A stretch of 64,000 bases of DNA, taken from assembly GCF_017901155.1 (NCBI RefSeq), contig NZ_CP072800.1, forward strand, positions 2,879,283-2,943,282, written 5' to 3'. The notes beneath the pieces were generated by a model that was not told where the DNA came from, made no database searches, and saw only the letters and a list, made by a program, of their open reading frames with translations. Below are positions 1-64,000 of this stretch, piece by piece (position 1 is the first letter of the stretch; the number at the start of each line of letters is the position of its first letter). The stretch is from Candidatus Thiothrix anitrata (GTDB lineage Bacteria > Pseudomonadota > Gammaproteobacteria > Thiotrichales > Thiotrichaceae). The translations under genes and the position numbers were made by a program.

Positions 1-1
1 T

Positions 2-2656
2 GAACCACCATTGGCGAGTGTCATGGTTGAAGTCTATCGCCAAGGCGATGACCCTGACGTAGACATGGCTATTGGTGTCACTGAAACTGACCGCTTTGGT
101 TGCTACAGCTTCGAGCATCTGCGCCCCGGTAGCTACTTCGTGCATGTGCCTTATTATCAGGTGGTGCTGGATAGCAGCTTGGAGCTGAAACCGCTGTACG
201 CTTACCTAAGCAGTAAAGGCAATGATGGTGATACCGGTGTTGACGACACCCAAGGCGAAAACGGTATTGACGAATTGGCAACACTGGCACTATCCGGGAT
301 CAAAACCGACAGTTTTACTCTGATGCCTGGTCAAGAGCCAACGGATGAGCGTGCTTGTGGCAAAACCACCCCAGCAACACTGGCAGACGACAGCTACGAC
401 GGCACGCAAGACATTGGTGTATTGCGTTACATGCAGTTGGGTAACTACGTCTGGTTTGACCGCAATGCCAACGGGATTCAGGATGCGGGAGAAGTCGGGA
501 TTGAAAATGCTACGGCTGAACTGTTCCTCGCGGATGGTACAACACAAGCATTGGACATTCATGGTAATCCGGTCGCTCCTGTCAAAACCGATGCAACGGG
601 TAAATACCTATTCACTGCACTAGCTCCGGGAGAATACGTGGTACGGGTAACACCGCCGCAAGAAGACTATATGGTGTCGCCTAAAGTAGTGATTGACCCG
701 AACAACGATGACAACAGTGATTCCAATGCACAAGCAGTACCGGAACAAGTGTACGCACAATCTGGCGTGGTTAAACTCGCTTACGATAGCGAACCCATGC
801 ACGACGGTGATTTGGAAAATCCGAACTCTAACCTCACGGTCGACTTCGGTTTCTACATCCCGGTTGCCGTTGGTGATCGCGTGTGGCTGGATCGTAATGG
901 TAATGGGCAGCAAGACCCCGAAGATTTAAATATCGGCGGAGCTATTGTGACCCTGTACGCGGCTGACGGTGTAACGCCAGTGAAGGATGCTTACGACCGC
1001 GCAGTAGAACCACAAACCACCACGGATAGCGGTCAGTATTACTTCGACTACTTGTTGGAAGGCGAATACATAATCACAGTCAAAGCCCCGTCTGAGGTTT
1101 ACCTACCGACTAAGGGTGGCATTGATGCAGATGACGATGGCAGCGACACCGACTCCAATGCCCTGCTATTAGTGGAAGGTGTCAGCAGCAGTCTGCCATT
1201 CACCCTGACAGCGCGGACTGAGCCGACCGCTGACAACGAAGTGGCAAATGTACGCGACAGCAGCAGTAACCGTTCGGTTGACTTCGGCTTCATCCGTCCA
1301 CTGGCAGTGGGTGACTTCATCTGGAGTGACACCAACGCCAACGGTATCCAAGATGATGCTGAAAAAGGCATGGTCGGTAGCCGCGTCAACCTGTTGACCT
1401 CAGCAGGCAACCCGGTCACTAACCTCAAGGGCGAAACCGTTGCTGAAATCGTGGTGGATGAAACCGGGGTTTACCGCTTTGAAATGCTCATGGAAGGCCA
1501 ATATGTGGTGCGCGTTAACCCGCCAGCCGACTACATTGCCAGCAAGCCAGAAGCGGTAACGGACATCACCAAGGACAGTAACTGCGAAGCGACTGATACC
1601 AAAGAACTATTCCAGACTAAAGTGCAAGAGCTGCGCTTCAACGGGCAACCAGAAACCAGCGTCGATGGTGACAACAGTGACCGTGACATGACCTTGGACT
1701 GCGGGTTCTTCGCTCCGGTTGGGGTGGGTGACTTGATCTGGGAAGACAGCAATGGTGACGGTGAACAAACCGCTGGCGAACCCGGTATCTTGGGTGCAAA
1801 AGTGGCACTGCTGACCAGTGACGGCCTGCAACCTGTTGACATACACGGCAATGAAGTGACGGCCTTCACGACGTTAGCGGATGGCAAATACCAGTTCAAG
1901 GACTTGTTCCCCGGCGACTACATTGTGCAGGTAACACCACCGGATGGTTATCACCTCACCAAAGGCGATGCCGACCCGGATGAAAACCCATCCAACAAGG
2001 ATAACAACTGTGTGGCTGCGGAAAGCAAAATCCAAACCAAAGTCTTCAGCTTGTTAGGTGGCACAGAACCGGCGGCGGAAGTCGATGGTGACGACCATAA
2101 CCACGATAGCACCGTGGATTGCGGTTTTACCCGCTCCACCGCTATTGGTGGCCCGGTATGGGTTGACCTGAACGCAGATGGTGTGCAAGTACAAGGTGAA
2201 CCTAGCATTCCGGGCTTGGAAGTCAAACTGACGGATTGCGCGAATAACACCGTTGCCAATATCTACGGTGAAATTGTGCCGCCAACAGTAACTGACGCAA
2301 ACGGCTTATACCGTTTCGACAAACTGAAAGCAGGTAACTACTGTGTGATTGTCAAAAATCCACCTTCTTACCGTCCTACCCTTGCGGTTGAAAACCCCAA
2401 CGGTAATGAAGAAACCGCCAACATCGACAGTAACGGTGCAATCCAGCTTGACGGTTACGTCAGCAGCAGCACCGTCAACCTGAGCTGGAATCAAGAACCC
2501 GTCAATGACGGTGACAATGACCCCAGCACTAACCTGACGATTGGCTTCGGCTTCATCCCGATGCTGGCAATCCCGACGGTCAGTCAGTGGAGTTTGATCA
2601 TGATGAGCCTGATGCTGATGTTGGCTGGGGTTTACTGGCAACGCCGCAGAAACTGA
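2..2656 (+). CDS. SdrD-type B-repeat surface protein with IPTL-CTERM tail (5' end outside window)
   Basis: The frame is open from the first base of the window, so the N-terminus and signal peptide lie upstream; the TTG at 11 is unlikely to be the true start. At least five B-type repeats are visible, each opening with a V/I-G-D-x-(V/I)-W-x-D-x-N-(A/G)-(N/D)-G core and closing in a G-(E/D/N)-Y-x-V-x-V turn; they start near positions 436, 868, 1306, 1723 and 2143, with a partial one before them. The Asp/Asn-rich loops suggest Ca2+-stabilised Ig-like modules. The C-terminus (from about 2573) reads IPTVSQWS, then a hydrophobic helix, then RRR: the IPTL-CTERM sorting signal, expected to be processed by an exosortase-like enzyme. 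Probably a cell-surface or sheath-associated adhesin; the ligand cannot be read from sequence. Confidence 0.85.
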   Translation, partial: EPPLASVMVEVYRQGDDPDVDMAIGVTETDRFGCYSFEHLRPGSYFVHVPYYQVVLDSSLELKPLYAYLSSKGNDGDTGVDDTQGENGIDELATLALSGIKTDSFTLMPGQEPTDERACGKTTPATLADDSYDGTQDIGVLRYMQLGNYVWFDRNANGIQDAGEVGIENATAELFLADGTTQALDIHGNPVAPVKTDATGKYLFTALAPGEYVVRVTPPQEDYMVSPKVVIDPNNDDNSDSNAQAVPEQVYAQSGVVKLAYDSEPMHDGDLENPNSNLTVDFGFYIPVAVGDRVWLDRNGNGQQDPEDLNIGGAIVTLYAADGVTPVKDAYDRAVEPQTTTDSGQYYFDYLLEGEYIITVKAPSEVYLPTKGGIDADDDGSDTDSNALLLVEGVSSSLPFTLTARTEPTADNEVANVRDSSSNRSVDFGFIRPLAVGDFIWSDTNANGIQDDAEKGMVGSRVNLLTSAGNPVTNLKGETVAEIVVDETGVYRFEMLMEGQYVVRVNPPADYIASKPEAVTDITKDSNCEATDTKELFQTKVQELRFNGQPETSVDGDNSDRDMTLDCGFFAPVGVGDLIWEDSNGDGEQTAGEPGILGAKVALLTSDGLQPVDIHGNEVTAFTTLADGKYQFKDLFPGDYIVQVTPPDGYHLTKGDADPDENPSNKDNNCVAAESKIQTKVFSLLGGTEPAAEVDGDDHNHDSTVDCGFTRSTAIGGPVWVDLNADGVQVQGEPSIPGLEVKLTDCANNTVANIYGEIVPPTVTDANGLYRFDKLKAGNYCVIVKNPPSYRPTLAVENPNGNEETANIDSNGAIQLDGYVSSSTVNLSWNQEPVNDGDNDPSTNLTIGFGFIPMLAIPTVSQWSLIMMSLMLMLAGVYWQRRRN

Positions 2657-2671
2657 TAACTCATCATAAAC

Positions 2672-2700
2672 AAGGCGGACTTCGTGTCCGCCTTCGTTTT
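2672..2700 (+). terminator. Rho-independent terminator after the B-repeat gene
   Basis: A 9-bp perfect stem (AAGGCGGAC / GTCCGCCTT, 2672-2680 with 2686-2694) closes a TTCGT loop and is followed by CGTTTT. It sits 16 bases after the stop codon of the surface protein gene. Confidence 0.8.
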
Positions 2701-2875
2701 ATAGCACTCTTCGGTTTTATGTTTGCGTACAAGACAAGTTTAATACCCGACCGGTTATCCAGTCGGGGTTAAGCCTACGCAGATTATTATTTGAGCGGCG
2801 AGGGGTGTGATCTGATTACATCCAGATGAAAGACTGACACCACATCGGTCTCAAGTAAATACATTGGGGCAAACA

Positions 2876-4771
2876 ATGATTAAGAAAACAACAACTCACT
2901 TGAGTTCGGTAGGGATCGCACTGCTTCTTGCTGCACCTTCCGTTTATGCGGCCTGTCCAACCGGTACGAGCACGGTTAACTTTACGTGGGATGGCGCAGG
3001 CTCAGGCAATAATGCTACGTGGGGTTTCACCGATACCAGCAAAACCTATACCGTGAACTACACGGATACGTCAGGTAGTCCCGCGTCCGTTGACATTACC
3101 ATGAGCCTGCGAGACCCCGATAAAATCAACGTTGATAGTGATGTCCGTGATGCAGGCAACCACAAATACGACCCAGCAGGTGGTTGCTTACCCTCAACCG
3201 GTGAAACCACTGACCAATGGGCAGGTAATGGCAGTATCATCGACCCTTGGGATTCTGATTGTAATGGATTAGCCAGCACCCTGGTTACTGGTACACGAAT
3301 GGCCTATGGCCCCGGTTTTTTGACGTGGGTAGCTCTTTCCTCTCACCATGAACAGGAAATGTTTCTGGATTTTAGCTTTTCACGCCCTGCGATGATGATG
3401 GATCAATTCACTATTGGTGACATCGACTCAGCAGGCCTTGCTTACGAGAGCAATCCACCAATGAGCATTTATGAACGACCGGGTAACTCTTATCAAGATG
3501 AAGTAGGGTTATTCGCTTCGATGAATGGTGTTGACGTACCCACCATTATCTCGCAAGTTGGTAGCACATTAACCGTTACCGGACAAACTATTCGCTCTTT
3601 CTACGACACCAATATTATTAATAACCTAGCACCAACAGATCCACAAGGCACAGTCACTGTTGCGACCGCCAGCCCTATCGACAAATTCAGCATCATGTAC
3701 TCCAACGGTGAAGAAGATGCCCTAGACGAGCAAGCAAATCCTAACTTGTACTCATGGTGGTCTGGCACTAACGGTGCAACTAACGGTGCGAGCGATAACC
3801 ACGCAGTACGGGTTTCGGGATTTACGTTTTGTATGGCAGAACCTCCCAAAGATTTCGGTGACGCGCCCGCTACTTATCCGACACTCCAAGCCGACAATGG
3901 TGCTAACCATCTTATGAGTCAATCATTGTATCTTGGCGATTGCGTGGATGCTGATACCAATGGGCAAGTAACAGCAACACCCAGCGGTGATGATAATGCG
4001 ACCGGTAGCATTACCTATGGTATTTGTGCCACTGCTGGCGCGGATGAAGACTCTATCACACCGGTATCACTGAGCGATGGACAAACCTCCCCTTCAGTCA
4101 CCGTAAAAACACACAACACCACAGGTGCGGATGCCACTTTAGCGTGCTGGATTGATTACAACGGCGATAAAACCTTTGATAACGCGACCGAACGCACCAG
4201 CACCACTGTCGCGAATAATGCAACGAGTGTTAGCTTGACGCTACCAAACGTACCCGCAACCACCAGCACCACTACCGGTGGCAGCACTGTGATGCGTTGC
4301 CGTTTAGCGACTAATGCCGGTGAAATCGCTAATGCCACGGGCAATGCTGGCAGTGGTGAAATTGAAGATCACCCTGTTACATTAACTGCGGCAGCACCTG
4401 TTTGCGCTACTGTCACGAATACCGTCAACATTACCACATTGAATGAAACTGACAGCAATGCAGCCAACAACACCGCATCAGCCGCTATACAAGCGAACTG
4501 TGCAGAGACAAAAACAGATTTGAAACTGGTAAAAGTTGCCAATAAAACTACCGTAAAACGTGGTGATACGGTGATCTACACCATTACGCTGGAAAACGAA
4601 AGTGACGCTATTGCAACCAATGTGAAAGTCGCAGAAGATCTCCCCAACAGCCTTACCTTGGTCACCGCCACCCCAAGCCAAGGGACGTTTGCCAATGGTA
4701 TATGGGATGTGGGTAATGTTGCCGCACGCACTACGCTCACTCTGACCTTGGAAGTGACAGTAAACCCATAG
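2876..4771 (+). CDS. Secreted GEVED/DUF11-domain surface protein
   Basis: The ATG at 2876 opens a clear Sec signal peptide (MIKKTTTHL, hydrophobic core, VYA-AC cleavage site near residue 26); an upstream in-frame TTG adds nothing useful. Residues about 30-325 form a domain I do not recognise. From about residue 330 a DFGDAPATYP motif leads into a GEVED domain (WIDYNGDKTFDNATE ... GEIEDHPVTL), and the last ~85 residues are one DUF11 (conserved-repeat) domain with the typical RGDTVIYTITLEN strand. There is no visible membrane anchor or CTERM tail, so the protein is probably secreted or peripherally attached. It follows the B-repeat protein in the same orientation but beyond a terminator, so it likely has its own promoter in the ~200-bp gap. 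Function unknown; a surface/adhesion role is inference. Confidence 0.75.
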   Translation: MIKKTTTHLSSVGIALLLAAPSVYAACPTGTSTVNFTWDGAGSGNNATWGFTDTSKTYTVNYTDTSGSPASVDITMSLRDPDKINVDSDVRDAGNHKYDPAGGCLPSTGETTDQWAGNGSIIDPWDSDCNGLASTLVTGTRMAYGPGFLTWVALSSHHEQEMFLDFSFSRPAMMMDQFTIGDIDSAGLAYESNPPMSIYERPGNSYQDEVGLFASMNGVDVPTIISQVGSTLTVTGQTIRSFYDTNIINNLAPTDPQGTVTVATASPIDKFSIMYSNGEEDALDEQANPNLYSWWSGTNGATNGASDNHAVRVSGFTFCMAEPPKDFGDAPATYPTLQADNGANHLMSQSLYLGDCVDADTNGQVTATPSGDDNATGSITYGICATAGADEDSITPVSLSDGQTSPSVTVKTHNTTGADATLACWIDYNGDKTFDNATERTSTTVANNATSVSLTLPNVPATTSTTTGGSTVMRCRLATNAGEIANATGNAGSGEIEDHPVTLTAAAPVCATVTNTVNITTLNETDSNAANNTASAAIQANCAETKTDLKLVKVANKTTVKRGDTVIYTITLENESDAIATNVKVAEDLPNSLTLVTATPSQGTFANGIWDVGNVAARTTLTLTLEVTVNP

Positions 4772-4969
4772 GGATATAACTTCCTCATAGAATCGATGTT
4801 TTTGAAGATGGGTAGGCACGGCAAATGCCACTGCCCCCCCTCTCCAACATCCACCCTAAGTCCTACTAAAAAAATCAGAAAATACTGCTAACTTTGCGAT
4901 TTCACAAAACAACAAATATTAGCATTCACTAATATGAACGCACGTTTTGAAACTTTGGAGAACATCGCT

Positions 4970-6175
4970 ATGTTCAACTTACGTCGTAATATCGGGGATG
5001 ATTATTCCCCGCTGTACTTTTTATCAGCATTGGGTGCGGGTGGCGCGGTTGTTACCTTCTTTATGTACCTGATGTTCATGACACCTCACAAAGCAACACC
5101 GATTCCAACCTGGGAGTCGCTGCAAGCCGTGCTGCAAGGTGATAACTTAATGCTACAAATCCTGACGCTGACTGCTTTACTGGGTATTGTGATATTTTCG
5201 TTCTTACACATGCATTTGCTAGTGTGGAATGTGCGTGAATACCGTTATTTCAGCCAAACGGCCACTTATCAAAAATTGCGTAACAGTAATGCTGAGGTAC
5301 AGCGCATGGCACTGCCACTGACGTTTGCCATGAGCATTAACGTCGGCTTTATTCTGGGCGCGCTGTTTGTGCCGGGGCTTTGGTCAGTTGTGGAATACTT
5401 ATTCCCGCTTGCTATTTTAGCGTTTGCGGTAACAGGTTGGTTTGCGGCACGCATTTTCATCGGCTTTATGACGCGGGTCTTGGTGACCGGGCATTTTGAT
5501 TGCAGTCGTAATAACAATCTGAGCCAAATGTTAGCCATTTTTGCTTTTGGGATGGTGGGTGTGGGTTTTTCAGCCTCAGCTGCCATGAGCCATAATCAAC
5601 TGACTTCCGGCATTGGTTTAATGCTGTCGTTAATGTTTGTCAGTGCTGCGGGCTTATTGGCTGTGACCAAGTTGATTCTGGGGTTTCGTTCCATGCTGGA
5701 GCACGGTATTGATCGCGAATCATCGGTATCATTGTGGATCATTATTCCTATTATTACCGTTGGCGGTATTGCAATGTATCGGCTGTCAATGGCAATGCAT
5801 CACAACTTTGGGGTACATGTCGAACCGATTCAAAGCCTTGGCTTGCTGACGGTGTTGATCAGTATTCAACTATTGTTCGCGGTGCTTGGCTATGCAGTAA
5901 TGAAAAAATTAGGCTATTTCGATAGTTATGTGTATGGCAAAGAGAAAAGTGCCGGATCATTCGCGTTGATCTGTCCCGGTGTTGCTGGTTATGTACTGGG
6001 ATTTTTCTTCATTCACATTGGCTTGGTAGGTACGGGTCTACTGGAAAAGAACTCCCTGACGTATTTTTTCCTGCTCGTACCCTTGGTGGTGTTGCAAATC
6101 CAAACCTTGTGGGGATTATTCCACCTGAGTGGCAAGTTACTGAAACAGCAACCTGCTGCTGTGGTAGCCGCTTGA
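4970..6175 (+). CDS. Polytopic membrane protein, possibly TsoY/SLAC1-like
   Basis: About 400 residues with roughly ten hydrophobic segments, loosely resembling TDT/SLAC1-type anion-channel folds; the sequence opening MFNLRRNIGDDYSPLYFLSA reminds me of proteins labelled TsoY family, but I cannot confirm this. I chose ATG 4970 because GGAG at 4957-4960 lies nine bases upstream; the alternative ATG at 4934 has no ribosome-binding site. The stop codon (6173-6175) abuts the stop of the convergent FNR-like gene with no bases between, so both transcripts must read through each other's 3' ends unless terminated inside coding sequence. Substrate unknown. Confidence 0.6.
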   Translation: MFNLRRNIGDDYSPLYFLSALGAGGAVVTFFMYLMFMTPHKATPIPTWESLQAVLQGDNLMLQILTLTALLGIVIFSFLHMHLLVWNVREYRYFSQTATYQKLRNSNAEVQRMALPLTFAMSINVGFILGALFVPGLWSVVEYLFPLAILAFAVTGWFAARIFIGFMTRVLVTGHFDCSRNNNLSQMLAIFAFGMVGVGFSASAAMSHNQLTSGIGLMLSLMFVSAAGLLAVTKLILGFRSMLEHGIDRESSVSLWIIIPIITVGGIAMYRLSMAMHHNFGVHVEPIQSLGLLTVLISIQLLFAVLGYAVMKKLGYFDSYVYGKEKSAGSFALICPGVAGYVLGFFFIHIGLVGTGLLEKNSLTYFFLLVPLVVLQIQTLWGLFHLSGKLLKQQPAAVVAA

Positions 6176-6877
6176 TTACCCTTCGATAGCAACTGCTTGA
6201 CGTAACCCGGCAGCATCCAGTATCTGGATGTTGCCGCGTGACTCACCAATGAAGCCTTGACGTTTCCAATCCGCTAAAAAACGACTGATAGTTTCAATAG
6301 TAACACCCAACAACTCACCAATCTCCGCACGATTCAACGGCAATGCCACCCAAGTATCCGGCGCATTGCCCGCACACCAACGCAATAAAAATGACGCTAA
6401 ACGTTCTGCTGCTTTTTTTGTGCCCAGCTCAACCAACATGCTCTCCGCACGATGCAAACGCTCCAACCAACGCTTCGTCATTTCAGCTTCAATTTTGGGA
6501 TGCGTTTGTTTGAGTTTCAGCAAATCTGCCAACGGTAGACGACAGACATCCAAAGAAGTTAAGGCAATAGCGGAGTGTTTATAATTCACCCCAGACAAAC
6601 CGCCAAAACCAAAGAAATCACCGGCACGCAACAATTGCACAATGTGCGAACGTCCATCGGCTAAGGTATTGACTATTTTGACAAAACCCTGCCTCAGGGT
6701 ATAAGCGTAACGCGCCTCCATCCCTTGGTGGTAGATAATGTCATTCGCGTCATAATGAATGATGGCTGGTTGGAATGCCTGAATTTGCTCGACTTCCGCC
6801 GCGTCCAATGTCGAAAAAATCGTAATGGGACGGATCGAACAACTCAGGCACTGACCTTTAGTTGGGTGGTGCGACAT
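6176..6877 (-). CDS. Crp/Fnr-family transcriptional regulator, FNR-like with one cluster Cys replaced
   Basis: 233 residues: N-terminal Cys motif, cyclic-nucleotide-binding-like beta barrel (about 35-125), dimer helix, and winged HTH (about 165-225). The recognition helix reads VTIETISRF, matching the E..SR contacts of E. coli FNR, so TTGAT half-sites are the expected target. Aligned with E. coli FNR, Cys20, Cys23 and Cys122 are kept (C10, C13, C112) but the position of Cys29 is Thr19. A [4Fe-4S] cluster with the classical four Cys ligands therefore cannot form as in E. coli; a three-Cys or different cluster is possible. A likely target in this window is the FNR box upstream of ccoN. An alternative reading is a nitrosative-stress sensor of the same family. 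Confidence 0.85.
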   Translation of the reverse strand: MSHHPTKGQCLSCSIRPITIFSTLDAAEVEQIQAFQPAIIHYDANDIIYHQGMEARYAYTLRQGFVKIVNTLADGRSHIVQLLRAGDFFGFGGLSGVNYKHSAIALTSLDVCRLPLADLLKLKQTHPKIEAEMTKRWLERLHRAESMLVELGTKKAAERLASFLLRWCAGNAPDTWVALPLNRAEIGELLGVTIETISRFLADWKRQGFIGESRGNIQILDAAGLRQAVAIEG

Positions 6878-6913
6878 GCTCGTTTACCTTTAGGAAATCA
6901 GTATTAGTAAAAA

Positions 6914-6943
6914 ATAATATACCAATACACTGAGCAAGTACAA
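6914..6943 (-). promoter_or_regulatory. Candidate promoter of the FNR-like regulator gene
   Basis: On the minus strand TTGTAC (6943-6938) and TATTAT (6919-6914) are separated by 18 bases, about 36 bases upstream of the start codon. This fits a sigma70 promoter; it is a motif match only. Confidence 0.45.
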
Positions 6944-7026
6944 AACTAAGGGTAATCACCTCAAATTCCACCAAAAGCGGCTATACTGTCGGTGTAGCGT
7001 TCCCTAAAAACCAGTAAGCGAGGCTG

Positions 7027-7812
7027 ATGATGGAAACTGAACTGCTCATTCAAAAAGTCCTTGAAAAATTTCGTAAACGCAGCGATGAATTCGCGAACTC
7101 ACCGGATTACCCAGAAGACTATTACCCTTACGGGGACAACATAGCGCAACGGCTCACCCCGGCACTGGATCAGTACCGTGAACTCATGATCAGCCACACA
7201 GCCGATTTACTACCCCGTCTCAAAGCCCTGACTTGGGCATTGCGGATGTACATCAACGAAGATTACCGGGTCACTTATGCTTATCACTTAAAAAGCATGG
7301 GAACTATTCTCACCAAAACTGAGCTGGAATCCAGCACTTTAGACCCGACCAAAGTCAGGGTCAGCACTTACAATGCCTATGACTGGAAATGCAACAAACT
7401 GGTTGCTGATGCTTACGCTGTTGGTGGTGCAGTGGGATTAAGTATTGGTAAAAATTTAGACGGAGTAAAAACTAAAGGTAATGGCTATCCCGCTGCTTAC
7501 GATTGCAACAACAATACCTGTTATTTATGGGCTCCGCAGGCCAATATACTGGCAAAACAAAATTATAACCTCAGAAGCCTCACCAATGCCAAACCGCTAC
7601 GCAAAACCGGTGACTTGATGGCGCAACCAGAAGTTGGCGATATTATTTGCTTCCCCTCAGAAGGCGGCTTAGGGCATTCCTCACTTTATCTCGGTAAAAA
7701 ATTAATCATTAGTGCCAAAGAATCGGGAATTGACATCGAAGCAGAAGAATATGAAACCGAAGGGCACGACGGCAAGGCAAGAATCCGCAAATTTACCGGT
7801 TCCGGCAGGTAA
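7027..7812 (+). CDS. Putative NlpC/P60- or CHAP-like papain-fold protein
   Basis: 261 residues without signal peptide or membrane segment. The C-terminal half carries a possible catalytic Cys in DWKCNKLVADAY (about residue 120) and a later PEVGDIICFP segment followed by GLGHSSLYLG (His about residue 222). A Cys at a helix start, then a GD-hydrophobic strand and GH-x-x-hydrophobic-YLG is the layout of NlpC/P60 and CHAP amidases. The first ~110 residues are helical and unrecognised. The start is ATG ATG behind a GCGAGG. It stands alone between a divergent regulator and the folK end, so context gives no partner; no immunity-like gene is adjacent. A cell-wall amidase or toxin-like effector is possible but is inference. 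Confidence 0.5.
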   Translation: MMETELLIQKVLEKFRKRSDEFANSPDYPEDYYPYGDNIAQRLTPALDQYRELMISHTADLLPRLKALTWALRMYINEDYRVTYAYHLKSMGTILTKTELESSTLDPTKVRVSTYNAYDWKCNKLVADAYAVGGAVGLSIGKNLDGVKTKGNGYPAAYDCNNNTCYLWAPQANILAKQNYNLRSLTNAKPLRKTGDLMAQPEVGDIICFPSEGGLGHSSLYLGKKLIISAKESGIDIEAEEYETEGHDGKARIRKFTGSGR

Positions 7813-7818
7813 TGAATC

Positions 7819-8310
7819 TCACACTAACGGCTTAAGATCATCGCATGCCAATGCTGCACGGCATTGGTGTAGGGATTTGCCGTTCGGCAAGACAAGGCAA
7901 GGCGCAAGGTCAAGCAACGGTAAGATCACGAACGAACGCTCACAAATTCCCGGATGCGGTACACATAAGTCCATGTCCGTGATTATGGCATCAGCATACA
8001 GCAACAAGTCTAAGTCCAGAGTTCGCGCCCCCCAGCGCAATGCTGCGTCACGTACCCTCCCGTGCGCACGCTCAACCACAAACAACATTTGTAACACCGC
8101 ATGTGCATCCAATACGGTATCAACCGCAGCAACCGCATTGATGTAATCCGGCTGATCCTTCGGCCCCATCGGTTTACTGCTGTAAAAGCGTGATACGCCG
8201 CGTAGCGTGATACCCTGACAACCTGCAAGCTGAGCAAGTGCGGAATGCAGGTTAGCCAACGGATCACCAAGATTACTGCCCAACCCAATAAAACAGCGTA
8301 CCGCACTCAT
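7819..8310 (-). CDS. folK: 2-amino-4-hydroxy-6-hydroxymethyldihydropteridine pyrophosphokinase
   Basis: Transfers pyrophosphate from ATP to the pterin precursor in folate synthesis (cytosol). The 163-residue length is normal. Diagnostic motifs are the N-terminal IGLGSNLGDP, the RWGARTLDLDLLLY block holding the Mg2+-binding Asp pair, and the following VPHPGICERSFVILPL. Its ATG overlaps the pcnB stop by four bases (ATGA), the usual gammaproteobacterial pcnB-folK arrangement, so it is translationally coupled. The panB/panC genes that often follow are absent; the next gene converges from the other strand. Confidence 0.95.
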   Translation of the reverse strand: MSAVRCFIGLGSNLGDPLANLHSALAQLAGCQGITLRGVSRFYSSKPMGPKDQPDYINAVAAVDTVLDAHAVLQMLFVVERAHGRVRDAALRWGARTLDLDLLLYADAIITDMDLCVPHPGICERSFVILPLLDLAPCLVLPNGKSLHQCRAALACDDLKPLV

Positions 8311-9599
8311 TCTGATGCAACGCTCACCTTAACAGCACTGCCTTTACGACGACGTTTTTTGCGGCGCGGCTGGCCTTTTGGTGGCTGCATGGCTTTGCAC
8401 AGATCGACGCGTTCATCAGGCGTGGCGTGCTGAAACGTCGTCCACCAGTCGCATTCATCTTGCAGGTCTTCACCGGCTTGCGCTCGCAAGCACAGAAAAT
8501 CATACGCTGCCCGAAACCGTGGATTCCCCAACAAAGTGCTGGCACGACGTAAATCATGATGACGAAAACGGGTTTGTAATGCCCAAATCTCACGCGTGAT
8601 ATTGCTATAACGGCGCGGCACAGCCGTAAAATCAACTTGATCACGTAACGCATCGGTAGCCGCTATTTGCAGTGCCTGCATTTCCGGGCAACCACGCCCT
8701 TGCTCTAACTCAGATGCTTGGTAAACCTTGTACCACAGCAACACCGCATACAAAAACGCAGGCATCACCGAACGTCCCTCAGCAATCCGCTCATCGGTAT
8801 TGCTTAAGGACAGTTCCAGCATACGTGAAAAATTACCGGTTGCATCTTCCTCAAGGCTTGCTGCGGTTAACGGCAATAAATGCGGCAATACACCGTATTC
8901 ACGCAGCAATCGGTAAGTCGCCAAACCGTGACCGCTATGCAATAACTTAATAATTTCATCAAACAAACGCGCTGAGGAAATGCCCTCAAGCAAAATCGCC
9001 AGCGGGGCGATTAGGTCACGCACACTCGGCTCTAGCTCAAATTTAAGTTTGGCCGCAAACCGCAATGCCCGGAGTAAGCGCACTGGATCTTCACGAAAAC
9101 GTTGCTCAGGGTCACCCAGTAACCGCACCCGCCCGTTACGCAAATCATCCAAACCGCCGACACAATCCAGCAACTCACCATTGGATGGATTATAAAACAG
9201 TGCATTAATGGTAAAATCACGCCGCCATACATCCTCCTCCAGCGTGCCATAAACGTTATCGTGAATAATGCGTCCAGCATCGTTCACTTTACCGCCATCG
9301 TCGCTATCATCATGCGGAGCGCGGAAAGTAGCCACTTCCAGATAATCGCGCCCAAAGTAAATGTGTGCCAGCCGGAAACGCCGCCCGATTAAACGGCATG
9401 AGCTGAATAATTTACGGATTTCTTCCGGGCGGGCACTGGTGGCAATGTCAAAGTCTTTAGGGGTCAAATTCAGCAGGAGGTCACGCACGCAACCACCCAC
9501 CAAGTACGCTTCATAGCCTGCTTTTTGCAAACGCCGAATCACGTCTTTAGCGCGACCACAAACTTTATCGGGATGAATTACAAATTCCATTTCAGACAC
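8307..9599 (-). CDS. pcnB: Poly(A) polymerase I
   Basis: Adds 3' poly(A) tails to RNA and so promotes decay. The nucleotidyltransferase head has LVGGCVRDLLL and PKDFDIAT (metal-binding Asp pair) at about residues 35-55, then the RRFRLAHIYFG and VATFR blocks that distinguish PcnB from CCA-adding enzymes; the RNA-binding domain follows with RDFTINALFYNP and DPVRLLRALRFAAK. The C-terminus is strongly basic (RRKKRRRKG), as in enterobacterial PcnB. The frame can begin at GTG 9599 or ATG 9590; neither has a strong Shine-Dalgarno sequence. It is the first gene of the pcnB-folK operon. Confidence 0.95.
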   Translation of the reverse strand: MSEMEFVIHPDKVCGRAKDVIRRLQKAGYEAYLVGGCVRDLLLNLTPKDFDIATSARPEEIRKLFSSCRLIGRRFRLAHIYFGRDYLEVATFRAPHDDSDDGGKVNDAGRIIHDNVYGTLEEDVWRRDFTINALFYNPSNGELLDCVGGLDDLRNGRVRLLGDPEQRFREDPVRLLRALRFAAKLKFELEPSVRDLIAPLAILLEGISSARLFDEIIKLLHSGHGLATYRLLREYGVLPHLLPLTAASLEEDATGNFSRMLELSLSNTDERIAEGRSVMPAFLYAVLLWYKVYQASELEQGRGCPEMQALQIAATDALRDQVDFTAVPRRYSNITREIWALQTRFRHHDLRRASTLLGNPRFRAAYDFLCLRAQAGEDLQDECDWWTTFQHATPDERVDLCKAMQPPKGQPRRKKRRRKGSAVKVSVASE

Positions 9600-9688
9600 G
9601 GTTATGCCGTAACTCCGGGAAGAAAAGTGGTAATAATACCACTACACAAGCTCAACACATACCCTATATGCAACTTTTTTACAACACT

Positions 9689-10150
9689 TCACAACAAGGT
9701 TTTTGCCATGACAATCGCATCTTCGCGCCCCACTAAGGCTGGGTAATAACCTTTGCGCACCCCGATCTCATTAAAACCGGTATTGAGGTACAAACGGATT
9801 GCGGAAAAATTACTTTGACGCACTTCCAAAAAACACATTGTCGCGTTGGCAGCGCGGGCAATGCGTTCTAAAGTGCTTAACAAACGGCTCCCCAAACCCT
9901 TGCCTTGACGTGCAGGGTCGATGCAAATATTCAGCAAATGCATTTCATCCAGCACGAACATCATCGCTGCATAACCTGTCAACACGCCGTTTTCTTCATA
10001 AATCCAGCACGAATAATGGTGTTTGAGGCAATCCGCAAAAATACGTGCTGTCCAAGGAAACGGGAACGCACGCGCCTCAATCGCCATAATCGCCGCGAGG
10101 TCGGCTTCCGTCATCGGACGTAACGGCAAAAAATCAGGATCAGTTAACAT
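9689..10150 (-). CDS. rimI: Ribosomal-protein S18-alanine N-acetyltransferase
   Basis: GNAT-fold acetyltransferase that modifies the N-terminal Ala of ribosomal protein S18. The chosen ATG (10150) gives 153 residues, normal for RimI; the frame extends 33 codons further upstream into the preceding gene but that stretch is not RimI-like. The acetyl-CoA loop reads RQGKGLGSRLL, and the LEVRQSNFSAIRLYLNTGF block with the closing GYYPA is typical of RimI. The start overlaps the end of the uracil-DNA glycosylase gene by 11 bases, so the two are co-translated with leuA upstream in the same direction. Confidence 0.9.
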   Translation of the reverse strand: MLTDPDFLPLRPMTEADLAAIMAIEARAFPFPWTARIFADCLKHHYSCWIYEENGVLTGYAAMMFVLDEMHLLNICIDPARQGKGLGSRLLSTLERIARAANATMCFLEVRQSNFSAIRLYLNTGFNEIGVRKGYYPALVGREDAIVMAKTLL

Positions 10151-10937
10151 GAGTAGCCAATATTTCGCGGGCAAACTGCAAATCTTCCCACGCCTTGCGC
10201 TTATCGGCGGGTTGGCGCAGTAAATACGCAGGGTGATAAGTAACCACAACGGGTGTGCCGCTGACGGGTGCTCGGTGTTGCTTGCCGCGTAACCGCGCTA
10301 ACGGCGCATCGGTGTGTAACAGATTTTGCGCAGCAATCCGCCCGACAACCAAAATCAGGGTGGGATTCACCAATTCAATCTGGCGTTCTAAATAGCCCCG
10401 GCAATTCGCGGCTTCGTCGACTTTCGGATCGCGGTTATTCGGTGGGCGACATTTCAGCACATTAGCGATGTACACCGATTCACGCGGCAAACCGATAGCT
10501 GCCAGCATATTATTCAGTAACTGCCCTGCCCGCCCGACAAAAGGCTCACCGCGTCGGTCTTCATCCGCACCGGGAGCCTCACCAATAATCATCCAACGCG
10601 CTTGCACATCGCCCGCGCCAAACACCGCTTGGGTGCGAGTTTTGGCTAGAGCGCAGCGAGTGCAGGATTGGACGGTGGCGCGGAGGTCTTGCCATGAGAG
10701 ATGGGAGCAAGAAGCCCCCCCCATCCCCAACCCGTCCCAGCAGCTTAAACGCGGCGCTTCGCCCCCCGCAAGGGGGGAAGGGAGCAGAATAGGAGAAGGT
10801 AGCAATTCTTGTTCCTTCCCCCCTTGCGGGGGAAGGTTAGGAAGGGGGGATTCTTCGGCGGAGCCGTAGGTATCTTTAGGCATCCACACCGGAATCCCCA
10901 TCACCTGCATATACCGCTGGCGTAACCCCGCATCCAC
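10140..10937 (-). CDS. Family 4-type uracil-DNA glycosylase ([4Fe-4S])
   Basis: Removes uracil from DNA. Motif A is GEAPGADEDRRGEPFVGRAG and motif B is TYHPAYLLR near the C-terminus. Cys of SCTRC (about residue 92-95), LKCRPP and AANCRGY are placed to bind the family's iron-sulfur cluster. Translation begins at GTG 10937, five bases after the leuA stop. Residues about 28-75, a linker that is variable in the family, are encoded by a composite palindromic repeat inserted in frame (SPLPNLPPQGGKE ... LLPSPLAGGEA), so this protein carries a repeat-derived insert between its N-terminal helix and the catalytic domain. The catalytic part looks intact. Confidence 0.92.
   Translation of the reverse strand: MDAGLRQRYMQVMGIPVWMPKDTYGSAEESPLPNLPPQGGKEQELLPSPILLPSPLAGGEAPRLSCWDGLGMGGASCSHLSWQDLRATVQSCTRCALAKTRTQAVFGAGDVQARWMIIGEAPGADEDRRGEPFVGRAGQLLNNMLAAIGLPRESVYIANVLKCRPPNNRDPKVDEAANCRGYLERQIELVNPTLILVVGRIAAQNLLHTDAPLARLRGKQHRAPVSGTPVVVTYHPAYLLRQPADKRKAWEDLQFAREILATHVN
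10711..10855. repeat. Composite palindromic (BIME/REP-like) repeat inside the udg gene
   Basis: Two inner palindromic units, CGCCCCCCGCAAGGGGGG (10760-10777) and CCTTCCCCCCTTGCGGGGG (10814-10832), lie in opposite orientation, flanked by outer arms near 10713-10732 and 10834-10852 that are imperfect reverse complements of each other. The whole ~145 bp can fold on itself. It stays open in the coding frame and yields the Pro/Leu/Gly-rich linker. Its flavour matches short non-autonomous palindromic elements that are widespread in proteobacteria; family membership was not checked. Confidence 0.7.
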
Positions 10938-10942
10938 CTTAG

Positions 10943-12493
10943 TTACACCCCTTGATGGTGTTGCGGGTGATCCCGCAGGCTTTGGCTGGCGAGTTTATTC
11001 CAAGCATCCACGTAAGCTTTTGCGGAAGCCACCACAATGTCAGTGTCCGCACCATGCCCGTGGATAATGCGTCCGGCTTTTTCCAAACGCACCGTGACTT
11101 CGCCTTGTGCATCCGTGCCGCTGGTGATGTTGTTGACCGAATACAGGGTCAAATTGGCCGACTCGCCGACCACGGATTCAATGCATTTAAACACCGCATC
11201 CACTGGACCGCCGCCGATAGCCGTGGCTGTATTTTCCACGCCATTGGCTCTTAACGTCACCCGCGCTTCTGGGGCTTCGCCCGTGGTCGAACACACGTGA
11301 GAAGACACCAATTCGTAAATCGCATCGGCTTGACCTGAACGTGCGTCCATCATCAACACCATCAAATCTTCGTCGAAAATGTCGTGTTTACGGTCAGCTA
11401 AATCCTTAAAGCGCGTAAACGCAAGGTTGAGTTCCGCCTCGGAAGCCAATTCAATCCCCAAATCCTGCAAGCGGGTTTTCAAGGCATTACGCCCGGAATG
11501 CTTGCCGAGGACGATTTTGTTATCGCTCCAACCCACGTCTTGCGCACGCATAATTTCGTAAGTTTCGCGGTGTTTTAATACGCCATCCTGGTGAATCCCG
11601 GATTCGTGGGCAAACGCATTCGCACCCACAATCGCTTTATTAGGTTGCACCGGAAAGCCCGTAACGCTGGAAACCAAGCGCGAAGTCGGCACAATGTGCG
11701 TGGTATCAATACGCGTTTCAACCGGAAATACGTCGGCACGGGTACGCACCGCCATCACGATTTCTTCCAACGAAGCATTGCCAGCGCGTTCGCCCAAGCC
11801 GTTGATGGTACATTCTACCTGACGTGCGCCTTGCATCACCGCTGCCAAGGAATTACCCACTGCCAAGCCGAGGTCATTGTGGCAATGCACCGAGAAAATT
11901 GCTTTGTCGGCATTCGGGATGGTTTGAATTAATCTGCCAACAATATCACCAAACACCGATGGGATCTGATACCCAACCGTGTCTGGAATATTGATGGTTC
12001 GCGCCCCCGCATCAATCGCAGCTTCAATCACGCGGCATAAAAACTCGAACTCAGAACGCCCCGCATCTTCGCAGGAAAATTCCACATCGTCGGTGTAATT
12101 ACGCGCTCGTTTCACTGCATAAACAGCCTGCTCCACCACCTGATCGGGGGTCATGCGCAATTTGTTTTGCATGTGAATCGGTGACGTTGCAATGAACGTG
12201 TGAATACGCCCGGAATTGGCGGCTTTAATCGCTTCCGCCGCACGGTCAATATCTTTATCCAAAGCGCGGGCAAGACCGCACACGGTACTGTCTTTGACAA
12301 TCCCGGCAATGGCCTTGACCGACTCAAAATCGCCGGGGCTGGCAATCGGGAAACCGGCTTCGATGACATCCACACGCATTTTTTCCAACATCAAGGCGAT
12401 GCGGATTTTTTCTTCCTGCGTCATGGAAGCACCCGGACTTTGTTCGCCATCGCGCAAAGTGGTGTCGAAAATGATCAAGCGTTGTTTTGACAT
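10943..12493 (-). CDS. leuA: 2-isopropylmalate synthase
   Basis: Condenses acetyl-CoA with 2-ketoisovalerate, the first committed step of leucine synthesis. 516 residues is the full length with catalytic TIM barrel ([15 protein letters not shown] at residue 6-20; [19 protein letters not shown] metal-binding His pair), linker, and the C-terminal regulatory domain that binds leucine for feedback inhibition ([22 protein letters not shown]). GGAG lies eight bases before the ATG. Other leu genes are not in the window. Upstream, a short Leu-rich reading frame and a strong hairpin suggest leader control; downstream, udg and rimI follow with five-base and overlapping junctions. Confidence 0.97.
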
Positions 12494-12581
12494 GAGTTTG
12501 CTCCAAACGGCTGCCTGCGTGCGTTAGTGTTGACAGGCAACCTATCTACGAAATATCTGGTGGGTAATGATAGCGCGTGTT

Positions 12582-12620
12582 GCCCCGCCGGGCGTAGGAA
12601 TTTATGCCGCCCAGCAGGGC
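12582..12620 (-). terminator. Strong hairpin between ABC ATPase gene and leuA
   Basis: In minus-strand RNA, 12620-12608 pairs with 12594-12582 over 13 positions (two of them G-U) around a 13-base loop. No U tract follows, so it is not a textbook intrinsic terminator. It may end the hemB-pgeF-ABC transcript, act as an attenuator for leuA, or both; its 5' arm overlaps the last codons of the Leu-rich leader frame. Confidence 0.5.
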
Positions 12621-12664
12621 AGTCGCAGGTAGGAGAGCAAGAATGGGTAACGTGTCGTATTCAT
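12602..12664 (-). CDS. Candidate leuA leader peptide (Leu-rich, 20 aa)
   Basis: An ATG ten bases beyond the ABC ATPase stop opens a 20-codon frame whose centre reads FLLSYLRLP, i.e. four leucines in eight residues, and which stops inside the hairpin at 12582-12620. It lies about 110 bases upstream of leuA. This resembles amino-acid leader peptides of attenuation systems, but there is no good ribosome-binding site visible (translation could be coupled to the preceding gene) and no classical terminator U tract. Could be chance. Confidence 0.35.
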   Translation of the reverse strand: MNTTRYPFLLSYLRLPCWAA

Positions 12665-12674
12665 GGTGCTGACG

Positions 12675-13660
12675 CTACACCAAATGTGGATGGAGTTCAA
12701 GTGCCCGATGGCAAGCAACTTGCCGCCCATCGAACAGTTTTTGCAATGACGGTACTTGTTCACGGCAAACTAGCTGCGCTTGTGGGCAACGCGGGTGAAA
12801 CGCGCATCCTGCTGGTGGGTTCAACGGCGAAGGCAACTCCCCTACCCCGATCTCGATTTGCGCCAGACGCGCTTTTTCTTGTTGCGGCTCAGGCAATGGC
12901 ATTGCTTGCAACAATAAACGGGTATAAGGATGCAAGGGGGTCGCGTAAAGACTGGCAGTATCTGCAATTTCCACCACCCGCCCCAAATACAGCACTAGCA
13001 CGCGATTACACAACTCACGCACCACGCCTAAATCGTGGGAAATAAACAGCAACGTTAGCCCGTGTTCGCGCTGCAAATCGGCTAACAGACGCACTACCTG
13101 CCCACGAATTGACACATCCAGCGCACTAACCGGTTCATCACAAACGATCAGTTGCGGCTTGACCGCCAAGGCTCTGGCAATACCGATACGCTGACATTGC
13201 CCACCGGAAAACTCGTGCGGATAACGCTCACGCATCCCACTATCCAAGCCCACCGCGCTCAACAACTCATCAACACGGGCGCGAATCGCCACCTTGCCCC
13301 ATTCCGCACGTAACGCCGACATCGGTTCTTGAATGCAATCCCCCACCGTCATACGCGGGTCAAGTGCATCCAGCGGGTCTTGGAAAATGCATTGCACCGC
13401 CCGCCGATAATCGCGTAATGCCGCCGTATTGCCGGTAGGCAGCGGCATTCCCTGCCATTCAATCCGCCCGTGTGCAGGGCTGACGAGCTGCAATAAACTC
13501 CGCGCCAAAGTTGATTTACCGCAGCCCGACTCACCGACAATGCCAAGGGTTTCGCCGCTATCGACCGTGAAACTCACTTCGCTCAACGCCTGCAATGTTT
13601 GTCCACTATTCAGGCGGAATTGCACGCTCAGGTTTTGCACGCTCAGTAACGGTGATGCCA

Positions 13661-13661
<1 letters not shown>
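12675..13661 (-). CDS. Oligopeptide/dipeptide-type ABC transporter ATP-binding protein (OppF/DppF-like)
   Basis: Nucleotide-binding subunit that powers peptide (or nickel) import. Walker A GESGCGKST, Q-loop QDPLDALDPR, signature SGGQCQRIGIARAL, Walker B LIVCDEP and the H-loop SHD are all present, followed by the C-terminal oligopeptide domain with the Cys-rich PPAGCAFHPRCPQAQLVC segment of the Opp/Dpp group. I take GTG 13661 as start: its G is the last base of the pgeF stop (TAGTG), a termination-reinitiation junction. The permeases, binding protein and second ATPase usually encoded beside it are missing, so it either serves a transporter encoded elsewhere or is a leftover. Confidence 0.88.
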
Positions 13662-15528
<1,867 letters not shown>

Positions 15529-15539
15529 TCAAGCGGTAA

Positions 15540-16160
15540 TTATTCGACCACTGAAACTTTATTCATCAGGATAGGCTCAACCGGCACATCACCGTGCGGG
15601 CCAAAGTTGCCTGTTTTAACGCCAACGATAGCGTCAACTACGTCCATTCCTTCGATAACTTTACCGAATACCGCATAACCCCAGCCTTGTGGTGTTTTAG
15701 AGCGGAAGTTCAGGAAATCATTGTTTTTCACATTGATGAAAAACTGTGAAGAACCGGAATGTGGATCCATAGTACGCGCCATTGCCAACGTGCCACGGTC
15801 ATTTTTCAGGCCGTTGTCAGCTTCGTTTTGAACGGGCGCACGCTTGTCCGCTTTTTCCTGCATGGTAGCAGTCATACCGCCGCCTTGAACCATGAAACCG
15901 GGAATGACGCGGTGGAAAATCGTACCGGTGTAAAAACCATCATTCACATAAGCAAGGATGTTTTCAACGGTTTTCGGTGCGGCAGCAGCATCAAGCTCAA
16001 TCTTAATATTGCCTTTGGTGGTTTCAATCAAAATGATTGGATTTGCGGACATGTTACCTCCAGTAGTAGCTGGCGCAGCGGCTTTGTCATTGGCATTAGA
16101 GCCACCACAGCCGACGACGCTCAGCATCAGTGCAAAAATAAAAGCGAAAAGACGTTTCAT
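15540..16160 (-). CDS. Peptidyl-prolyl cis-trans isomerase, cyclophilin type, lipoprotein form
   Basis: Cyclophilin that isomerises X-Pro bonds. From ATG 16160 the product has a lipoprotein signal (MKRLFAFIF...LSVVGC lipobox, Cys at residue 18) and then a short linker before the isomerase domain. Core motifs are present: [31 protein letters not shown] and [19 protein letters not shown] second in-frame ATG at 16052, with a perfect GGAGG four bases before it, would give a soluble cytosolic enzyme beginning [14 protein letters not shown], very like PpiB. One gene may thus produce both a membrane-anchored and a cytosolic isomerase. An even earlier in-frame codon at 16271 has no supporting features. 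Confidence 0.88.
16050..16061 (-). promoter_or_regulatory. Internal ribosome-binding site and start in the cyclophilin gene
   Basis: GGAGG (16061-16057), TAAC, ATG (16052-16050) lie in frame, exactly where the isomerase domain begins. It is the best Shine-Dalgarno match of this gene and would make the form without signal peptide. Confidence 0.5.
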
Positions 16161-16286
16161 ACGTGTATTTACCCCGAATTTGGTGTTGTTCATCAGCGAG
16201 AGCGGCGCATGATAGCGCAACTCTCGGCACTGCACCAGAAACCCAGCAGACACAACATGAAACGCGCTCAACGCTGCACCAGAGGT

Positions 16287-16838
16287 TTATTCTTTGGCGG
16301 CTTTCTTAGCCTTTTTCTCAGCTTTTTTGGCTTTTTTCGCTGCTTTTTTAGCAGCTTTACGTTCGGCTTTCTTAGCCTCTTTCGCTTGTTTTTTGGCTTG
16401 TTTTTTTGCCTTTTTCTCAGCTTTCTTGGCTTGTTTTGCTAATTTCTTGGCTTTTTTATCGGATACTTCACCGCCTGCCGACTCACTCACTACAGCATCA
16501 TTGCTTGCTGCTGACCCATCTGCCTGCTGAATTTCTGTTTCAATTTCTGGCACAGTGTCTGTTACTGGTTCAGCAACTTGCTCACCATCAGCAACAATGG
16601 GGGCAACAACTTCGAGTTCGGTTACTTCGCTGACTTCAGCATCAGCTTGCGGTGTCGCGAGCAATTCTTGCGCGCTAGTCAACATTAGTGGCGCATTAGT
16701 AGCACCAATCCCCGGAATCGCGGCTAAGGCATCAACATCTGTTGCAGCAAGTTGTGCAACGGTAGTAATACCTTGTTCGGCTAAACGGGTGGCAGTCGCC
16801 TGACCGACGTATTTCACGTCAAGAATATTTTGTTCCAT
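16287..16838 (-). CDS. Helix-hairpin-helix protein with histone-H1-like Lys/Ala tail
   Basis: 183 residues in three parts. Residues about 1-65 form tandem helix-hairpin-helix motifs (VKYVGQATATRLAEQGI; LAAIPGIGATNAPLML), a non-specific DNA-binding fold. Residues about 66-124 are an acidic, disordered linker rich in Val/Glu/Ala. Residues about 126-183 consist almost only of Lys and Ala with some Glu, Gln and Arg in KKAxK-type repeats, like the tails of histone H1 and bacterial H1-like proteins. AGGAG sits eight bases before the ATG. Likely a DNA-compacting or nucleoid-associated protein; I know of no named family with this exact architecture. It stands alone, 15 bases beyond the extended cyclophilin frame. 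Confidence 0.75.
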   Translation of the reverse strand: MEQNILDVKYVGQATATRLAEQGITTVAQLAATDVDALAAIPGIGATNAPLMLTSAQELLATPQADAEVSEVTELEVVAPIVADGEQVAEPVTDTVPEIETEIQQADGSAASNDAVVSESAGGEVSDKKAKKLAKQAKKAEKKAKKQAKKQAKEAKKAERKAAKKAAKKAKKAEKKAKKAAKE

Positions 16839-16936
16839 ATTGGGTTCTCCTGTTGATTATTGTCATCACGTTTCGTGTAACAAAATTTTAACATTAGCTC
16901 CTCGCTCAAATGATGAAAAAAAAGACTATATTTTAC

Positions 16937-18631
16937 TCAGCTTGAGCCTTTCATCAGATAACGGCGCAAGATACTCCCACCGGATACTTCATCCCCGGTT
17001 AACAAATAATGCAAAACATTGTGATTTTGAGTTGCCCACTGCATGTCTTGACTGGTTTGGTAAGAAGCACACATCAATAAGCGATCACTGATTTCTAGCG
17101 GAGTAGCGGTGTTGGGCAGGATAATGACATTCTCATCACGTTTCAGCAGCAATGGAATCGCGGGCAACTGTTGAGTGCGCTCACGTGGCGAGCGGAGAAT
17201 ATCCGCCAGTGTTACCGCGCCTGCCATACAACTTTTATACAGTGCCGGAGTCCGGGCTTTATTGAGCTTAATTTCCCACAAATAGGGAACTTCATCGGTC
17301 GTCACCCCCAGAATCCGGCTGACCAACAGGTTTGCCCAGTCGTCGTCATGGGCTTTAATTGCCTCCAGAAAGTCGCTGATTAAAGGCGTGCGCAAGAGGG
17401 CAAAAATCTTGTGGGCAATCACATCGCCGCGTTTCATTAACAGGTCAAACGCAGCCTTTTCAAAAATCATGTCGTTATCGCGTTGGTTTTGGCGTGCCAC
17501 AATGAAAATGTCGGGCTTAACTTCGCGTGCAGTCATCAAAATTGAAAGGTTGTTGGCATCGTCGTAGGTACCTGCCACGATCCCAACAGCTTGTTTAAGC
17601 CCCGCTAGTTGTAACGTGGCAGCCTCTGTGCCTGAGCCTTGGATAGTACCGGGCGGAACCTCGGTATTTAGTGGATCAGCTTCAATCACTTGCGTGGTAA
17701 TGCCCGCGTCCTGTAAACGCCGGTGTAAAGCCTTACCAAAACGCCCGTATCCGGCGATTAGCCACAAACCCCGTTCGGGAAACGGCGGTTCGCGTAAAGG
17801 TTCGTGCGGTATACCGGTCATCCAGGTAAACAGGGTATACATGCCGGGGGAATGGATGGCGAGTGCCAAGCGTCCGGCAAAGGTTTCAAATGGGTTAATG
17901 ACTTCATTTTTACCAAAAGAGCGGATATTGGCTTCAATCTCGGCAGATTCTGCCCGTGCCAACACGCGTAGACCCGGATTCAGCAAATACGCACTTAGCG
18001 CTATCATCAGATTGGTCTGATCACTATTGGTCAGGGCGATCACACCGATGCAATAGTTGTTGGTGATACCTGCCATTTCCAGCACCGCCGGTTTGGAGGC
18101 ATCCCCCAATAAACCCAGCGGGCGGCGGATGTAATCGTTGAGTTCCAGTTCATTGATGCGGCTTTCATCGTTGTCGATTACCACGGCTTTGATGCCTTCG
18201 TCGGCGAGGGCTTTTACCAGAATGCCGCCGGTATCGCCGTAGCCACACACCAAATAAAACGGGGTACGCAAGCGTTTCACACCTTGTTGGAAAGCATAAT
18301 CGCTGCGTAATTTGCGGAATGCCGGATTTTGCAGTACTGCCAGCAAGGAACCGATGCTATATAGCCAGCCAATTACCGTCATATGGATAACAACCATCAT
18401 CCATAGGCGTTGCGCATTGGTGAATTCGTAGGGAACTTCCCCAAAACCAATGGTAGACGCAGTATAACTGACTACATAAAGTGCGTGGAAAAATGACATG
18501 TGCCATATTTCACCGTCTGCATCGCGCCCCGGAATCAGGGTAAGTCCTAAAACGGATATGGCATAAACGGTAATCAACACAATGAGAGGAGTGCGCAACC
18601 GCCGCAGCAGCACATAAAAAATGTCAGGCAT
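16937..18631 (-). CDS. Potassium channel protein with two RCK (TrkA-N) domains
   Basis: The N-terminus has a first helix, a pore region with selectivity filter TIGFGE (about residues 61-66), and a second helix ending near residue 95. Two Rossmann-type RCK domains follow: GYGDTG with acidic VVIDND at about 130, and AGYGRFG with VIEAD at about 290. Each would bind nucleotide or ions to gate the pore. A C-terminal stretch resembling a TrkA-C module follows. 564 residues fits two-RCK channel proteins. It is followed upstream on the same strand by a small membrane protein 15 bases away, probably co-transcribed. Confidence 0.9.
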   Translation of the reverse strand: MPDIFYVLLRRLRTPLIVLITVYAISVLGLTLIPGRDADGEIWHMSFFHALYVVSYTASTIGFGEVPYEFTNAQRLWMMVVIHMTVIGWLYSIGSLLAVLQNPAFRKLRSDYAFQQGVKRLRTPFYLVCGYGDTGGILVKALADEGIKAVVIDNDESRINELELNDYIRRPLGLLGDASKPAVLEMAGITNNYCIGVIALTNSDQTNLMIALSAYLLNPGLRVLARAESAEIEANIRSFGKNEVINPFETFAGRLALAIHSPGMYTLFTWMTGIPHEPLREPPFPERGLWLIAGYGRFGKALHRRLQDAGITTQVIEADPLNTEVPPGTIQGSGTEAATLQLAGLKQAVGIVAGTYDDANNLSILMTAREVKPDIFIVARQNQRDNDMIFEKAAFDLLMKRGDVIAHKIFALLRTPLISDFLEAIKAHDDDWANLLVSRILGVTTDEVPYLWEIKLNKARTPALYKSCMAGAVTLADILRSPRERTQQLPAIPLLLKRDENVIILPNTATPLEISDRLLMCASYQTSQDMQWATQNHNVLHYLLTGDEVSGGSILRRYLMKGSS

Positions 18632-18646
18632 CGCCTTTTCTCCTGC

Positions 18647-19030
18647 CTAACGGCGCACTGTCATGGTTTCCGCCAGTAACAAAATGACCGAAACAATATT
18701 CGCCAGCAACGCACCACCAGAGAAGGAGACTATCGCTACCACCGCCTCCGAATTCAGCCCAGCAGGACTGATGTGAGCAGCATAACCCCAGATTAAAGCC
18801 GCCATGATCAATTGCAAATCTGCCACCAAACTGGTAGCTAGGAAAATTGCCCCTAGATGGGTTCTGTCACCAAACTTCAGCACCGTGGCAATCAGGCTGA
18901 CGACCAATGCGGCGAACAGTTCGTAAACGTTGTGATGGGCAATGTTATCGATGTCGCCGATGAAAAAACCGAAGTTCAAAGTTAAAGCCAGCAGAATAAA
19001 AAAACCAAAAATAACTTTTTCTGAGTTCAT
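18647..19030 (-). CDS. Small four-helix membrane protein next to K+ channel (DUF6394-like)
   Basis: 127 residues with about four hydrophobic helices and short loops; the conserved-looking block DNIAHHNVYELFAALVVSLIATVLKFGDRT recalls the DUF6394 family, which I associate with potassium-channel neighbours, but this is from memory. It is the first gene of a two-gene unit with the RCK-channel gene 15 bases downstream, so an accessory role for the channel is plausible. No catalytic motif is visible. Confidence 0.6.
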   Translation of the reverse strand: MNSEKVIFGFFILLALTLNFGFFIGDIDNIAHHNVYELFAALVVSLIATVLKFGDRTHLGAIFLATSLVADLQLIMAALIWGYAAHISPAGLNSEAVVAIVSFSGGALLANIVSVILLLAETMTVRR

Positions 19031-19132
19031 AAGACTATTACAACACTAAAAATATTGGATATTTCACCGACTTTACAAAACACCCCATGCTCGTGCAACA
19101 ACTATTGTCTCCACAAGATGGTTTGCGGTGTT

Positions 19133-19561
19133 TTAACGCGATGTGCAGTAAAAATCCTCCCAACGTCGCTCGAACATCCCTCGCTTGAAATTATAGTGAA
19201 ACACATCATAACAACGCTCCGTAGCACCGAAACTCACCCCAGCCAGCACCGCAATCTCATTAAAACCATCACGATTATTGTCTTGAATACGGAAAAATAC
19301 GCTTTGAAAATCAGGGTACAACGCTGGATTAATACCCGTTAAACGTTGTCTAGTCCCGTTTTGCATTTGAACCATAACGACATCATCAACGACATAGACG
19401 GTAGTGCGTATTTGGTGTTTTGCATTAATCAGTAACGACGTAGCAACGACAGGAGTCGCCGTCGTCGAACTCAACGGGCTTTGTGGAACAACATCACGCT
19501 TAGCGGGATTACACGCGCTCAAAAAAGCGGCTACAATACCGAGTATTAATGGAATTTTCAT
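19133..19561 (-). CDS. Small lipoprotein of unknown function
   Basis: ATG 19561 gives a 142-residue product with a lipoprotein signal (MKIPLILGIVAAFLSAC, lipobox LSAC). The mature part is a compact domain with an EF-hand-like or integrin-like RIQDNNRDGFNEIAVLAG loop (Asp/Asn-rich, possibly Ca2+ binding) and three Cys near the end. The frame extends upstream but into the divergent gene's leader. It is divergent from the large lipoprotein gene at 19610, sharing a ~48-bp intergenic region; both encode lipoproteins and could be co-regulated. Function not recognised. Confidence 0.6.
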   Translation of the reverse strand: MKIPLILGIVAAFLSACNPAKRDVVPQSPLSSTTATPVVATSLLINAKHQIRTTVYVVDDVVMVQMQNGTRQRLTGINPALYPDFQSVFFRIQDNNRDGFNEIAVLAGVSFGATERCYDVFHYNFKRGMFERRWEDFYCTSR

Positions 19562-19609
19562 ACTAAATCCTTGTCTACTTTGGCACAGAATACAATTACG
19601 GAGTTGGCA

Positions 19610-21979
19610 GTGCACTATCTAGCAACAAACAGATCTTCTCAACACTGGCTAAACCGCGTGTTACTACAGAGTATGGCGATAACAGCTTTGGCTCTCGTTA
19701 CCGGCTGCGGAGGCGGCGGCGGCGGTGGTTCTTCTCCTGCACCTGACCCTACGCCTACGCCTACGACATTACAGGGTAACTTGGTCATTTCCGTTAACGG
19801 TGTAACACGTGCTGTCGGCAATGTCAGCTACAGCAGCACAGCAAGCGCAAATGCCGCTGGCATGGTGACTGCACAAGCAAACAATGTCACTGGCTTGGAT
19901 GGCAGTTTCACTTATAGCAGTGGGAGCACAGTGACATTCACGCTTGCCGGGCAAACTTTCACAGTAACCGGTGCTAGTACCGTTACCGCAGAAATACTGG
20001 CAGCAGCACAGGCTTCTTCTAGCTGTGAAACAGCGTGCCAAAATACCGTAGCCAATAATATTGAATTATTTTTATTGAATGCTGACGATGATCATGATGC
20101 AAGCAACGGCATAAATTTGAATGCCTCAATCACGCCACCAGCCATGCCACTTAATAGCGAAGCTTTTGCAACTAAGATAAACGAACAACGCACACTAGCA
20201 GGTCTAACGCCATTAGTAACATTTAAACCATCACTCGGCATCAATACCGAAGCACCACAAGCCGAACAAGACAGCATTATCCAAAGCGTACCGTTTGCTG
20301 ATTTGTTCCGTATTGCACGACCATTCAAGGAGCTATCTTGCGCATCTGTCACTTACGATACGAATGGGTGGCCGACATCCGCACCAAGTAGTAGCTGCGT
20401 GATTCGTACCACCTTATTATCAGGCGCGATTCTCACCAATCCAGCAGTGGCAACGGAAAATATTGGGCGAACCATTCCCGCTAGTCGTTTTAGCGAAGTC
20501 ATTCCTGAAGGACGTTACACCGTATTGTACGATGGCGAGGGCACCATTGTTTACGGCAACTACGCACAATTGGTATCGCGCTCACCCGGCAAAGACTTGA
20601 TTGATATTAAGTTCACCGGTACGGCGGTACGCTTAGAACGCATGGATTTGTCGATTACCGCTAATACTCTCAGCAATCCTATCAAGAATATTCGTATCGT
20701 GATGCCAGGGGGCATTTGTGAGGGCAATCCGTTTGTGCGGGTGGCAGATGCCAATGGTTGTCCAGCAGGTAAATATCAAGCGTTTGCAGATACTTTAGTC
20801 AACCGTAATGCTATCGTTTTTAACCCGGATTATCTGAACTTTATGAAAGATTTCCGCGTGGTGCGGATGATGAACCTCATGGAAGCCAGCCCGCGCAATC
20901 CCTGCACTGGTTCAGGTGATGCTTATAACACCTGCTTGTTGCAAGATTTCACTTGGGCGCAACGTGCAAAAATGACTGATTCAACTTGGGGTGGTTCTGC
21001 CAAAGATAATAATCCCCTGTTACAACGTTACGGGCGTGGTGCTCCACTGGAAGTGCAAGTGGCATTAGCAAACCAGTTAAAGACGCACCCTTGGTTCAAT
21101 ATTCCCCATAACGCCACCGATGATTACGTCACAGAGTTTGCGACTTATGTTCGCGATAACCTTGATCCTAGTTTAAAAGCGCATATTGAGTACACCAATG
21201 AAGCATGGAATTACATTTTCTGGGGTTCATTGTATGTGCGCAAGAAAGGCATGGATTTAGGTTTAGGGAATGCATTTACCAACAAAGAATACTGGGCGGG
21301 GGCATTGTATTACGCTCAACGTGCCACCGAAATCTTTAAAAACTGGGAAAACGTTTTCAATAATAACAGCCGATTAGTACGCATTCTGGGAACAGTACAA
21401 ACGGATATTTTTCTCACCCGCAATATGCTAAATCACGATGATACGAAAAATCATGTGGATGCGGTCGCCACCAATGCCTACTTTTATGCGTGTTTAAACC
21501 GCAGCAGCACTAGTTGCTCCAGCACCACTACTATTCCGAAAACCTTGGCGGAAGTGACCACTTTGGATGAAGTTTTTGCGGCAATTGACAACCCTAACGA
21601 CCCCAACGGCTTGCCAAAACTACAAACCAATCTAAGCGCACAAGCCACCGAAGTTGCACGCTTTGGTAAGGCGTTGCATGCCTACGAAGGCGGGCAACAT
21701 TTGACCGTTGATGGTAGTAGTGACGACACCCGCCGCGCTCTATTTGAAGCAGCAAATCGTGACCCACGCATGGGTGAACGCTACACCACGTTACTCAATG
21801 CATGGAAAGCAGCAGGTGGGCAACAATTTATGCTGTATACCCAACCACAATCCTTCCACAAGTGGGGCTTATTTGCGATGAAAGAAACCTTAGGGCAACC
21901 CCGCTCTTCCGCACCCAAATACGATGCCGCCATGAAGTTCCAAGAAACCCAAGGCAAATGCTGGTGGAACGGCTGTTAA
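19610..21979 (+). CDS. Large lipoprotein with glycosidase-like TIM-barrel motifs
   Basis: I choose GTG 19610 because GGAG (19600-19603) precedes it by six bases and it opens a lipoprotein signal ending ALVTGC, followed by a Gly run and a Pro/Thr linker. An Ig-like region fills about residues 55-220. The rest (about 225-789) is homologous to the protein encoded at 56335, with blocks PEGRYTVLYDGEG, IVFNPDYLNFMKDFRVVRMMN and a closing CWWNGC. The pair EYTNEAWN (Glu at 21200-21202, residue 531) and HAYEGGQHL (Glu at 21686-21688, residue 693) matches the acid/base 'NE' and nucleophile Glu layout of clan GH-A glycosidases. I know of no named family for it; outer-membrane polysaccharide hydrolase is inference. 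Confidence 0.65.
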   Translation: MHYLATNRSSQHWLNRVLLQSMAITALALVTGCGGGGGGGSSPAPDPTPTPTTLQGNLVISVNGVTRAVGNVSYSSTASANAAGMVTAQANNVTGLDGSFTYSSGSTVTFTLAGQTFTVTGASTVTAEILAAAQASSSCETACQNTVANNIELFLLNADDDHDASNGINLNASITPPAMPLNSEAFATKINEQRTLAGLTPLVTFKPSLGINTEAPQAEQDSIIQSVPFADLFRIARPFKELSCASVTYDTNGWPTSAPSSSCVIRTTLLSGAILTNPAVATENIGRTIPASRFSEVIPEGRYTVLYDGEGTIVYGNYAQLVSRSPGKDLIDIKFTGTAVRLERMDLSITANTLSNPIKNIRIVMPGGICEGNPFVRVADANGCPAGKYQAFADTLVNRNAIVFNPDYLNFMKDFRVVRMMNLMEASPRNPCTGSGDAYNTCLLQDFTWAQRAKMTDSTWGGSAKDNNPLLQRYGRGAPLEVQVALANQLKTHPWFNIPHNATDDYVTEFATYVRDNLDPSLKAHIEYTNEAWNYIFWGSLYVRKKGMDLGLGNAFTNKEYWAGALYYAQRATEIFKNWENVFNNNSRLVRILGTVQTDIFLTRNMLNHDDTKNHVDAVATNAYFYACLNRSSTSCSSTTTIPKTLAEVTTLDEVFAAIDNPNDPNGLPKLQTNLSAQATEVARFGKALHAYEGGQHLTVDGSSDDTRRALFEAANRDPRMGERYTTLLNAWKAAGGQQFMLYTQPQSFHKWGLFAMKETLGQPRSSAPKYDAAMKFQETQGKCWWNGC

Positions 21980-21997
21980 GCGCGGTTTAATTACCCT

Positions 21998-22028
21998 TGC
22001 CGCTACCTTCCGACAAAAGGTAGCGGCA
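21998..22028 (+). terminator. Hairpin terminator after the large lipoprotein gene
   Basis: A 12-bp perfect stem (TGCCGCTACCTT / AAGGTAGCGGCA) with a 7-base loop starts 18 bases past the stop codon. A T run (CCTTTTTG) follows about ten bases later, so it is a likely but imperfect rho-independent terminator. Confidence 0.6.
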
Positions 22029-22118
22029 GTGATGAACCTTTTTGTGGTAATATTTTTTAAGCATATTACGTATAAAAAAATTATAGAACACAAGGTTCAG
22101 CGAGATAGGGGATGACCC

Positions 22119-23261
22119 ATGCAGGTTATTTTAACGTTCTTTACGCCAGCAACAGGTTGGCATAAACCATTACCGAATATGGACTCACCGCAAACCTTGG
22201 TATTGGTGTTTGGTGAACCCGACCATCACAGCGTTGCGAGTGCTTTTAAAGACCTTCAGGCACAATATCCCACCTCCGTCATCGCCGGTTGTGCGTCGAT
22301 GGCAAGTGTATTCGGCGAAAAGCTACTGCAAAAAGGACTCGCCGTTGCTGTGATCCGGTTTCATTATGCACGATTGGTTTTGGCGGAAACACCGCTTACC
22401 TCACCGGCAAACTCGCATCAAGCGGGTGAATATCTGGGCTTGAAACTGCAAGCTCCCGACTTGAAAGGTATTCTGTTATTAACCGATGGTCTTAATACAC
22501 AAGGTACGGAATTGATTCGCGGCTTGGCAACCCAGGTGAATCCACAAACTGTTGCCATTGTTGGCGGGCTAGCCAGCGACCGCATGGCATTTCAGGCAAC
22601 ATGGGTATTACATAATGGCGTACCTTGCTCTGGGCGTGCTTGTGGTATTGGTTTTTACGGTGAAAAAGTCGTGTTTGCCAGTCAGTCACGCGATGGTTTC
22701 CGTCCGTTTGGCCCCGAACGACGCATTACACGTGCGGATAACCGCACCCTTTACGAACTGGATCACCGCCCTGCCCTGCAAGTTTACAAAGAGTATTTAG
22801 GTGACCATGCACAACATTTACCGCAAAGTGCCTTGAATTTCCCACTGGCAATCTGGAACAGTGACAAACAACACTACGCTGTGCGTGTGCCTGTAGCTGT
22901 CGATGAAACCGAACAAAGCTTAAGCTTCATCGCTGATATTCCCACTGGTTATCAAACTCAATTCATGTACGGCAGCGCGGATTATCTGACGGATGGCGCG
23001 GAAGATGCGGCAAAAACCTTAGTGGCCAATGTACCTGCAAATACCCCAGTATTGGCCTTTATCATCAGCTGTGCCGCACGGCAACTCATTATGGACGAAG
23101 ACACCTTCCAAGAATTAGAAGCTGTGCAGGAACGCTTACCCCATGACAGCCAACAATTCGGCTTTTATGGCTTTGGTGAGCTTGCCCCCACCGAATACGG
23201 CGGTGGTTGTAGCCATCACAACGCCACCATGACACTTTCGCTATTGTATGAACGCCCATGA
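22119..23261 (+). CDS. FIST-domain sensory protein
   Basis: 380 soluble residues covering a FIST_N domain (about 25-215, with AGCASMASVFGEKLLQKGLAVAVIRF and IVGGLASDRMAFQATWVLHNG) and a FIST_C domain (about 220-365, with ALQVYKEYLG, PLAIW and FGFYGFGELAP). FIST domains are sensor modules thought to bind small ligands such as amino acids; no enzyme is known. The ATG follows AGGGG by seven bases. Its stop overlaps the start of a hybrid histidine kinase by four bases (ATGA), so the FIST protein is most probably the separate input partner of that kinase. Confidence 0.88.
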   Translation: MQVILTFFTPATGWHKPLPNMDSPQTLVLVFGEPDHHSVASAFKDLQAQYPTSVIAGCASMASVFGEKLLQKGLAVAVIRFHYARLVLAETPLTSPANSHQAGEYLGLKLQAPDLKGILLLTDGLNTQGTELIRGLATQVNPQTVAIVGGLASDRMAFQATWVLHNGVPCSGRACGIGFYGEKVVFASQSRDGFRPFGPERRITRADNRTLYELDHRPALQVYKEYLGDHAQHLPQSALNFPLAIWNSDKQHYAVRVPVAVDETEQSLSFIADIPTGYQTQFMYGSADYLTDGAEDAAKTLVANVPANTPVLAFIISCAARQLIMDEDTFQELEAVQERLPHDSQQFGFYGFGELAPTEYGGGCSHHNATMTLSLLYERP

Positions 23262-25135
23262 ATAACTTACAAAAACGCCTTGCAAAGCAGCTCAAACGCA
23301 GCGGCCTCAGTTCAACAGGTCTCCCGGAAGACTTAGCGAAATGGCAGGATTTCTTGCATTTAGTCGATCGCTCTTACACTGACACCTCGAATGCACAATA
23401 TTTACTGGAACGTTCGTTGGAAGTGTCTTCCCAAGAAATGCGCAAGCTCTACGAAGATGTCAAAACGGAAACCGAACAGCGCATTGATGCTCTACATAAA
23501 TCTGAACAAAAAACCCGTTTCATGGCAAACATGAGCCATGAATTACGCACTCCGATTCACGGCATCCTCGGCTCACTCGAAATTGTCAAAGGCACGTCGC
23601 TAGACGAAAAGCAGCAGTTATTTATCGACACTGCCTACGCCTCGTGCGAAATCATGCTCGACATTATTAACAATATTCTGGACTTTTCTAAACTTAAAGC
23701 GGGTGGCATCGAGCTTGAAATTGTTGAGTTTTCCCCACGTGAACTGGTTGAAGGTATCAGTGATATTATGTCAACCATGGCACAGGAAAAAAACCTGCTG
23801 GTACGTTGCGAAATTGCAGATACGCTGCCAGAAAGGGTAAAAGGTGACCCCGCACGCTTGCGACAAATGCTGATGAATCTGATTGGTAATGCGATTAAAT
23901 TCACCGAGCATGGTGAGGTTTATACCGGACTAAGCTGGCGTGAAAGCAAAAACGGTCACATTACACTGCGCTTTGAAGTACGCGATACTGGCATTGGTAT
24001 TCCTCTCGCCATGCATAAAAGCGTGTTTGAATCCTTTATCCAAGTTGATGCCTCCATCAACCGGCGTTACGGCGGCACAGGCTTAGGGCTAACCATTGTG
24101 CGTGAATTCGCCGAAATGATGGGCGGCACTATTGGTTTGGAAAGCATCCCAGATCAAGGCAGCCACTTTTGGTTTGAAATTCCCGCACAAGTCGTTGATG
24201 CAAGCACCATGCACAAAACCGGGCATTTAACCGGACGCAAAGTACTGGTCGTGGATGATACGGAAACCAACCGCCTGATTCTGGAAAATTATTTACAAGC
24301 ATGGCAAGCCGAAACCGTCTTGGTCAGCAGTGGCGAAGAAGCCCTCATCACTTTAGAAGCCCCCGAACATCAACAACACCCGTTCGATCTACTATTACTC
24401 GATTGGTTCATGCCACGTATGGATGGTATCGCTCTCGCCAGAGCTATCCGTGCCAACCCACTGCACAATCACACCCCGATTGTCATGCTAACCTCTTACG
24501 GCCTTGCCCAAGAAAAACAACAACAAATAGGCATTCAAACCGCGCTCACCAAACCGATACGTTCGATTACCCTACGTGATGCCTTAAACGATACGCTGCA
24601 ACGTTATGGCAATCCCGCACCTATCACTCCACCAAATTCTCCTCCCAACGATACCGGTCAAAATAACACAGCATCGGAATCCACAACGCCAGCGAGTCAC
24701 TCACCGGTGACCCATTTTGCAGACGAGCAACAACGCCCCAGAAACATTCTACTGGCAGAGGACAACCCGGTTAACGCCCTGATTGCGATTACCATGCTGG
24801 AACAAGCCGATGTCCATGTCGATCACGTCGTCACTGGAAAACTAGCACTCAAAGCCATCCGCACCCGCGCTTACGACTTGGTGTTGATGGACATTAATAT
24901 GCCGGAAATGGACGGCTACACCGCCACCCGCTACATCCGCAAATGGGAAAGAGAAGGTATCCTCAAAAAGCGCACCCCAGTGATTGCGATGACCGCCAAT
25001 GCCCTCAAAGGTGACCGGGAAAAAAGCTTGAGCGTGGGCATGGACGATTACCTCGCCAAGCCCGTCAAACAAGAAGAATTGCTAAAATTGGTAAGCAAGT
25101 GGCTTAACCCACAAACAACCGCGTGCGCTGCGTAA
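23258..25135 (+). CDS. Soluble hybrid histidine kinase with two receiver domains
   Basis: No membrane segment. A helical N-terminus (about 1-90) leads to HisKA with the phospho-acceptor MSHELRTP (about residue 93), then HATPase_c with N box NLIGNAIKF, DTGIGIP and GGTGLGLTIV. Receiver 1 (about 330-450) has VVDDTETN and phospho-Asp in LLLLDWFMPRMDG; a disordered linker follows; receiver 2 (about 505-620) has AEDNPVN, LVLMDINMPEMDG, MTANA and the conserved Lys in AKPVK. Both receivers keep the Asp and Lys. No Hpt domain or separate response regulator lies nearby, so the output partner is unknown. It is translationally coupled to the FIST gene, which presumably supplies the signal. Confidence 0.93.
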   Translation: MNNLQKRLAKQLKRSGLSSTGLPEDLAKWQDFLHLVDRSYTDTSNAQYLLERSLEVSSQEMRKLYEDVKTETEQRIDALHKSEQKTRFMANMSHELRTPIHGILGSLEIVKGTSLDEKQQLFIDTAYASCEIMLDIINNILDFSKLKAGGIELEIVEFSPRELVEGISDIMSTMAQEKNLLVRCEIADTLPERVKGDPARLRQMLMNLIGNAIKFTEHGEVYTGLSWRESKNGHITLRFEVRDTGIGIPLAMHKSVFESFIQVDASINRRYGGTGLGLTIVREFAEMMGGTIGLESIPDQGSHFWFEIPAQVVDASTMHKTGHLTGRKVLVVDDTETNRLILENYLQAWQAETVLVSSGEEALITLEAPEHQQHPFDLLLLDWFMPRMDGIALARAIRANPLHNHTPIVMLTSYGLAQEKQQQIGIQTALTKPIRSITLRDALNDTLQRYGNPAPITPPNSPPNDTGQNNTASESTTPASHSPVTHFADEQQRPRNILLAEDNPVNALIAITMLEQADVHVDHVVTGKLALKAIRTRAYDLVLMDINMPEMDGYTATRYIRKWEREGILKKRTPVIAMTANALKGDREKSLSVGMDDYLAKPVKQEELLKLVSKWLNPQTTACAA

Positions 25136-25137
25136 AG

Positions 25138-25917
25138 TTACGCACCGGCTTCCCACGCCTCCTCAAATGCCAGTAAATGCGCTTTAGCCGACTGCCGCAA
25201 ATGGTGACGCACTAAAGCACATTCGCTATCGTATTTTTCGTGGGAAATATGCCCGCGCATTAACTGAAACCGCAAATAAACCAACCAAGTGTTCAGCACA
25301 TCGGTTTCACAATAATTGCGAATCTCCGCCAACTGCCCCGCCTGATAAGCATCCCACACTTTCGCGCCACTCATTCCCATCTTGCCGGGGAAACCAAATA
25401 ACGTTGCTAGTTCATCCAGAGGCGCATTTGCCCGACCGCTGTATAACGCCAACAAATCCATCAAATCCGTGTGGCGTGTGTGATAACGACTGATATAATT
25501 ATTCCACTTAAAACTGCTATCGTCTTCGCCCATATCCCAATAACGCGGCGCAGTGATTTTATGTTTCATCGCACGATAATGAATCACCGGCAAATCAAAA
25601 CCACTACCATTCCAAGACACCAAAGTCGGGGTGTAACGATCAATACCATCAAAAAAGCGTTGCAGAATCTCTTTTTCATCCGTGCTTTCATCACCCAACG
25701 TCCACACCTTAAACTCATCGCCTCGCCCGCGAAATGTCACTGAAATCGCCACAATACGCTGCAAATGATGCGCCAGAAACTCCGTACCATTTTTCTGAAA
25801 ACGCAGGTGAAACATTGCCTTAGCCACGCCATCCGCATCCAAATCACCGAGATCGTACAACTTACGTCCACCTTCAATGTCGGGAATGGTTTCGATGTCA
25901 AAGACTAGGGTATTCAC
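25138..25917 (-). CDS. DnaQ-like (DEDD) 3'-5' exonuclease
   Basis: 259 residues beginning VFDIETIPD, the ExoI motif with the first metal-binding Asp/Glu; ExoII is LVSWNGSGFDLPV and ExoIII has NYCETDVLNTWLVYLRF with a final Asp. This matches the PolB-type exonuclease family (DNA_pol_B_exo2) often called 'predicted 3'-5' exonuclease related to polysaccharide synthesis' because of old neighbourhood labels. Start is GTG 25917, with AAGGA about eight bases before it. It stands alone: tail-to-tail with the kinase gene (two bases apart) and divergent from parE. Confidence 0.9.
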   Translation of the reverse strand: MNTLVFDIETIPDIEGGRKLYDLGDLDADGVAKAMFHLRFQKNGTEFLAHHLQRIVAISVTFRGRGDEFKVWTLGDESTDEKEILQRFFDGIDRYTPTLVSWNGSGFDLPVIHYRAMKHKITAPRYWDMGEDDSSFKWNNYISRYHTRHTDLMDLLALYSGRANAPLDELATLFGFPGKMGMSGAKVWDAYQAGQLAEIRNYCETDVLNTWLVYLRFQLMRGHISHEKYDSECALVRHHLRQSAKAHLLAFEEAWEAGA

Positions 25918-26069
25918 GTTTTGTATCCTTTTTTACTGTGCCATAATTGCGTGCCACTTTAACCCTAAAGGGCGTTGAGGAAAAGCCACTATCAAGACTT
26001 TGGAAAAGCGTAGTGTTAACATCGCCCGTACCCTATAAAATCGGCGTTTAATGTCGCGCTAAAACTTAA

Positions 26070-28483
<2,414 letters not shown>

Positions 28484-28504
28484 GCGGAGAAACCGTATAA
28501 GGTC

Positions 28505-28526
28505 GGTCGGCTCATACGAGCCGACC
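28505..28526 (+). terminator. Hairpin downstream of parE-MEKHLA
   Basis: A 9-bp perfect stem GGTCGGCTC / GAGCCGACC closes a 4-base ATAC loop 21 bases after the MEKHLA stop codon. There is no T run, so it is either a weak terminator, an mRNA-end stabiliser, or a protein-binding palindrome. Confidence 0.4.
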
Positions 28527-28581
28527 ATCCACAGCCAGCGGGTTAGTGTGAGGGAGTCAGCACTGACTGTAGAAAAAGGTG

Positions 28582-28732
28582 GGTTTACGCTCAAGCGAAC
28601 CCTTAAACCCGACTCTAGCAAGAAAAGTGTAAAGAGCGGTTTACACTCACCAATTTTTTTCATAATTTTTATCAAGAAATCATGTCACTCCCCCTCAGGC
28701 ACAGCAGAAGATCACTGTAATGTGGTGTAAAC
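28582..28732. promoter_or_regulatory. Cluster of repeated GGTTTACrCTC motifs upstream of the LuxR-type gene
   Basis: The motif occurs as GGTTTACGCTC (28582-28592), as the perfect inverted pair AGTGTAAA-6-TTTACACT (28626-28647, the right half extending to GGTTTACACTC), and as GTGTAAAC (28725-28732) close to the start codon of the LuxR-type gene. Four half-sites in 150 bases, one pair forming a 22-bp dyad about the size of a lux box, indicate a dimeric regulator's operator. The remaining part of this ~285-bp gap holds the hairpin at 28505 and a T-rich stretch near 28650. Confidence 0.5.
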
Positions 28733-28768
28733 TTCGTTACCGTGAGATTCGGAGGGAGAGCATACAGC

Positions 28769-29533
28769 GTGTCAGACAACTACCTACTAGGCGACTTAGT
28801 TGCTGACTTGTATGCGTGCGCATCGCTGAATGAGCGTTTCAAGATGTATGAAAAGTGCATTCAAAAGCTCGATTTTGAAGCAGCATCCTATACGTTTATT
28901 CCCAAAATCGTTACCGAAACCCAGTTAAACACGCCGCCGGTTTTCGTGCGTTCGGCATTGTTTCCCGAAAGTTTTATCGAGCAGTATGTCACGGATAGAT
29001 TCGATAAAAATGATTTCACCATACGCGCCATCCAAAATAACGTCCTGTGTCCTATGGACTGGCAGGACTGTTTTCAATCAGACTCACTGACTGATGCAGA
29101 AAAAAACGTCTTATTTTTAGCCAAGCAGGAACACAACATCCAAAACGGCATCTCCCTCCCAATGATGAATGACAGCGTAGGGATAGCAGGCTTCAGCATC
29201 GTTAGCTCCATGCAGGATGTTGACTTCACAAGGGTAAAACAACAAAACCTCAACACCTTACAGCTTTGCACCAAAGCTTTCCATGATATTGTTTTTTCTA
29301 GGGTTTATGCATACCACGAATTTATACCATCAGTACTTTTAGACCTGAGCGATAAAGAAAAAATCGTGTTGGAATACATTTCAAAAGGTAAAACGATGGA
29401 AGAACTCGGCAAATCCAATGCGCCGGTTTCAAAGCGTTATGGGGAAAAGATTTTGCTCGAACTGCGCCAAAAGTTCGGTGACATATCAACACACGAACTC
29501 ATCCATCACATCAGTCAGCTCAAGCTCATTTGA
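28769..29533 (+). CDS. LuxR-type regulator with autoinducer-binding-like domain (solo)
   Basis: About 254 residues. Residues ~5-165 match the autoinducer-binding fold: the Trp of PMDWQD and Gly of QNGISLPM are conserved, but the usual D-P pair after the Y-x-x-x motif is replaced (DKNDFTIRAI), so a non-AHL ligand is likely. The C-terminal LSDKEKIVLEYISKGKTMEELGK ... is a diverged LuxR HTH with Lys-rich recognition segment. GTG 28769 has GGAGAG eight bases upstream; an alternative GTG at 28742 lies before the Shine-Dalgarno sequence. No luxI-type synthase is in the window. Repeated dyad motifs lie directly upstream, suggesting autoregulation. Confidence 0.75.
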   Translation: MSDNYLLGDLVADLYACASLNERFKMYEKCIQKLDFEAASYTFIPKIVTETQLNTPPVFVRSALFPESFIEQYVTDRFDKNDFTIRAIQNNVLCPMDWQDCFQSDSLTDAEKNVLFLAKQEHNIQNGISLPMMNDSVGIAGFSIVSSMQDVDFTRVKQQNLNTLQLCTKAFHDIVFSRVYAYHEFIPSVLLDLSDKEKIVLEYISKGKTMEELGKSNAPVSKRYGEKILLELRQKFGDISTHELIHHISQLKLI

Positions 29534-29663
29534 TTGAAAATCATCATAAGAAACTGATTAATAAATAAAAAGTTAACAAGAGTATATTCCTACCTTTCGC
29601 CTGCAATCTACCTCATCCACAATACCCGCCGGGAGAGTGGTTAAGTGAGGAGCACCCAGCATT

Positions 29664-29930
29664 ATGTCTGCATTAGATCTGGCGCATCATCTGCGCGAAC
29701 AATTGGCTGTATTAGGAATGACCGTAACGGAAGCGTCCGCACGCTCCGGCATTTCACGTCAAACATGGCACAGGCTGTTACAAGCTGACATCGACGAAGC
29801 TAGGCTGTCTACCTTAGTCAAAGTTGCTAATGTGTTAGAGACACATGTCATCACCTTATTGACAATCTATTTTCAAAGAAAACCTATTGAGCAGTACGCT
29901 ACTCAGCAAGGGTATCTTCATCTGCACTAA
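29664..29930 (+). CDS. Small HTH (XRE-like) DNA-binding protein
   Basis: 88 residues with a single helix-turn-helix of the XRE/Cro type: LREQLAVLGMTVTEASARSGISRQTWHRLLQADIDEARLSTLVKVANVLE. The recognition helix is SRQTWHRLL. Translation starts at ATG 29664 behind GAGGAG. The C-terminal ~25 residues (FQRKPIEQYATQQGYLHLH) are not part of the fold. No toxin-like partner is adjacent, and the flanking genes (LuxR-type regulator, metG) are unrelated by function. Confidence 0.75.
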   Translation: MSALDLAHHLREQLAVLGMTVTEASARSGISRQTWHRLLQADIDEARLSTLVKVANVLETHVITLLTIYFQRKPIEQYATQQGYLHLH

Positions 29931-30057
29931 TGCCTTGGCAAGGCACACCACCCATTTCACTAGGCATTGGAGGTGCGGTTAACCGCTATTGAAAGTAGCG
30001 AAACCGCCTGCAACCTGCTACCCTTTCCGGCTCATTAAGGAATGCCTAGATACCGCC

Positions 30058-32100
30058 ATGAAGCCAAGAAAAATCCTCATCACCAGCGCACTGCCCTACG
30101 CCAATGGCCCGATTCATATTGGTCACATGGTCGAATACATCCAGACGGATATTTGGGCGCGTTTTCAACGTTTGCGCGGCAATGAATGCTATTACGTGTG
30201 CGCGGATGACACCCACGGCACACCGATCATGCTGCGGGCGCAACAAGAAGGCATTACCCCAGAACAATTGATTGCCCGCATTGGCGCGGAACATCAGCGT
30301 GATTTTTCAGGGTTTCGGGTCGGTTTCGACAATTACTACACCACACACTCCGACGAAAACCGCCACTTCGCCGAATTCATCTACAAAGCGGCACGTGACA
30401 ACGGGCATATTGAAAAACGCACCATTCGCCAAGCTTACGATGCGCAGGCAAAAATGTTCCTGCCCGACCGCTTCATTAAAGGCGAATGCCCACGTTGTGG
30501 CGCGGCGGATCAATACGGCGATAACTGCGAAGCCTGCGGTGCGACTTATTCCCCGACTGATTTGAAAAATGCGGTGTCAGCAATTTCCGGCACGACTCCG
30601 ATTGAAAAAGAAACCGACCACTATTTCTTTAAGCTGGGGCATTTTGAAAGCTTCCTGCGCGAATTCCTTGCCAGCGGTGCAGTACAAAAAGAAATCGCCA
30701 ACAAGCAAATGGAATGGTTTGAATCGGATCAAGGCTTGAGTGACTGGGACGTTTCTCGCGACGCACCTTACTGGGGCTTCAAAATTCCCGATACCGACGA
30801 CAAATATTTTTACGTGTGGCTGGATGCGCCAATTGGCTATTTAGCCAGTTTCAAAAACCTGTGTGACCGTACCGGGCTGGATTTTGATAGCTTCTGGAAA
30901 CCCGATTCCACCGCCGAAGTGTACCACTTCATCGGCAAAGACATCGCCTATTTCCACACACTGTTTTGGCCTGCCCTGTTGCATGGCGCGGGTTTCCGCA
31001 CCCCCAGTGCCGTGCATTGCCACGGATTTTTGACGGTAAACGGCGCGAAAATGTCCAAATCACGCGGCACATTTATTCAAGCCGAAAGCTACCTCAAGCA
31101 TTTGAACCCGGAATGGTTACGCTATTATTTCGCCAGCAAACTCAGCAATGGCGTGGATGACATTGACCTTAACCTCGAAGATTTCGTGGCACGGGTCAAC
31201 AGCGATTTAGTCGGCAAAGTGGTTAATATTGCCTCGCGCTGCGCCGGTTTCATCAACAAGCGATTTGACAACAAACTGGCCAATACGCTGCCTGATAGTG
31301 CGTTATATCAGGAATTTAGCGACGCCTCTGAGCGTATCGCCGAACTTTACGAAACCCGCCGCTACGGTCAAGCCATGCGCGAAATCATGGGGTTAGCCGA
31401 TAAGGCCAACCAATACGTTGACGAACAAAAGCCCTGGGTACTCGCCAAAGATCCAGAACGCCTTGCCGACGTACAAAACGTTTGCACCCAAGGCATCAAT
31501 ATGTTCCGTGCGATTGTGGGCTACCTCAAGCCGGTGCTGCCACAATTGGCGGTGGACGCAGAAAGCTTCCTCAATGCCGGTGAATTAACCTGGGCAAGTG
31601 TTGCGACACCGCTGATTGGCAGCGAAATCACCACGTTCAAAGCCCTGATGACTCGTGTTGAACCGGCAATGATCGAAGCCATGCTCGAAGACAACCAACA
31701 AGCCATCCAGCCCGCAGCCGTAAACAATACTGCGCCCCCAACCTCAAGCCAACTAACCGACGACCCCATCAGTGCCACGATTGACTACGACGATTTCGCC
31801 AAAATCGACTTACGCATTGCTAAAATCGTCAAAGCCGAGGCCGTCAAAGGCGCGGATAAGTTAGTGCAGTTAACACTTGATCTCGGTGGTGAAACCCGCA
31901 ACGTATTCGCGGGGATTAAATCAGCGTATGATCCCGCCGATCTGGAAGGACGGCTAACCGTCATGGTGGCGAATTTAGCTCCCCGCAAAATGCGTTTCGG
32001 CGTATCCGAAGGCATGGTATTAGCCGCAGGCCCCGGTGGTAGTGATTTATTCATTTTAACCCCGGACAGCGGTGCGCAACCCGGAATGCGTGTAAAATAA
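30058..32100 (+). CDS. metG: Methionyl-tRNA synthetase
   Basis: 680 residues, the long bacterial form. Catalytic domain with [26 protein letters not shown] (HIGH motif) and KMSKSRGTF (KMSKS); a zinc knuckle [18 protein letters not shown] at about residue 145; anticodon-binding helices; and a C-terminal EMAP/Trbp111-like tRNA-binding domain (about 575-680, [20 protein letters not shown]) giving the dimeric form. I start at ATG 30058 because [17 protein letters not shown] matches the family; an upstream in-frame extension is not homologous. A small palindrome TGCCTTGGCAAGGCA precedes it at about 29932. Confidence 0.97.
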
Positions 32101-32116
32101 GCAAGGTAAAATCAGC

Positions 32117-34387
32117 ATGTTAGGGAATTTCTTTAAGCCAAAGTGGTTACACAAGGATGCCAAAGTGCGCATCCAGGCTATACAAGGTTTAGCCGGAAAT
32201 AGCGTCGAACTGATCAGGCTCGCGCAAACTGACCCCGATATGGGGGTGCGCAGTGAGGCCATTACCCGTTTAAGCCATCTGCCCACACTGATTCAACTAG
32301 GGCATGGCGCAACACCACTGGCAGACCGAGCGCGGCAACGAGTTATCATTCTCGCAGCAACGGATCACCACCACGACATCCTGTTGGCGGACGTGTTTAG
32401 TTGGTTGCAAAACCCTGCACTGCTTACCAGCATCGCACGTGATAACGAACGAGGGGTCAAGCTGCGTCGCCACGCGCTTGAGCAACTCAACGACCAAAAC
32501 TTGTTGTTTGAGATTGCCAGCAATGATGTATCCAAAGAAATCCAATACCTTGCCGCCACACGCTTACACGATTTAGACAAACTCAAACTGCTCGACAAAC
32601 AACTCGGCAAAACCAATAAGCGTTTGCGTCAACTGCTAAAGGAACGCATCGACCAAGAACAACACGCCCAACAAATCCAGCAACGTATTGCTACTCTTTG
32701 TGATGATGCAGAAAGTCTCGGCAAACGCAGCACTTGGGCACAGGAAAAAACTCGCGCACTCACGCTGCAACAACGCTGGCAAGAAACTGCGCAGCACGCC
32801 AACCCTGCGCACCAAACACGCTTTGATACCGCTATTCAAACGTTTCAACAGCAATTAACTACTTACGAAACCGAACAGGCGCAACGTGCCAAACAACAAG
32901 CGCAACAGGCGGCTGAACAGGCTCGCATTGCTGCCGAAGCTGCGGCTTTAGCCGAACAGCAAGCACAAGCGGCACGCGAACAGCAAGAGCAAATGCAGCA
33001 AGCACAAGCTCAGGTACGCCAACAACGCCAGCAGCAGCAAGCGCAACAAAGTGAGCTGCAACAACACCTGCATCAGGCGTTGCAAGCCTTGGAAGCGCAT
33101 CTGGAAGCCGAACGCTACGGCGAAGCGATTGACCAGCACCAAAGCTTGCTGCAAACCTTGAAGGAAACCACTGGCCTACCAGCAGGTGAACGCGCATTTT
33201 TCCAACGCCGGATTCAAATGCTCACCCCTTACATCCGTGAATTACAGGATTGGCGACGTTGGGGAACTGATCAAGTACGCAAGCAACTAATTGAAACAGC
33301 GGAACATTTGCGCACTGACGATGCACTTGACCCGCAAGAACGCGCTAAACAAGTGCAAACCTTGCGCAACGAATGGCGCAAACTCTCTCAAATGGAACCG
33401 GGGCAACAACGTGCTTTGTGGAAAGCCTTTGATGCCAACGTTACCGCTGCTTACGAACCCAGCAAACAGCATTTCAATGAGCAAGCGCAGCAACGCCAGG
33501 CCCATCTGGAACAACGCAACACGCTCTGCGCCCAACTGGAAGCTTTGCACGCGGAAACCGATTGGGACAATGCCGACTGGCGCACACTAAACAACCAAAT
33601 CAACCAGTTACGTAAGCAATGGAAAGAAGCAGGCACTGTCGGGCACAAAGACTGGAAGACAGTTAATGACCGCTTTAATGCTGCAATGGACTTGCTTGAA
33701 ACTCCGCTCAAAACCGAGCGCGAACGCAATTGGCAAGAGCGTGAGCAACTGGTAGCCACAGCCAAAAACCTGTTGGAACAGACCGATACCGCACAGGCCA
33801 TTGAAGACGCGAAAAACCTGCAAACACAATGGCGTATTAGCCTGCCTTCACGCCCTGCGGATGAGCAACGTTTATGGAAACAATTCCGCGAACCAATTGA
33901 CGCATTGTTTGCCCGTTCCCGCGAAGAACGCCAGCAACAACGCCAAGAACGTGATGCACACCTTGCCGAAACCACGCGCCTCGAAGCCGAAAAACGTCAG
34001 CGCGAACTCGAACAGCAGCAACAAAAACGCGCCGCGTGGGACACTTTGATCGCACAAGGCATCAGCAATAAATCTGCCGAAACCGACTCCGACACCCAGC
34101 AAGCCAATCAAACAGCCGGTGAAAAACTGTGCCTGCAACTGGAAATTCTGCTGGATTTGGAAACGCCTGCTGCCTTCCAGCAAGCGCGGATGGAATACCA
34201 ACTGGCACAACTTTCAGAAAGCATGTTGAGCCGCCGGGAATTGCAATCACCTACCGCGCAAGCGTTGCCATTGTTAAAGCAATGGTACGCACTGGGTGGC
34301 ATGGCAGAAGAAGCGGCACAACTACAAACCCTACGAATTGAGAAAATCCACGCGCAAATACCTGAGATTTATCAACATCACCGCTAA
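32117..34387 (+). CDS. DUF349 repeat, long coiled-coil protein
   Basis: 756 residues, mostly helical and extremely rich in Gln, Glu, Ala and Arg. The first ~180 residues look like HEAT-type helices (KVRIQAIQGLAGNSVELIRLA; ITRLSHLPTLIQLG). Then a long coiled coil (about 190-340) and at least three DUF349 units, recognisable by W-x-x-x-...-LWKAFDANVTAAYE, DWKTVNDRFNAAMD and LWKQFREPIDALFARSREER. DUF349 proteins are cytosolic and poorly characterised. It starts 16 bases after metG and may be co-transcribed with it. High Gln content agrees with local CAA/CAG-rich DNA. Confidence 0.8.
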   Translation: MLGNFFKPKWLHKDAKVRIQAIQGLAGNSVELIRLAQTDPDMGVRSEAITRLSHLPTLIQLGHGATPLADRARQRVIILAATDHHHDILLADVFSWLQNPALLTSIARDNERGVKLRRHALEQLNDQNLLFEIASNDVSKEIQYLAATRLHDLDKLKLLDKQLGKTNKRLRQLLKERIDQEQHAQQIQQRIATLCDDAESLGKRSTWAQEKTRALTLQQRWQETAQHANPAHQTRFDTAIQTFQQQLTTYETEQAQRAKQQAQQAAEQARIAAEAAALAEQQAQAAREQQEQMQQAQAQVRQQRQQQQAQQSELQQHLHQALQALEAHLEAERYGEAIDQHQSLLQTLKETTGLPAGERAFFQRRIQMLTPYIRELQDWRRWGTDQVRKQLIETAEHLRTDDALDPQERAKQVQTLRNEWRKLSQMEPGQQRALWKAFDANVTAAYEPSKQHFNEQAQQRQAHLEQRNTLCAQLEALHAETDWDNADWRTLNNQINQLRKQWKEAGTVGHKDWKTVNDRFNAAMDLLETPLKTERERNWQEREQLVATAKNLLEQTDTAQAIEDAKNLQTQWRISLPSRPADEQRLWKQFREPIDALFARSREERQQQRQERDAHLAETTRLEAEKRQRELEQQQQKRAAWDTLIAQGISNKSAETDSDTQQANQTAGEKLCLQLEILLDLETPAAFQQARMEYQLAQLSESMLSRRELQSPTAQALPLLKQWYALGGMAEEAAQLQTLRIEKIHAQIPEIYQHHR

Positions 34388-34450
34388 TGCAGCAGCGTAA
34401 CATGAAACTACGGGGAGAGATTTCCTCGCTTGGAGACAAGGAGTTTCAAC

Positions 34451-34819
34451 ATGAAAACGTTACGTTGGTCATTATTAAGCTTGCTACTGCTGACACCGCT
34501 GTGTATTGCAGAGTCCTCCCCCGTTTTACCGGGTGACGGGATTGGTGTGAACATAAACCAGCCTGCGGAAAAAGTTTTGCGTGCGGGAGCATGGGAACTG
34601 CAAATTTGGTATCGCGCCAAAGGCACTCGCAGTGAAGGGCAGCACGGTGCGTTGTTACGTGATGGTAAAATAGTCAAGGGTAGCACCGTGGGCGAGGAAA
34701 TGGACACCGCACTCGGTAAAATGAAGTATTACGGCACGCAGCCCGGCGTATTGTGGAATCCCAGTGGCTGGCATTTCGCCGACAAAGGCTTGATCAAACC
34801 GGCCAGTTTTTGCCCATAA
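34451..34819 (+). CDS. Small secreted protein of unknown function
   Basis: 122 residues beginning with a Sec signal peptide (MKTLRWSLLSLLLLTPLCIA, cleavage near residue 20). The mature ~100 residues contain the sequence GAWELQIWYRAKGTRSEGQHGALLRDGK and a single C-terminal Cys. GGAG lies eight bases before ATG 34451, so this start is preferred to the one seven codons upstream. Not recognised. It lies between the DUF349 gene and uvrB in the same orientation. Confidence 0.6.
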   Translation: MKTLRWSLLSLLLLTPLCIAESSPVLPGDGIGVNINQPAEKVLRAGAWELQIWYRAKGTRSEGQHGALLRDGKIVKGSTVGEEMDTALGKMKYYGTQPGVLWNPSGWHFADKGLIKPASFCP

Positions 34820-34831
34820 GTCACGGATCAG

Positions 34832-34870
34832 CTCTCCCGTGTTAAGATAGGTGCATCTGAAACGGGAGAG
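34832..34870 (+). promoter_or_regulatory. Inverted repeat pairing with the uvrB Shine-Dalgarno sequence
   Basis: CTCTCCCGT (34832-34840) is a perfect reverse complement of ACGGGAGAG (34862-34870), which contains the uvrB ribosome-binding site just before ATG 34875. In a transcript that starts upstream, the site could be sealed in a 9-bp stem. If the TAAGAT in the loop (about 34843) is a -10 element, the resulting transcript would lack the left arm and be free. Confidence 0.45.
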
Positions 34871-34874
34871 TGCC

Positions 34875-36899
34875 ATGCCGGAAGCAGACAGCTTTTATTT
34901 GAATACCCAATACCAGCCTGCGGGTGATCAGCCGCAAGCCATACATTCCTTGGTGGAGGGTTTGCAAGATGGCTTGGTGCATCAAACCTTGCTGGGGGTC
35001 ACAGGGTCAGGCAAGACCTTTACGATGGCGAATATCATCCAGCAAACCCAGCGTCCGGCGATTATTTTGGCGCACAATAAAACGCTCGCGGCGCAGCTTT
35101 ACGGCGAAATGAAGGAGTTTTTCCCGAAAAACTCGGTGGAATATTTCGTCTCGTATTACGATTATTACCAGCCTGAAGCTTATGTGCCGTCCAAAGATAT
35201 ATACATTGAAAAAGATTCGGCGGTAAATGACCACATTGAACAAATGCGCTTATCTGCCACCCGCAATTTATTCGAGCGCAAAGATGTCATTATTGTGGCT
35301 ACGGTATCGGCGATTTACGGCTTGGGCGATCCCGAATCCTATTTAAAAATGCTGCTGATTTTGGTGCGCGGTGACAAAATTGACCAACGCACTTTGTTGC
35401 GCCGCCTTGCGGAAATGCAATACACCCGCAATGATCTGGATCTGCAACGCGGCACATTTCGAGTACGCGGCGAAGTCATCGACATTCACCCGGCGGAGTC
35501 CGATAAAGAAGCCATTCGGATTGAATTGTTTGACGACGAAATCGAAAACCTGAGCTATTTTGACCCGCTGACTGGCGAAGTGTTACGGCGCGTACCACGC
35601 CTGACGGTTTACCCCAAAACCCACTACGTCACCCCGCGTGAAGTGTTGCTTGCTGCCGTCGAACACATCAAAGTCGAACTCAAAGACCGCCTGAATACCT
35701 TACGCGATAACGACCGTCTGGTGGAGGCGCAACGCCTCGAACAACGCACCCAATACGACATCGAAATGATCATGGAAACGGGTTATTGTTCAGGTATTGA
35801 AAACTACTCACGCTACCTGTCAAAACGCCCTGCGGGTTCGCCACCGCCGTGTTTGTTTGACTACCTGCCGAAAAATGCCATCGTATTTGTGGACGAATCG
35901 CACGTCACCATTCCGCAATTTGGCGGGATGTACAAAGGCGACCGCTCCCGCAAGGAAACGCTAGTGGAATACGGTTTTCGGTTGCCTTCCGCACTGGATA
36001 ATCGCCCGCTGCGCTTCGATGAATTTGAGCAATTGATTCCGCAAGCGATTCACGTTTCAGCAACACCGGGCGCGTATGAACTGGAGCATTCCGATAACGT
36101 CGCAGAACAGGTGGTTCGTCCTACCGGGCTGGTTGACCCGCAGGTAGAAATTCGCCCGGTATTGTCGCAAGTCGATGATGTCATGTCAGAAATCACCCTT
36201 CGCGCTCAACGCAATGAACGGGTGTTAGTCACCACCCTCACCAAACGCATGGCGGAAGATTTAACCGATTACCTGATGGAACATGGCATCAAGGTGCGCT
36301 ATCTGCACTCCGACATTGACACGGTGGAACGAGTAGAAATCATCCGCGATTTGCGTAAAGGTGAGTTCGACGTGCTGGTGGGCATCAATTTATTACGCGA
36401 AGGCTTGGACATTCCCGAAGTATCCTTGGTAGCCATTTTGGACGCTGACAAGGAAGGTTTTTTGCGTTCTGAACGTTCGTTAATCCAAACCATCGGGCGT
36501 GCAGCACGAAACGCTGAAGGTCGGGCGATTTTGTATGCCGACAAAATCACCGAATCCATGCGTAAAGCCATCGGTGAAACCCAACGTCGCCGCGACAAAC
36601 AACTCGCCCACAACGAATTAAACGGCATTACCCCGCAAACCATCCGCAAACGCATTGCCGATGTCATGGAAGGTGCTTACGCGAATGCCACACGCGGCAA
36701 AGGCAAAACCCGTGCCGATAAAAAAGTCGCGGAAGAAGCGGCAGAATACCGCAGCTTAACCCCGGATCAGGCACTGAAACAGCTCAAAAAACTCGAAGAG
36801 AAAATGTTCCAGCACGCCAAAAATCTGGAGTTTGAACAAGCCGCAGCGGTACGCGATCAAATTGCCCAGATTCGGGCTCGGGTGTTTGGATTAGCTTAA
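34875..36899 (+). CDS. uvrB: UvrABC excinuclease subunit B
   Basis: 674 residues, full length. Damage-verification helicase subunit of nucleotide excision repair. Walker A is [10 protein letters not shown] (about residue 36), the [12 protein letters not shown] beta-hairpin region for strand insertion is intact, DEAD-type box is VDESHV, and motifs V/VI are [17 protein letters not shown] and QTIGRAARN. The C-terminal UVR domain ([27 protein letters not shown]) contacts UvrC. I start at ATG 34875, behind GGGAGAG; eight upstream codons are not conserved. No LexA-type box was seen upstream. Confidence 0.97.
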
Positions 36900-36900
36900 A

Positions 36901-37329
36901 TCAAGTATTGTCCGCAGATGGTAGAGACGCAAGATTTTGCGTCTCTACAAATTCGGCCTTCAAGCTAGCGTAATGCTTAGCAAACATCGCTTCCAACTCG
37001 TCAATAACCGCCGGAGCCGTTTTGCCGTGAATCACGTGCGCAGTCATTAAGCTGGAAGTTTCATTCAACAAACGATCACGATCAATCATGGGATAGGTGT
37101 TCGTTAAACGCTTAATCGCCTTAACCACACTTTCCTGTTCAGGACGTTCAATCGCTTCAGGCTCAGGAAATACTGTCATTGGCGGGTCATTGCTACTGGG
37201 ATCATTAGCGAGGAATTCAGCAAAGCGCATCAAAGTGGCTTGATCTTGCGGGTTCATGGCTCGATACCATTTACGCAAACGCTTTTCTTCGGCAGAACCG
37301 CCGGATTGTTGAGGCATACCGGGTAACAT
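36901..37329 (-). CDS. Conserved hypothetical protein whose C-terminus is encoded by a palindromic repeat
   Basis: About 142 residues, soluble and mostly helical, with GGGAG five bases before the second of two ATG codons (37329). Recognisable stretches are RLRKWYRAMNPQDQATLMRFAEFL and DELEAMFAKHYASLKAEF; I do not know the family. The last residues (VETQNLASL...) come from the 28-bp palindrome at 36921-36948, so the natural C-terminus was probably replaced or extended when the repeat arrived. It converges on uvrB, their stops being one base apart. Confidence 0.65.
   Translation of the reverse strand: MLPGMPQQSGGSAEEKRLRKWYRAMNPQDQATLMRFAEFLANDPSSNDPPMTVFPEPEAIERPEQESVVKAIKRLTNTYPMIDRDRLLNETSSLMTAHVIHGKTAPAVIDELEAMFAKHYASLKAEFVETQNLASLPSADNT
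36921..36948. repeat. 28-bp perfect palindromic repeat
   Basis: GTAGAGACGCAA and TTGCGTCTCTAC (12 bp each, fully complementary) flank a GATT spacer. The GTAGAGACGC...GCGTCTCTAC pattern is known to me as an abundant dispersed palindrome in cyanobacteria and some other bacteria. Here it lies inside the 3' end of a coding sequence, next to the convergent uvrB stop, where it could also act as a bidirectional transcript end. Confidence 0.75.
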
Positions 37330-37389
37330 CATAACTCCCTGATTAGCGGTAATAGGCTAAAAATCAGGGAGCATGTTAACAACAAACGC

Positions 37390-38295
37390 TTAGTCGTTCG
37401 CGTGTTTTTCGCAATAATTACGAGCAAACTCCAACAGCTCCTCCATTGCCCGGACTTTGAACTTCTGGCGTTGGCGCACAAACGAGAAGTCACGTGACAA
37501 CGGCGGATCTAACGCAACGGAGACCAGCGAACCCAGTTTCAGCTCTTTGGTTATGCTGGCACTGGAAACGATGGTCAACCCCATGCCCGCCTCAACCGCA
37601 CCCTTCACTGCTTCAGGGCTGCCTAACTCTAGGCACATGTTCATCGCGTGCTTGTCCATGCCCAAGCTATACAAATAATCGAGAATAACTTCCCTCGTAC
37701 CAGAACCTTCCTCACGACAAATAAATGGGTAGTTTAAAATATCCTTGAGCTTAATACTGTCGTGCGTAGCCAACTCATGCTTAGGTGGCACAATCAACAC
37801 CAATTCATCCTGACGACAGACTTCAACCAACAAATTTTTATTGTTGACCGTGCCCTCGACCACACCCAAATCAATGATGTTATTTTCCACCATTGACACA
37901 ATCCCTTCAGTGTTGGAAACGCGCAAGCGTAACCGCACATCCGGGTTCTTGGAGTTAAATTCACCCAATAACGCGGGCAGCATGTATTCAGAAATGGTGG
38001 TACTCGCCCCAATGGTCAGAGAACCACTGATGTCATCCGTCATTTCACGAATGGCATTTTCCATCTCGGCGTATTGCTCAAAGATTTTTTCTGCGTACTC
38101 AAATACGATGCGCCCTGCTTCCGTGAGGGAAACACGATTGTGAGTACGGTCAAATAAACGAGTGTCAAACTGTTCTTCCAGTTGACGAATTTGGAACGTC
38201 ACCGCAGGCTGCGTCATGTGCAGGACTTCTGCTGCCTTGGTAAAGCTCAACAGCCTAGCGACTGCGTGAAAGACTTGTAATCTTCTGTCCGACAT
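37390..38295 (-). CDS. LysR-family transcriptional regulator
   Basis: 301 residues: winged HTH (about 1-60; FTKAAEVLHMTQPAVTFQIRQLEEQFDTRLFDR) and a two-lobed effector domain starting SGSLTIGASTTISEYMLPALL. The effector domain resembles the CysL/CbbR-like group, but the ligand cannot be told. It lies downstream of the ccoS gene on the same strand, separated by about 297 bases that hold no gene; within that gap I see only a short tandem TATGCCTA (38499 and 38509) and AT-rich promoter-like DNA. Target genes are unknown. Confidence 0.88.
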   Translation of the reverse strand: MSDRRLQVFHAVARLLSFTKAAEVLHMTQPAVTFQIRQLEEQFDTRLFDRTHNRVSLTEAGRIVFEYAEKIFEQYAEMENAIREMTDDISGSLTIGASTTISEYMLPALLGEFNSKNPDVRLRLRVSNTEGIVSMVENNIIDLGVVEGTVNNKNLLVEVCRQDELVLIVPPKHELATHDSIKLKDILNYPFICREEGSGTREVILDYLYSLGMDKHAMNMCLELGSPEAVKGAVEAGMGLTIVSSASITKELKLGSLVSVALDPPLSRDFSFVRQRQKFKVRAMEELLEFARNYCEKHAND

Positions 38296-38592
38296 ACGGC
38301 TACCTATACTCCTTAATAAACATCACCCAGCCCAAGGAAACCCGACAGCATCCTCATGTGCATTTATACGCCTGAATTTCCCCGCCGGTCTTCCATTACC
38401 GGATATTCCACCCAAATCTACCGACTAAAAACACTGGTACATCTAGATTGTGATATTACGTGTTTGTTCCACATTCAAGGATAGAACAATTCCTGAAGTA
38501 TGCCTAACTATGCCTACAATATGTTCAGAAAATTAGACGGAACGTAGCAATAAGTCTATTAACTGGTATATTATGACTGGAAAGACTAATAT

Positions 38593-38781
38593 TTAATCAG
38601 ATTCTTTTTTATTGGTTTCTTGCGCCCCCGGAATTCGTGGGTCGTCATCGTCCATTAAAATACGGTGGGCAGGCCCTTCTAAATCATCGTATTGACCACT
38701 CTTCACCGTGTAAATAAAAGCCACCACCACCACAATCATTACGATGAGTGCAATCGGAATTAACATATACAAAGCATCCAT
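38593..38781 (-). CDS. ccoS: cbb3-type oxidase assembly protein CcoS
   Basis: 62 residues: one N-terminal transmembrane helix (LYMLIPIALIVMIVVVVAFIYTV) followed by the conserved SGQYDDLEGPAHRIL-MDDD motif that defines CcoS. Needed for cofactor insertion (haem b and CuB) into CcoN. It is the last gene of the ccoG-ccoH-ccoI-ccoS run, 48 bases after ccoI. Confidence 0.93.
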   Translation of the reverse strand: MDALYMLIPIALIVMIVVVVAFIYTVKSGQYDDLEGPAHRILMDDDDPRIPGAQETNKKESD

Positions 38782-38829
38782 TAGCTTACCCAGCGTTAAA
38801 AATAAAAAATTGATTATACAGCTAAACGT

Positions 38830-41265
38830 TTAATTTTTCAGACGTAAAGAGTTTAAGACAACGACGAGAGAACTGGCGGACATACCAATCGCAGCCATCC
38901 AAGGAGCAACAATACCACTGGCAGCCAAAGGTATCGCGATTACATTGTAGATAATCGTCCAAGCAAAATTTTGTTTGATAATAGTCTGTGTACGTCGTGC
39001 CGTTTTAACTGCAAACGGTAACTGATGTAAATTCTCTGACAGCAATACCATATCCGAACTAGCCTGTGCGAGCTGCGAACCACTTCCCATCGCAATCGAC
39101 ACTGCTGCACCTGCCAACACTGGCGCATCATTCACCCCATCACCAACCATAGCAACCACCGCTCCTTGTGCCTGTTGCTGCTTGAGATAAGCCAATTTAC
39201 CATCGGGTAACTGCCCTCCCAAGGCGTGAGGGATCGCTAACTGCTGTGCAACATGTTCAACCAATGCAGGGGAATCACCACTCAACAGCGTCACATCAAC
39301 ACCCAAACCCTGTAACTCTTGAATCACCGCAGCCGCATCTTTGCGCAACTCATCAGCCAAACCAATACGTGCTAACCAACCATCCTCAGAACCCAAAAAG
39401 ATTTCAGAATGTGTAGCATTCTTGGCTGGTAATTCCGTACTGGGCAGATCTGTACCCACTAATTCACGTACAAAGGTTTGTGTACCAATTCGATAACGTT
39501 TTTGCTGATAAATACCCTTCACGCCACGCCCGGATTCAGCTGTCAAATTCGTAAAAATCGCCGGACTATCGCTCAATTTAATCACTGCATGAGCTACCGG
39601 ATGTTCAGATGCCGTTTCCAAACCCGCAGCAACATGCTTACAAAAACTGCTGGTCGCCGCTCCCAATGTCTTGAAATTAGTCACTTCCAAATGACCATAA
39701 GAAAGCGTACCCGTTTTATCAAAAATCATATGATTAACACGGGCAAGGGTTTCCAAGGCATGACCACGTGTGGTCAACACACCTCTGGAGGTAAGCAGCC
39801 CCGTGGCCGAAGTTAACGCTGTCGGTGTCGCCAAAGAAAACGCGCACGGGCAAGTAATAACCAACACCGACAGAGCAACCCAAAACGCTTCATCAGGGGA
39901 ATGCTGATACCACCAAACAAATACCGCAATTGCCGTCAATAAAATGAGCGGCACAAACCGTGAAGCAACCTTTTCCGCCAGCCGCGCCAACTCCGGTTTT
40001 TCTGCCTGCGCCCGCTCCAATAAGCGGATAATTGAAGCCAATACCGTATTATCACCGACCTTTTCCACTTGCATGGTTAAGGGGCTTTCGATATTCACCG
40101 TACCTCCTACCAGCGCGTCACCCTTGTGTTTTTGACAGGGCAAGCTTTCGCCGGTTAACAGCGATTCATTAGTGCTACTTGCACCATCAATGACCACACC
40201 GTCTGCCGGAACCACCTCACCGGGTTTGATTAACACATAATCGCCACTTTCCAGTTGGCTCACAGGAATCACTTCTTGCACACCATCCCGCACCCGTGTA
40301 GCGGTCGCAGGCATCAGCCGAACCAACTCCTCCGCCACCTGCCCGGCCTTATGACGCGCCGCCATTTCCAGATAACGCCCTGTCAACAGGAAAAACGTAA
40401 ACATGGTAACGGAATCAAAATACACTTCCCCACCACCGGTGAATGTCGCCCAGACACTGGAAGCAAAAGCAATCCCAATTGCCAATGAAACTGGCACATC
40501 CATGCCAAAACGTCCGCTCCGCAAATCACGCCATGCCGAAATGAAAAATACCCGTGCCGAATACAAAACCACAGGAGTTGTCATCACCAGACTGATCCAG
40601 CGCAAAAAATCCCGCATTTCCGTATCCATATCGGAAACCGCACCAATATACATGGCGACAGCGATCATCATGACCTGCATCATACCCAAGCCTGCAATCG
40701 CAATGCGGCGCAACGCGGCTGATTTTTCTTTTTTCTGTAGGGATTCAAGACGACCGGGATCAAACGGATGCGCGTGATAACCGATTTCTGAAATAGCACT
40801 CAACACATCACTCAGGCGGGTCACACTGCTATCCCACACCAAAGTCGCACGATGGGTTGAGTAATTAATACGGAAATCCAAAATGCCCGGCAAACGTTTC
40901 ACGTGATTTTCGTTGAGCCAAACGCAAGCAGCACACACAATTCCCTCTAAGATCAGCGATGCTTCACGAATATTCTCCCCAGTGCCCCGCACAAAGGATT
41001 TTTGCAATTCCGTGGAATCATACACCTGCAACTGGCGCAAAGCGTCAGGCACGAGGTCTTCTGCTTTGGCACTGATTTCTGTACGGAAACGATAATAATC
41101 AGTGAGGTTATTTTCCACAATCGCCTCAGCGACTGCCTTGCAACCAGTACAACACATATCACGCGTGCTGTCGTCAATCATCACCGGATAATGCGCCCCC
41201 GGTGGAATAGGCTGCCCACAATGGAAGCAGTTAACCGAAGCCTCAGAGGGTGACGCTATGCTCAT
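38830..41265 (-). CDS. ccoI: Copper-transporting P1B-type ATPase CcoI/FixI for cbb3 maturation
   Basis: 811 residues. N-terminus has a Cys-rich CFHCGQPIPPG and a heavy-metal domain with CCTGCKAVAEAI and a second CAACVW; the membrane Cu site is CPCAFSLATPTAL; the phosphorylation site is DKTGTLSYG; the hinge is GDGVNDAPVL. The double N-terminal Cys region and location mark CcoI rather than a detox CopA. It moves Cu to the periplasmic side for CuB of the oxidase. The start lies five bases beyond the ccoH stop. Confidence 0.95.
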   Translation of the reverse strand: MSIASPSEASVNCFHCGQPIPPGAHYPVMIDDSTRDMCCTGCKAVAEAIVENNLTDYYRFRTEISAKAEDLVPDALRQLQVYDSTELQKSFVRGTGENIREASLILEGIVCAACVWLNENHVKRLPGILDFRINYSTHRATLVWDSSVTRLSDVLSAISEIGYHAHPFDPGRLESLQKKEKSAALRRIAIAGLGMMQVMMIAVAMYIGAVSDMDTEMRDFLRWISLVMTTPVVLYSARVFFISAWRDLRSGRFGMDVPVSLAIGIAFASSVWATFTGGGEVYFDSVTMFTFFLLTGRYLEMAARHKAGQVAEELVRLMPATATRVRDGVQEVIPVSQLESGDYVLIKPGEVVPADGVVIDGASSTNESLLTGESLPCQKHKGDALVGGTVNIESPLTMQVEKVGDNTVLASIIRLLERAQAEKPELARLAEKVASRFVPLILLTAIAVFVWWYQHSPDEAFWVALSVLVITCPCAFSLATPTALTSATGLLTSRGVLTTRGHALETLARVNHMIFDKTGTLSYGHLEVTNFKTLGAATSSFCKHVAAGLETASEHPVAHAVIKLSDSPAIFTNLTAESGRGVKGIYQQKRYRIGTQTFVRELVGTDLPSTELPAKNATHSEIFLGSEDGWLARIGLADELRKDAAAVIQELQGLGVDVTLLSGDSPALVEHVAQQLAIPHALGGQLPDGKLAYLKQQQAQGAVVAMVGDGVNDAPVLAGAAVSIAMGSGSQLAQASSDMVLLSENLHQLPFAVKTARRTQTIIKQNFAWTIIYNVIAIPLAASGIVAPWMAAIGMSASSLVVVLNSLRLKN

Positions 41266-41270
41266 CGGGC

Positions 41271-42083
41271 TTACCGAACCTCCTCAACCCAAGTATCACT
41301 CTTAGCCTCGTGAAATTCGTCATCTCGCGTCACTACCAAGACCATATTCCAAGTGCCCGGCGCAGGTAAGCTCACTGGCAATTCATAAGTACCGGGAATA
41401 CTTTCCAGTAATACAAACTTTTGATCCAACTCTTTTTTAGAAGGGCGTAAAAATGATAGTTGCACCGCAGCACCTGTAATAGGTTGGGCATTTTTATCTT
41501 CCACCCGAATACGGAACACGCTGGGCTGATTAACATAGGGTTTAGTTAACCAACCCTCACTCAACCGCCAACCACGTTCACTTTGTATCCGCAGTTGAGA
41601 CAAGTAATTGTTATACTCGGCGTATTGCTTCTGGAAATTATTCGAAACTGTTCCCGGAAAACTAGAGGTAACATTCTGTGCACTTTCACGACGCGGCTCT
41701 GGTAAAAAACGCTTCACAAAATCTGCACTGGCACCCGTAGTAGCTAAAGTAATAATGGTCGCATCCACCATCGCCAATATCAGGAAAAAGCCGAGAAGAA
41801 CACCGACTGCCCAATGAAAACGTCCACCGCGCTCATCACGATTCGTGATAACGATACCTAACACTACTGCGGTCATCGTGTAAAAACCGAAATGAATGGC
41901 AAACACATCCAAACCCGGCCAATGCATAATTGCTAAAGGGATGTAAACACCCTGCACAGCCAGTATCGCCAACAACGCGGATAACTTTCCGGGACGCTTT
42001 AAGCCCTTGTAGAACAGGAAGAAGAAGGATGCTGAAATCAGCACCCCGACAGCCAGCGTCAACGCAATATTTTGATGTTCCAT
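41271..42083 (-). CDS. ccoH: FixH/CcoH family protein with extra N-terminal membrane domain
   Basis: The C-terminal ~160 residues match FixH/CcoH: a membrane helix, then a periplasmic domain with GWRLSEGWLTKPYVNQPSVFRIRVEDKNAQPITGAAVQLSFLRPS and PGTYELPVSLPAPGTWNMVL. Ahead of this are about 100 residues with three further hydrophobic helices (MEHQNIALTLAVGVLISASF ... HFGFYTMTAVVLGIVIT), so the 270-residue product is much longer than the usual ~150-170. The ATG follows AAGGTGAC. CcoH stays with the finished oxidase and aids CcoN stability. The role of the extra helices is unknown. Confidence 0.85.
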   Translation of the reverse strand: MEHQNIALTLAVGVLISASFFFLFYKGLKRPGKLSALLAILAVQGVYIPLAIMHWPGLDVFAIHFGFYTMTAVVLGIVITNRDERGGRFHWAVGVLLGFFLILAMVDATIITLATTGASADFVKRFLPEPRRESAQNVTSSFPGTVSNNFQKQYAEYNNYLSQLRIQSERGWRLSEGWLTKPYVNQPSVFRIRVEDKNAQPITGAAVQLSFLRPSKKELDQKFVLLESIPGTYELPVSLPAPGTWNMVLVVTRDDEFHEAKSDTWVEEVR

Positions 42084-42103
42084 GTCACCTTCGTGGTATT
42101 ACC

Positions 42104-43510
42104 TTACGGCGTAATAAAGTGGGACGGAATGATCACAGACTCTTTAACCTTGCCTTCCAACGGCGTAAGCCTGAATTGGAACTCACGATTTTTCTGTGTA
42201 TCATCAGGCGGCACAGTATAACGAATTTTGGCAAGGATGCGTATACTGCTATCCGGCTTAAGCTGAATATCACTAAACTGCCCTAACTCCAATTCCGCAC
42301 CGGGGAAATTATCTATCACCAATTGATAGCGACCCGCCTCCATGGACTTATTATTCACTTTTACTTCAAAACTGTTTTGAATACGACCATCCGATAACTG
42401 TACAAATAACGGACTGCGAATTTGCACTGCCGTTACTTCCAGTAACTTGCTATTACCGATGCTCCATACCAAATAAATCGTAGCTAATAATGTCGCCAAA
42501 CCATAACCCACGGTACGCAACTTCAGCACCTTGGTTTTTTTACCCTCTAAACCGTGCTCAGAAGTGTAACGGATTAAACCCCGTTCCCAACCTTGCTTAT
42601 CCATAATGCCATCACAGGCATCAATGCATAAAGCGCAATGAATACAACCGATTTGTAAACCCTTACGAATATCCACCCCTGTCGGACATACCTGCACACA
42701 CAAACCACAATCCACACAGTCACCATGACCTGCCGATTGACGTGCCTGCTGGTCACGCATGTCTTTAATCGGTTTCACACGCCCGGTACTACCCTCACCA
42801 CGCTTCGCATCATAAGAAACAATTACCGTATCTTGGTCAAACATGACGCTTTGGAAACGTGAATACGGACACATATGCAAACAAACATGCTCTTTTGCCC
42901 AACCTGCCGTCAAATAGGTGGTGCTCATCAGAATAATTGCCGTACCGTACATAGCTGATGGCGCAGTACCGGTAAAAAAGGCAGTCGTCAATTCAAAAGC
43001 ATCACCCCAATACAGCGCGAAACTGATCCCAGTCCACAAAGCCAGTGCTAACCAAGACAAGTGTGTTAAACCTTTTTTCAGAATTTTTTCAGCATTCCAA
43101 GGCTGTTTATCCAAACGTAAACGTGCAACACGATCGCCTTGAATGAATTTTTCAAAGAAACGAAAAGCGTCAGTCCACAACGTTTGGAAGCAGAAATAAC
43201 CGCAAAAAACACGCCCAAATAATGTGGTAACAAAAAACAACAGCACCGCCGCCAAAAATAATAATGCCGTTAACCAAAAAATGTCTTGGGCGTGCATCAC
43301 CAAATCAAAAATATAGTAACGTCGCCCCGGAATATCAAACAACACCGCCTGATCAGGACCAACAGCACGCTCCCAACGTAGCCAAGGCAATAAGAAAAAC
43401 ACCGCGTAGGCGAATACTAAAATCGCCGTCTTAGCATTACGAAAACGCCCCTCAACCGAACGAGGTTGCAGAGTGGATTTAGGTTCAATAACTGCTTCAG
43501 TTTTCATCAT
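42104..43510 (-). CDS. ccoG: cbb3 oxidase accessory ferredoxin-like protein CcoG
   Basis: 468 residues with about five membrane helices and two cytosolic 4Fe-4S motifs: CVDCGLCVQVCPTG and CIHCALCIDACD. Family C-terminal domain (IgG-like periplasmic fold) ends the protein. CcoG is considered a Cu(II) reductase that helps deliver copper to the oxidase. It is the first assembly gene, about 130 bases and one terminator downstream of ccoP, so it probably has its own promoter; no FNR box was seen in that gap. Confidence 0.95.
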   Translation of the reverse strand: MMKTEAVIEPKSTLQPRSVEGRFRNAKTAILVFAYAVFFLLPWLRWERAVGPDQAVLFDIPGRRYYIFDLVMHAQDIFWLTALLFLAAVLLFFVTTLFGRVFCGYFCFQTLWTDAFRFFEKFIQGDRVARLRLDKQPWNAEKILKKGLTHLSWLALALWTGISFALYWGDAFELTTAFFTGTAPSAMYGTAIILMSTTYLTAGWAKEHVCLHMCPYSRFQSVMFDQDTVIVSYDAKRGEGSTGRVKPIKDMRDQQARQSAGHGDCVDCGLCVQVCPTGVDIRKGLQIGCIHCALCIDACDGIMDKQGWERGLIRYTSEHGLEGKKTKVLKLRTVGYGLATLLATIYLVWSIGNSKLLEVTAVQIRSPLFVQLSDGRIQNSFEVKVNNKSMEAGRYQLVIDNFPGAELELGQFSDIQLKPDSSIRILAKIRYTVPPDDTQKNREFQFRLTPLEGKVKESVIIPSHFITP

Positions 43511-43593
43511 TCGTGGTATCCCATCACGCTATTCATGGAGTGCATCATACGTGAGTGTATGCTTTTTACTTTGCGTATGCTCAAAATAACGCA

Positions 43594-43620
43594 AAAAGGC
43601 CGGGATAAACCCGGCCTTTT
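43594..43620 (-). terminator. Bidirectional rho-independent terminator between ccoP and ccoG
   Basis: AAAAGGCCGGG and CCCGGCCTTTT form an 11-bp stem with a 5-base loop; T runs are present on both strands. It lies 24 bases after the ccoP stop and separates structural genes from assembly genes. Confidence 0.85.
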
Positions 43621-43643
43621 CAAAATCACCGCAATAACTAAAG

Positions 43644-44588
43644 TTACTGTGCAGTTTCAGATGACATTTGCTGCAAATAAGCCGTCAATACCTTAATTTC
43701 GGTATCAGACAGATTACGACCATCCTTACCAAAAACGGGCATTTGACGCTTAACACCGTTATGAATTACCGCTTTAACGGCATCCAATTTTGCTTGTGTT
43801 GTTTCAGCCGCTGGCAAATTAGCAACAGTCCAAATTTTATCAGTCAGGTTAGCAGCACCTTGCGCGTACATACCCTTACCTTCGCTGGTATGGCACATAT
43901 AGCAACCGCCCGTTTCACCTTGGAAGATTTTCTGACCTTCAGCAACAGCGGCTGCATCAGCTTCTTCACCTGACAGGCTCAACACGTAGCTAGCCACTTG
44001 AGTGAGTTGCGTCTCATCAAACGTCTTGCTGAAAGCAGGCATGTAACCCAGACGACCATTACGAATCGTAGTTTCGATAGTCTGAGTATCACCACCCCAC
44101 AACCAGTCATCATCTACTAGGTTAGGGTACATACCAACTACGCCCTGACCACCAGACTGATGGCAAGCCGCACAGTTGTCACCGAACATACCAACGCCGT
44201 AAGAACGCACGAAAGCAGACATATCCGCATCAGCAGCAATCTGCTCATAAGTGGCAGCACCCACTTTTTCCAGATATTCTTTTTGCTTCAGTGCAGACTC
44301 GCCATTCTGCATGTCGTGGGCTAACAGTGCACGCATATTCCAGTGCGTGGTTTTCTCTTCGCCCGCATCGGTTTTATAGGTAATCTCGTTACCCACACCT
44401 TTCAGATAGCTTTTACCGATTGGCCAAGAAGGATACATAATCCAATAAACAATCGCGAAGATGATCGTGCCATAGAACGTCCACAACCACCAACGTGGTA
44501 ATGGATTGTTAAATTCTTGTAGCGTTTCATCCCAAACGTGTCCGGTAGTTTCCGCGCCGGTTAACGGGTCTTTTACAGGAGTAGCCAT
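43644..44588 (-). CDS. ccoP: cbb3-type cytochrome c oxidase subunit III (dihaem)
   Basis: 314 residues: two N-terminal helices region (WWLWTFYGTIIFAIVYWIMYPSWP) followed by two c-type cytochrome domains with CAACH (about residue 139) and CYMCH (about 229). Carries electrons from donor cytochromes to CcoO. Starts two bases after ccoQ and ends before a strong terminator. Confidence 0.96.
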   Translation of the reverse strand: MATPVKDPLTGAETTGHVWDETLQEFNNPLPRWWLWTFYGTIIFAIVYWIMYPSWPIGKSYLKGVGNEITYKTDAGEEKTTHWNMRALLAHDMQNGESALKQKEYLEKVGAATYEQIAADADMSAFVRSYGVGMFGDNCAACHQSGGQGVVGMYPNLVDDDWLWGGDTQTIETTIRNGRLGYMPAFSKTFDETQLTQVASYVLSLSGEEADAAAVAEGQKIFQGETGGCYMCHTSEGKGMYAQGAANLTDKIWTVANLPAAETTQAKLDAVKAVIHNGVKRQMPVFGKDGRNLSDTEIKVLTAYLQQMSSETAQ

Positions 44589-44590
44589 AA

Positions 44591-44815
44591 CTATTTCTCA
44601 CCTTTAGCTTGGGCAGCTTCCGCAGCTTTTACCCTACGATCAGCATCGTCTTCGTCCATCAGCGGCATATTGCGATACGACTCAAGCCGCTCGCTACGTT
44701 TCCGACTGGAATAAACATAAATGACGATGCCGACATAGGTGGTGAAAAAAATCAACAGTGCCACAGTCTTGCTATTACCCAGATCTAATATCCATGTCCA
44801 GAGTTCTGTCAGCAT
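44591..44815 (-). CDS. ccoQ: cbb3-type oxidase subunit CcoQ
   Basis: 74 residues with one transmembrane helix (VALLIFFTTYVGIVIYVYS) and a charged cytosolic tail with MPLMDEDD, typical of CcoQ/FixQ. AGGTGAG lies before the ATG. It stabilises the association of CcoP with the core. Located between ccoO and ccoP as usual. Confidence 0.93.
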   Translation of the reverse strand: MLTELWTWILDLGNSKTVALLIFFTTYVGIVIYVYSSRKRSERLESYRNMPLMDEDDADRRVKAAEAAQAKGEK

Positions 44816-44862
44816 TTGATTCTCACCTCACTAGCAGGAAAGCCACTATCCAGTAGCACAAA

Positions 44863-45621
44863 TTAACGGAATTGGATGAAGTGATCTTCATCGAATTTGC
44901 TGAAATCAACCATCGTACCCAGCACTTGCAGGTAAGCGACTAGCGCGTCCATCTCACTGATATTGGATGGATTACCGTCGTAATTGCCTGCTTTAGCCTG
45001 TGCGGTCAGATTGGCCTCCGCCTGATTAATGTCTAATTTCTTAGCCACATCTTCACCAAACCGCTTCACGTTATCTTCGTATTCAACCGTGGTTTGCGAA
45101 TAAGGCACGCCCACACGCTTCAACGCAATCATACGACCCTGAAGATCAGACAAATCCAAGTCCGTGGTTTGTAACCAAGGATAGTTAGGCATAATGGATT
45201 CTGGTACAACCGAACGTGGTGCAATTAAATGCTGAACCTGCCATTCATTGGAGTACTTGCCACCGACACGCGCCAAATCTGGACCAGTACGCTTGGAACC
45301 CCATTGGAATGGGTGATCGTACTTGGATTCAGCCGCCAGTGAATAGTGACCATAGCGCAGGTCTTCATCACGGAACGGACGAATCATCTGGGAGTGGCAA
45401 GTATAGCAACCTTCACGAATGTAAATGTCACGACCACGTTGCTCCAACGGTGTATAAGGACGGATAACTTCAAGACCTGTTACCGGGTCTTTAACATCCT
45501 CAACCGTTTCATTAATGTAATGCAACGGCACAATCTCAACCAAACCACCGATACTAATCGCCACCAACGTCAGGACAATTAACATCCCAGAGTTCGTTTC
45601 GATACTTTCATGTTTAAACAT
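44863..45621 (-). CDS. ccoO: cbb3-type cytochrome c oxidase subunit II (monohaem)
   Basis: 252 residues: N-terminal anchor ([18 protein letters not shown]) and a periplasmic c-type cytochrome with [12 protein letters not shown] (about residue 72) and axial Met in [10 protein letters not shown]. Accepts electrons from CcoP and passes them to CcoN. Starts 18 bases after the ccoN stop behind GGGAGAG. Confidence 0.97.
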
Positions 45622-45639
45622 ATCTCAACTCTCCCTTAA

Positions 45640-47085
45640 TTACGCTTTAGCCGCAGCAGCAACAGAAACCCCTGCTTCTTGCTTGGCACGTGTGATGGTC
45701 ATATAAATGTTATAAGCCATGACGAACATACCCGACAGGAAGAACAAGCCGCCAACTGCACGCGCAACTAACGGGCCATGCATAAAGGCAACGGTTTCAA
45801 CGAAGGTGTACGCCAAGTTACCGTATTCATCAAAGGCACGCAGCATCAAACCTTGACCGATTCCAGATACCCACAACGCAGTGATGTACAGGATAGTCCC
45901 GATGGTCGCGAGGAAGAAGTGAGTGTAAACCAGTTGTGTACTGTACAAAGTTGTATTCCACAAACGCGGAATCATGTGATAGAAGGACGCAATAGAGATC
46001 ATAGCAACCCAACCCAGTGCGCCGGAGTGTACGTGACCAACAGTCCAGTCAGTGTAATGTGACAATGCATTAACACTCTTCAGTGACATCATCGGCCCTT
46101 CAAAAGTGGACATACCATAGAAAGCCAATGCAGTAATCATGAACATCATGATAGGGTCAGTACGCAATTTATCCCATGCACCAGAAAGTGTCATGATACC
46201 GTTGATCATACCACCCCAAGATGGCATCAACAGCAGGATAGAGAAAGTCGCTGCCAAGGTAGAAGTCCAGTCAGGGATAGCTGTCCAGTGCAGATGGTGA
46301 GTACCTACCCACATGTACATAAAGCTCAACGCCCAGAAGTGGATAATCGACAAACGGTAAGAGTAAACCGGACGACCCGCCTGCTTAGGCACGAAATAGT
46401 ACATCATCCCCAAGAATGCCGCTGTCAGGAAGAAACCTACCGCATTGTGACCGTACCACCATTGCGTCATTGCATCCTGTGCACCGGAGAACAAACTGTA
46501 AGAAGTCGCAGAAGTCAGACTAACCGGCACAGCCAAGTTATTGAAGATGTGTAATAGCGCAGTCGCCAAAATGAACGACATGTAGAACCAGTTAGCCACA
46601 TAAATGTGTGGTTGGTTACGACGCACCAGCGTGGTAGTGAAAATTAAGAAATAAATCACCCAAACCACAGTAATCGCGATGTCAACAAACCAAACCGGCT
46701 CAGCGTATTCACGACCTTGAGTGAAGCCTTGCAGATACAGCAAACCCGCAACCAAAACCGATAAGTTCCAACCCCAGAACGTAAAGTTAGGCCAGAAAGT
46801 ACCGCCCGCTAACCGTACTTGACAGGTACGTTGAATAACATAGTAAGAAGTCGCAAACAGTGCATTACCACCGAAACCAAAAATCACACCACTGGTATGC
46901 AATGGACGTAAGCGTCCAAAGGTAATCTGAGCAATATCAAAGTTCAAAAAAGGCCATGCCAATTCTGACGCGATGTAAACCCCAGCAGACATGCCAAGGA
47001 TACCCCAGATAATCGAAGCAATCGCGAATTTCTTCACGATATCGTAATTGTATTGCTCCGATGAGAGTGCAGCACTATGAGCCAT
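45640..47085 (-). CDS. ccoN: cbb3-type cytochrome c oxidase subunit I
   Basis: 481 residues and about twelve helices. Catalytic subunit that reduces O2 with high affinity and pumps protons. Haem and CuB ligands are seen in [59 protein letters not shown] and [12 protein letters not shown]. First gene of ccoNOQP; a near-consensus FNR box with a suitably placed -10 lies about 145 bases upstream. High-affinity oxidase suggests microaerobic growth. Confidence 0.97.
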
Positions 47086-47200
47086 CGTATGCCCTCAAGT
47101 AACAAGATTGAAGATTGAAAAGTTGTATAGCTCGGCAAGCATACAGCAAAAAACCACTTAAGAAAACGTTAATACTGCGCGAAAACACACACTCCGTTGG

Positions 47201-47241
47201 GGTATATAGGACATCGCCCAGCCTAATTTGACCTAGATCAA
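47201..47241 (-). promoter_or_regulatory. FNR box and -10 region of the ccoNOQP promoter
   Basis: TTGATCTAGGTCAA on the minus strand (47241-47228) differs from the FNR consensus TTGAT-4-ATCAA at one base. TATATACC at 47208-47201 follows at the distance of a class II activated promoter (box centre near -41). The box overlaps the stop codon of dgkA. The FNR-like regulator encoded at 6176-6877 has the matching recognition helix. Confidence 0.75.
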
Positions 47242-47597
47242 GAAAGCATGAAAATCCAAATCAAAATTGCATTTAAAATCGCCAAAGTAACCGCAGCAGA
47301 CCCCATATCTTTGGCACGTCCTGAGAGTTTATGAGGCTCCATTCCGGTACGATCCACCACCGCCTCCACCGCAGAATTCAACAACTCCACGATCAACAGC
47401 AGCAAAATACTGCCTATCATTAAAGCTTTTTCCACACCGTTTTCGCCAAACCATAAAGCCAGTGGGATGGCAAGAATAATTAACCACACTTCTTGGCGAA
47501 ACGCTTCTTCGTGCTTATAGGCGGCACGGAAGCCTTGCCATGAATATTGGGCTGCTTTGATGATTCGGGTGAGTCCGGTATTACCGCTGTAAGCCAT
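47238..47597 (-). CDS. dgkA: Diacylglycerol kinase
   Basis: 119 residues with three membrane helices; phosphorylates diacylglycerol to phosphatidic acid in the inner membrane, recycling lipid from envelope sugar synthesis. The signature IVELLNSAVEAVVDRTG with the catalytic Glu is intact, and an amphipathic N-terminus precedes it. AGGA lies seven bases before the ATG. It starts eight bases after the res-like gene and its stop codon overlaps the FNR box of the next operon. Confidence 0.95.
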   Translation of the reverse strand: MAYSGNTGLTRIIKAAQYSWQGFRAAYKHEEAFRQEVWLIILAIPLALWFGENGVEKALMIGSILLLLIVELLNSAVEAVVDRTGMEPHKLSGRAKDMGSAAVTLAILNAILIWIFMLS

Positions 47598-47605
47598 GTG
47601 TGTTC

Positions 47606-50203
47606 CTAATGAAAAAGCTGATTAATTTGTTGGTAAATGTTCTTGCCTTGCGCGTCCTTTGCCAAAGCCAGCAGGAATAATCCGCCGCTTTGGTGCGCCC
47701 ACTGTTGACCGACCACGGCTTTTTCGCGGGCATCGTCAGCGGTTTGCAGGTATTCACCTTTGTATTCCACCACCACAGTGCGCCCGTCATAGAGTTCAGC
47801 GATGAAATCGGGGTAGAAATAGCCGCGAGCCAAGGGCAAGCGGAACGATGCCGCTTCGCGGTTAACCAGATTGCGTATCCAGTGTTTGACCTGCGGGTGC
47901 TGGTCGAGGGCTTGGGCACATTCAAATTCTTCGCCGCTGCTTTTCAGATCTTCGATTACCGGGTAATAGTGCTTGGTAAACGCATATTTGCCCCGGTAAA
48001 ACGGCACTCGCGCTGGGTACACATCGGGTTTAAAGGTGTATTGATAGGTTTCTGACACGCCTAACACGCTGGAATCTTCAAACAACCAGTGCTGGAAACC
48101 CCGCTCCGCCGCCTTGTGACGGCAAAACGCAATGCGGTCTTTAATGGCACGCGCTAACAGGAATTTGCTACGCACCAAGGCAGTGAGGGAAAAGCCGCGC
48201 ACCTTGGTTAAATGCCCCACCAATTGCACCAGCCAGCGGATCATCTCGCTTGGGCTAACATCGGCTTGACGCACTTCCCGATCCAGCCAACGCACCAGCA
48301 CGGTGTCGTCAATGTCAAGTTCGATCAGGTTGAGGTTCGGGGTTTCGCCCTGCTCTGCCAGTTTGTAACTGACGTGACCACCTTGCAGGAACACCTCAAA
48401 CACGCGCCCGGATTCGCGGATTTCAAACTGCGGCAGTTCCACCGGAAAATCCAGCAATGACCAACCGCCTTGGGTGTAGAGGTAGGATTCGGGTTCGAGC
48501 AGGCGCAGTTGGTTTTCTTCGCGCACACACAGCAAGGGCAATGGAGCGAACACTTCGCCGCGCATTGCCGGGGCAAGCTGGGCTTTGACACGCAGGTTGT
48601 GCTGTTCCACCTGTTGCTGGACTTGCGCCTTTTGTTTGCCGGTGAAGCCTTGCAGGATCAGCGTTGCGGTCGGTTCGTCGATCAAGCCTGTGAACGCGAG
48701 TTGTTCGCCGTTGTTTAGGGTGAATTCGCTGGATTCTTCGGCAATCGCAGGGCGTGATGACGTATTTTCCGTGCCATCAAACAGGCTGTACTGGTTGCCG
48801 TGTTGCAGGTGTTGCGGCAATTCCAGCGGGTCGAAACCCATGCTTTGCACCATTTTGTCGGTCAGTGCAGCAGCGGCTTTGGCAAAGTTGGGGGAAACCA
48901 GATGGGCGTAAGCGCGGTTTAGGGCTTCGTGTTGGCGGCGTTGGGCATACGGCATCCGCAACACCCGCCCCAGCAATTGCTCCGCGTCTTTGCTGGATTT
49001 TACGTCTTTGACTGAGCAGAACACGTAAGCAAACGAGCAATCCCAGCCCTCTTTCAAGGCTTCCACGGTGATAATGTATTCAATCGGGCAGGCGGGGTTG
49101 AACAGATCAATGCCGTCGAGTTCGCGCTGGTTGCCGGTGACGATGGCGATTTGCGGCGCGGCAATGCCGAGTTGTTCGATCAGGAAGGTTTTCAGCACTT
49201 CAAAAGTGACTTCGCCGCTTTTGTTTTCGGCTTGGAACAAGGCAATCGGGCGCACGGAATCGCCGGATTTAATCGCTTCTTGCGCCAGTTGTTTGCGGGT
49301 CAACACTGCATCACGCACCGCACCTTCCCATTCGTGGTGTTCGCTGAGCATGATCGGCAGCTTGATCATATTGGCGGCTTTCAACTGCGAGGCGGAAACG
49401 TGGTGCAGCACGTTGGAGGCGGATTCGCGGCTGGTATCCGGCGTGGCGGTCAGTTCCAGTACGCACGCGGGGTGGATGCGTTTGAGGGTATCGAAGGTGA
49501 GTTTGGTACGGGCGTTATGGGCTTCGTCCATGATCACCAGCGGCTGTTTGAGTGCCAGCAGGTTGGCGAAGGAATATTTGATGTTGCCAAGATTCGCAGC
49601 GGTCAAACCGTTGGGCTTGAGGTCGGCTTCGCTGACTTTTTCCAAACGTGCGTCATGGGGGCTAATTCCGGCAAAATGTGGCTCGAAATCTTCATGGTAG
49701 GCGTAGACCTTGCGTCCGCTGGTGTCTTCGACGCGCAGGGTGGCGAGTGTGCCGACCACAATGATGGCTTTGTTGCCAATGTCTTGCTTGCGGATGCGGG
49801 TTACGTCGCCAATGTCCAGCACCATTAAACGGTCTACACCGAATTCGTCTTCGAGCGCAGCACTGTAGGGGTGTCCCGGTTTTTGCAGGGCTTCCAGCGT
49901 TTGTTCGCGGATGGTGTTGGTGGGGACTAGCCACAACACAATCGGGTAATCTTGTTCCAGATAGGCGCGTTTGGCGATGCCAACGGCGTAGGAAGCCAGC
50001 ACGGTTTTGCCGCCGCCCGTGGGCAGGCGCAGGCACACATACGGCACTTGCGCGAAACTGTGGTGCAAATACGGCAGCGGCTGGCGATTCTGGCGTTGCT
50101 GGGCGCGGGTGAACGCCTCCTCCACGGGCATGAGGCGGGCTTCTTCGAGGAATTCACGCAGGATTTGCAGCGTTTCGTTTTGGTAGTTTTTTAGCTCGAA
50201 CAT
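47606..50203 (-). CDS. Type III restriction enzyme Res-like subunit (helicase-endonuclease)
   Basis: 865 residues. Superfamily 2 helicase core: LPTGGGKTVLASY (motif I), DEAHNAR (motif II), LTATPD (III), EGWDCSFAYVF (V) and QLLGRVLRMPYA (VI). The C-terminal nuclease module has YFYPDFIAELYDGRTVVVEYKG, a PD...ExK-type site, so the enzyme looks catalytically complete. Its ATG overlaps the stop of a DUF2442 gene (TGATG). The corresponding Mod gene lies 0.8 kb upstream but is internally deleted, so the pair should no longer form a working Type III system. Type III Res needs Mod for DNA recognition and is therefore probably silent, unless it has another partner. Confidence 0.88.
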   Translation of the reverse strand: MFELKNYQNETLQILREFLEEARLMPVEEAFTRAQQRQNRQPLPYLHHSFAQVPYVCLRLPTGGGKTVLASYAVGIAKRAYLEQDYPIVLWLVPTNTIREQTLEALQKPGHPYSAALEDEFGVDRLMVLDIGDVTRIRKQDIGNKAIIVVGTLATLRVEDTSGRKVYAYHEDFEPHFAGISPHDARLEKVSEADLKPNGLTAANLGNIKYSFANLLALKQPLVIMDEAHNARTKLTFDTLKRIHPACVLELTATPDTSRESASNVLHHVSASQLKAANMIKLPIMLSEHHEWEGAVRDAVLTRKQLAQEAIKSGDSVRPIALFQAENKSGEVTFEVLKTFLIEQLGIAAPQIAIVTGNQRELDGIDLFNPACPIEYIITVEALKEGWDCSFAYVFCSVKDVKSSKDAEQLLGRVLRMPYAQRRQHEALNRAYAHLVSPNFAKAAAALTDKMVQSMGFDPLELPQHLQHGNQYSLFDGTENTSSRPAIAEESSEFTLNNGEQLAFTGLIDEPTATLILQGFTGKQKAQVQQQVEQHNLRVKAQLAPAMRGEVFAPLPLLCVREENQLRLLEPESYLYTQGGWSLLDFPVELPQFEIRESGRVFEVFLQGGHVSYKLAEQGETPNLNLIELDIDDTVLVRWLDREVRQADVSPSEMIRWLVQLVGHLTKVRGFSLTALVRSKFLLARAIKDRIAFCRHKAAERGFQHWLFEDSSVLGVSETYQYTFKPDVYPARVPFYRGKYAFTKHYYPVIEDLKSSGEEFECAQALDQHPQVKHWIRNLVNREAASFRLPLARGYFYPDFIAELYDGRTVVVEYKGEYLQTADDAREKAVVGQQWAHQSGGLFLLALAKDAQGKNIYQQINQLFH

Positions 50204-50448
50204 CAGGCAGCTTGGCGTTGCGGCTGTGTCATCAACATGCTGTCAATGCTCAATTGGTAATCCAGATCAGGCCATTCAATGCCTGTACCCTGGCAGATAA
50301 AATTATAGTTTTTTAGCTGGATAACAGAAGCCTGCTGCAACTCCCGATACCAGGTCATGGGGGTTAGGATTACCCGCCCATCATCAAGCTCCACATGCAA
50401 ATAACGTTCGTCGAATCTGACTGATTTACCCTTGGTTAAAGTACTCAT
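50203..50448 (-). CDS. DUF2442 domain protein
   Basis: 81 residues from the preferred ATG 50448 (an upstream start at 50493 is possible). The core VRFDERYLHVELDDGRVILTPMTWYRELQQAS and a later GTGIEWPDLDYQLSIDSML are typical of DUF2442, a small beta-rich family found with DUF4160. It overlaps the end of the DUF4160 gene by 23 bases and its stop overlaps the res start by one base, so all three are translationally linked. DUF4160-DUF2442 pairs are often suspected of being toxin-antitoxin-like; not demonstrated as far as I know. Confidence 0.8.
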   Translation of the reverse strand: MSTLTKGKSVRFDERYLHVELDDGRVILTPMTWYRELQQASVIQLKNYNFICQGTGIEWPDLDYQLSIDSMLMTQPQRQAA

Positions 50449-50659
50449 CCCACCTTCTCCCGAATTCATCTTGGTTTGCTTCAACAATGGCAAGTGCCTT
50501 TTTAAGCTCTTTGGGTTTCATGTGGCTATTTGTCACCAGTAATGTACCCAACTCGATTTTAGCGAAACTGTCGCCTTTCATCACATGAATGTGTTTCGGG
50601 TCATGTTCGTTCGCATAGAAGAAGAACCTGAAACCCTCCTCAACTAATAGTGTTGGCAT
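50426..50659 (-). CDS. DUF4160 domain protein
   Basis: 77 residues that form one DUF4160 unit: GFRFFFYANEHDPKHIHVMKGDSFAKIEL with the conserved EHxPxHIHV core, followed by KPKELKKALAIVEANQDEFGRRWDEYF. The His pair suggests metal binding or catalysis. It is the upstream member of the DUF4160-DUF2442 pair ahead of res and starts 66 bases after the antitoxin-like gene. Confidence 0.82.
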   Translation of the reverse strand: MPTLLVEEGFRFFFYANEHDPKHIHVMKGDSFAKIELGTLLVTNSHMKPKELKKALAIVEANQDEFGRRWDEYFNQG

Positions 50660-50725
50660 TTATTGTCCCTTGATATTCTTAGACTTTACCAAATTACCCC
50701 ACCCGCACATCATTTCGACAACGAG

Positions 50726-50935
50726 TCAGTCTTGCAGCAGCTCTTGCAGTTTTTCGTCAGTTAACCCATTTCGTTTGGCTTCAGCGGTCATTTCCGTCGC
50801 TATTTCGTCCAAGTTACGCTTATCCCCCAACATCAGCAGCGCAAGTTGTAAGGCATTGAGAATAAAATTATCTCGATTCGGTAGCTGGGCTACCCTGTTG
50901 CCGATGTCGTTAGGCAATTCAATCGTGAGTTGCAT
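50726..50935 (-). CDS. Antitoxin-like small protein without partner toxin
   Basis: 69 residues. An N-terminal beta strand MQLTIELPNDIGNRV and C-terminal helices IATEMTAEAKRNGLTDEKLQELLQD are the layout of small antitoxins that pair with PIN-domain toxins. GAGGAA precedes the ATG at 50935 by six bases; a start two codons upstream is possible. The position where a vapC-type toxin would be expected (downstream, lower coordinates) is occupied by the DUF4160 gene, so it is an orphan. Confidence 0.55.
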   Translation of the reverse strand: MQLTIELPNDIGNRVAQLPNRDNFILNALQLALLMLGDKRNLDEIATEMTAEAKRNGLTDEKLQELLQD

Positions 50936-50997
50936 CGTCATTTCCTCGGTTACAATCTATTGGCTCATGATAGCCAGTTTTACAGGAATCGGCTAAT

Positions 50998-51849
50998 TTA
51001 CCCCACCCGCACATCATACGGTATCTGCTTAAACGTTATCCCTTCCGCTGCCAGTCGCCCTGCCCCGAAGCGGCTGGTTTCGCCGTAAATCACGCGCTTG
51101 CCGGGGTGTTTGGGCAACCCGTACAGCACGGTTTGGGTGAGGACGTTGCCACCTTGCGGGCGGCGGTCGCCGAGGATGCCGTTGTAGAGCAAGTAATACG
51201 CTGTGCCGTCGTGGATGCCGAGCAAGGGGGAAAGCGTGTCTGGGGCGATCCACGGGGTTCGGGTTTCCAGATACCAGACGTAGGCGGCGAGGGTGGGGAA
51301 ACGGATGGCTTTGTCGATCATGCCGTACTCGTCGAAGACGGTTGCGCCGAGGCGACAGAAGGTGAATCCGCCGCCGCCCTGCCAGTTAACGGCTTTGGAA
51401 ATGCCGCCTTGTTCGCCGTCCACCACTTTTTGCAGGCGCAGCTGGCAATGCGTCACTGCGTGGTCGCCCATTTCTACGCCGATGTAGTGCCGCCCCATTT
51501 TGTGCGCTACCGCTGCGGTCGTGCCTGACCCCAAAAACGAATCCAACACCCAATCGCCCGGATTCGTCGCAATATGCAAAATCCGCTCAATCAACCGCTC
51601 CGGCTTCGGTGTATCGAATATATTGTCCCTGCCAAACAATGCGTGAATTTCTTTCTTAGCCTCATCCGTATGACCAGTCTCTTCATGTCCCCACCACGTA
51701 TTCGGTACGATTCCCGGTGCTTCAGATAAATATTGCTTGAAAGACGGTGCGCCATAACCCAACGCGGGGACGCATTCCAGCAAACGGTACGGCACATGCC
51801 GCGCCGTCTGGAGGGATGCGGGTTTATTCAGCCAATCAAGTAATGGCAT
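50998..51849 (-). pseudogene. Type III-like adenine methyltransferase (Mod), internally deleted
   Basis: The 283-residue frame starts with MPLLDWLNKPASLQTARHVPYRLLE, which looks like the natural N-terminus of this methyltransferase group, then jumps at about residue 30 straight to GAPSFKQYLSEAPGIVPNTWW, a segment that normally lies after the catalytic DPPY motif. Retained are TPKPERLIERIL, the SAM-binding DSFLGSGTTAAVAHKMGRHYIGVEM and the C-terminal part. The DPPY motif and roughly 250-350 residues are missing without loss of frame. Only 30 bases separate its start from the hisD stop, so the lost part is not upstream. The product cannot methylate DNA as a normal Mod would. Confidence 0.8.
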
Positions 51850-51879
51850 GAATAGCCTTTAGCCGTATTATCACCGTGC

Positions 51880-53184
51880 TTACGACTCAATAATCCGGTA
51901 TTCCGCCGAACGCCCGTGTGCCGTCAAGCCTTCGCCATGTGCCAACACCGAGGCGATTTGTCCCAATGCCGAAGCTCCTTGCGCAGAACAATCAATCAAC
52001 GAAGAACGTTTCTGGAAGTCGTAAACCCCCAACGGGCTGGAAAAACGTGCAGTGCGCGAAGTCGGCAATACGTGGTTTGGCCCCGCGCAGTAATCGCCCA
52101 CGGCTTCTGCGGTGTAACGCCCCATGAAAATCGCTCCGGCGTGACGGATTTGCGCTGCCATTTCACGCGGATTTTCCACTGAAAGCTCTAAGTGTTCCGG
52201 CGCGATATAATTGGCGACTTTCACCGCTTCATCCATATCCTGCACCTGAATCAACACCCCACGACCTTCCAGCGATTTGGAAATAATGGTTTTGCGTGGC
52301 ATTTCTTCCAGCAAGCGCGTAATGCTGGCTTTCACTTGTTCGATGAAATCCGCATCCGGGCATACCAAAATGGATTGCGCGTCTTCGTCATGTTCGGCTT
52401 GCGAGAATAAATCCATCGCAATCCAGTCCGGGTTGGTTTTACCGTCACACACCACCAGAATCTCGGAAGGCCCCGCGATCATGTCGATGCCAACCGTGCC
52501 GTACACCATGCGTTTGGCGGTTGCCACGTAAATATTGCCGGGGCCGACCACTTTATCCACCTGCGGCACGGTTTGCGTACCGTAAGCCAACGCCGCCACT
52601 GCCTGCGCCCCGCCGATAGCAAATACCCGGTCAACACCCGCAATCGCCGCCGCCGCCAATACCAATTCGTTAACTTCACCATCCGGGGTTGGCACGACCA
52701 TAATCAACTCTGGCACGCCCGCGACTTTCGCAGGCACAGCATTCATCAGCACCGAGGAAGGATACGCCGCCTTACCACCGGGCACATATAAACCCACCCG
52801 ATCCAACGCCGTGACCTGTTGACCCAGCAATGTACCGTCAGCTTCGGTGTAGCTCCACGAGTCCATTTTCTGGTGTTCCGCATACGCCCGGATGCGTTGC
52901 GCGGCCTCTTCCAATGCCGCACGTTGCGCCGCCGGAATCACCGTCAAGGCAGTTTGTAAACGCGCCAACGGAATTTCCAACTCCGCCATACCCGCCACAC
53001 TCATGCGGTCAAAACGGTTGGTGTATTCCACCACCGCGTCATCACCGCGTTTGCGCACGTCTTTGAGAATACCGTTAACCGTGTTGAAAACCGCGTCATC
53101 GGAAACGCTATCCCACACCAGCATCGCGTCCAAGTCTTGCCAGAAGTTCGCGTCACCCGCATTTAACTGTTTGATCGTTAACAT
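51880..53184 (-). CDS. hisD: Histidinol dehydrogenase
   Basis: 434 residues from ATG 53184, which has GAGGGG seven bases upstream; a TTG two codons earlier is less likely. Oxidises L-histidinol to L-histidine with two NAD+. Typical blocks: [65 protein letters not shown] and the Zn/His region [11 protein letters not shown] with APEHLEL. It follows aroG by two bases in a murA-hisG-aroG-hisD run. Confidence 0.97.
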
Positions 53185-53186
53185 AC

Positions 53187-54244
53187 TCAAACCCCTCTAC
53201 GTTTTTCAACAGCTTCCGCCAACTGGTGCAACATCGCGTCAGTGGTATCCCAGTTAACGCAAGCGTCGGTAATGCTTTGCCCGTAAACCAATTCTTCGCG
53301 CTTTTTGCCGTCGGCTTTTTGATTGCCTTCGACCAAATGGCTTTCGATCATGACCCCGGCAATCGCTTTGCTACCGCCTGCAATTTGCGCTGCAACATCC
53401 GTCGCAACATCCGGTTGACGGCGGTAATCTTTGTAGCTGTTGGCATGGCTGAAATCGACCATCAAATACGGTGGCAAATTCACCTTTTTCAGGCTTTCCA
53501 CCGCAGCAGCAACGCTGGCAGCATCGTAATTCGGCTCGCGCCCACCGCGCAAAATCACATGACAGTCTTCATTGCCTTTGGTAGCAAAAATCGCCGTGCG
53601 CCCTTCCTTGGTCACTGACAGGAAATGGTGCGGGCGACTCGCCGCGCCAATCGCATCCACCGCGATATTCAGATTACCATTAGTACCATTTTTAAAGCCA
53701 ATCGGGCAGGAAATTCCCGAAGACAATTCGCGATGCCCCTGACTTTCGGTCGTCCGTGCTCCAATCGCCGCCCAACTGATCAAATCAGCAATGTATTGCG
53801 GGCTGATTAAATCCAAATATTCAGTCGCCGCTGGCATACCCTGATTATTCAAATCCAGCAATAACTTACGCGCAGTACGCAAGCCCTTATTGATGTGGAA
53901 ACTGTTATCCATATCCGGGTCATTGATCAAACCTTTCCAGCCAACCGTGGTACGCGGCTTTTCAAAGTAAACCCGCATAATGATGTGTAACTGATCTTTC
54001 AGGGAATGACGCAAATGCTGCAAGCGAGCTGCGTATTCCAACGCTGCATCCACATCATGAATCGAACAAGGCCCAGTGATAACCAGCAAACGATCATCCT
54101 CACCGTGTAAAATAGCGTGTGCCGCCTGACGTGCAAGATAAACCGTTTCGGTTGCCGCATCGGTCAGTGGGTATTCCCGGTGCAACTCCATCGGTGGAGC
54201 TAATTCGTGCATACCAATAATGCGCAAATCATCAGTCTGGTATT

Positions 54245-54248
<4 letters not shown>
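53187..54248 (-). CDS. aroG: 3-deoxy-7-phosphoheptulonate (DAHP) synthase, AroG type
   Basis: 353 residues, class I DAHP synthase of the E. coli AroG/F/H group; condenses PEP and erythrose 4-phosphate to open the shikimate pathway. Seen: [13 protein letters not shown] at the N-terminus, [77 protein letters not shown] and [13 protein letters not shown]. Start and hisG stop overlap by four bases (ATGA). Placement of aroG inside a histidine gene run is unusual and ties it translationally to hisG and hisD. Which aromatic amino acid inhibits it cannot be told. Confidence 0.96.
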
Positions 54249-56180
<1,932 letters not shown>

Positions 56181-56334
56181 TCAGCAAAAGGATGGAATAA
56201 TAGCGAAAAAGGCAACATTACGGAACTAAACGGGCGCGATACGCTTCTAATCTTGCAACATTGGGGAACTGATTTGACACGGCGAGGGCAAGCAAAGTGT
56301 TAAACGGTAAAAAACAAAACTGGGGTCACAATCA

Positions 56335-58830
56335 ATGATGGCAAAATTACGCCGCCCAAGAGGGAGTCGCATCCTTGCGCCCTTCCTGCTGCTGTTGGGC
56401 TTAACAACAACACACCATGCGAATGCATTTTACAACAGCACCTCGGCACTGGGCACGAACACCAACGAAATCATGGAAGATGACGCAAGTGCGCCGTTCA
56501 TTGATTTAATGAAAATGTCGCTACCATTTCGTGAAGCACGCCCCCTCACCAAAGGCGAAATCCAATACGACCGCTACGGTTGGCCACGCAGCATTGCGCC
56601 CGGCGGGCAAGCTGGCACGCGCATCCTCAATAAACTCCCGGCTGGCACGATTCCACGTGGCTTTTACACGGTACTCTACGAAGGCCAAGGCAAGCTTGAA
56701 TACGGCAACGATGCTTCGCTGGTGGAACACACGCCGGGGCGCGATGTGATATTAATTGACCCCGGCAAAGACAATGAACTCAGTGCCACACTGTTCATCA
56801 AAGCCACCAACCCCGCTAACCATTTACGCAATATCCGTATATTGCCACAGGGCGGGATTTGTGCGAGTAATCCGTTTCAGCGCGTCGCCAGTGCGGGGCA
56901 ATGCCAAGGCGATTACTGGTCGTTTGAACAGCATTCCAGCAAAATCATTTTTAACCCGGATTACCTGAAATACATGCGTGATTTCCGCGTGATTCGCTTT
57001 ATGAATATGAGCGGCATTACCCGCAACCCAGTGTATGCGTGGGAAGACCGTGCCAGCATTGACCAATCCACTTGGGGTGGCGCAGAAGGCATACGCGGCG
57101 CACCGATGGAAGTGATGGTGGAACTGGCGAACCGGTTGCACGCCGACCCGTGGTTTTCATTACCACACGCCGCCAGTGACGACTTTATCCGACGCTTTGC
57201 TGATTACGTAAAAGTGCATCTTGACCCCACCCTCAAGGTGTATGTGGAATACACCAACGAGGCTTGGAACGGCATATTCAACCAACACGCCTATGTCAAA
57301 CAACAAGGGATGCGCTTAGGGCTTGATCCCGACCCGTTGCAAGCCAGCTATAAGTTCTATTCGCAACGTTCTGTGGAAGTCTTTCGCATCTGGGAACAAA
57401 TCTTCGGTGGCAAAGAACGTTTAGTACGCGTCATGGGAGGCTTGATCGGTAGCACTCAAATGAGCAAAGCCATTTTAAATCACCAGGGTGCGTATCGTTC
57501 CACCGACGCTTACGCGGTTGCCCCGTATGTTTACGGCGACACCAAGGCGTTGCGTCAGGCACGCTCGGTGAGTGATATTTTCCGTATTATGACCGACCCC
57601 AAATACCCGCATTCCCTGCCCAATGAAATTGAGTTAATTCGCAAACAAGCCGATGTTGCCCGTAGTTTTGGAGTCGACTTAATTGCTTACGAGGGTGGGC
57701 AACACTTAGTGGACTGGAACACCAAATCCAACGATCAACACCCCAATAACTTGTTTTACCAAGCCAATCGCCACCCGCAAATGGGGGTGATCTACAAACG
57801 CTTGCTGGAAGGTTGGCGGCAAGCGGGGGGTAAATTATTCGTGCATTACACCTCGCCGCGTATTTACCAAAAATACGGCAGTTTTGGCGCGAAGGAGTTT
57901 ATTACCCAACCCGACAGCAAAGCACCCAAACATCAGGCCATGATCAACTTTTCACGCAGCAATCCGTGCTGGTGGGCGGGATGTGCCGGTAACAGCTTGG
58001 TACGCCACACCAAACCCGCCACCACCTTGGAGGCAATGAAAATCCAGTCAGAACCGCTGGATGCCACCGCGCCACAACACGAGCCGGTGCACGGTGAACC
58101 ACCACCATTCCCAATGGGTAACGTCACACCTGAACAAGAGTTCGTCATCAACAATCCAATACAGATAGCACGACCTGTTCCACCCCCACCAGCACAACGC
58201 GTCTTGGTGTCAATGCGTAACTCCCCCGGAGAACGTTACGTCAATGGCGGTAACGCCCTGATTCATTTACGACGCAATGGATCTGACCCTTGGCAGGGCG
58301 CGGCACATTACCTATTACGCACCGTAGCACACGGCAAAATTGATGGCATCCAAGACCTCGCCGCGTTATGGCAGGCAAGCTGGGATCAAAACAACCTTTA
58401 CCTGCGTATCGGAGTAGAAGACAACCGCTTTGTCGCTAATAGCACCGTACCTTGGCACAACGATTCCATCGAAGTGTATTTAGATGCCGACGGCTCATTT
58501 AACGGTCAATACGACGGACGCAACGACTTCCACTTCATCTTTGATATTGCCAATAACAAAGTGGCACTCGGCAAAAACTCCCCGCCGCAAGAACGTATTG
58601 CGCTGAACCAACGCGTGATCCGCGAAGGCCAAGGCTATGTACTGGAAGTCACCTTGCCTTGGAATTCGGTGAGGATGTCCCCTCGCCCCGGAATGCGCAT
58701 TGGGCTGGATGTGCACATCAATGACAACGACGGCACACCACAGCGCAAAGGCAAACTCACATGGCGAGCGCGAGAGGATGAAGCATGGCGCAACCCTGCG
58801 CTGTTCGGGCGCGTGATTTTGGGGGAATAA
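56335..58830 (+). CDS. Secreted glycosidase-like protein with C-terminal CBM9-like domain
   Basis: 831 residues. A Sec signal peptide (MMAKLRRPRGSRILAPFLLLL..., cut after HANA) leads to a ~520-residue domain homologous to the lipoprotein encoded at 19610: FYTVLYEGQGKLEYGN, IIFNPDYLKYMRDFRVIRFMN, VYVEYTNEAWN (Glu309, 57259-57261), LIAYEGGQHLV (Glu453, 57691-57693) and CWWAGC. The two Glu sit as in clan GH-A hydrolases. After a Pro-rich linker, residues about 640-831 match carbohydrate-binding family 9 (DGIQDLAALWQASWDQNNLYLRI; DSIEVYLDADGS; GYVLEVTLPWNSV; closing WRNPALFGRVIL). A polysaccharide-active secreted enzyme is the best reading, but no named GH family was recognised. Confidence 0.7.
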   Translation: MMAKLRRPRGSRILAPFLLLLGLTTTHHANAFYNSTSALGTNTNEIMEDDASAPFIDLMKMSLPFREARPLTKGEIQYDRYGWPRSIAPGGQAGTRILNKLPAGTIPRGFYTVLYEGQGKLEYGNDASLVEHTPGRDVILIDPGKDNELSATLFIKATNPANHLRNIRILPQGGICASNPFQRVASAGQCQGDYWSFEQHSSKIIFNPDYLKYMRDFRVIRFMNMSGITRNPVYAWEDRASIDQSTWGGAEGIRGAPMEVMVELANRLHADPWFSLPHAASDDFIRRFADYVKVHLDPTLKVYVEYTNEAWNGIFNQHAYVKQQGMRLGLDPDPLQASYKFYSQRSVEVFRIWEQIFGGKERLVRVMGGLIGSTQMSKAILNHQGAYRSTDAYAVAPYVYGDTKALRQARSVSDIFRIMTDPKYPHSLPNEIELIRKQADVARSFGVDLIAYEGGQHLVDWNTKSNDQHPNNLFYQANRHPQMGVIYKRLLEGWRQAGGKLFVHYTSPRIYQKYGSFGAKEFITQPDSKAPKHQAMINFSRSNPCWWAGCAGNSLVRHTKPATTLEAMKIQSEPLDATAPQHEPVHGEPPPFPMGNVTPEQEFVINNPIQIARPVPPPPAQRVLVSMRNSPGERYVNGGNALIHLRRNGSDPWQGAAHYLLRTVAHGKIDGIQDLAALWQASWDQNNLYLRIGVEDNRFVANSTVPWHNDSIEVYLDADGSFNGQYDGRNDFHFIFDIANNKVALGKNSPPQERIALNQRVIREGQGYVLEVTLPWNSVRMSPRPGMRIGLDVHINDNDGTPQRKGKLTWRAREDEAWRNPALFGRVILGE

Positions 58831-58849
58831 CTCCCCCAAGCTGGCGTTG

Positions 58850-59356
58850 TTAACTGGCGCGTGCTTTGTTAATAATCACGACCGGCGATTCGCAGAAAAT
58901 TGACAACTCAATCGCCGTTTCCACCGACTTTTGCGCGGAATGTCCTAAATGCAGGGCGGCAAGCGCGAAATCCATGCCCGCGCCGATCGCCTCATAGGTC
59001 AACACTTCTTCGATAAGCCAATGCTCGACCGCAAAGACTTTCCCCTCAAAACCGATGAGGTAGGAATTCTCGATGCGGGCGTGATTGGCTTTCTTGTTTT
59101 TCCACTCGGAAAACTCCGACAAAAACTCCAGCAACGCCTGCTCTGTTGCTGCTGCTGGCTTGCGCGTCGCCACAAACAGACGCAATAAACTGCTCTCTTC
59201 CGCCGAACCCACTGCACCAACCACCAAATCATTCACCTCAAACAACTTGGAATGACTAGTATTTTGCCCGCGTGTCTGCGTATGCCCACGCACCGTGATT
59301 GAGTCCGCCGCTATCTCATACCCCTCTTTCGTCACCCGACAAGCCACTACCGACAT
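58850..59356 (-). CDS. Proteasome/HslV-like Ntn hydrolase with Ser nucleophile
   Basis: 168 residues from ATG 59356, which has GGAGG with good spacing; an upstream in-frame start is unsupported. The N-terminus MSVVACRVTKEGYEIAADSITVRG aligns with the start of HslV and proteasome beta subunits after removal of Met: Ser at the nucleophile position instead of Thr, the Asp17 equivalent in AADS, Lys33 equivalent in SKLFEVNDLVVGAVGSAEE, and the GS/G turn. The rest keeps the beta-sandwich pattern (YLIGFEGKVFAVE; AIGAGMDFALAALHLG). An HslU-type ATPase is not nearby. A self-compartmentalised peptidase is plausible; substrate and partner are unknown. Confidence 0.7.
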   Translation of the reverse strand: MSVVACRVTKEGYEIAADSITVRGHTQTRGQNTSHSKLFEVNDLVVGAVGSAEESSLLRLFVATRKPAAATEQALLEFLSEFSEWKNKKANHARIENSYLIGFEGKVFAVEHWLIEEVLTYEAIGAGMDFALAALHLGHSAQKSVETAIELSIFCESPVVIINKARAS

Positions 59357-59486
59357 GTTCCACCTCCACTGCGTACAATCGGTGGATTGTAGCGCATTGT
59401 GGCGGGGTTGGTGGCAAATCCGAGGGCGAGCGCATATAAACGGTGGAGTTAACGACACTACCGATTTTAGCCGTTACGGAAAAACC

Positions 59487-60006
59487 ATGAGTGCCAGCCT
59501 GATAGATCACTTTTCGTCATTGGAAGATCCCCGGATAGAGCGTAACAAACGCCACGCGCTGTTGGACATACTGGTACTGGTGGTCAGTGCGGTATGCAGT
59601 AATGAATCCCAAAGATTGGGAGGCAATGGAAGATTTTGGACACGCCAAGCTGGATTGGCTGCGTCAGTACGTGCCGCTGGCGGTAGAGCGGGAATGCACC
59701 CAAGGCGACACGACCACGGTAGAAAGGCGTTTCTTCATCGCCTCCATCCCCGCTGATGCCAAACTATTTGCCAAGGCAGTCCGTGGGCATTGGGGGATTG
59801 AGAATACCCTGCACTGGCGACTGGATGTGACCTTCTCGGAAGATGCCAGCCGTATCCGCAAGGGAAATGGCCCCGCAATGATGACCAGCATCCGCCATCT
59901 GTGCATCAAGCTCTTTGAACGCGAAGACTCCAAACTCAGTTTACCCAAAAAGCAAAACAAAGCCGCATGGGATGATACCTACCGCGCCAAGGTCTTATTT
60001 GCGTGA
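59487..60006 (+). pseudogene. ISAs1-family transposase remnant
   Basis: Starts with MSASLIDHFSSLEDPRIERNKRHALLDILVLVVSAVC, the ISAs1 N-terminus, then shifts frame (+1) near 59605 into DWEAMEDFGHAKLDWLRQYVPL, and then jumps directly to the C-terminal part VERRFFIASIPADAKLFAKAVRGHWGIENTLHWRLDVTFSEDAS...GPAMMTSIRHL. About 200 residues with two of the DDE catalytic acids are missing. A frameshift and a large internal deletion make it inactive. The terminal repeats of the element could not be defined. Confidence 0.85.
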
Positions 60007-60021
60007 GAATCTATATGCGGT

Positions 60022-60053
60022 CGCCCTGACTCCAGCGTTGTGCAATCAGGGCG
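60022..60053. repeat. Inverted repeat downstream of the ISAs1 remnant
   Basis: CGCCCTGA (60022-60029) and TCAGGGCG (60046-60053) form an 8-bp stem with a 16-base loop. It may be an IS end or a transcript terminator. The ~250 bases between the transposase remnant and the next gene hold no other gene I can support. Confidence 0.4.
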
Positions 60054-60257
60054 CGTTCGGTAGAATTCATAGCATGGACTTAATGGTTGTTTTGAAGCTG
60101 CTATTATCGCCGGAAACGGCAACCCACGCTTCTTTTTTTCTTCAGCCGAAGGAAGGTTCACCCTGAAAATGTAATTTTGCAAGTGGCTCTTGTTTTATCA
60201 ACATCTGAAACGGCTAAGACCCCGAAACACATATAGATCCCACGAGGAAATAACGGC

Positions 60258-61760
60258 ATGAACCCTAAGCAGATTGATTTAAACAGGAGAAAGTCATCAG
60301 CCATCCTCAGTACTACATTATATGGATTAGGGCAAATTCCGCAACTCTCAAGACTGCCTGTTGAAGTCGATATTATTGAAATACGTGCGGATCTATATTC
60401 CCCTAATCTTGCAGAACTGCGAAAATCAACCTCATGCGCCCTGCTTTTTTCGATCAAAAGCCAATTCGAGGGTGGCAAATTCGGTGGTTCAAATCAAGAA
60501 CGTATTCAGCGTCTGATTGAGTCATCTACCTGTTACGACCTGATAGAACTAGAAGGAGAGCGTGACCTTGTTCCTGAAGTTTTAGAAGCTATTCCAGTAG
60601 AAAAAAGGATAATCTCTTGGCAGGGGAAGCCGGAAGATGATACAGCACTAATGGCGCGGCTGACCCATTACCAAAGAATACCTGCCAAGTATTACCGTTT
60701 GGTCATTCAAGCACAAAAATTCAACGATGGGTTGGCAGTGGTGCATTTGCTGACGAAGTACGAAAGTAATGATTTAATTACCTATGCCATCAACCAAATA
60801 GGTGTCTGGACTCAAGTATTAGCCCCTTTTCTTGGTTCCCCGCTGGTTCCTTCTTCCATAGAAACCAATGCCACAAATGTATATCATACACCTCAGCAAT
60901 TAATTGAAGATTACAACCTGCCCTCTATCTATTCTGTGCAAAAAATATTCGGAATAGTTGGTAACCCGGTACTGGGTTGTATCTCTCCAAGCCTACATAA
61001 CGCCGCATATCGGCAACTAAAACTACCTTACCTTTATCTTCCTTTTCAGGTTGATTCGCTTCCGCATTGCTTCGAAGCACTTGTTGATGATGAGCACCTA
61101 CCGTTTGCTGTTGGCGGTTTAACTGTGGTTTCTCCATTCAAAAACGATAGTCTGAAAATTGCCGGAAAAACTCACAACCCTGATGTTACCTTATCCAAAC
61201 ATGCCAATATTCTAGTGAACCATCAGGGCTGGGCTGCTTTAAGTACTGACCTCTTGGGTGCTATCGACGCATTGCATGAACTGGATTCAAACTGGCAGCA
61301 GAAGAAAATTGCCGTTATTGGCTGTGGAGGTACCGGACAAACCATTGCTGCCGGACTGAAAAGACTGGGGGTAAACCTAACCCTAGTCAACAGGACTGTC
61401 AGCAGCGGTATTGAGGTCGCTAGCAGCCTCAAAGTTGCCTTCACTCCATTGAATATTTTTAAACCACATTTTTTTGACATTATTATCCACGCGACACCGT
61501 TCGGGAAAAAAACGGGAGAACTTCCAATCGATGTGACCCAACTTACTCACCGCAATCGCGTTATTGAACACGTTTACTCATCGGACAAGAGCACTGGGTT
61601 AGTTGACTACTGCCAAACACACGGAATTAAGGTTATCGATGGAAAGCGGATAGCTAAACTTCAAACACGACACCAGTTCAAATTTATGACCGGCTTTGAT
61701 ATGAAGACCCGCGAACCTATCGCCCCAGATACTGAGGAAAAACAACATGAATACATCTGA
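60258..61760 (+). CDS. AroD-AroE fusion with degenerate dehydratase half
   Basis: 500 residues. The first ~225 align with type I 3-dehydroquinate dehydratase: VDIIEIRAD keeps Glu41/Arg43, but the catalytic His is Gln122 (ISWQGKP) and the Schiff-base Lys aligns with Arg147 (AKYYRLVIQAQ); the later substrate Arg is also lost. Residues ~233-490 align with shikimate dehydrogenase: GNPVLGCISPSLHNA, Lys in VVSPFKND, Asp in STDLLGAIDAL, NADP loop GCGGTGQTIAAGL with VNRT, and the late Gln in KLQTRHQF are kept. So the dehydrogenase half may work while the dehydratase half appears dead or repurposed. GAGGA precedes the ATG. The DNA is AT-richer than its neighbours. It overlaps the next gene by 14 bases. 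Confidence 0.82.
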   Translation: MNPKQIDLNRRKSSAILSTTLYGLGQIPQLSRLPVEVDIIEIRADLYSPNLAELRKSTSCALLFSIKSQFEGGKFGGSNQERIQRLIESSTCYDLIELEGERDLVPEVLEAIPVEKRIISWQGKPEDDTALMARLTHYQRIPAKYYRLVIQAQKFNDGLAVVHLLTKYESNDLITYAINQIGVWTQVLAPFLGSPLVPSSIETNATNVYHTPQQLIEDYNLPSIYSVQKIFGIVGNPVLGCISPSLHNAAYRQLKLPYLYLPFQVDSLPHCFEALVDDEHLPFAVGGLTVVSPFKNDSLKIAGKTHNPDVTLSKHANILVNHQGWAALSTDLLGAIDALHELDSNWQQKKIAVIGCGGTGQTIAAGLKRLGVNLTLVNRTVSSGIEVASSLKVAFTPLNIFKPHFFDIIIHATPFGKKTGELPIDVTQLTHRNRVIEHVYSSDKSTGLVDYCQTHGIKVIDGKRIAKLQTRHQFKFMTGFDMKTREPIAPDTEEKQHEYI

Positions 61761-62967
61761 CCTGAGATATACAGACAGCCCCACACCAGAGATAGAAATA
61801 GATATCTTGTCAGCGATCAGGAAACTGACCAGTGAAGAGTTTGCCCCGCGTGCGAAGCAATACGATAACAGCTACACATTCCCCATAGAAAACATGCAGG
61901 CTTTATTTCGCGTGGGATTAAATGCAGCTACTATCTCCAATGAATTTGGTGGTTTGGGGCTAAGCAACAATAAAGGCAACATTCGCTTACTTTGGTCGAT
62001 GATTACTGAGGTCGCTAAAGCCGACATGTCAACCGCACGCTGCTGGGAAGGTCATAATAATGCCATGATGCTGATTGATAACCTAGGCACTGACGTACAG
62101 AAAGACCAATGGTTTCAAGGTATCGTAGAGCGTGGAGAACTATGGGCCGTGTGGAGCGGCGAGCCACTTCTAAAGACACCAGGTCAAACGCAAAAACTGG
62201 GTACCTCGCTGGTACAAACGGAAGACGGCTACTTGCTCAATGGCACAAAAGTCTTTTGTACCGGAGCAACCCATGTCAATAAGGCCATTTTACTGGTCAA
62301 TACTGCGGGAGCCGGTGGCGCACGCCATGCTTCCGATTCACCCGAGTCTGTCGTTATGCTAGCTTGTGATCTTGCTGATGCCACTGTGTCATACGATGAT
62401 TCTTGGTGGAAACCTATAGGTATGCGTGGCTCCGTAAGCTGTCTAGTGAAGTTTGACAATACTTTTATTCCATTTGAGAACCAGATTGGCGAGCCAGGAC
62501 AATTTTTGAAAGAGGAATGGCAAACGTACTGGACACCGCAATATGCGGCTACTTTTCTGGGGGCAGCAGAAGCTGCATACGATTACACCTTATCCTATGT
62601 TAAAAATCAGCATCGGCAAAACGATCCCTTTATACAACAACGGGTTGCAAAAATGCGCATGAATATTCAGTCCGCCCACATGTGGCTAGACCATGTCGCG
62701 GCTTTATGGCGGGACAAACGCCTAGAAGAAGCCAAGCTGGCTGGCAACATGGCGCGTTATCAGATAGAACAACTGGCCACTCAAACCGTTGATCACGCAA
62801 CCCATGCCTGTGGTGCACGAGCCCTGATTCAGCCTAGCTCACTCGAAAGGATTTTACGAGACTTGTCTATTTATGTCCGCCACGATAATGATGACCATGT
62901 ATTGGCAACCATTGGCAAATCCCTGCTGGGAGAAAGCCATGATTCCTCTTTTTTCAATAGCAAGTAA
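61747..62967 (+). CDS. Acyl-CoA-dehydrogenase-fold flavoenzyme (possibly DszC-like)
   Basis: 406 residues with the three-domain ACAD fold: helical N-terminus with EFAPRAKQYD and FPIENMQALFRVGLNAATISNEFGGLGL, a beta domain with GYLLNGTKVFCTGATHVNKAILLV and WWKPIGMRGS, and a helical C-terminus with TQTVDHATHACGARALIQPSSLERILRDLSIY. The usual catalytic Glu region (EGT-type motif) is replaced by VRHDNDDHVLATIGKSLLG, which recalls flavin-dependent monooxygenases and dehydrogenases of the DszC kind. GAGGAA lies seven bases before the ATG. It is translationally coupled to the AroD-AroE fusion, suggesting a shared non-housekeeping pathway. The substrate is unknown. Confidence 0.75.
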   Translation: MNTSDLRYTDSPTPEIEIDILSAIRKLTSEEFAPRAKQYDNSYTFPIENMQALFRVGLNAATISNEFGGLGLSNNKGNIRLLWSMITEVAKADMSTARCWEGHNNAMMLIDNLGTDVQKDQWFQGIVERGELWAVWSGEPLLKTPGQTQKLGTSLVQTEDGYLLNGTKVFCTGATHVNKAILLVNTAGAGGARHASDSPESVVMLACDLADATVSYDDSWWKPIGMRGSVSCLVKFDNTFIPFENQIGEPGQFLKEEWQTYWTPQYAATFLGAAEAAYDYTLSYVKNQHRQNDPFIQQRVAKMRMNIQSAHMWLDHVAALWRDKRLEEAKLAGNMARYQIEQLATQTVDHATHACGARALIQPSSLERILRDLSIYVRHDNDDHVLATIGKSLLGESHDSSFFNSK

Positions 62968-63041
62968 GTAACTAGAAATTTTCACGTATAAGATTCCGCT
63001 GATGTAAACTGATGACCTGTCTCCCAAGAATGTCCGTGTCG

Positions 63042-63850
63042 ATGAAATTTGCTCAACCTATCCCTGAAGAAATCCGCATCACCTTGCAGGAGATGTATAT
63101 GAATCACCCAACGTTCCGTTGCCCTCAACGCGCCCAAGCGATCCTGTTGAGTGTACGTGACGACCGTCCGCGCTCTGGTTGCCCACGGATATACACAGAA
63201 GCCGAAGAGGAAATGCTGAAAACCTTGGTGGAGGAAGAACCGCGCCAAATCAAGACTGCCCAAACCAAACTGGCTGATATGACCCAGAAAGTAGCCAGTA
63301 CCAGCACATTGAAACGCTTGTTAAAAAAAATCCCACTACCTCTGGAAGCGGATGCGTAAGTCATTGAAAGATAAGCGTGACCCAGTGGCTTTTGAGCGTG
63401 AGAAAGAAATTCAAGCCTTTCTCCATCAGCAAGTGGCAGCTGGCAAGTTGCGAATTTACTATTTCGATGGTTCAGGTTTCACCACTACCCCTTGTGTCCC
63501 TTACGGGTGGCAGAAATGAGGAGAAACACGCAGACTACCTACGGCTCATAGCAAACGCTTGAATATCTTAGGATTTATGAGCTTGAACAACGACAGTTTT
63601 TTCCACACAGTGGAAGGGCACGTTGATTCACAAGCCACCATTACCGCCTTTGATGCTTTTACTGCGCGTTATGCCGAAGAATTTGCACAAACAAAGATAC
63701 CTTGTTTAGTTATTCTGGATAATGCTCAATATCTCCCGCAATCTGGTTTCGGATTGGGAACGGGGAGTAAAAAAACCGGGCGGGCCAGCTTTACGTTTGC
63801 TGGGGATTGTGCAGAAGCATGGTTTGACAGCGTTGATTTAGGCGATTGAC
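63042..63850 (+). pseudogene. IS630-family transposase remnant
   Basis: MKFAQPIPEEIRITLQEMY opens the transposase, but the HTH part is missing (sequence jumps to DDRPRSGCPRIYTEAEEEML). After an A8 run at about 63323-63330 the frame moves +1 into YLWKRMRKSLKDKRDPVAFEREKEIQAFL and YFDGSGFTTTPCVPYGW; an in-frame TGA (63517-63519) then interrupts before LNILGFMSLNNDSFFHT and LVILDNAQ, after which homology fades. The deletion plus nonsense codon show it is dead, although the A8 shift itself could once have been programmed, as in several IS630 members. Confidence 0.85.
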
Positions 63851-63866
63851 GATTGGGCAGGTCACA

Positions 63867-64000
63867 TCAACCTTTGGCAGTTAACACCCGAAACCCTGCC
63901 TGATCAAAATGCTTGTCAAACGCCAAGGCAGTGGTGAGCTTCATTTCACGCATGACAACGAATGACAGACAATCGACCATTCCCCATTCTTTATCCTTGT
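63867..64000 (-). CDS. C-terminal end of a PIN-domain (VapC-like) toxin, cut by window edge
   Basis: The last 43 codons of a minus-strand gene are present. They read KEWGMVDCLSFVVM, then a helix-loop with LTTALAFDKHFDQAGFRVL: the conserved C-terminal Asp residues and the D-x-HF-x-QAGF motif of PIN-domain ribonucleases. The start, the first catalytic Asp and any antitoxin lie beyond the window. Confidence 0.75.
   Translation of the reverse strand, partial: KDKEWGMVDCLSFVVMREMKLTTALAFDKHFDQAGFRVLTAKG

Follow-up and report, generated by a model that had tools for sequence, protein, structure and literature searches.

What two overlapping genes enclosed by decayed insertion sequences do, and how they came to stand there, is the question raised by one end of the window, the 64,000-bp stretch of the Candidatus Thiothrix anitrata genome (one contig of 3.55 Mb) analysed here. 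The first gene (60258..61760, forward strand) encodes a 500-aa AroD-AroE-like fusion (AroDE), with a 3-dehydroquinase (DHQase)-like part at about 60342-60869 and a shikimate dehydrogenase (SDH)-like part at about 60942-61700; its DHquinase_I, Shikimate_dh_N and Shikimate_DH domains all score above the Pfam cut-offs. The second (61747..62967, forward strand) encodes a 406-aa ACAD-fold flavoenzyme (model pLDDT 92.2), in which Acyl-CoA_dh_N, _1 and _2 were found above the cut-off and _M below it. Both reading frames are open, overlap by 14 nt and have purine-rich stretches upstream of their ATG codons. An earlier sequence-only reading of this DNA had described an overlapping pair that is richer in AT than the flanking genes, and both points hold: the pair is intact and overlapping, and its GC content is 45.4%, against 52.4% for positions 54001-59426 and 50.0% for the window. 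The pair is not the sole AT-rich stretch, since 9 of 613 windows of equal size are equally AT-rich. Among the 36 ORFs of at least 250 aa (mean GC3 0.530, sd 0.068), AroDE has the lowest GC3 (0.402), while that of the flavoenzyme (0.466) is less than 1 sd from the mean; the composition signal is clear for AroDE and weak for its partner.

The pair is part of a 6.4-kb insertion (59427-65842, of which 59427..64000 falls within the window). Alignment to the corresponding locus L095 of a sister genome, G010, ends at window position 59426 and restarts at 65843, and the flanks are 16 bp apart in G010 versus 6.4 kb here, so that the additional DNA corresponds to an empty site in the sister genome. The left neighbour gene (58850..59458, reverse strand) is 97% identical in G010, where a TrpB-like gene follows it after 87 bp. 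No target-site duplication was seen at the two insertion ends.

The pair had also been placed between an ISAs1 remnant on the left and an IS630 remnant on the right, which the profile searches confirmed, the latter being the weaker name of the two. The ISAs1-family transposase remnant (59487..60006, forward strand) is internally deleted and spread over two frames: an N-terminal piece (DDE_Tnp_1_assoc) starts at 59487, and a C-terminal piece in the other frame (59587-60006) scores 112.4 bits with NF033564 (cut-off 70), matching only profile positions 236-313 of 314. The IS630-family-like remnant (63012..63849, forward strand) comprises two collinear ORFs, 63012-63359 and 63559-63849, which match positions 44-108 and 184-234 of NF033545 with 21.9 and 17.5 bits, far under the cut-off of 100; HTH_32 and DDE_3 were also below cut-off. 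A composite transposon, which needs two copies of one insertion sequence, was rejected, given that two different and decayed elements are present; these do not reveal the element that carried the pair in. The same insertion contains a PIN-domain gene (L089:5150-5614, window 63867-64331) and a Fic/DOC-like piece (L089:6124-6603). Just past the window, a TrpB-like gene (L089:7127-8722) and its partial second copy (14023-14532) flank a 1455-aa protein with what we read as WD40-like repeats, a duplication that suggests further rearrangement. On the other side, positions 56335-58830 encode an 831-aa protein, common to the sister genome, with a C-terminal CBM9 and no other Pfam match.

The proposal that the pair was acquired is borne out by the empty site in the sister genome together with the taxonomic distribution of AroDE. 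The relatives searched comprised 95 genomes (the source, 15 of its genus, 44 more of its family and 35 of its class), and at E 1e-15 AroDE was found in none of the 94 others; vertical synteny in all relatives, which the sequence-only reading had put forward as the opposite outcome, was checked and is not seen. A wider search of the class revealed fused AroDE proteins in five further genomes; they are 24-28% identical to the window protein and on the tree fall outside its family. A profile search across 398 genomes of the phylum, which scored at most three candidates per genome among the matches listed, found the family only in the source and in none of the 397 others. Cargo of phages or plasmids was rejected as the origin on the following searches: peptide-pattern scans of viral contigs, of limited reach, returned no relative of either protein, and phages gave no nucleotide match. 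Among plasmids, the window AroDE matched 35 records, none covering 80% of the protein (the 20 listed of the 35 are AroE-like, covering about half the protein at <30% identity), and two members of the AroDE family gave nothing at E 1e-20. For the flavoenzyme, the closest plasmid-borne relatives are proteins on two cyanobacterial plasmids (54-55%), and no AroDE was seen near either.

A species-level genome collection was scanned with the window flavoenzyme and the two cyanobacterial plasmid proteins. This yielded 75 loci, many of them from metagenome bins, chosen by the patterns WW[KEQ]PIGM or [LT]ARCWEGH. An AroDE relative was found in 46 of them. In 45 it lies directly upstream of the flavoenzyme on the same strand, with 31-1118 bp between match ends; the remaining locus has it 3.3 kb downstream, on the opposite strand. 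A further 21 loci with enough flanking sequence have no AroDE (L088, only a 25% match, among them), and 8 are too short to show whether they have one. The paired loci come from seven phylum-level groups, namely Bacteroidota, Pseudomonadota, Acidobacteriota, Actinomycetota, Chlorobiota, Verrucomicrobiota and SAR324. Other genomes share the order and strand at 45 of the 75 loci, which is more than chance, and the two genes form a real unit.

The histories of the two proteins are congruent. In trees of both, which are quick trees with one kind of support, the window protein stands beside that of L014 from Oceanospirillales (support 89 and 93); the clade around them is mostly flavobacterial (96 and 100). 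Pairwise distances of AroDE and flavoenzyme correlate with r 0.94 over 43 rows, a value inflated by kinship that none of 2000 permutations reached; inside three clades r is 0.75-0.83 (5, 0 and 0 of 2000 permutations as high). The flavoenzyme alignment comprises the window protein and 73 of the 78 loci L011-L088 (L013, L082, L083, L087 and L088 being left out); its tree also omits L055, and the AroDE tree omits L060 and L064. Alignments A4, A5 and A6 hold 45 of 74, 24 of 47 and 15 of 34 rows, respectively.

The suggestion of a private two-gene system did not stand, because many other genomes hold the pair in a larger cluster. Gene neighbourhoods, annotated from representatives, were counted in 46 loci with AroDE and 30 without. 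A small barrel protein, F0, often in two tandem copies, occurs in 32 loci with AroDE versus 16 without; SsuD/SfnG-like luciferase-type oxygenases in 17 versus 6; an FMN reductase (SsuE/MsuE-like) in 9 versus 4; and PhyH and a GT4-type glycosyltransferase in 10 versus 3 each. SCO1 (15 loci), a cytochrome c/binding protein (13) and an MnxG-like multicopper oxidase (12) recur beside AroDE and were found in one locus each without it. F0 is predicted to form an eight-stranded barrel (pLDDT 88.5), and its matches to calycins are only weak (best Foldseek E 3.7e-3).

A further family, F4, joins a low-molecular-weight (LMW) phosphatase-like domain to a transporter-like protein, and after a motif check 29 of the 46 paired loci have it, against 2 of the 30 that lack AroDE; a first tally of 31/46 had taken in L014, which has a plain ABC ATPase, and L061, which has no CX5R motif. 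That motif is present in 31 of 34 F4 ORFs, of which 4 also carry an ABC ATPase motif and 27 do not. The N-terminal part of F4, for which Pfam gave LMWPc only, is read here as an EamA-like transporter. Fusions of an ABC ATPase with the phosphatase-like domain occur in L028, L053, L074 and L079 (motifs in all four, Pfam matches in L079 and L028); in L053, L074 and L079 they come after WtpA-/ModB-like genes, those in L079 scoring under the model cut-offs. On an ABC ATPase the phosphatase-like domain is possibly an oxyanion-sensing domain.

Another arrangement is seen in cyanobacteria, where the flavoenzyme lies near a NifE-like gene, an opine-type dehydrogenase and TonB/Fec-type uptake genes (L020, L022, L026, L027, L031, L036, L038, L082 and other loci). 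No AroDE was found in these loci. Among cyanobacterial loci without AroDE, the opine-type dehydrogenase and the NifE-like gene were each counted in ten; the NifE-like protein of L020 is above its equivalog cut-off, and the opine-type dehydrogenase was tested in L022. This replacement is limited to cyanobacteria, and therefore may represent a single event.

The source genome holds a stripped core of the cluster, whether working or passenger. Three FMN_red genes are present in it. The F0 barrel gene was not found, in a search without positive control; nor were luciferase-type genes, in a search that detected 10 of 14 controls; and of the fused phosphatase only a stand-alone domain was found (32.6 bits). 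Since these partners were not found, the pair may be a decaying passenger, that is, a cluster fragment dropped into a site rich in insertion sequences, with both genes still open and useful for nothing. The decay of the neighbouring IS remnants, and the PIN gene and Fic-like piece carried by the same insertion, are consistent with this explanation, which is nevertheless on the unlikely side: both frames remain open over 900 codons with their translational overlap kept, the SDH catalytic residues and the invariant residues of the flavoenzyme are preserved, and in 11 of the 45 other pairs, too, the genes are separated by <300 bp. We infer that the shortened version in T. anitrata still works.

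The chemistry of the flavoenzyme is the second point on which readings diverge. His379-Asp380 is present in 74 of 74 rows; the invariance of residues within the motif patterns by which the loci were picked, His103 included, is partly a product of selection, from which His379-Asp380 is exempt. Rat SCAD has Tyr-Glu at these positions, with Asp380 aligned to Glu368. We take DszC to have a His-Asp near its C-terminus; 5z8t has none at the aligned columns. With the family profile, 5z8t, titled a flavin-containing monooxygenase, ranked first (124.8 bits), ahead of 5gj7, labelled ACAD type 2 (124.7 bits), the next entry scoring 97. A single-sequence search placed SCAD first, and the Foldseek fold search returned a mixture of ACADs and monooxygenases headed by true ACADs.

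The flavoenzyme could accordingly be a true dehydrogenase that uses Asp380 as its base and desaturates or aromatises the ring acid that the AroE-like half produces or consumes. Its ACAD Pfam domains, SCAD as top single-sequence match and the position of Asp380 opposite the SCAD Glu are all compatible with such a role. The leading place of a flavin monooxygenase in the family profile ranking, the recurrence of FMN reductase and luciferase-type genes nearby, and the fact that inspection of the general neighbourhood lists brought up no CoA-ligase or ETF gene beside the pairs speak against it, and true dehydrogenase chemistry appears rather improbable. Judged by these comparisons, the resemblance to FMNH2 monooxygenases looks slightly stronger than that to acyl-CoA dehydrogenases, a preference that is not decisive.

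The two halves of AroDE differ in conservation. Over 47 rows, Lys295, Asp331 and Asn317 of the SDH half are each present in 46 and Gln473 in all; the window protein has Lys295 and Asp331, at what we take to be the positions of the catalytic Lys and Asp of shikimate dehydrogenase. At one position of this half, presumably shikimate-binding, it has Cys, versus Ser in 45 of 47 rows. In the DHQase half, His122 is present in 20 of 47 rows (one gap), Lys147 in 15 and both in 6, whereas the window protein has Gln122 and Arg147; these we take to be the positions of the catalytic His and Schiff-base Lys of type I 3-dehydroquinase. Six rows with both residues mean that the loss is not family-wide, although in the window protein the usual activity of this half seems to be gone. 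All three equivalog scores for AroDE are under the cut-offs (113.8 vs 598 for the bifunctional model NF006802, 120.7 vs 200.2 for aroE and 52.2 vs 139.3).

The sequence-only reading had set the pair outside the primary shikimate pathway, and the genome does encode a separate aroE (255.7 bits) and a type II DHQase (190 bits) elsewhere. That AroDE is a backup enzyme of this pathway beside an unrelated neighbour, for which its AroD and AroE domain matches could be cited, is very improbable and was rejected on the equivalog scores, the lost DHQase residues, these separate enzymes and the conserved linkage to the flavoenzyme.

The best explanation, whose chances we consider evenly balanced, is that the pair is a horizontally acquired, relocated core of a patchily distributed specialised-metabolism cluster and reduces and oxygenates a shikimate-like acid. 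The AroE-like half would reduce or oxidise, with NAD(P)H, a 3-dehydroshikimate-like cyclic acid that bears a keto or hydroxy group; such a substrate is the best available reading because the SDH half is conserved. The AroD-like half would here no longer dehydrate dehydroquinate and may be kept in a binding or structural role. The flavoenzyme would oxygenate the same or the next intermediate, drawing reduced flavin from a separate reductase.

A wider reading, speculative and improbable, is that the pair belongs to a mobile biosynthetic system, spread over several phyla, whose product is a small molecule that chelates or carries a metal that forms oxyanions (Mo, W or V). A retooled AroDE and the ACAD-fold oxygenase would build this molecule, the small calycin-like barrels would bind it, and the transporters fused to phosphatase-like domains would move or sense it. 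Under this chelator reading, the cyanobacterial loci, where the flavoenzyme has no AroDE but is accompanied by NifE, an opine-type dehydrogenase and uptake genes of siderophore type, would mark the reductase as the exchangeable part.

The finding is larger than first described, being an acquired part of a patchy cluster without match in the literature searched. The statement that no such system is known agrees with our literature text searches, which covered listings with the beginnings of abstracts and returned no description of the pair or cluster, an agreement short of proof. If the explanation of the pair as a relocated cluster core is true, there is a branch of the AroDE fold in which half of the classical chemistry has largely gone and which often accompanies an oxygenase-like flavoenzyme; clusters of this kind range from Streptomyces to Acidobacteriota and Flavobacteriaceae. 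The linkage of AroDE and flavoenzyme offers a marker for mining such clusters, as well as a concrete two-enzyme assay.

Among known systems, AlnG, which an excerpt of a paper on alanosine biosynthesis (PMC7347517) describes as a putative ACAD-like N-hydroxylase, resembles the flavoenzyme as an ACAD-like flavoprotein proposed to be an oxygenase in a specialised-metabolite cluster, a likeness by description only. The ACAD-fold FMNH2 monooxygenases DszC, TdsC, MsuC and 5z8t share its fold (92, 84, 83 and 125 bits with the profile), but it scores far below the DszC model cut-off (54.9 vs 850). Acyl-CoA dehydrogenases such as SCAD share the fold and three Pfam domains, but their catalytic Glu is replaced by Asp380. 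The best solved relative of AroDE is the plant DHD-SDH 2gpt; with it, as with the bacterial proteins of NF006802, AroDE shares the order of the domains and the catalytic residues of the SDH half. Five of five canonical DHQase/SDH fusions of the class keep both the DHQase Lys and His, whereas the window AroDE, in which both are replaced, forms a separate branch.
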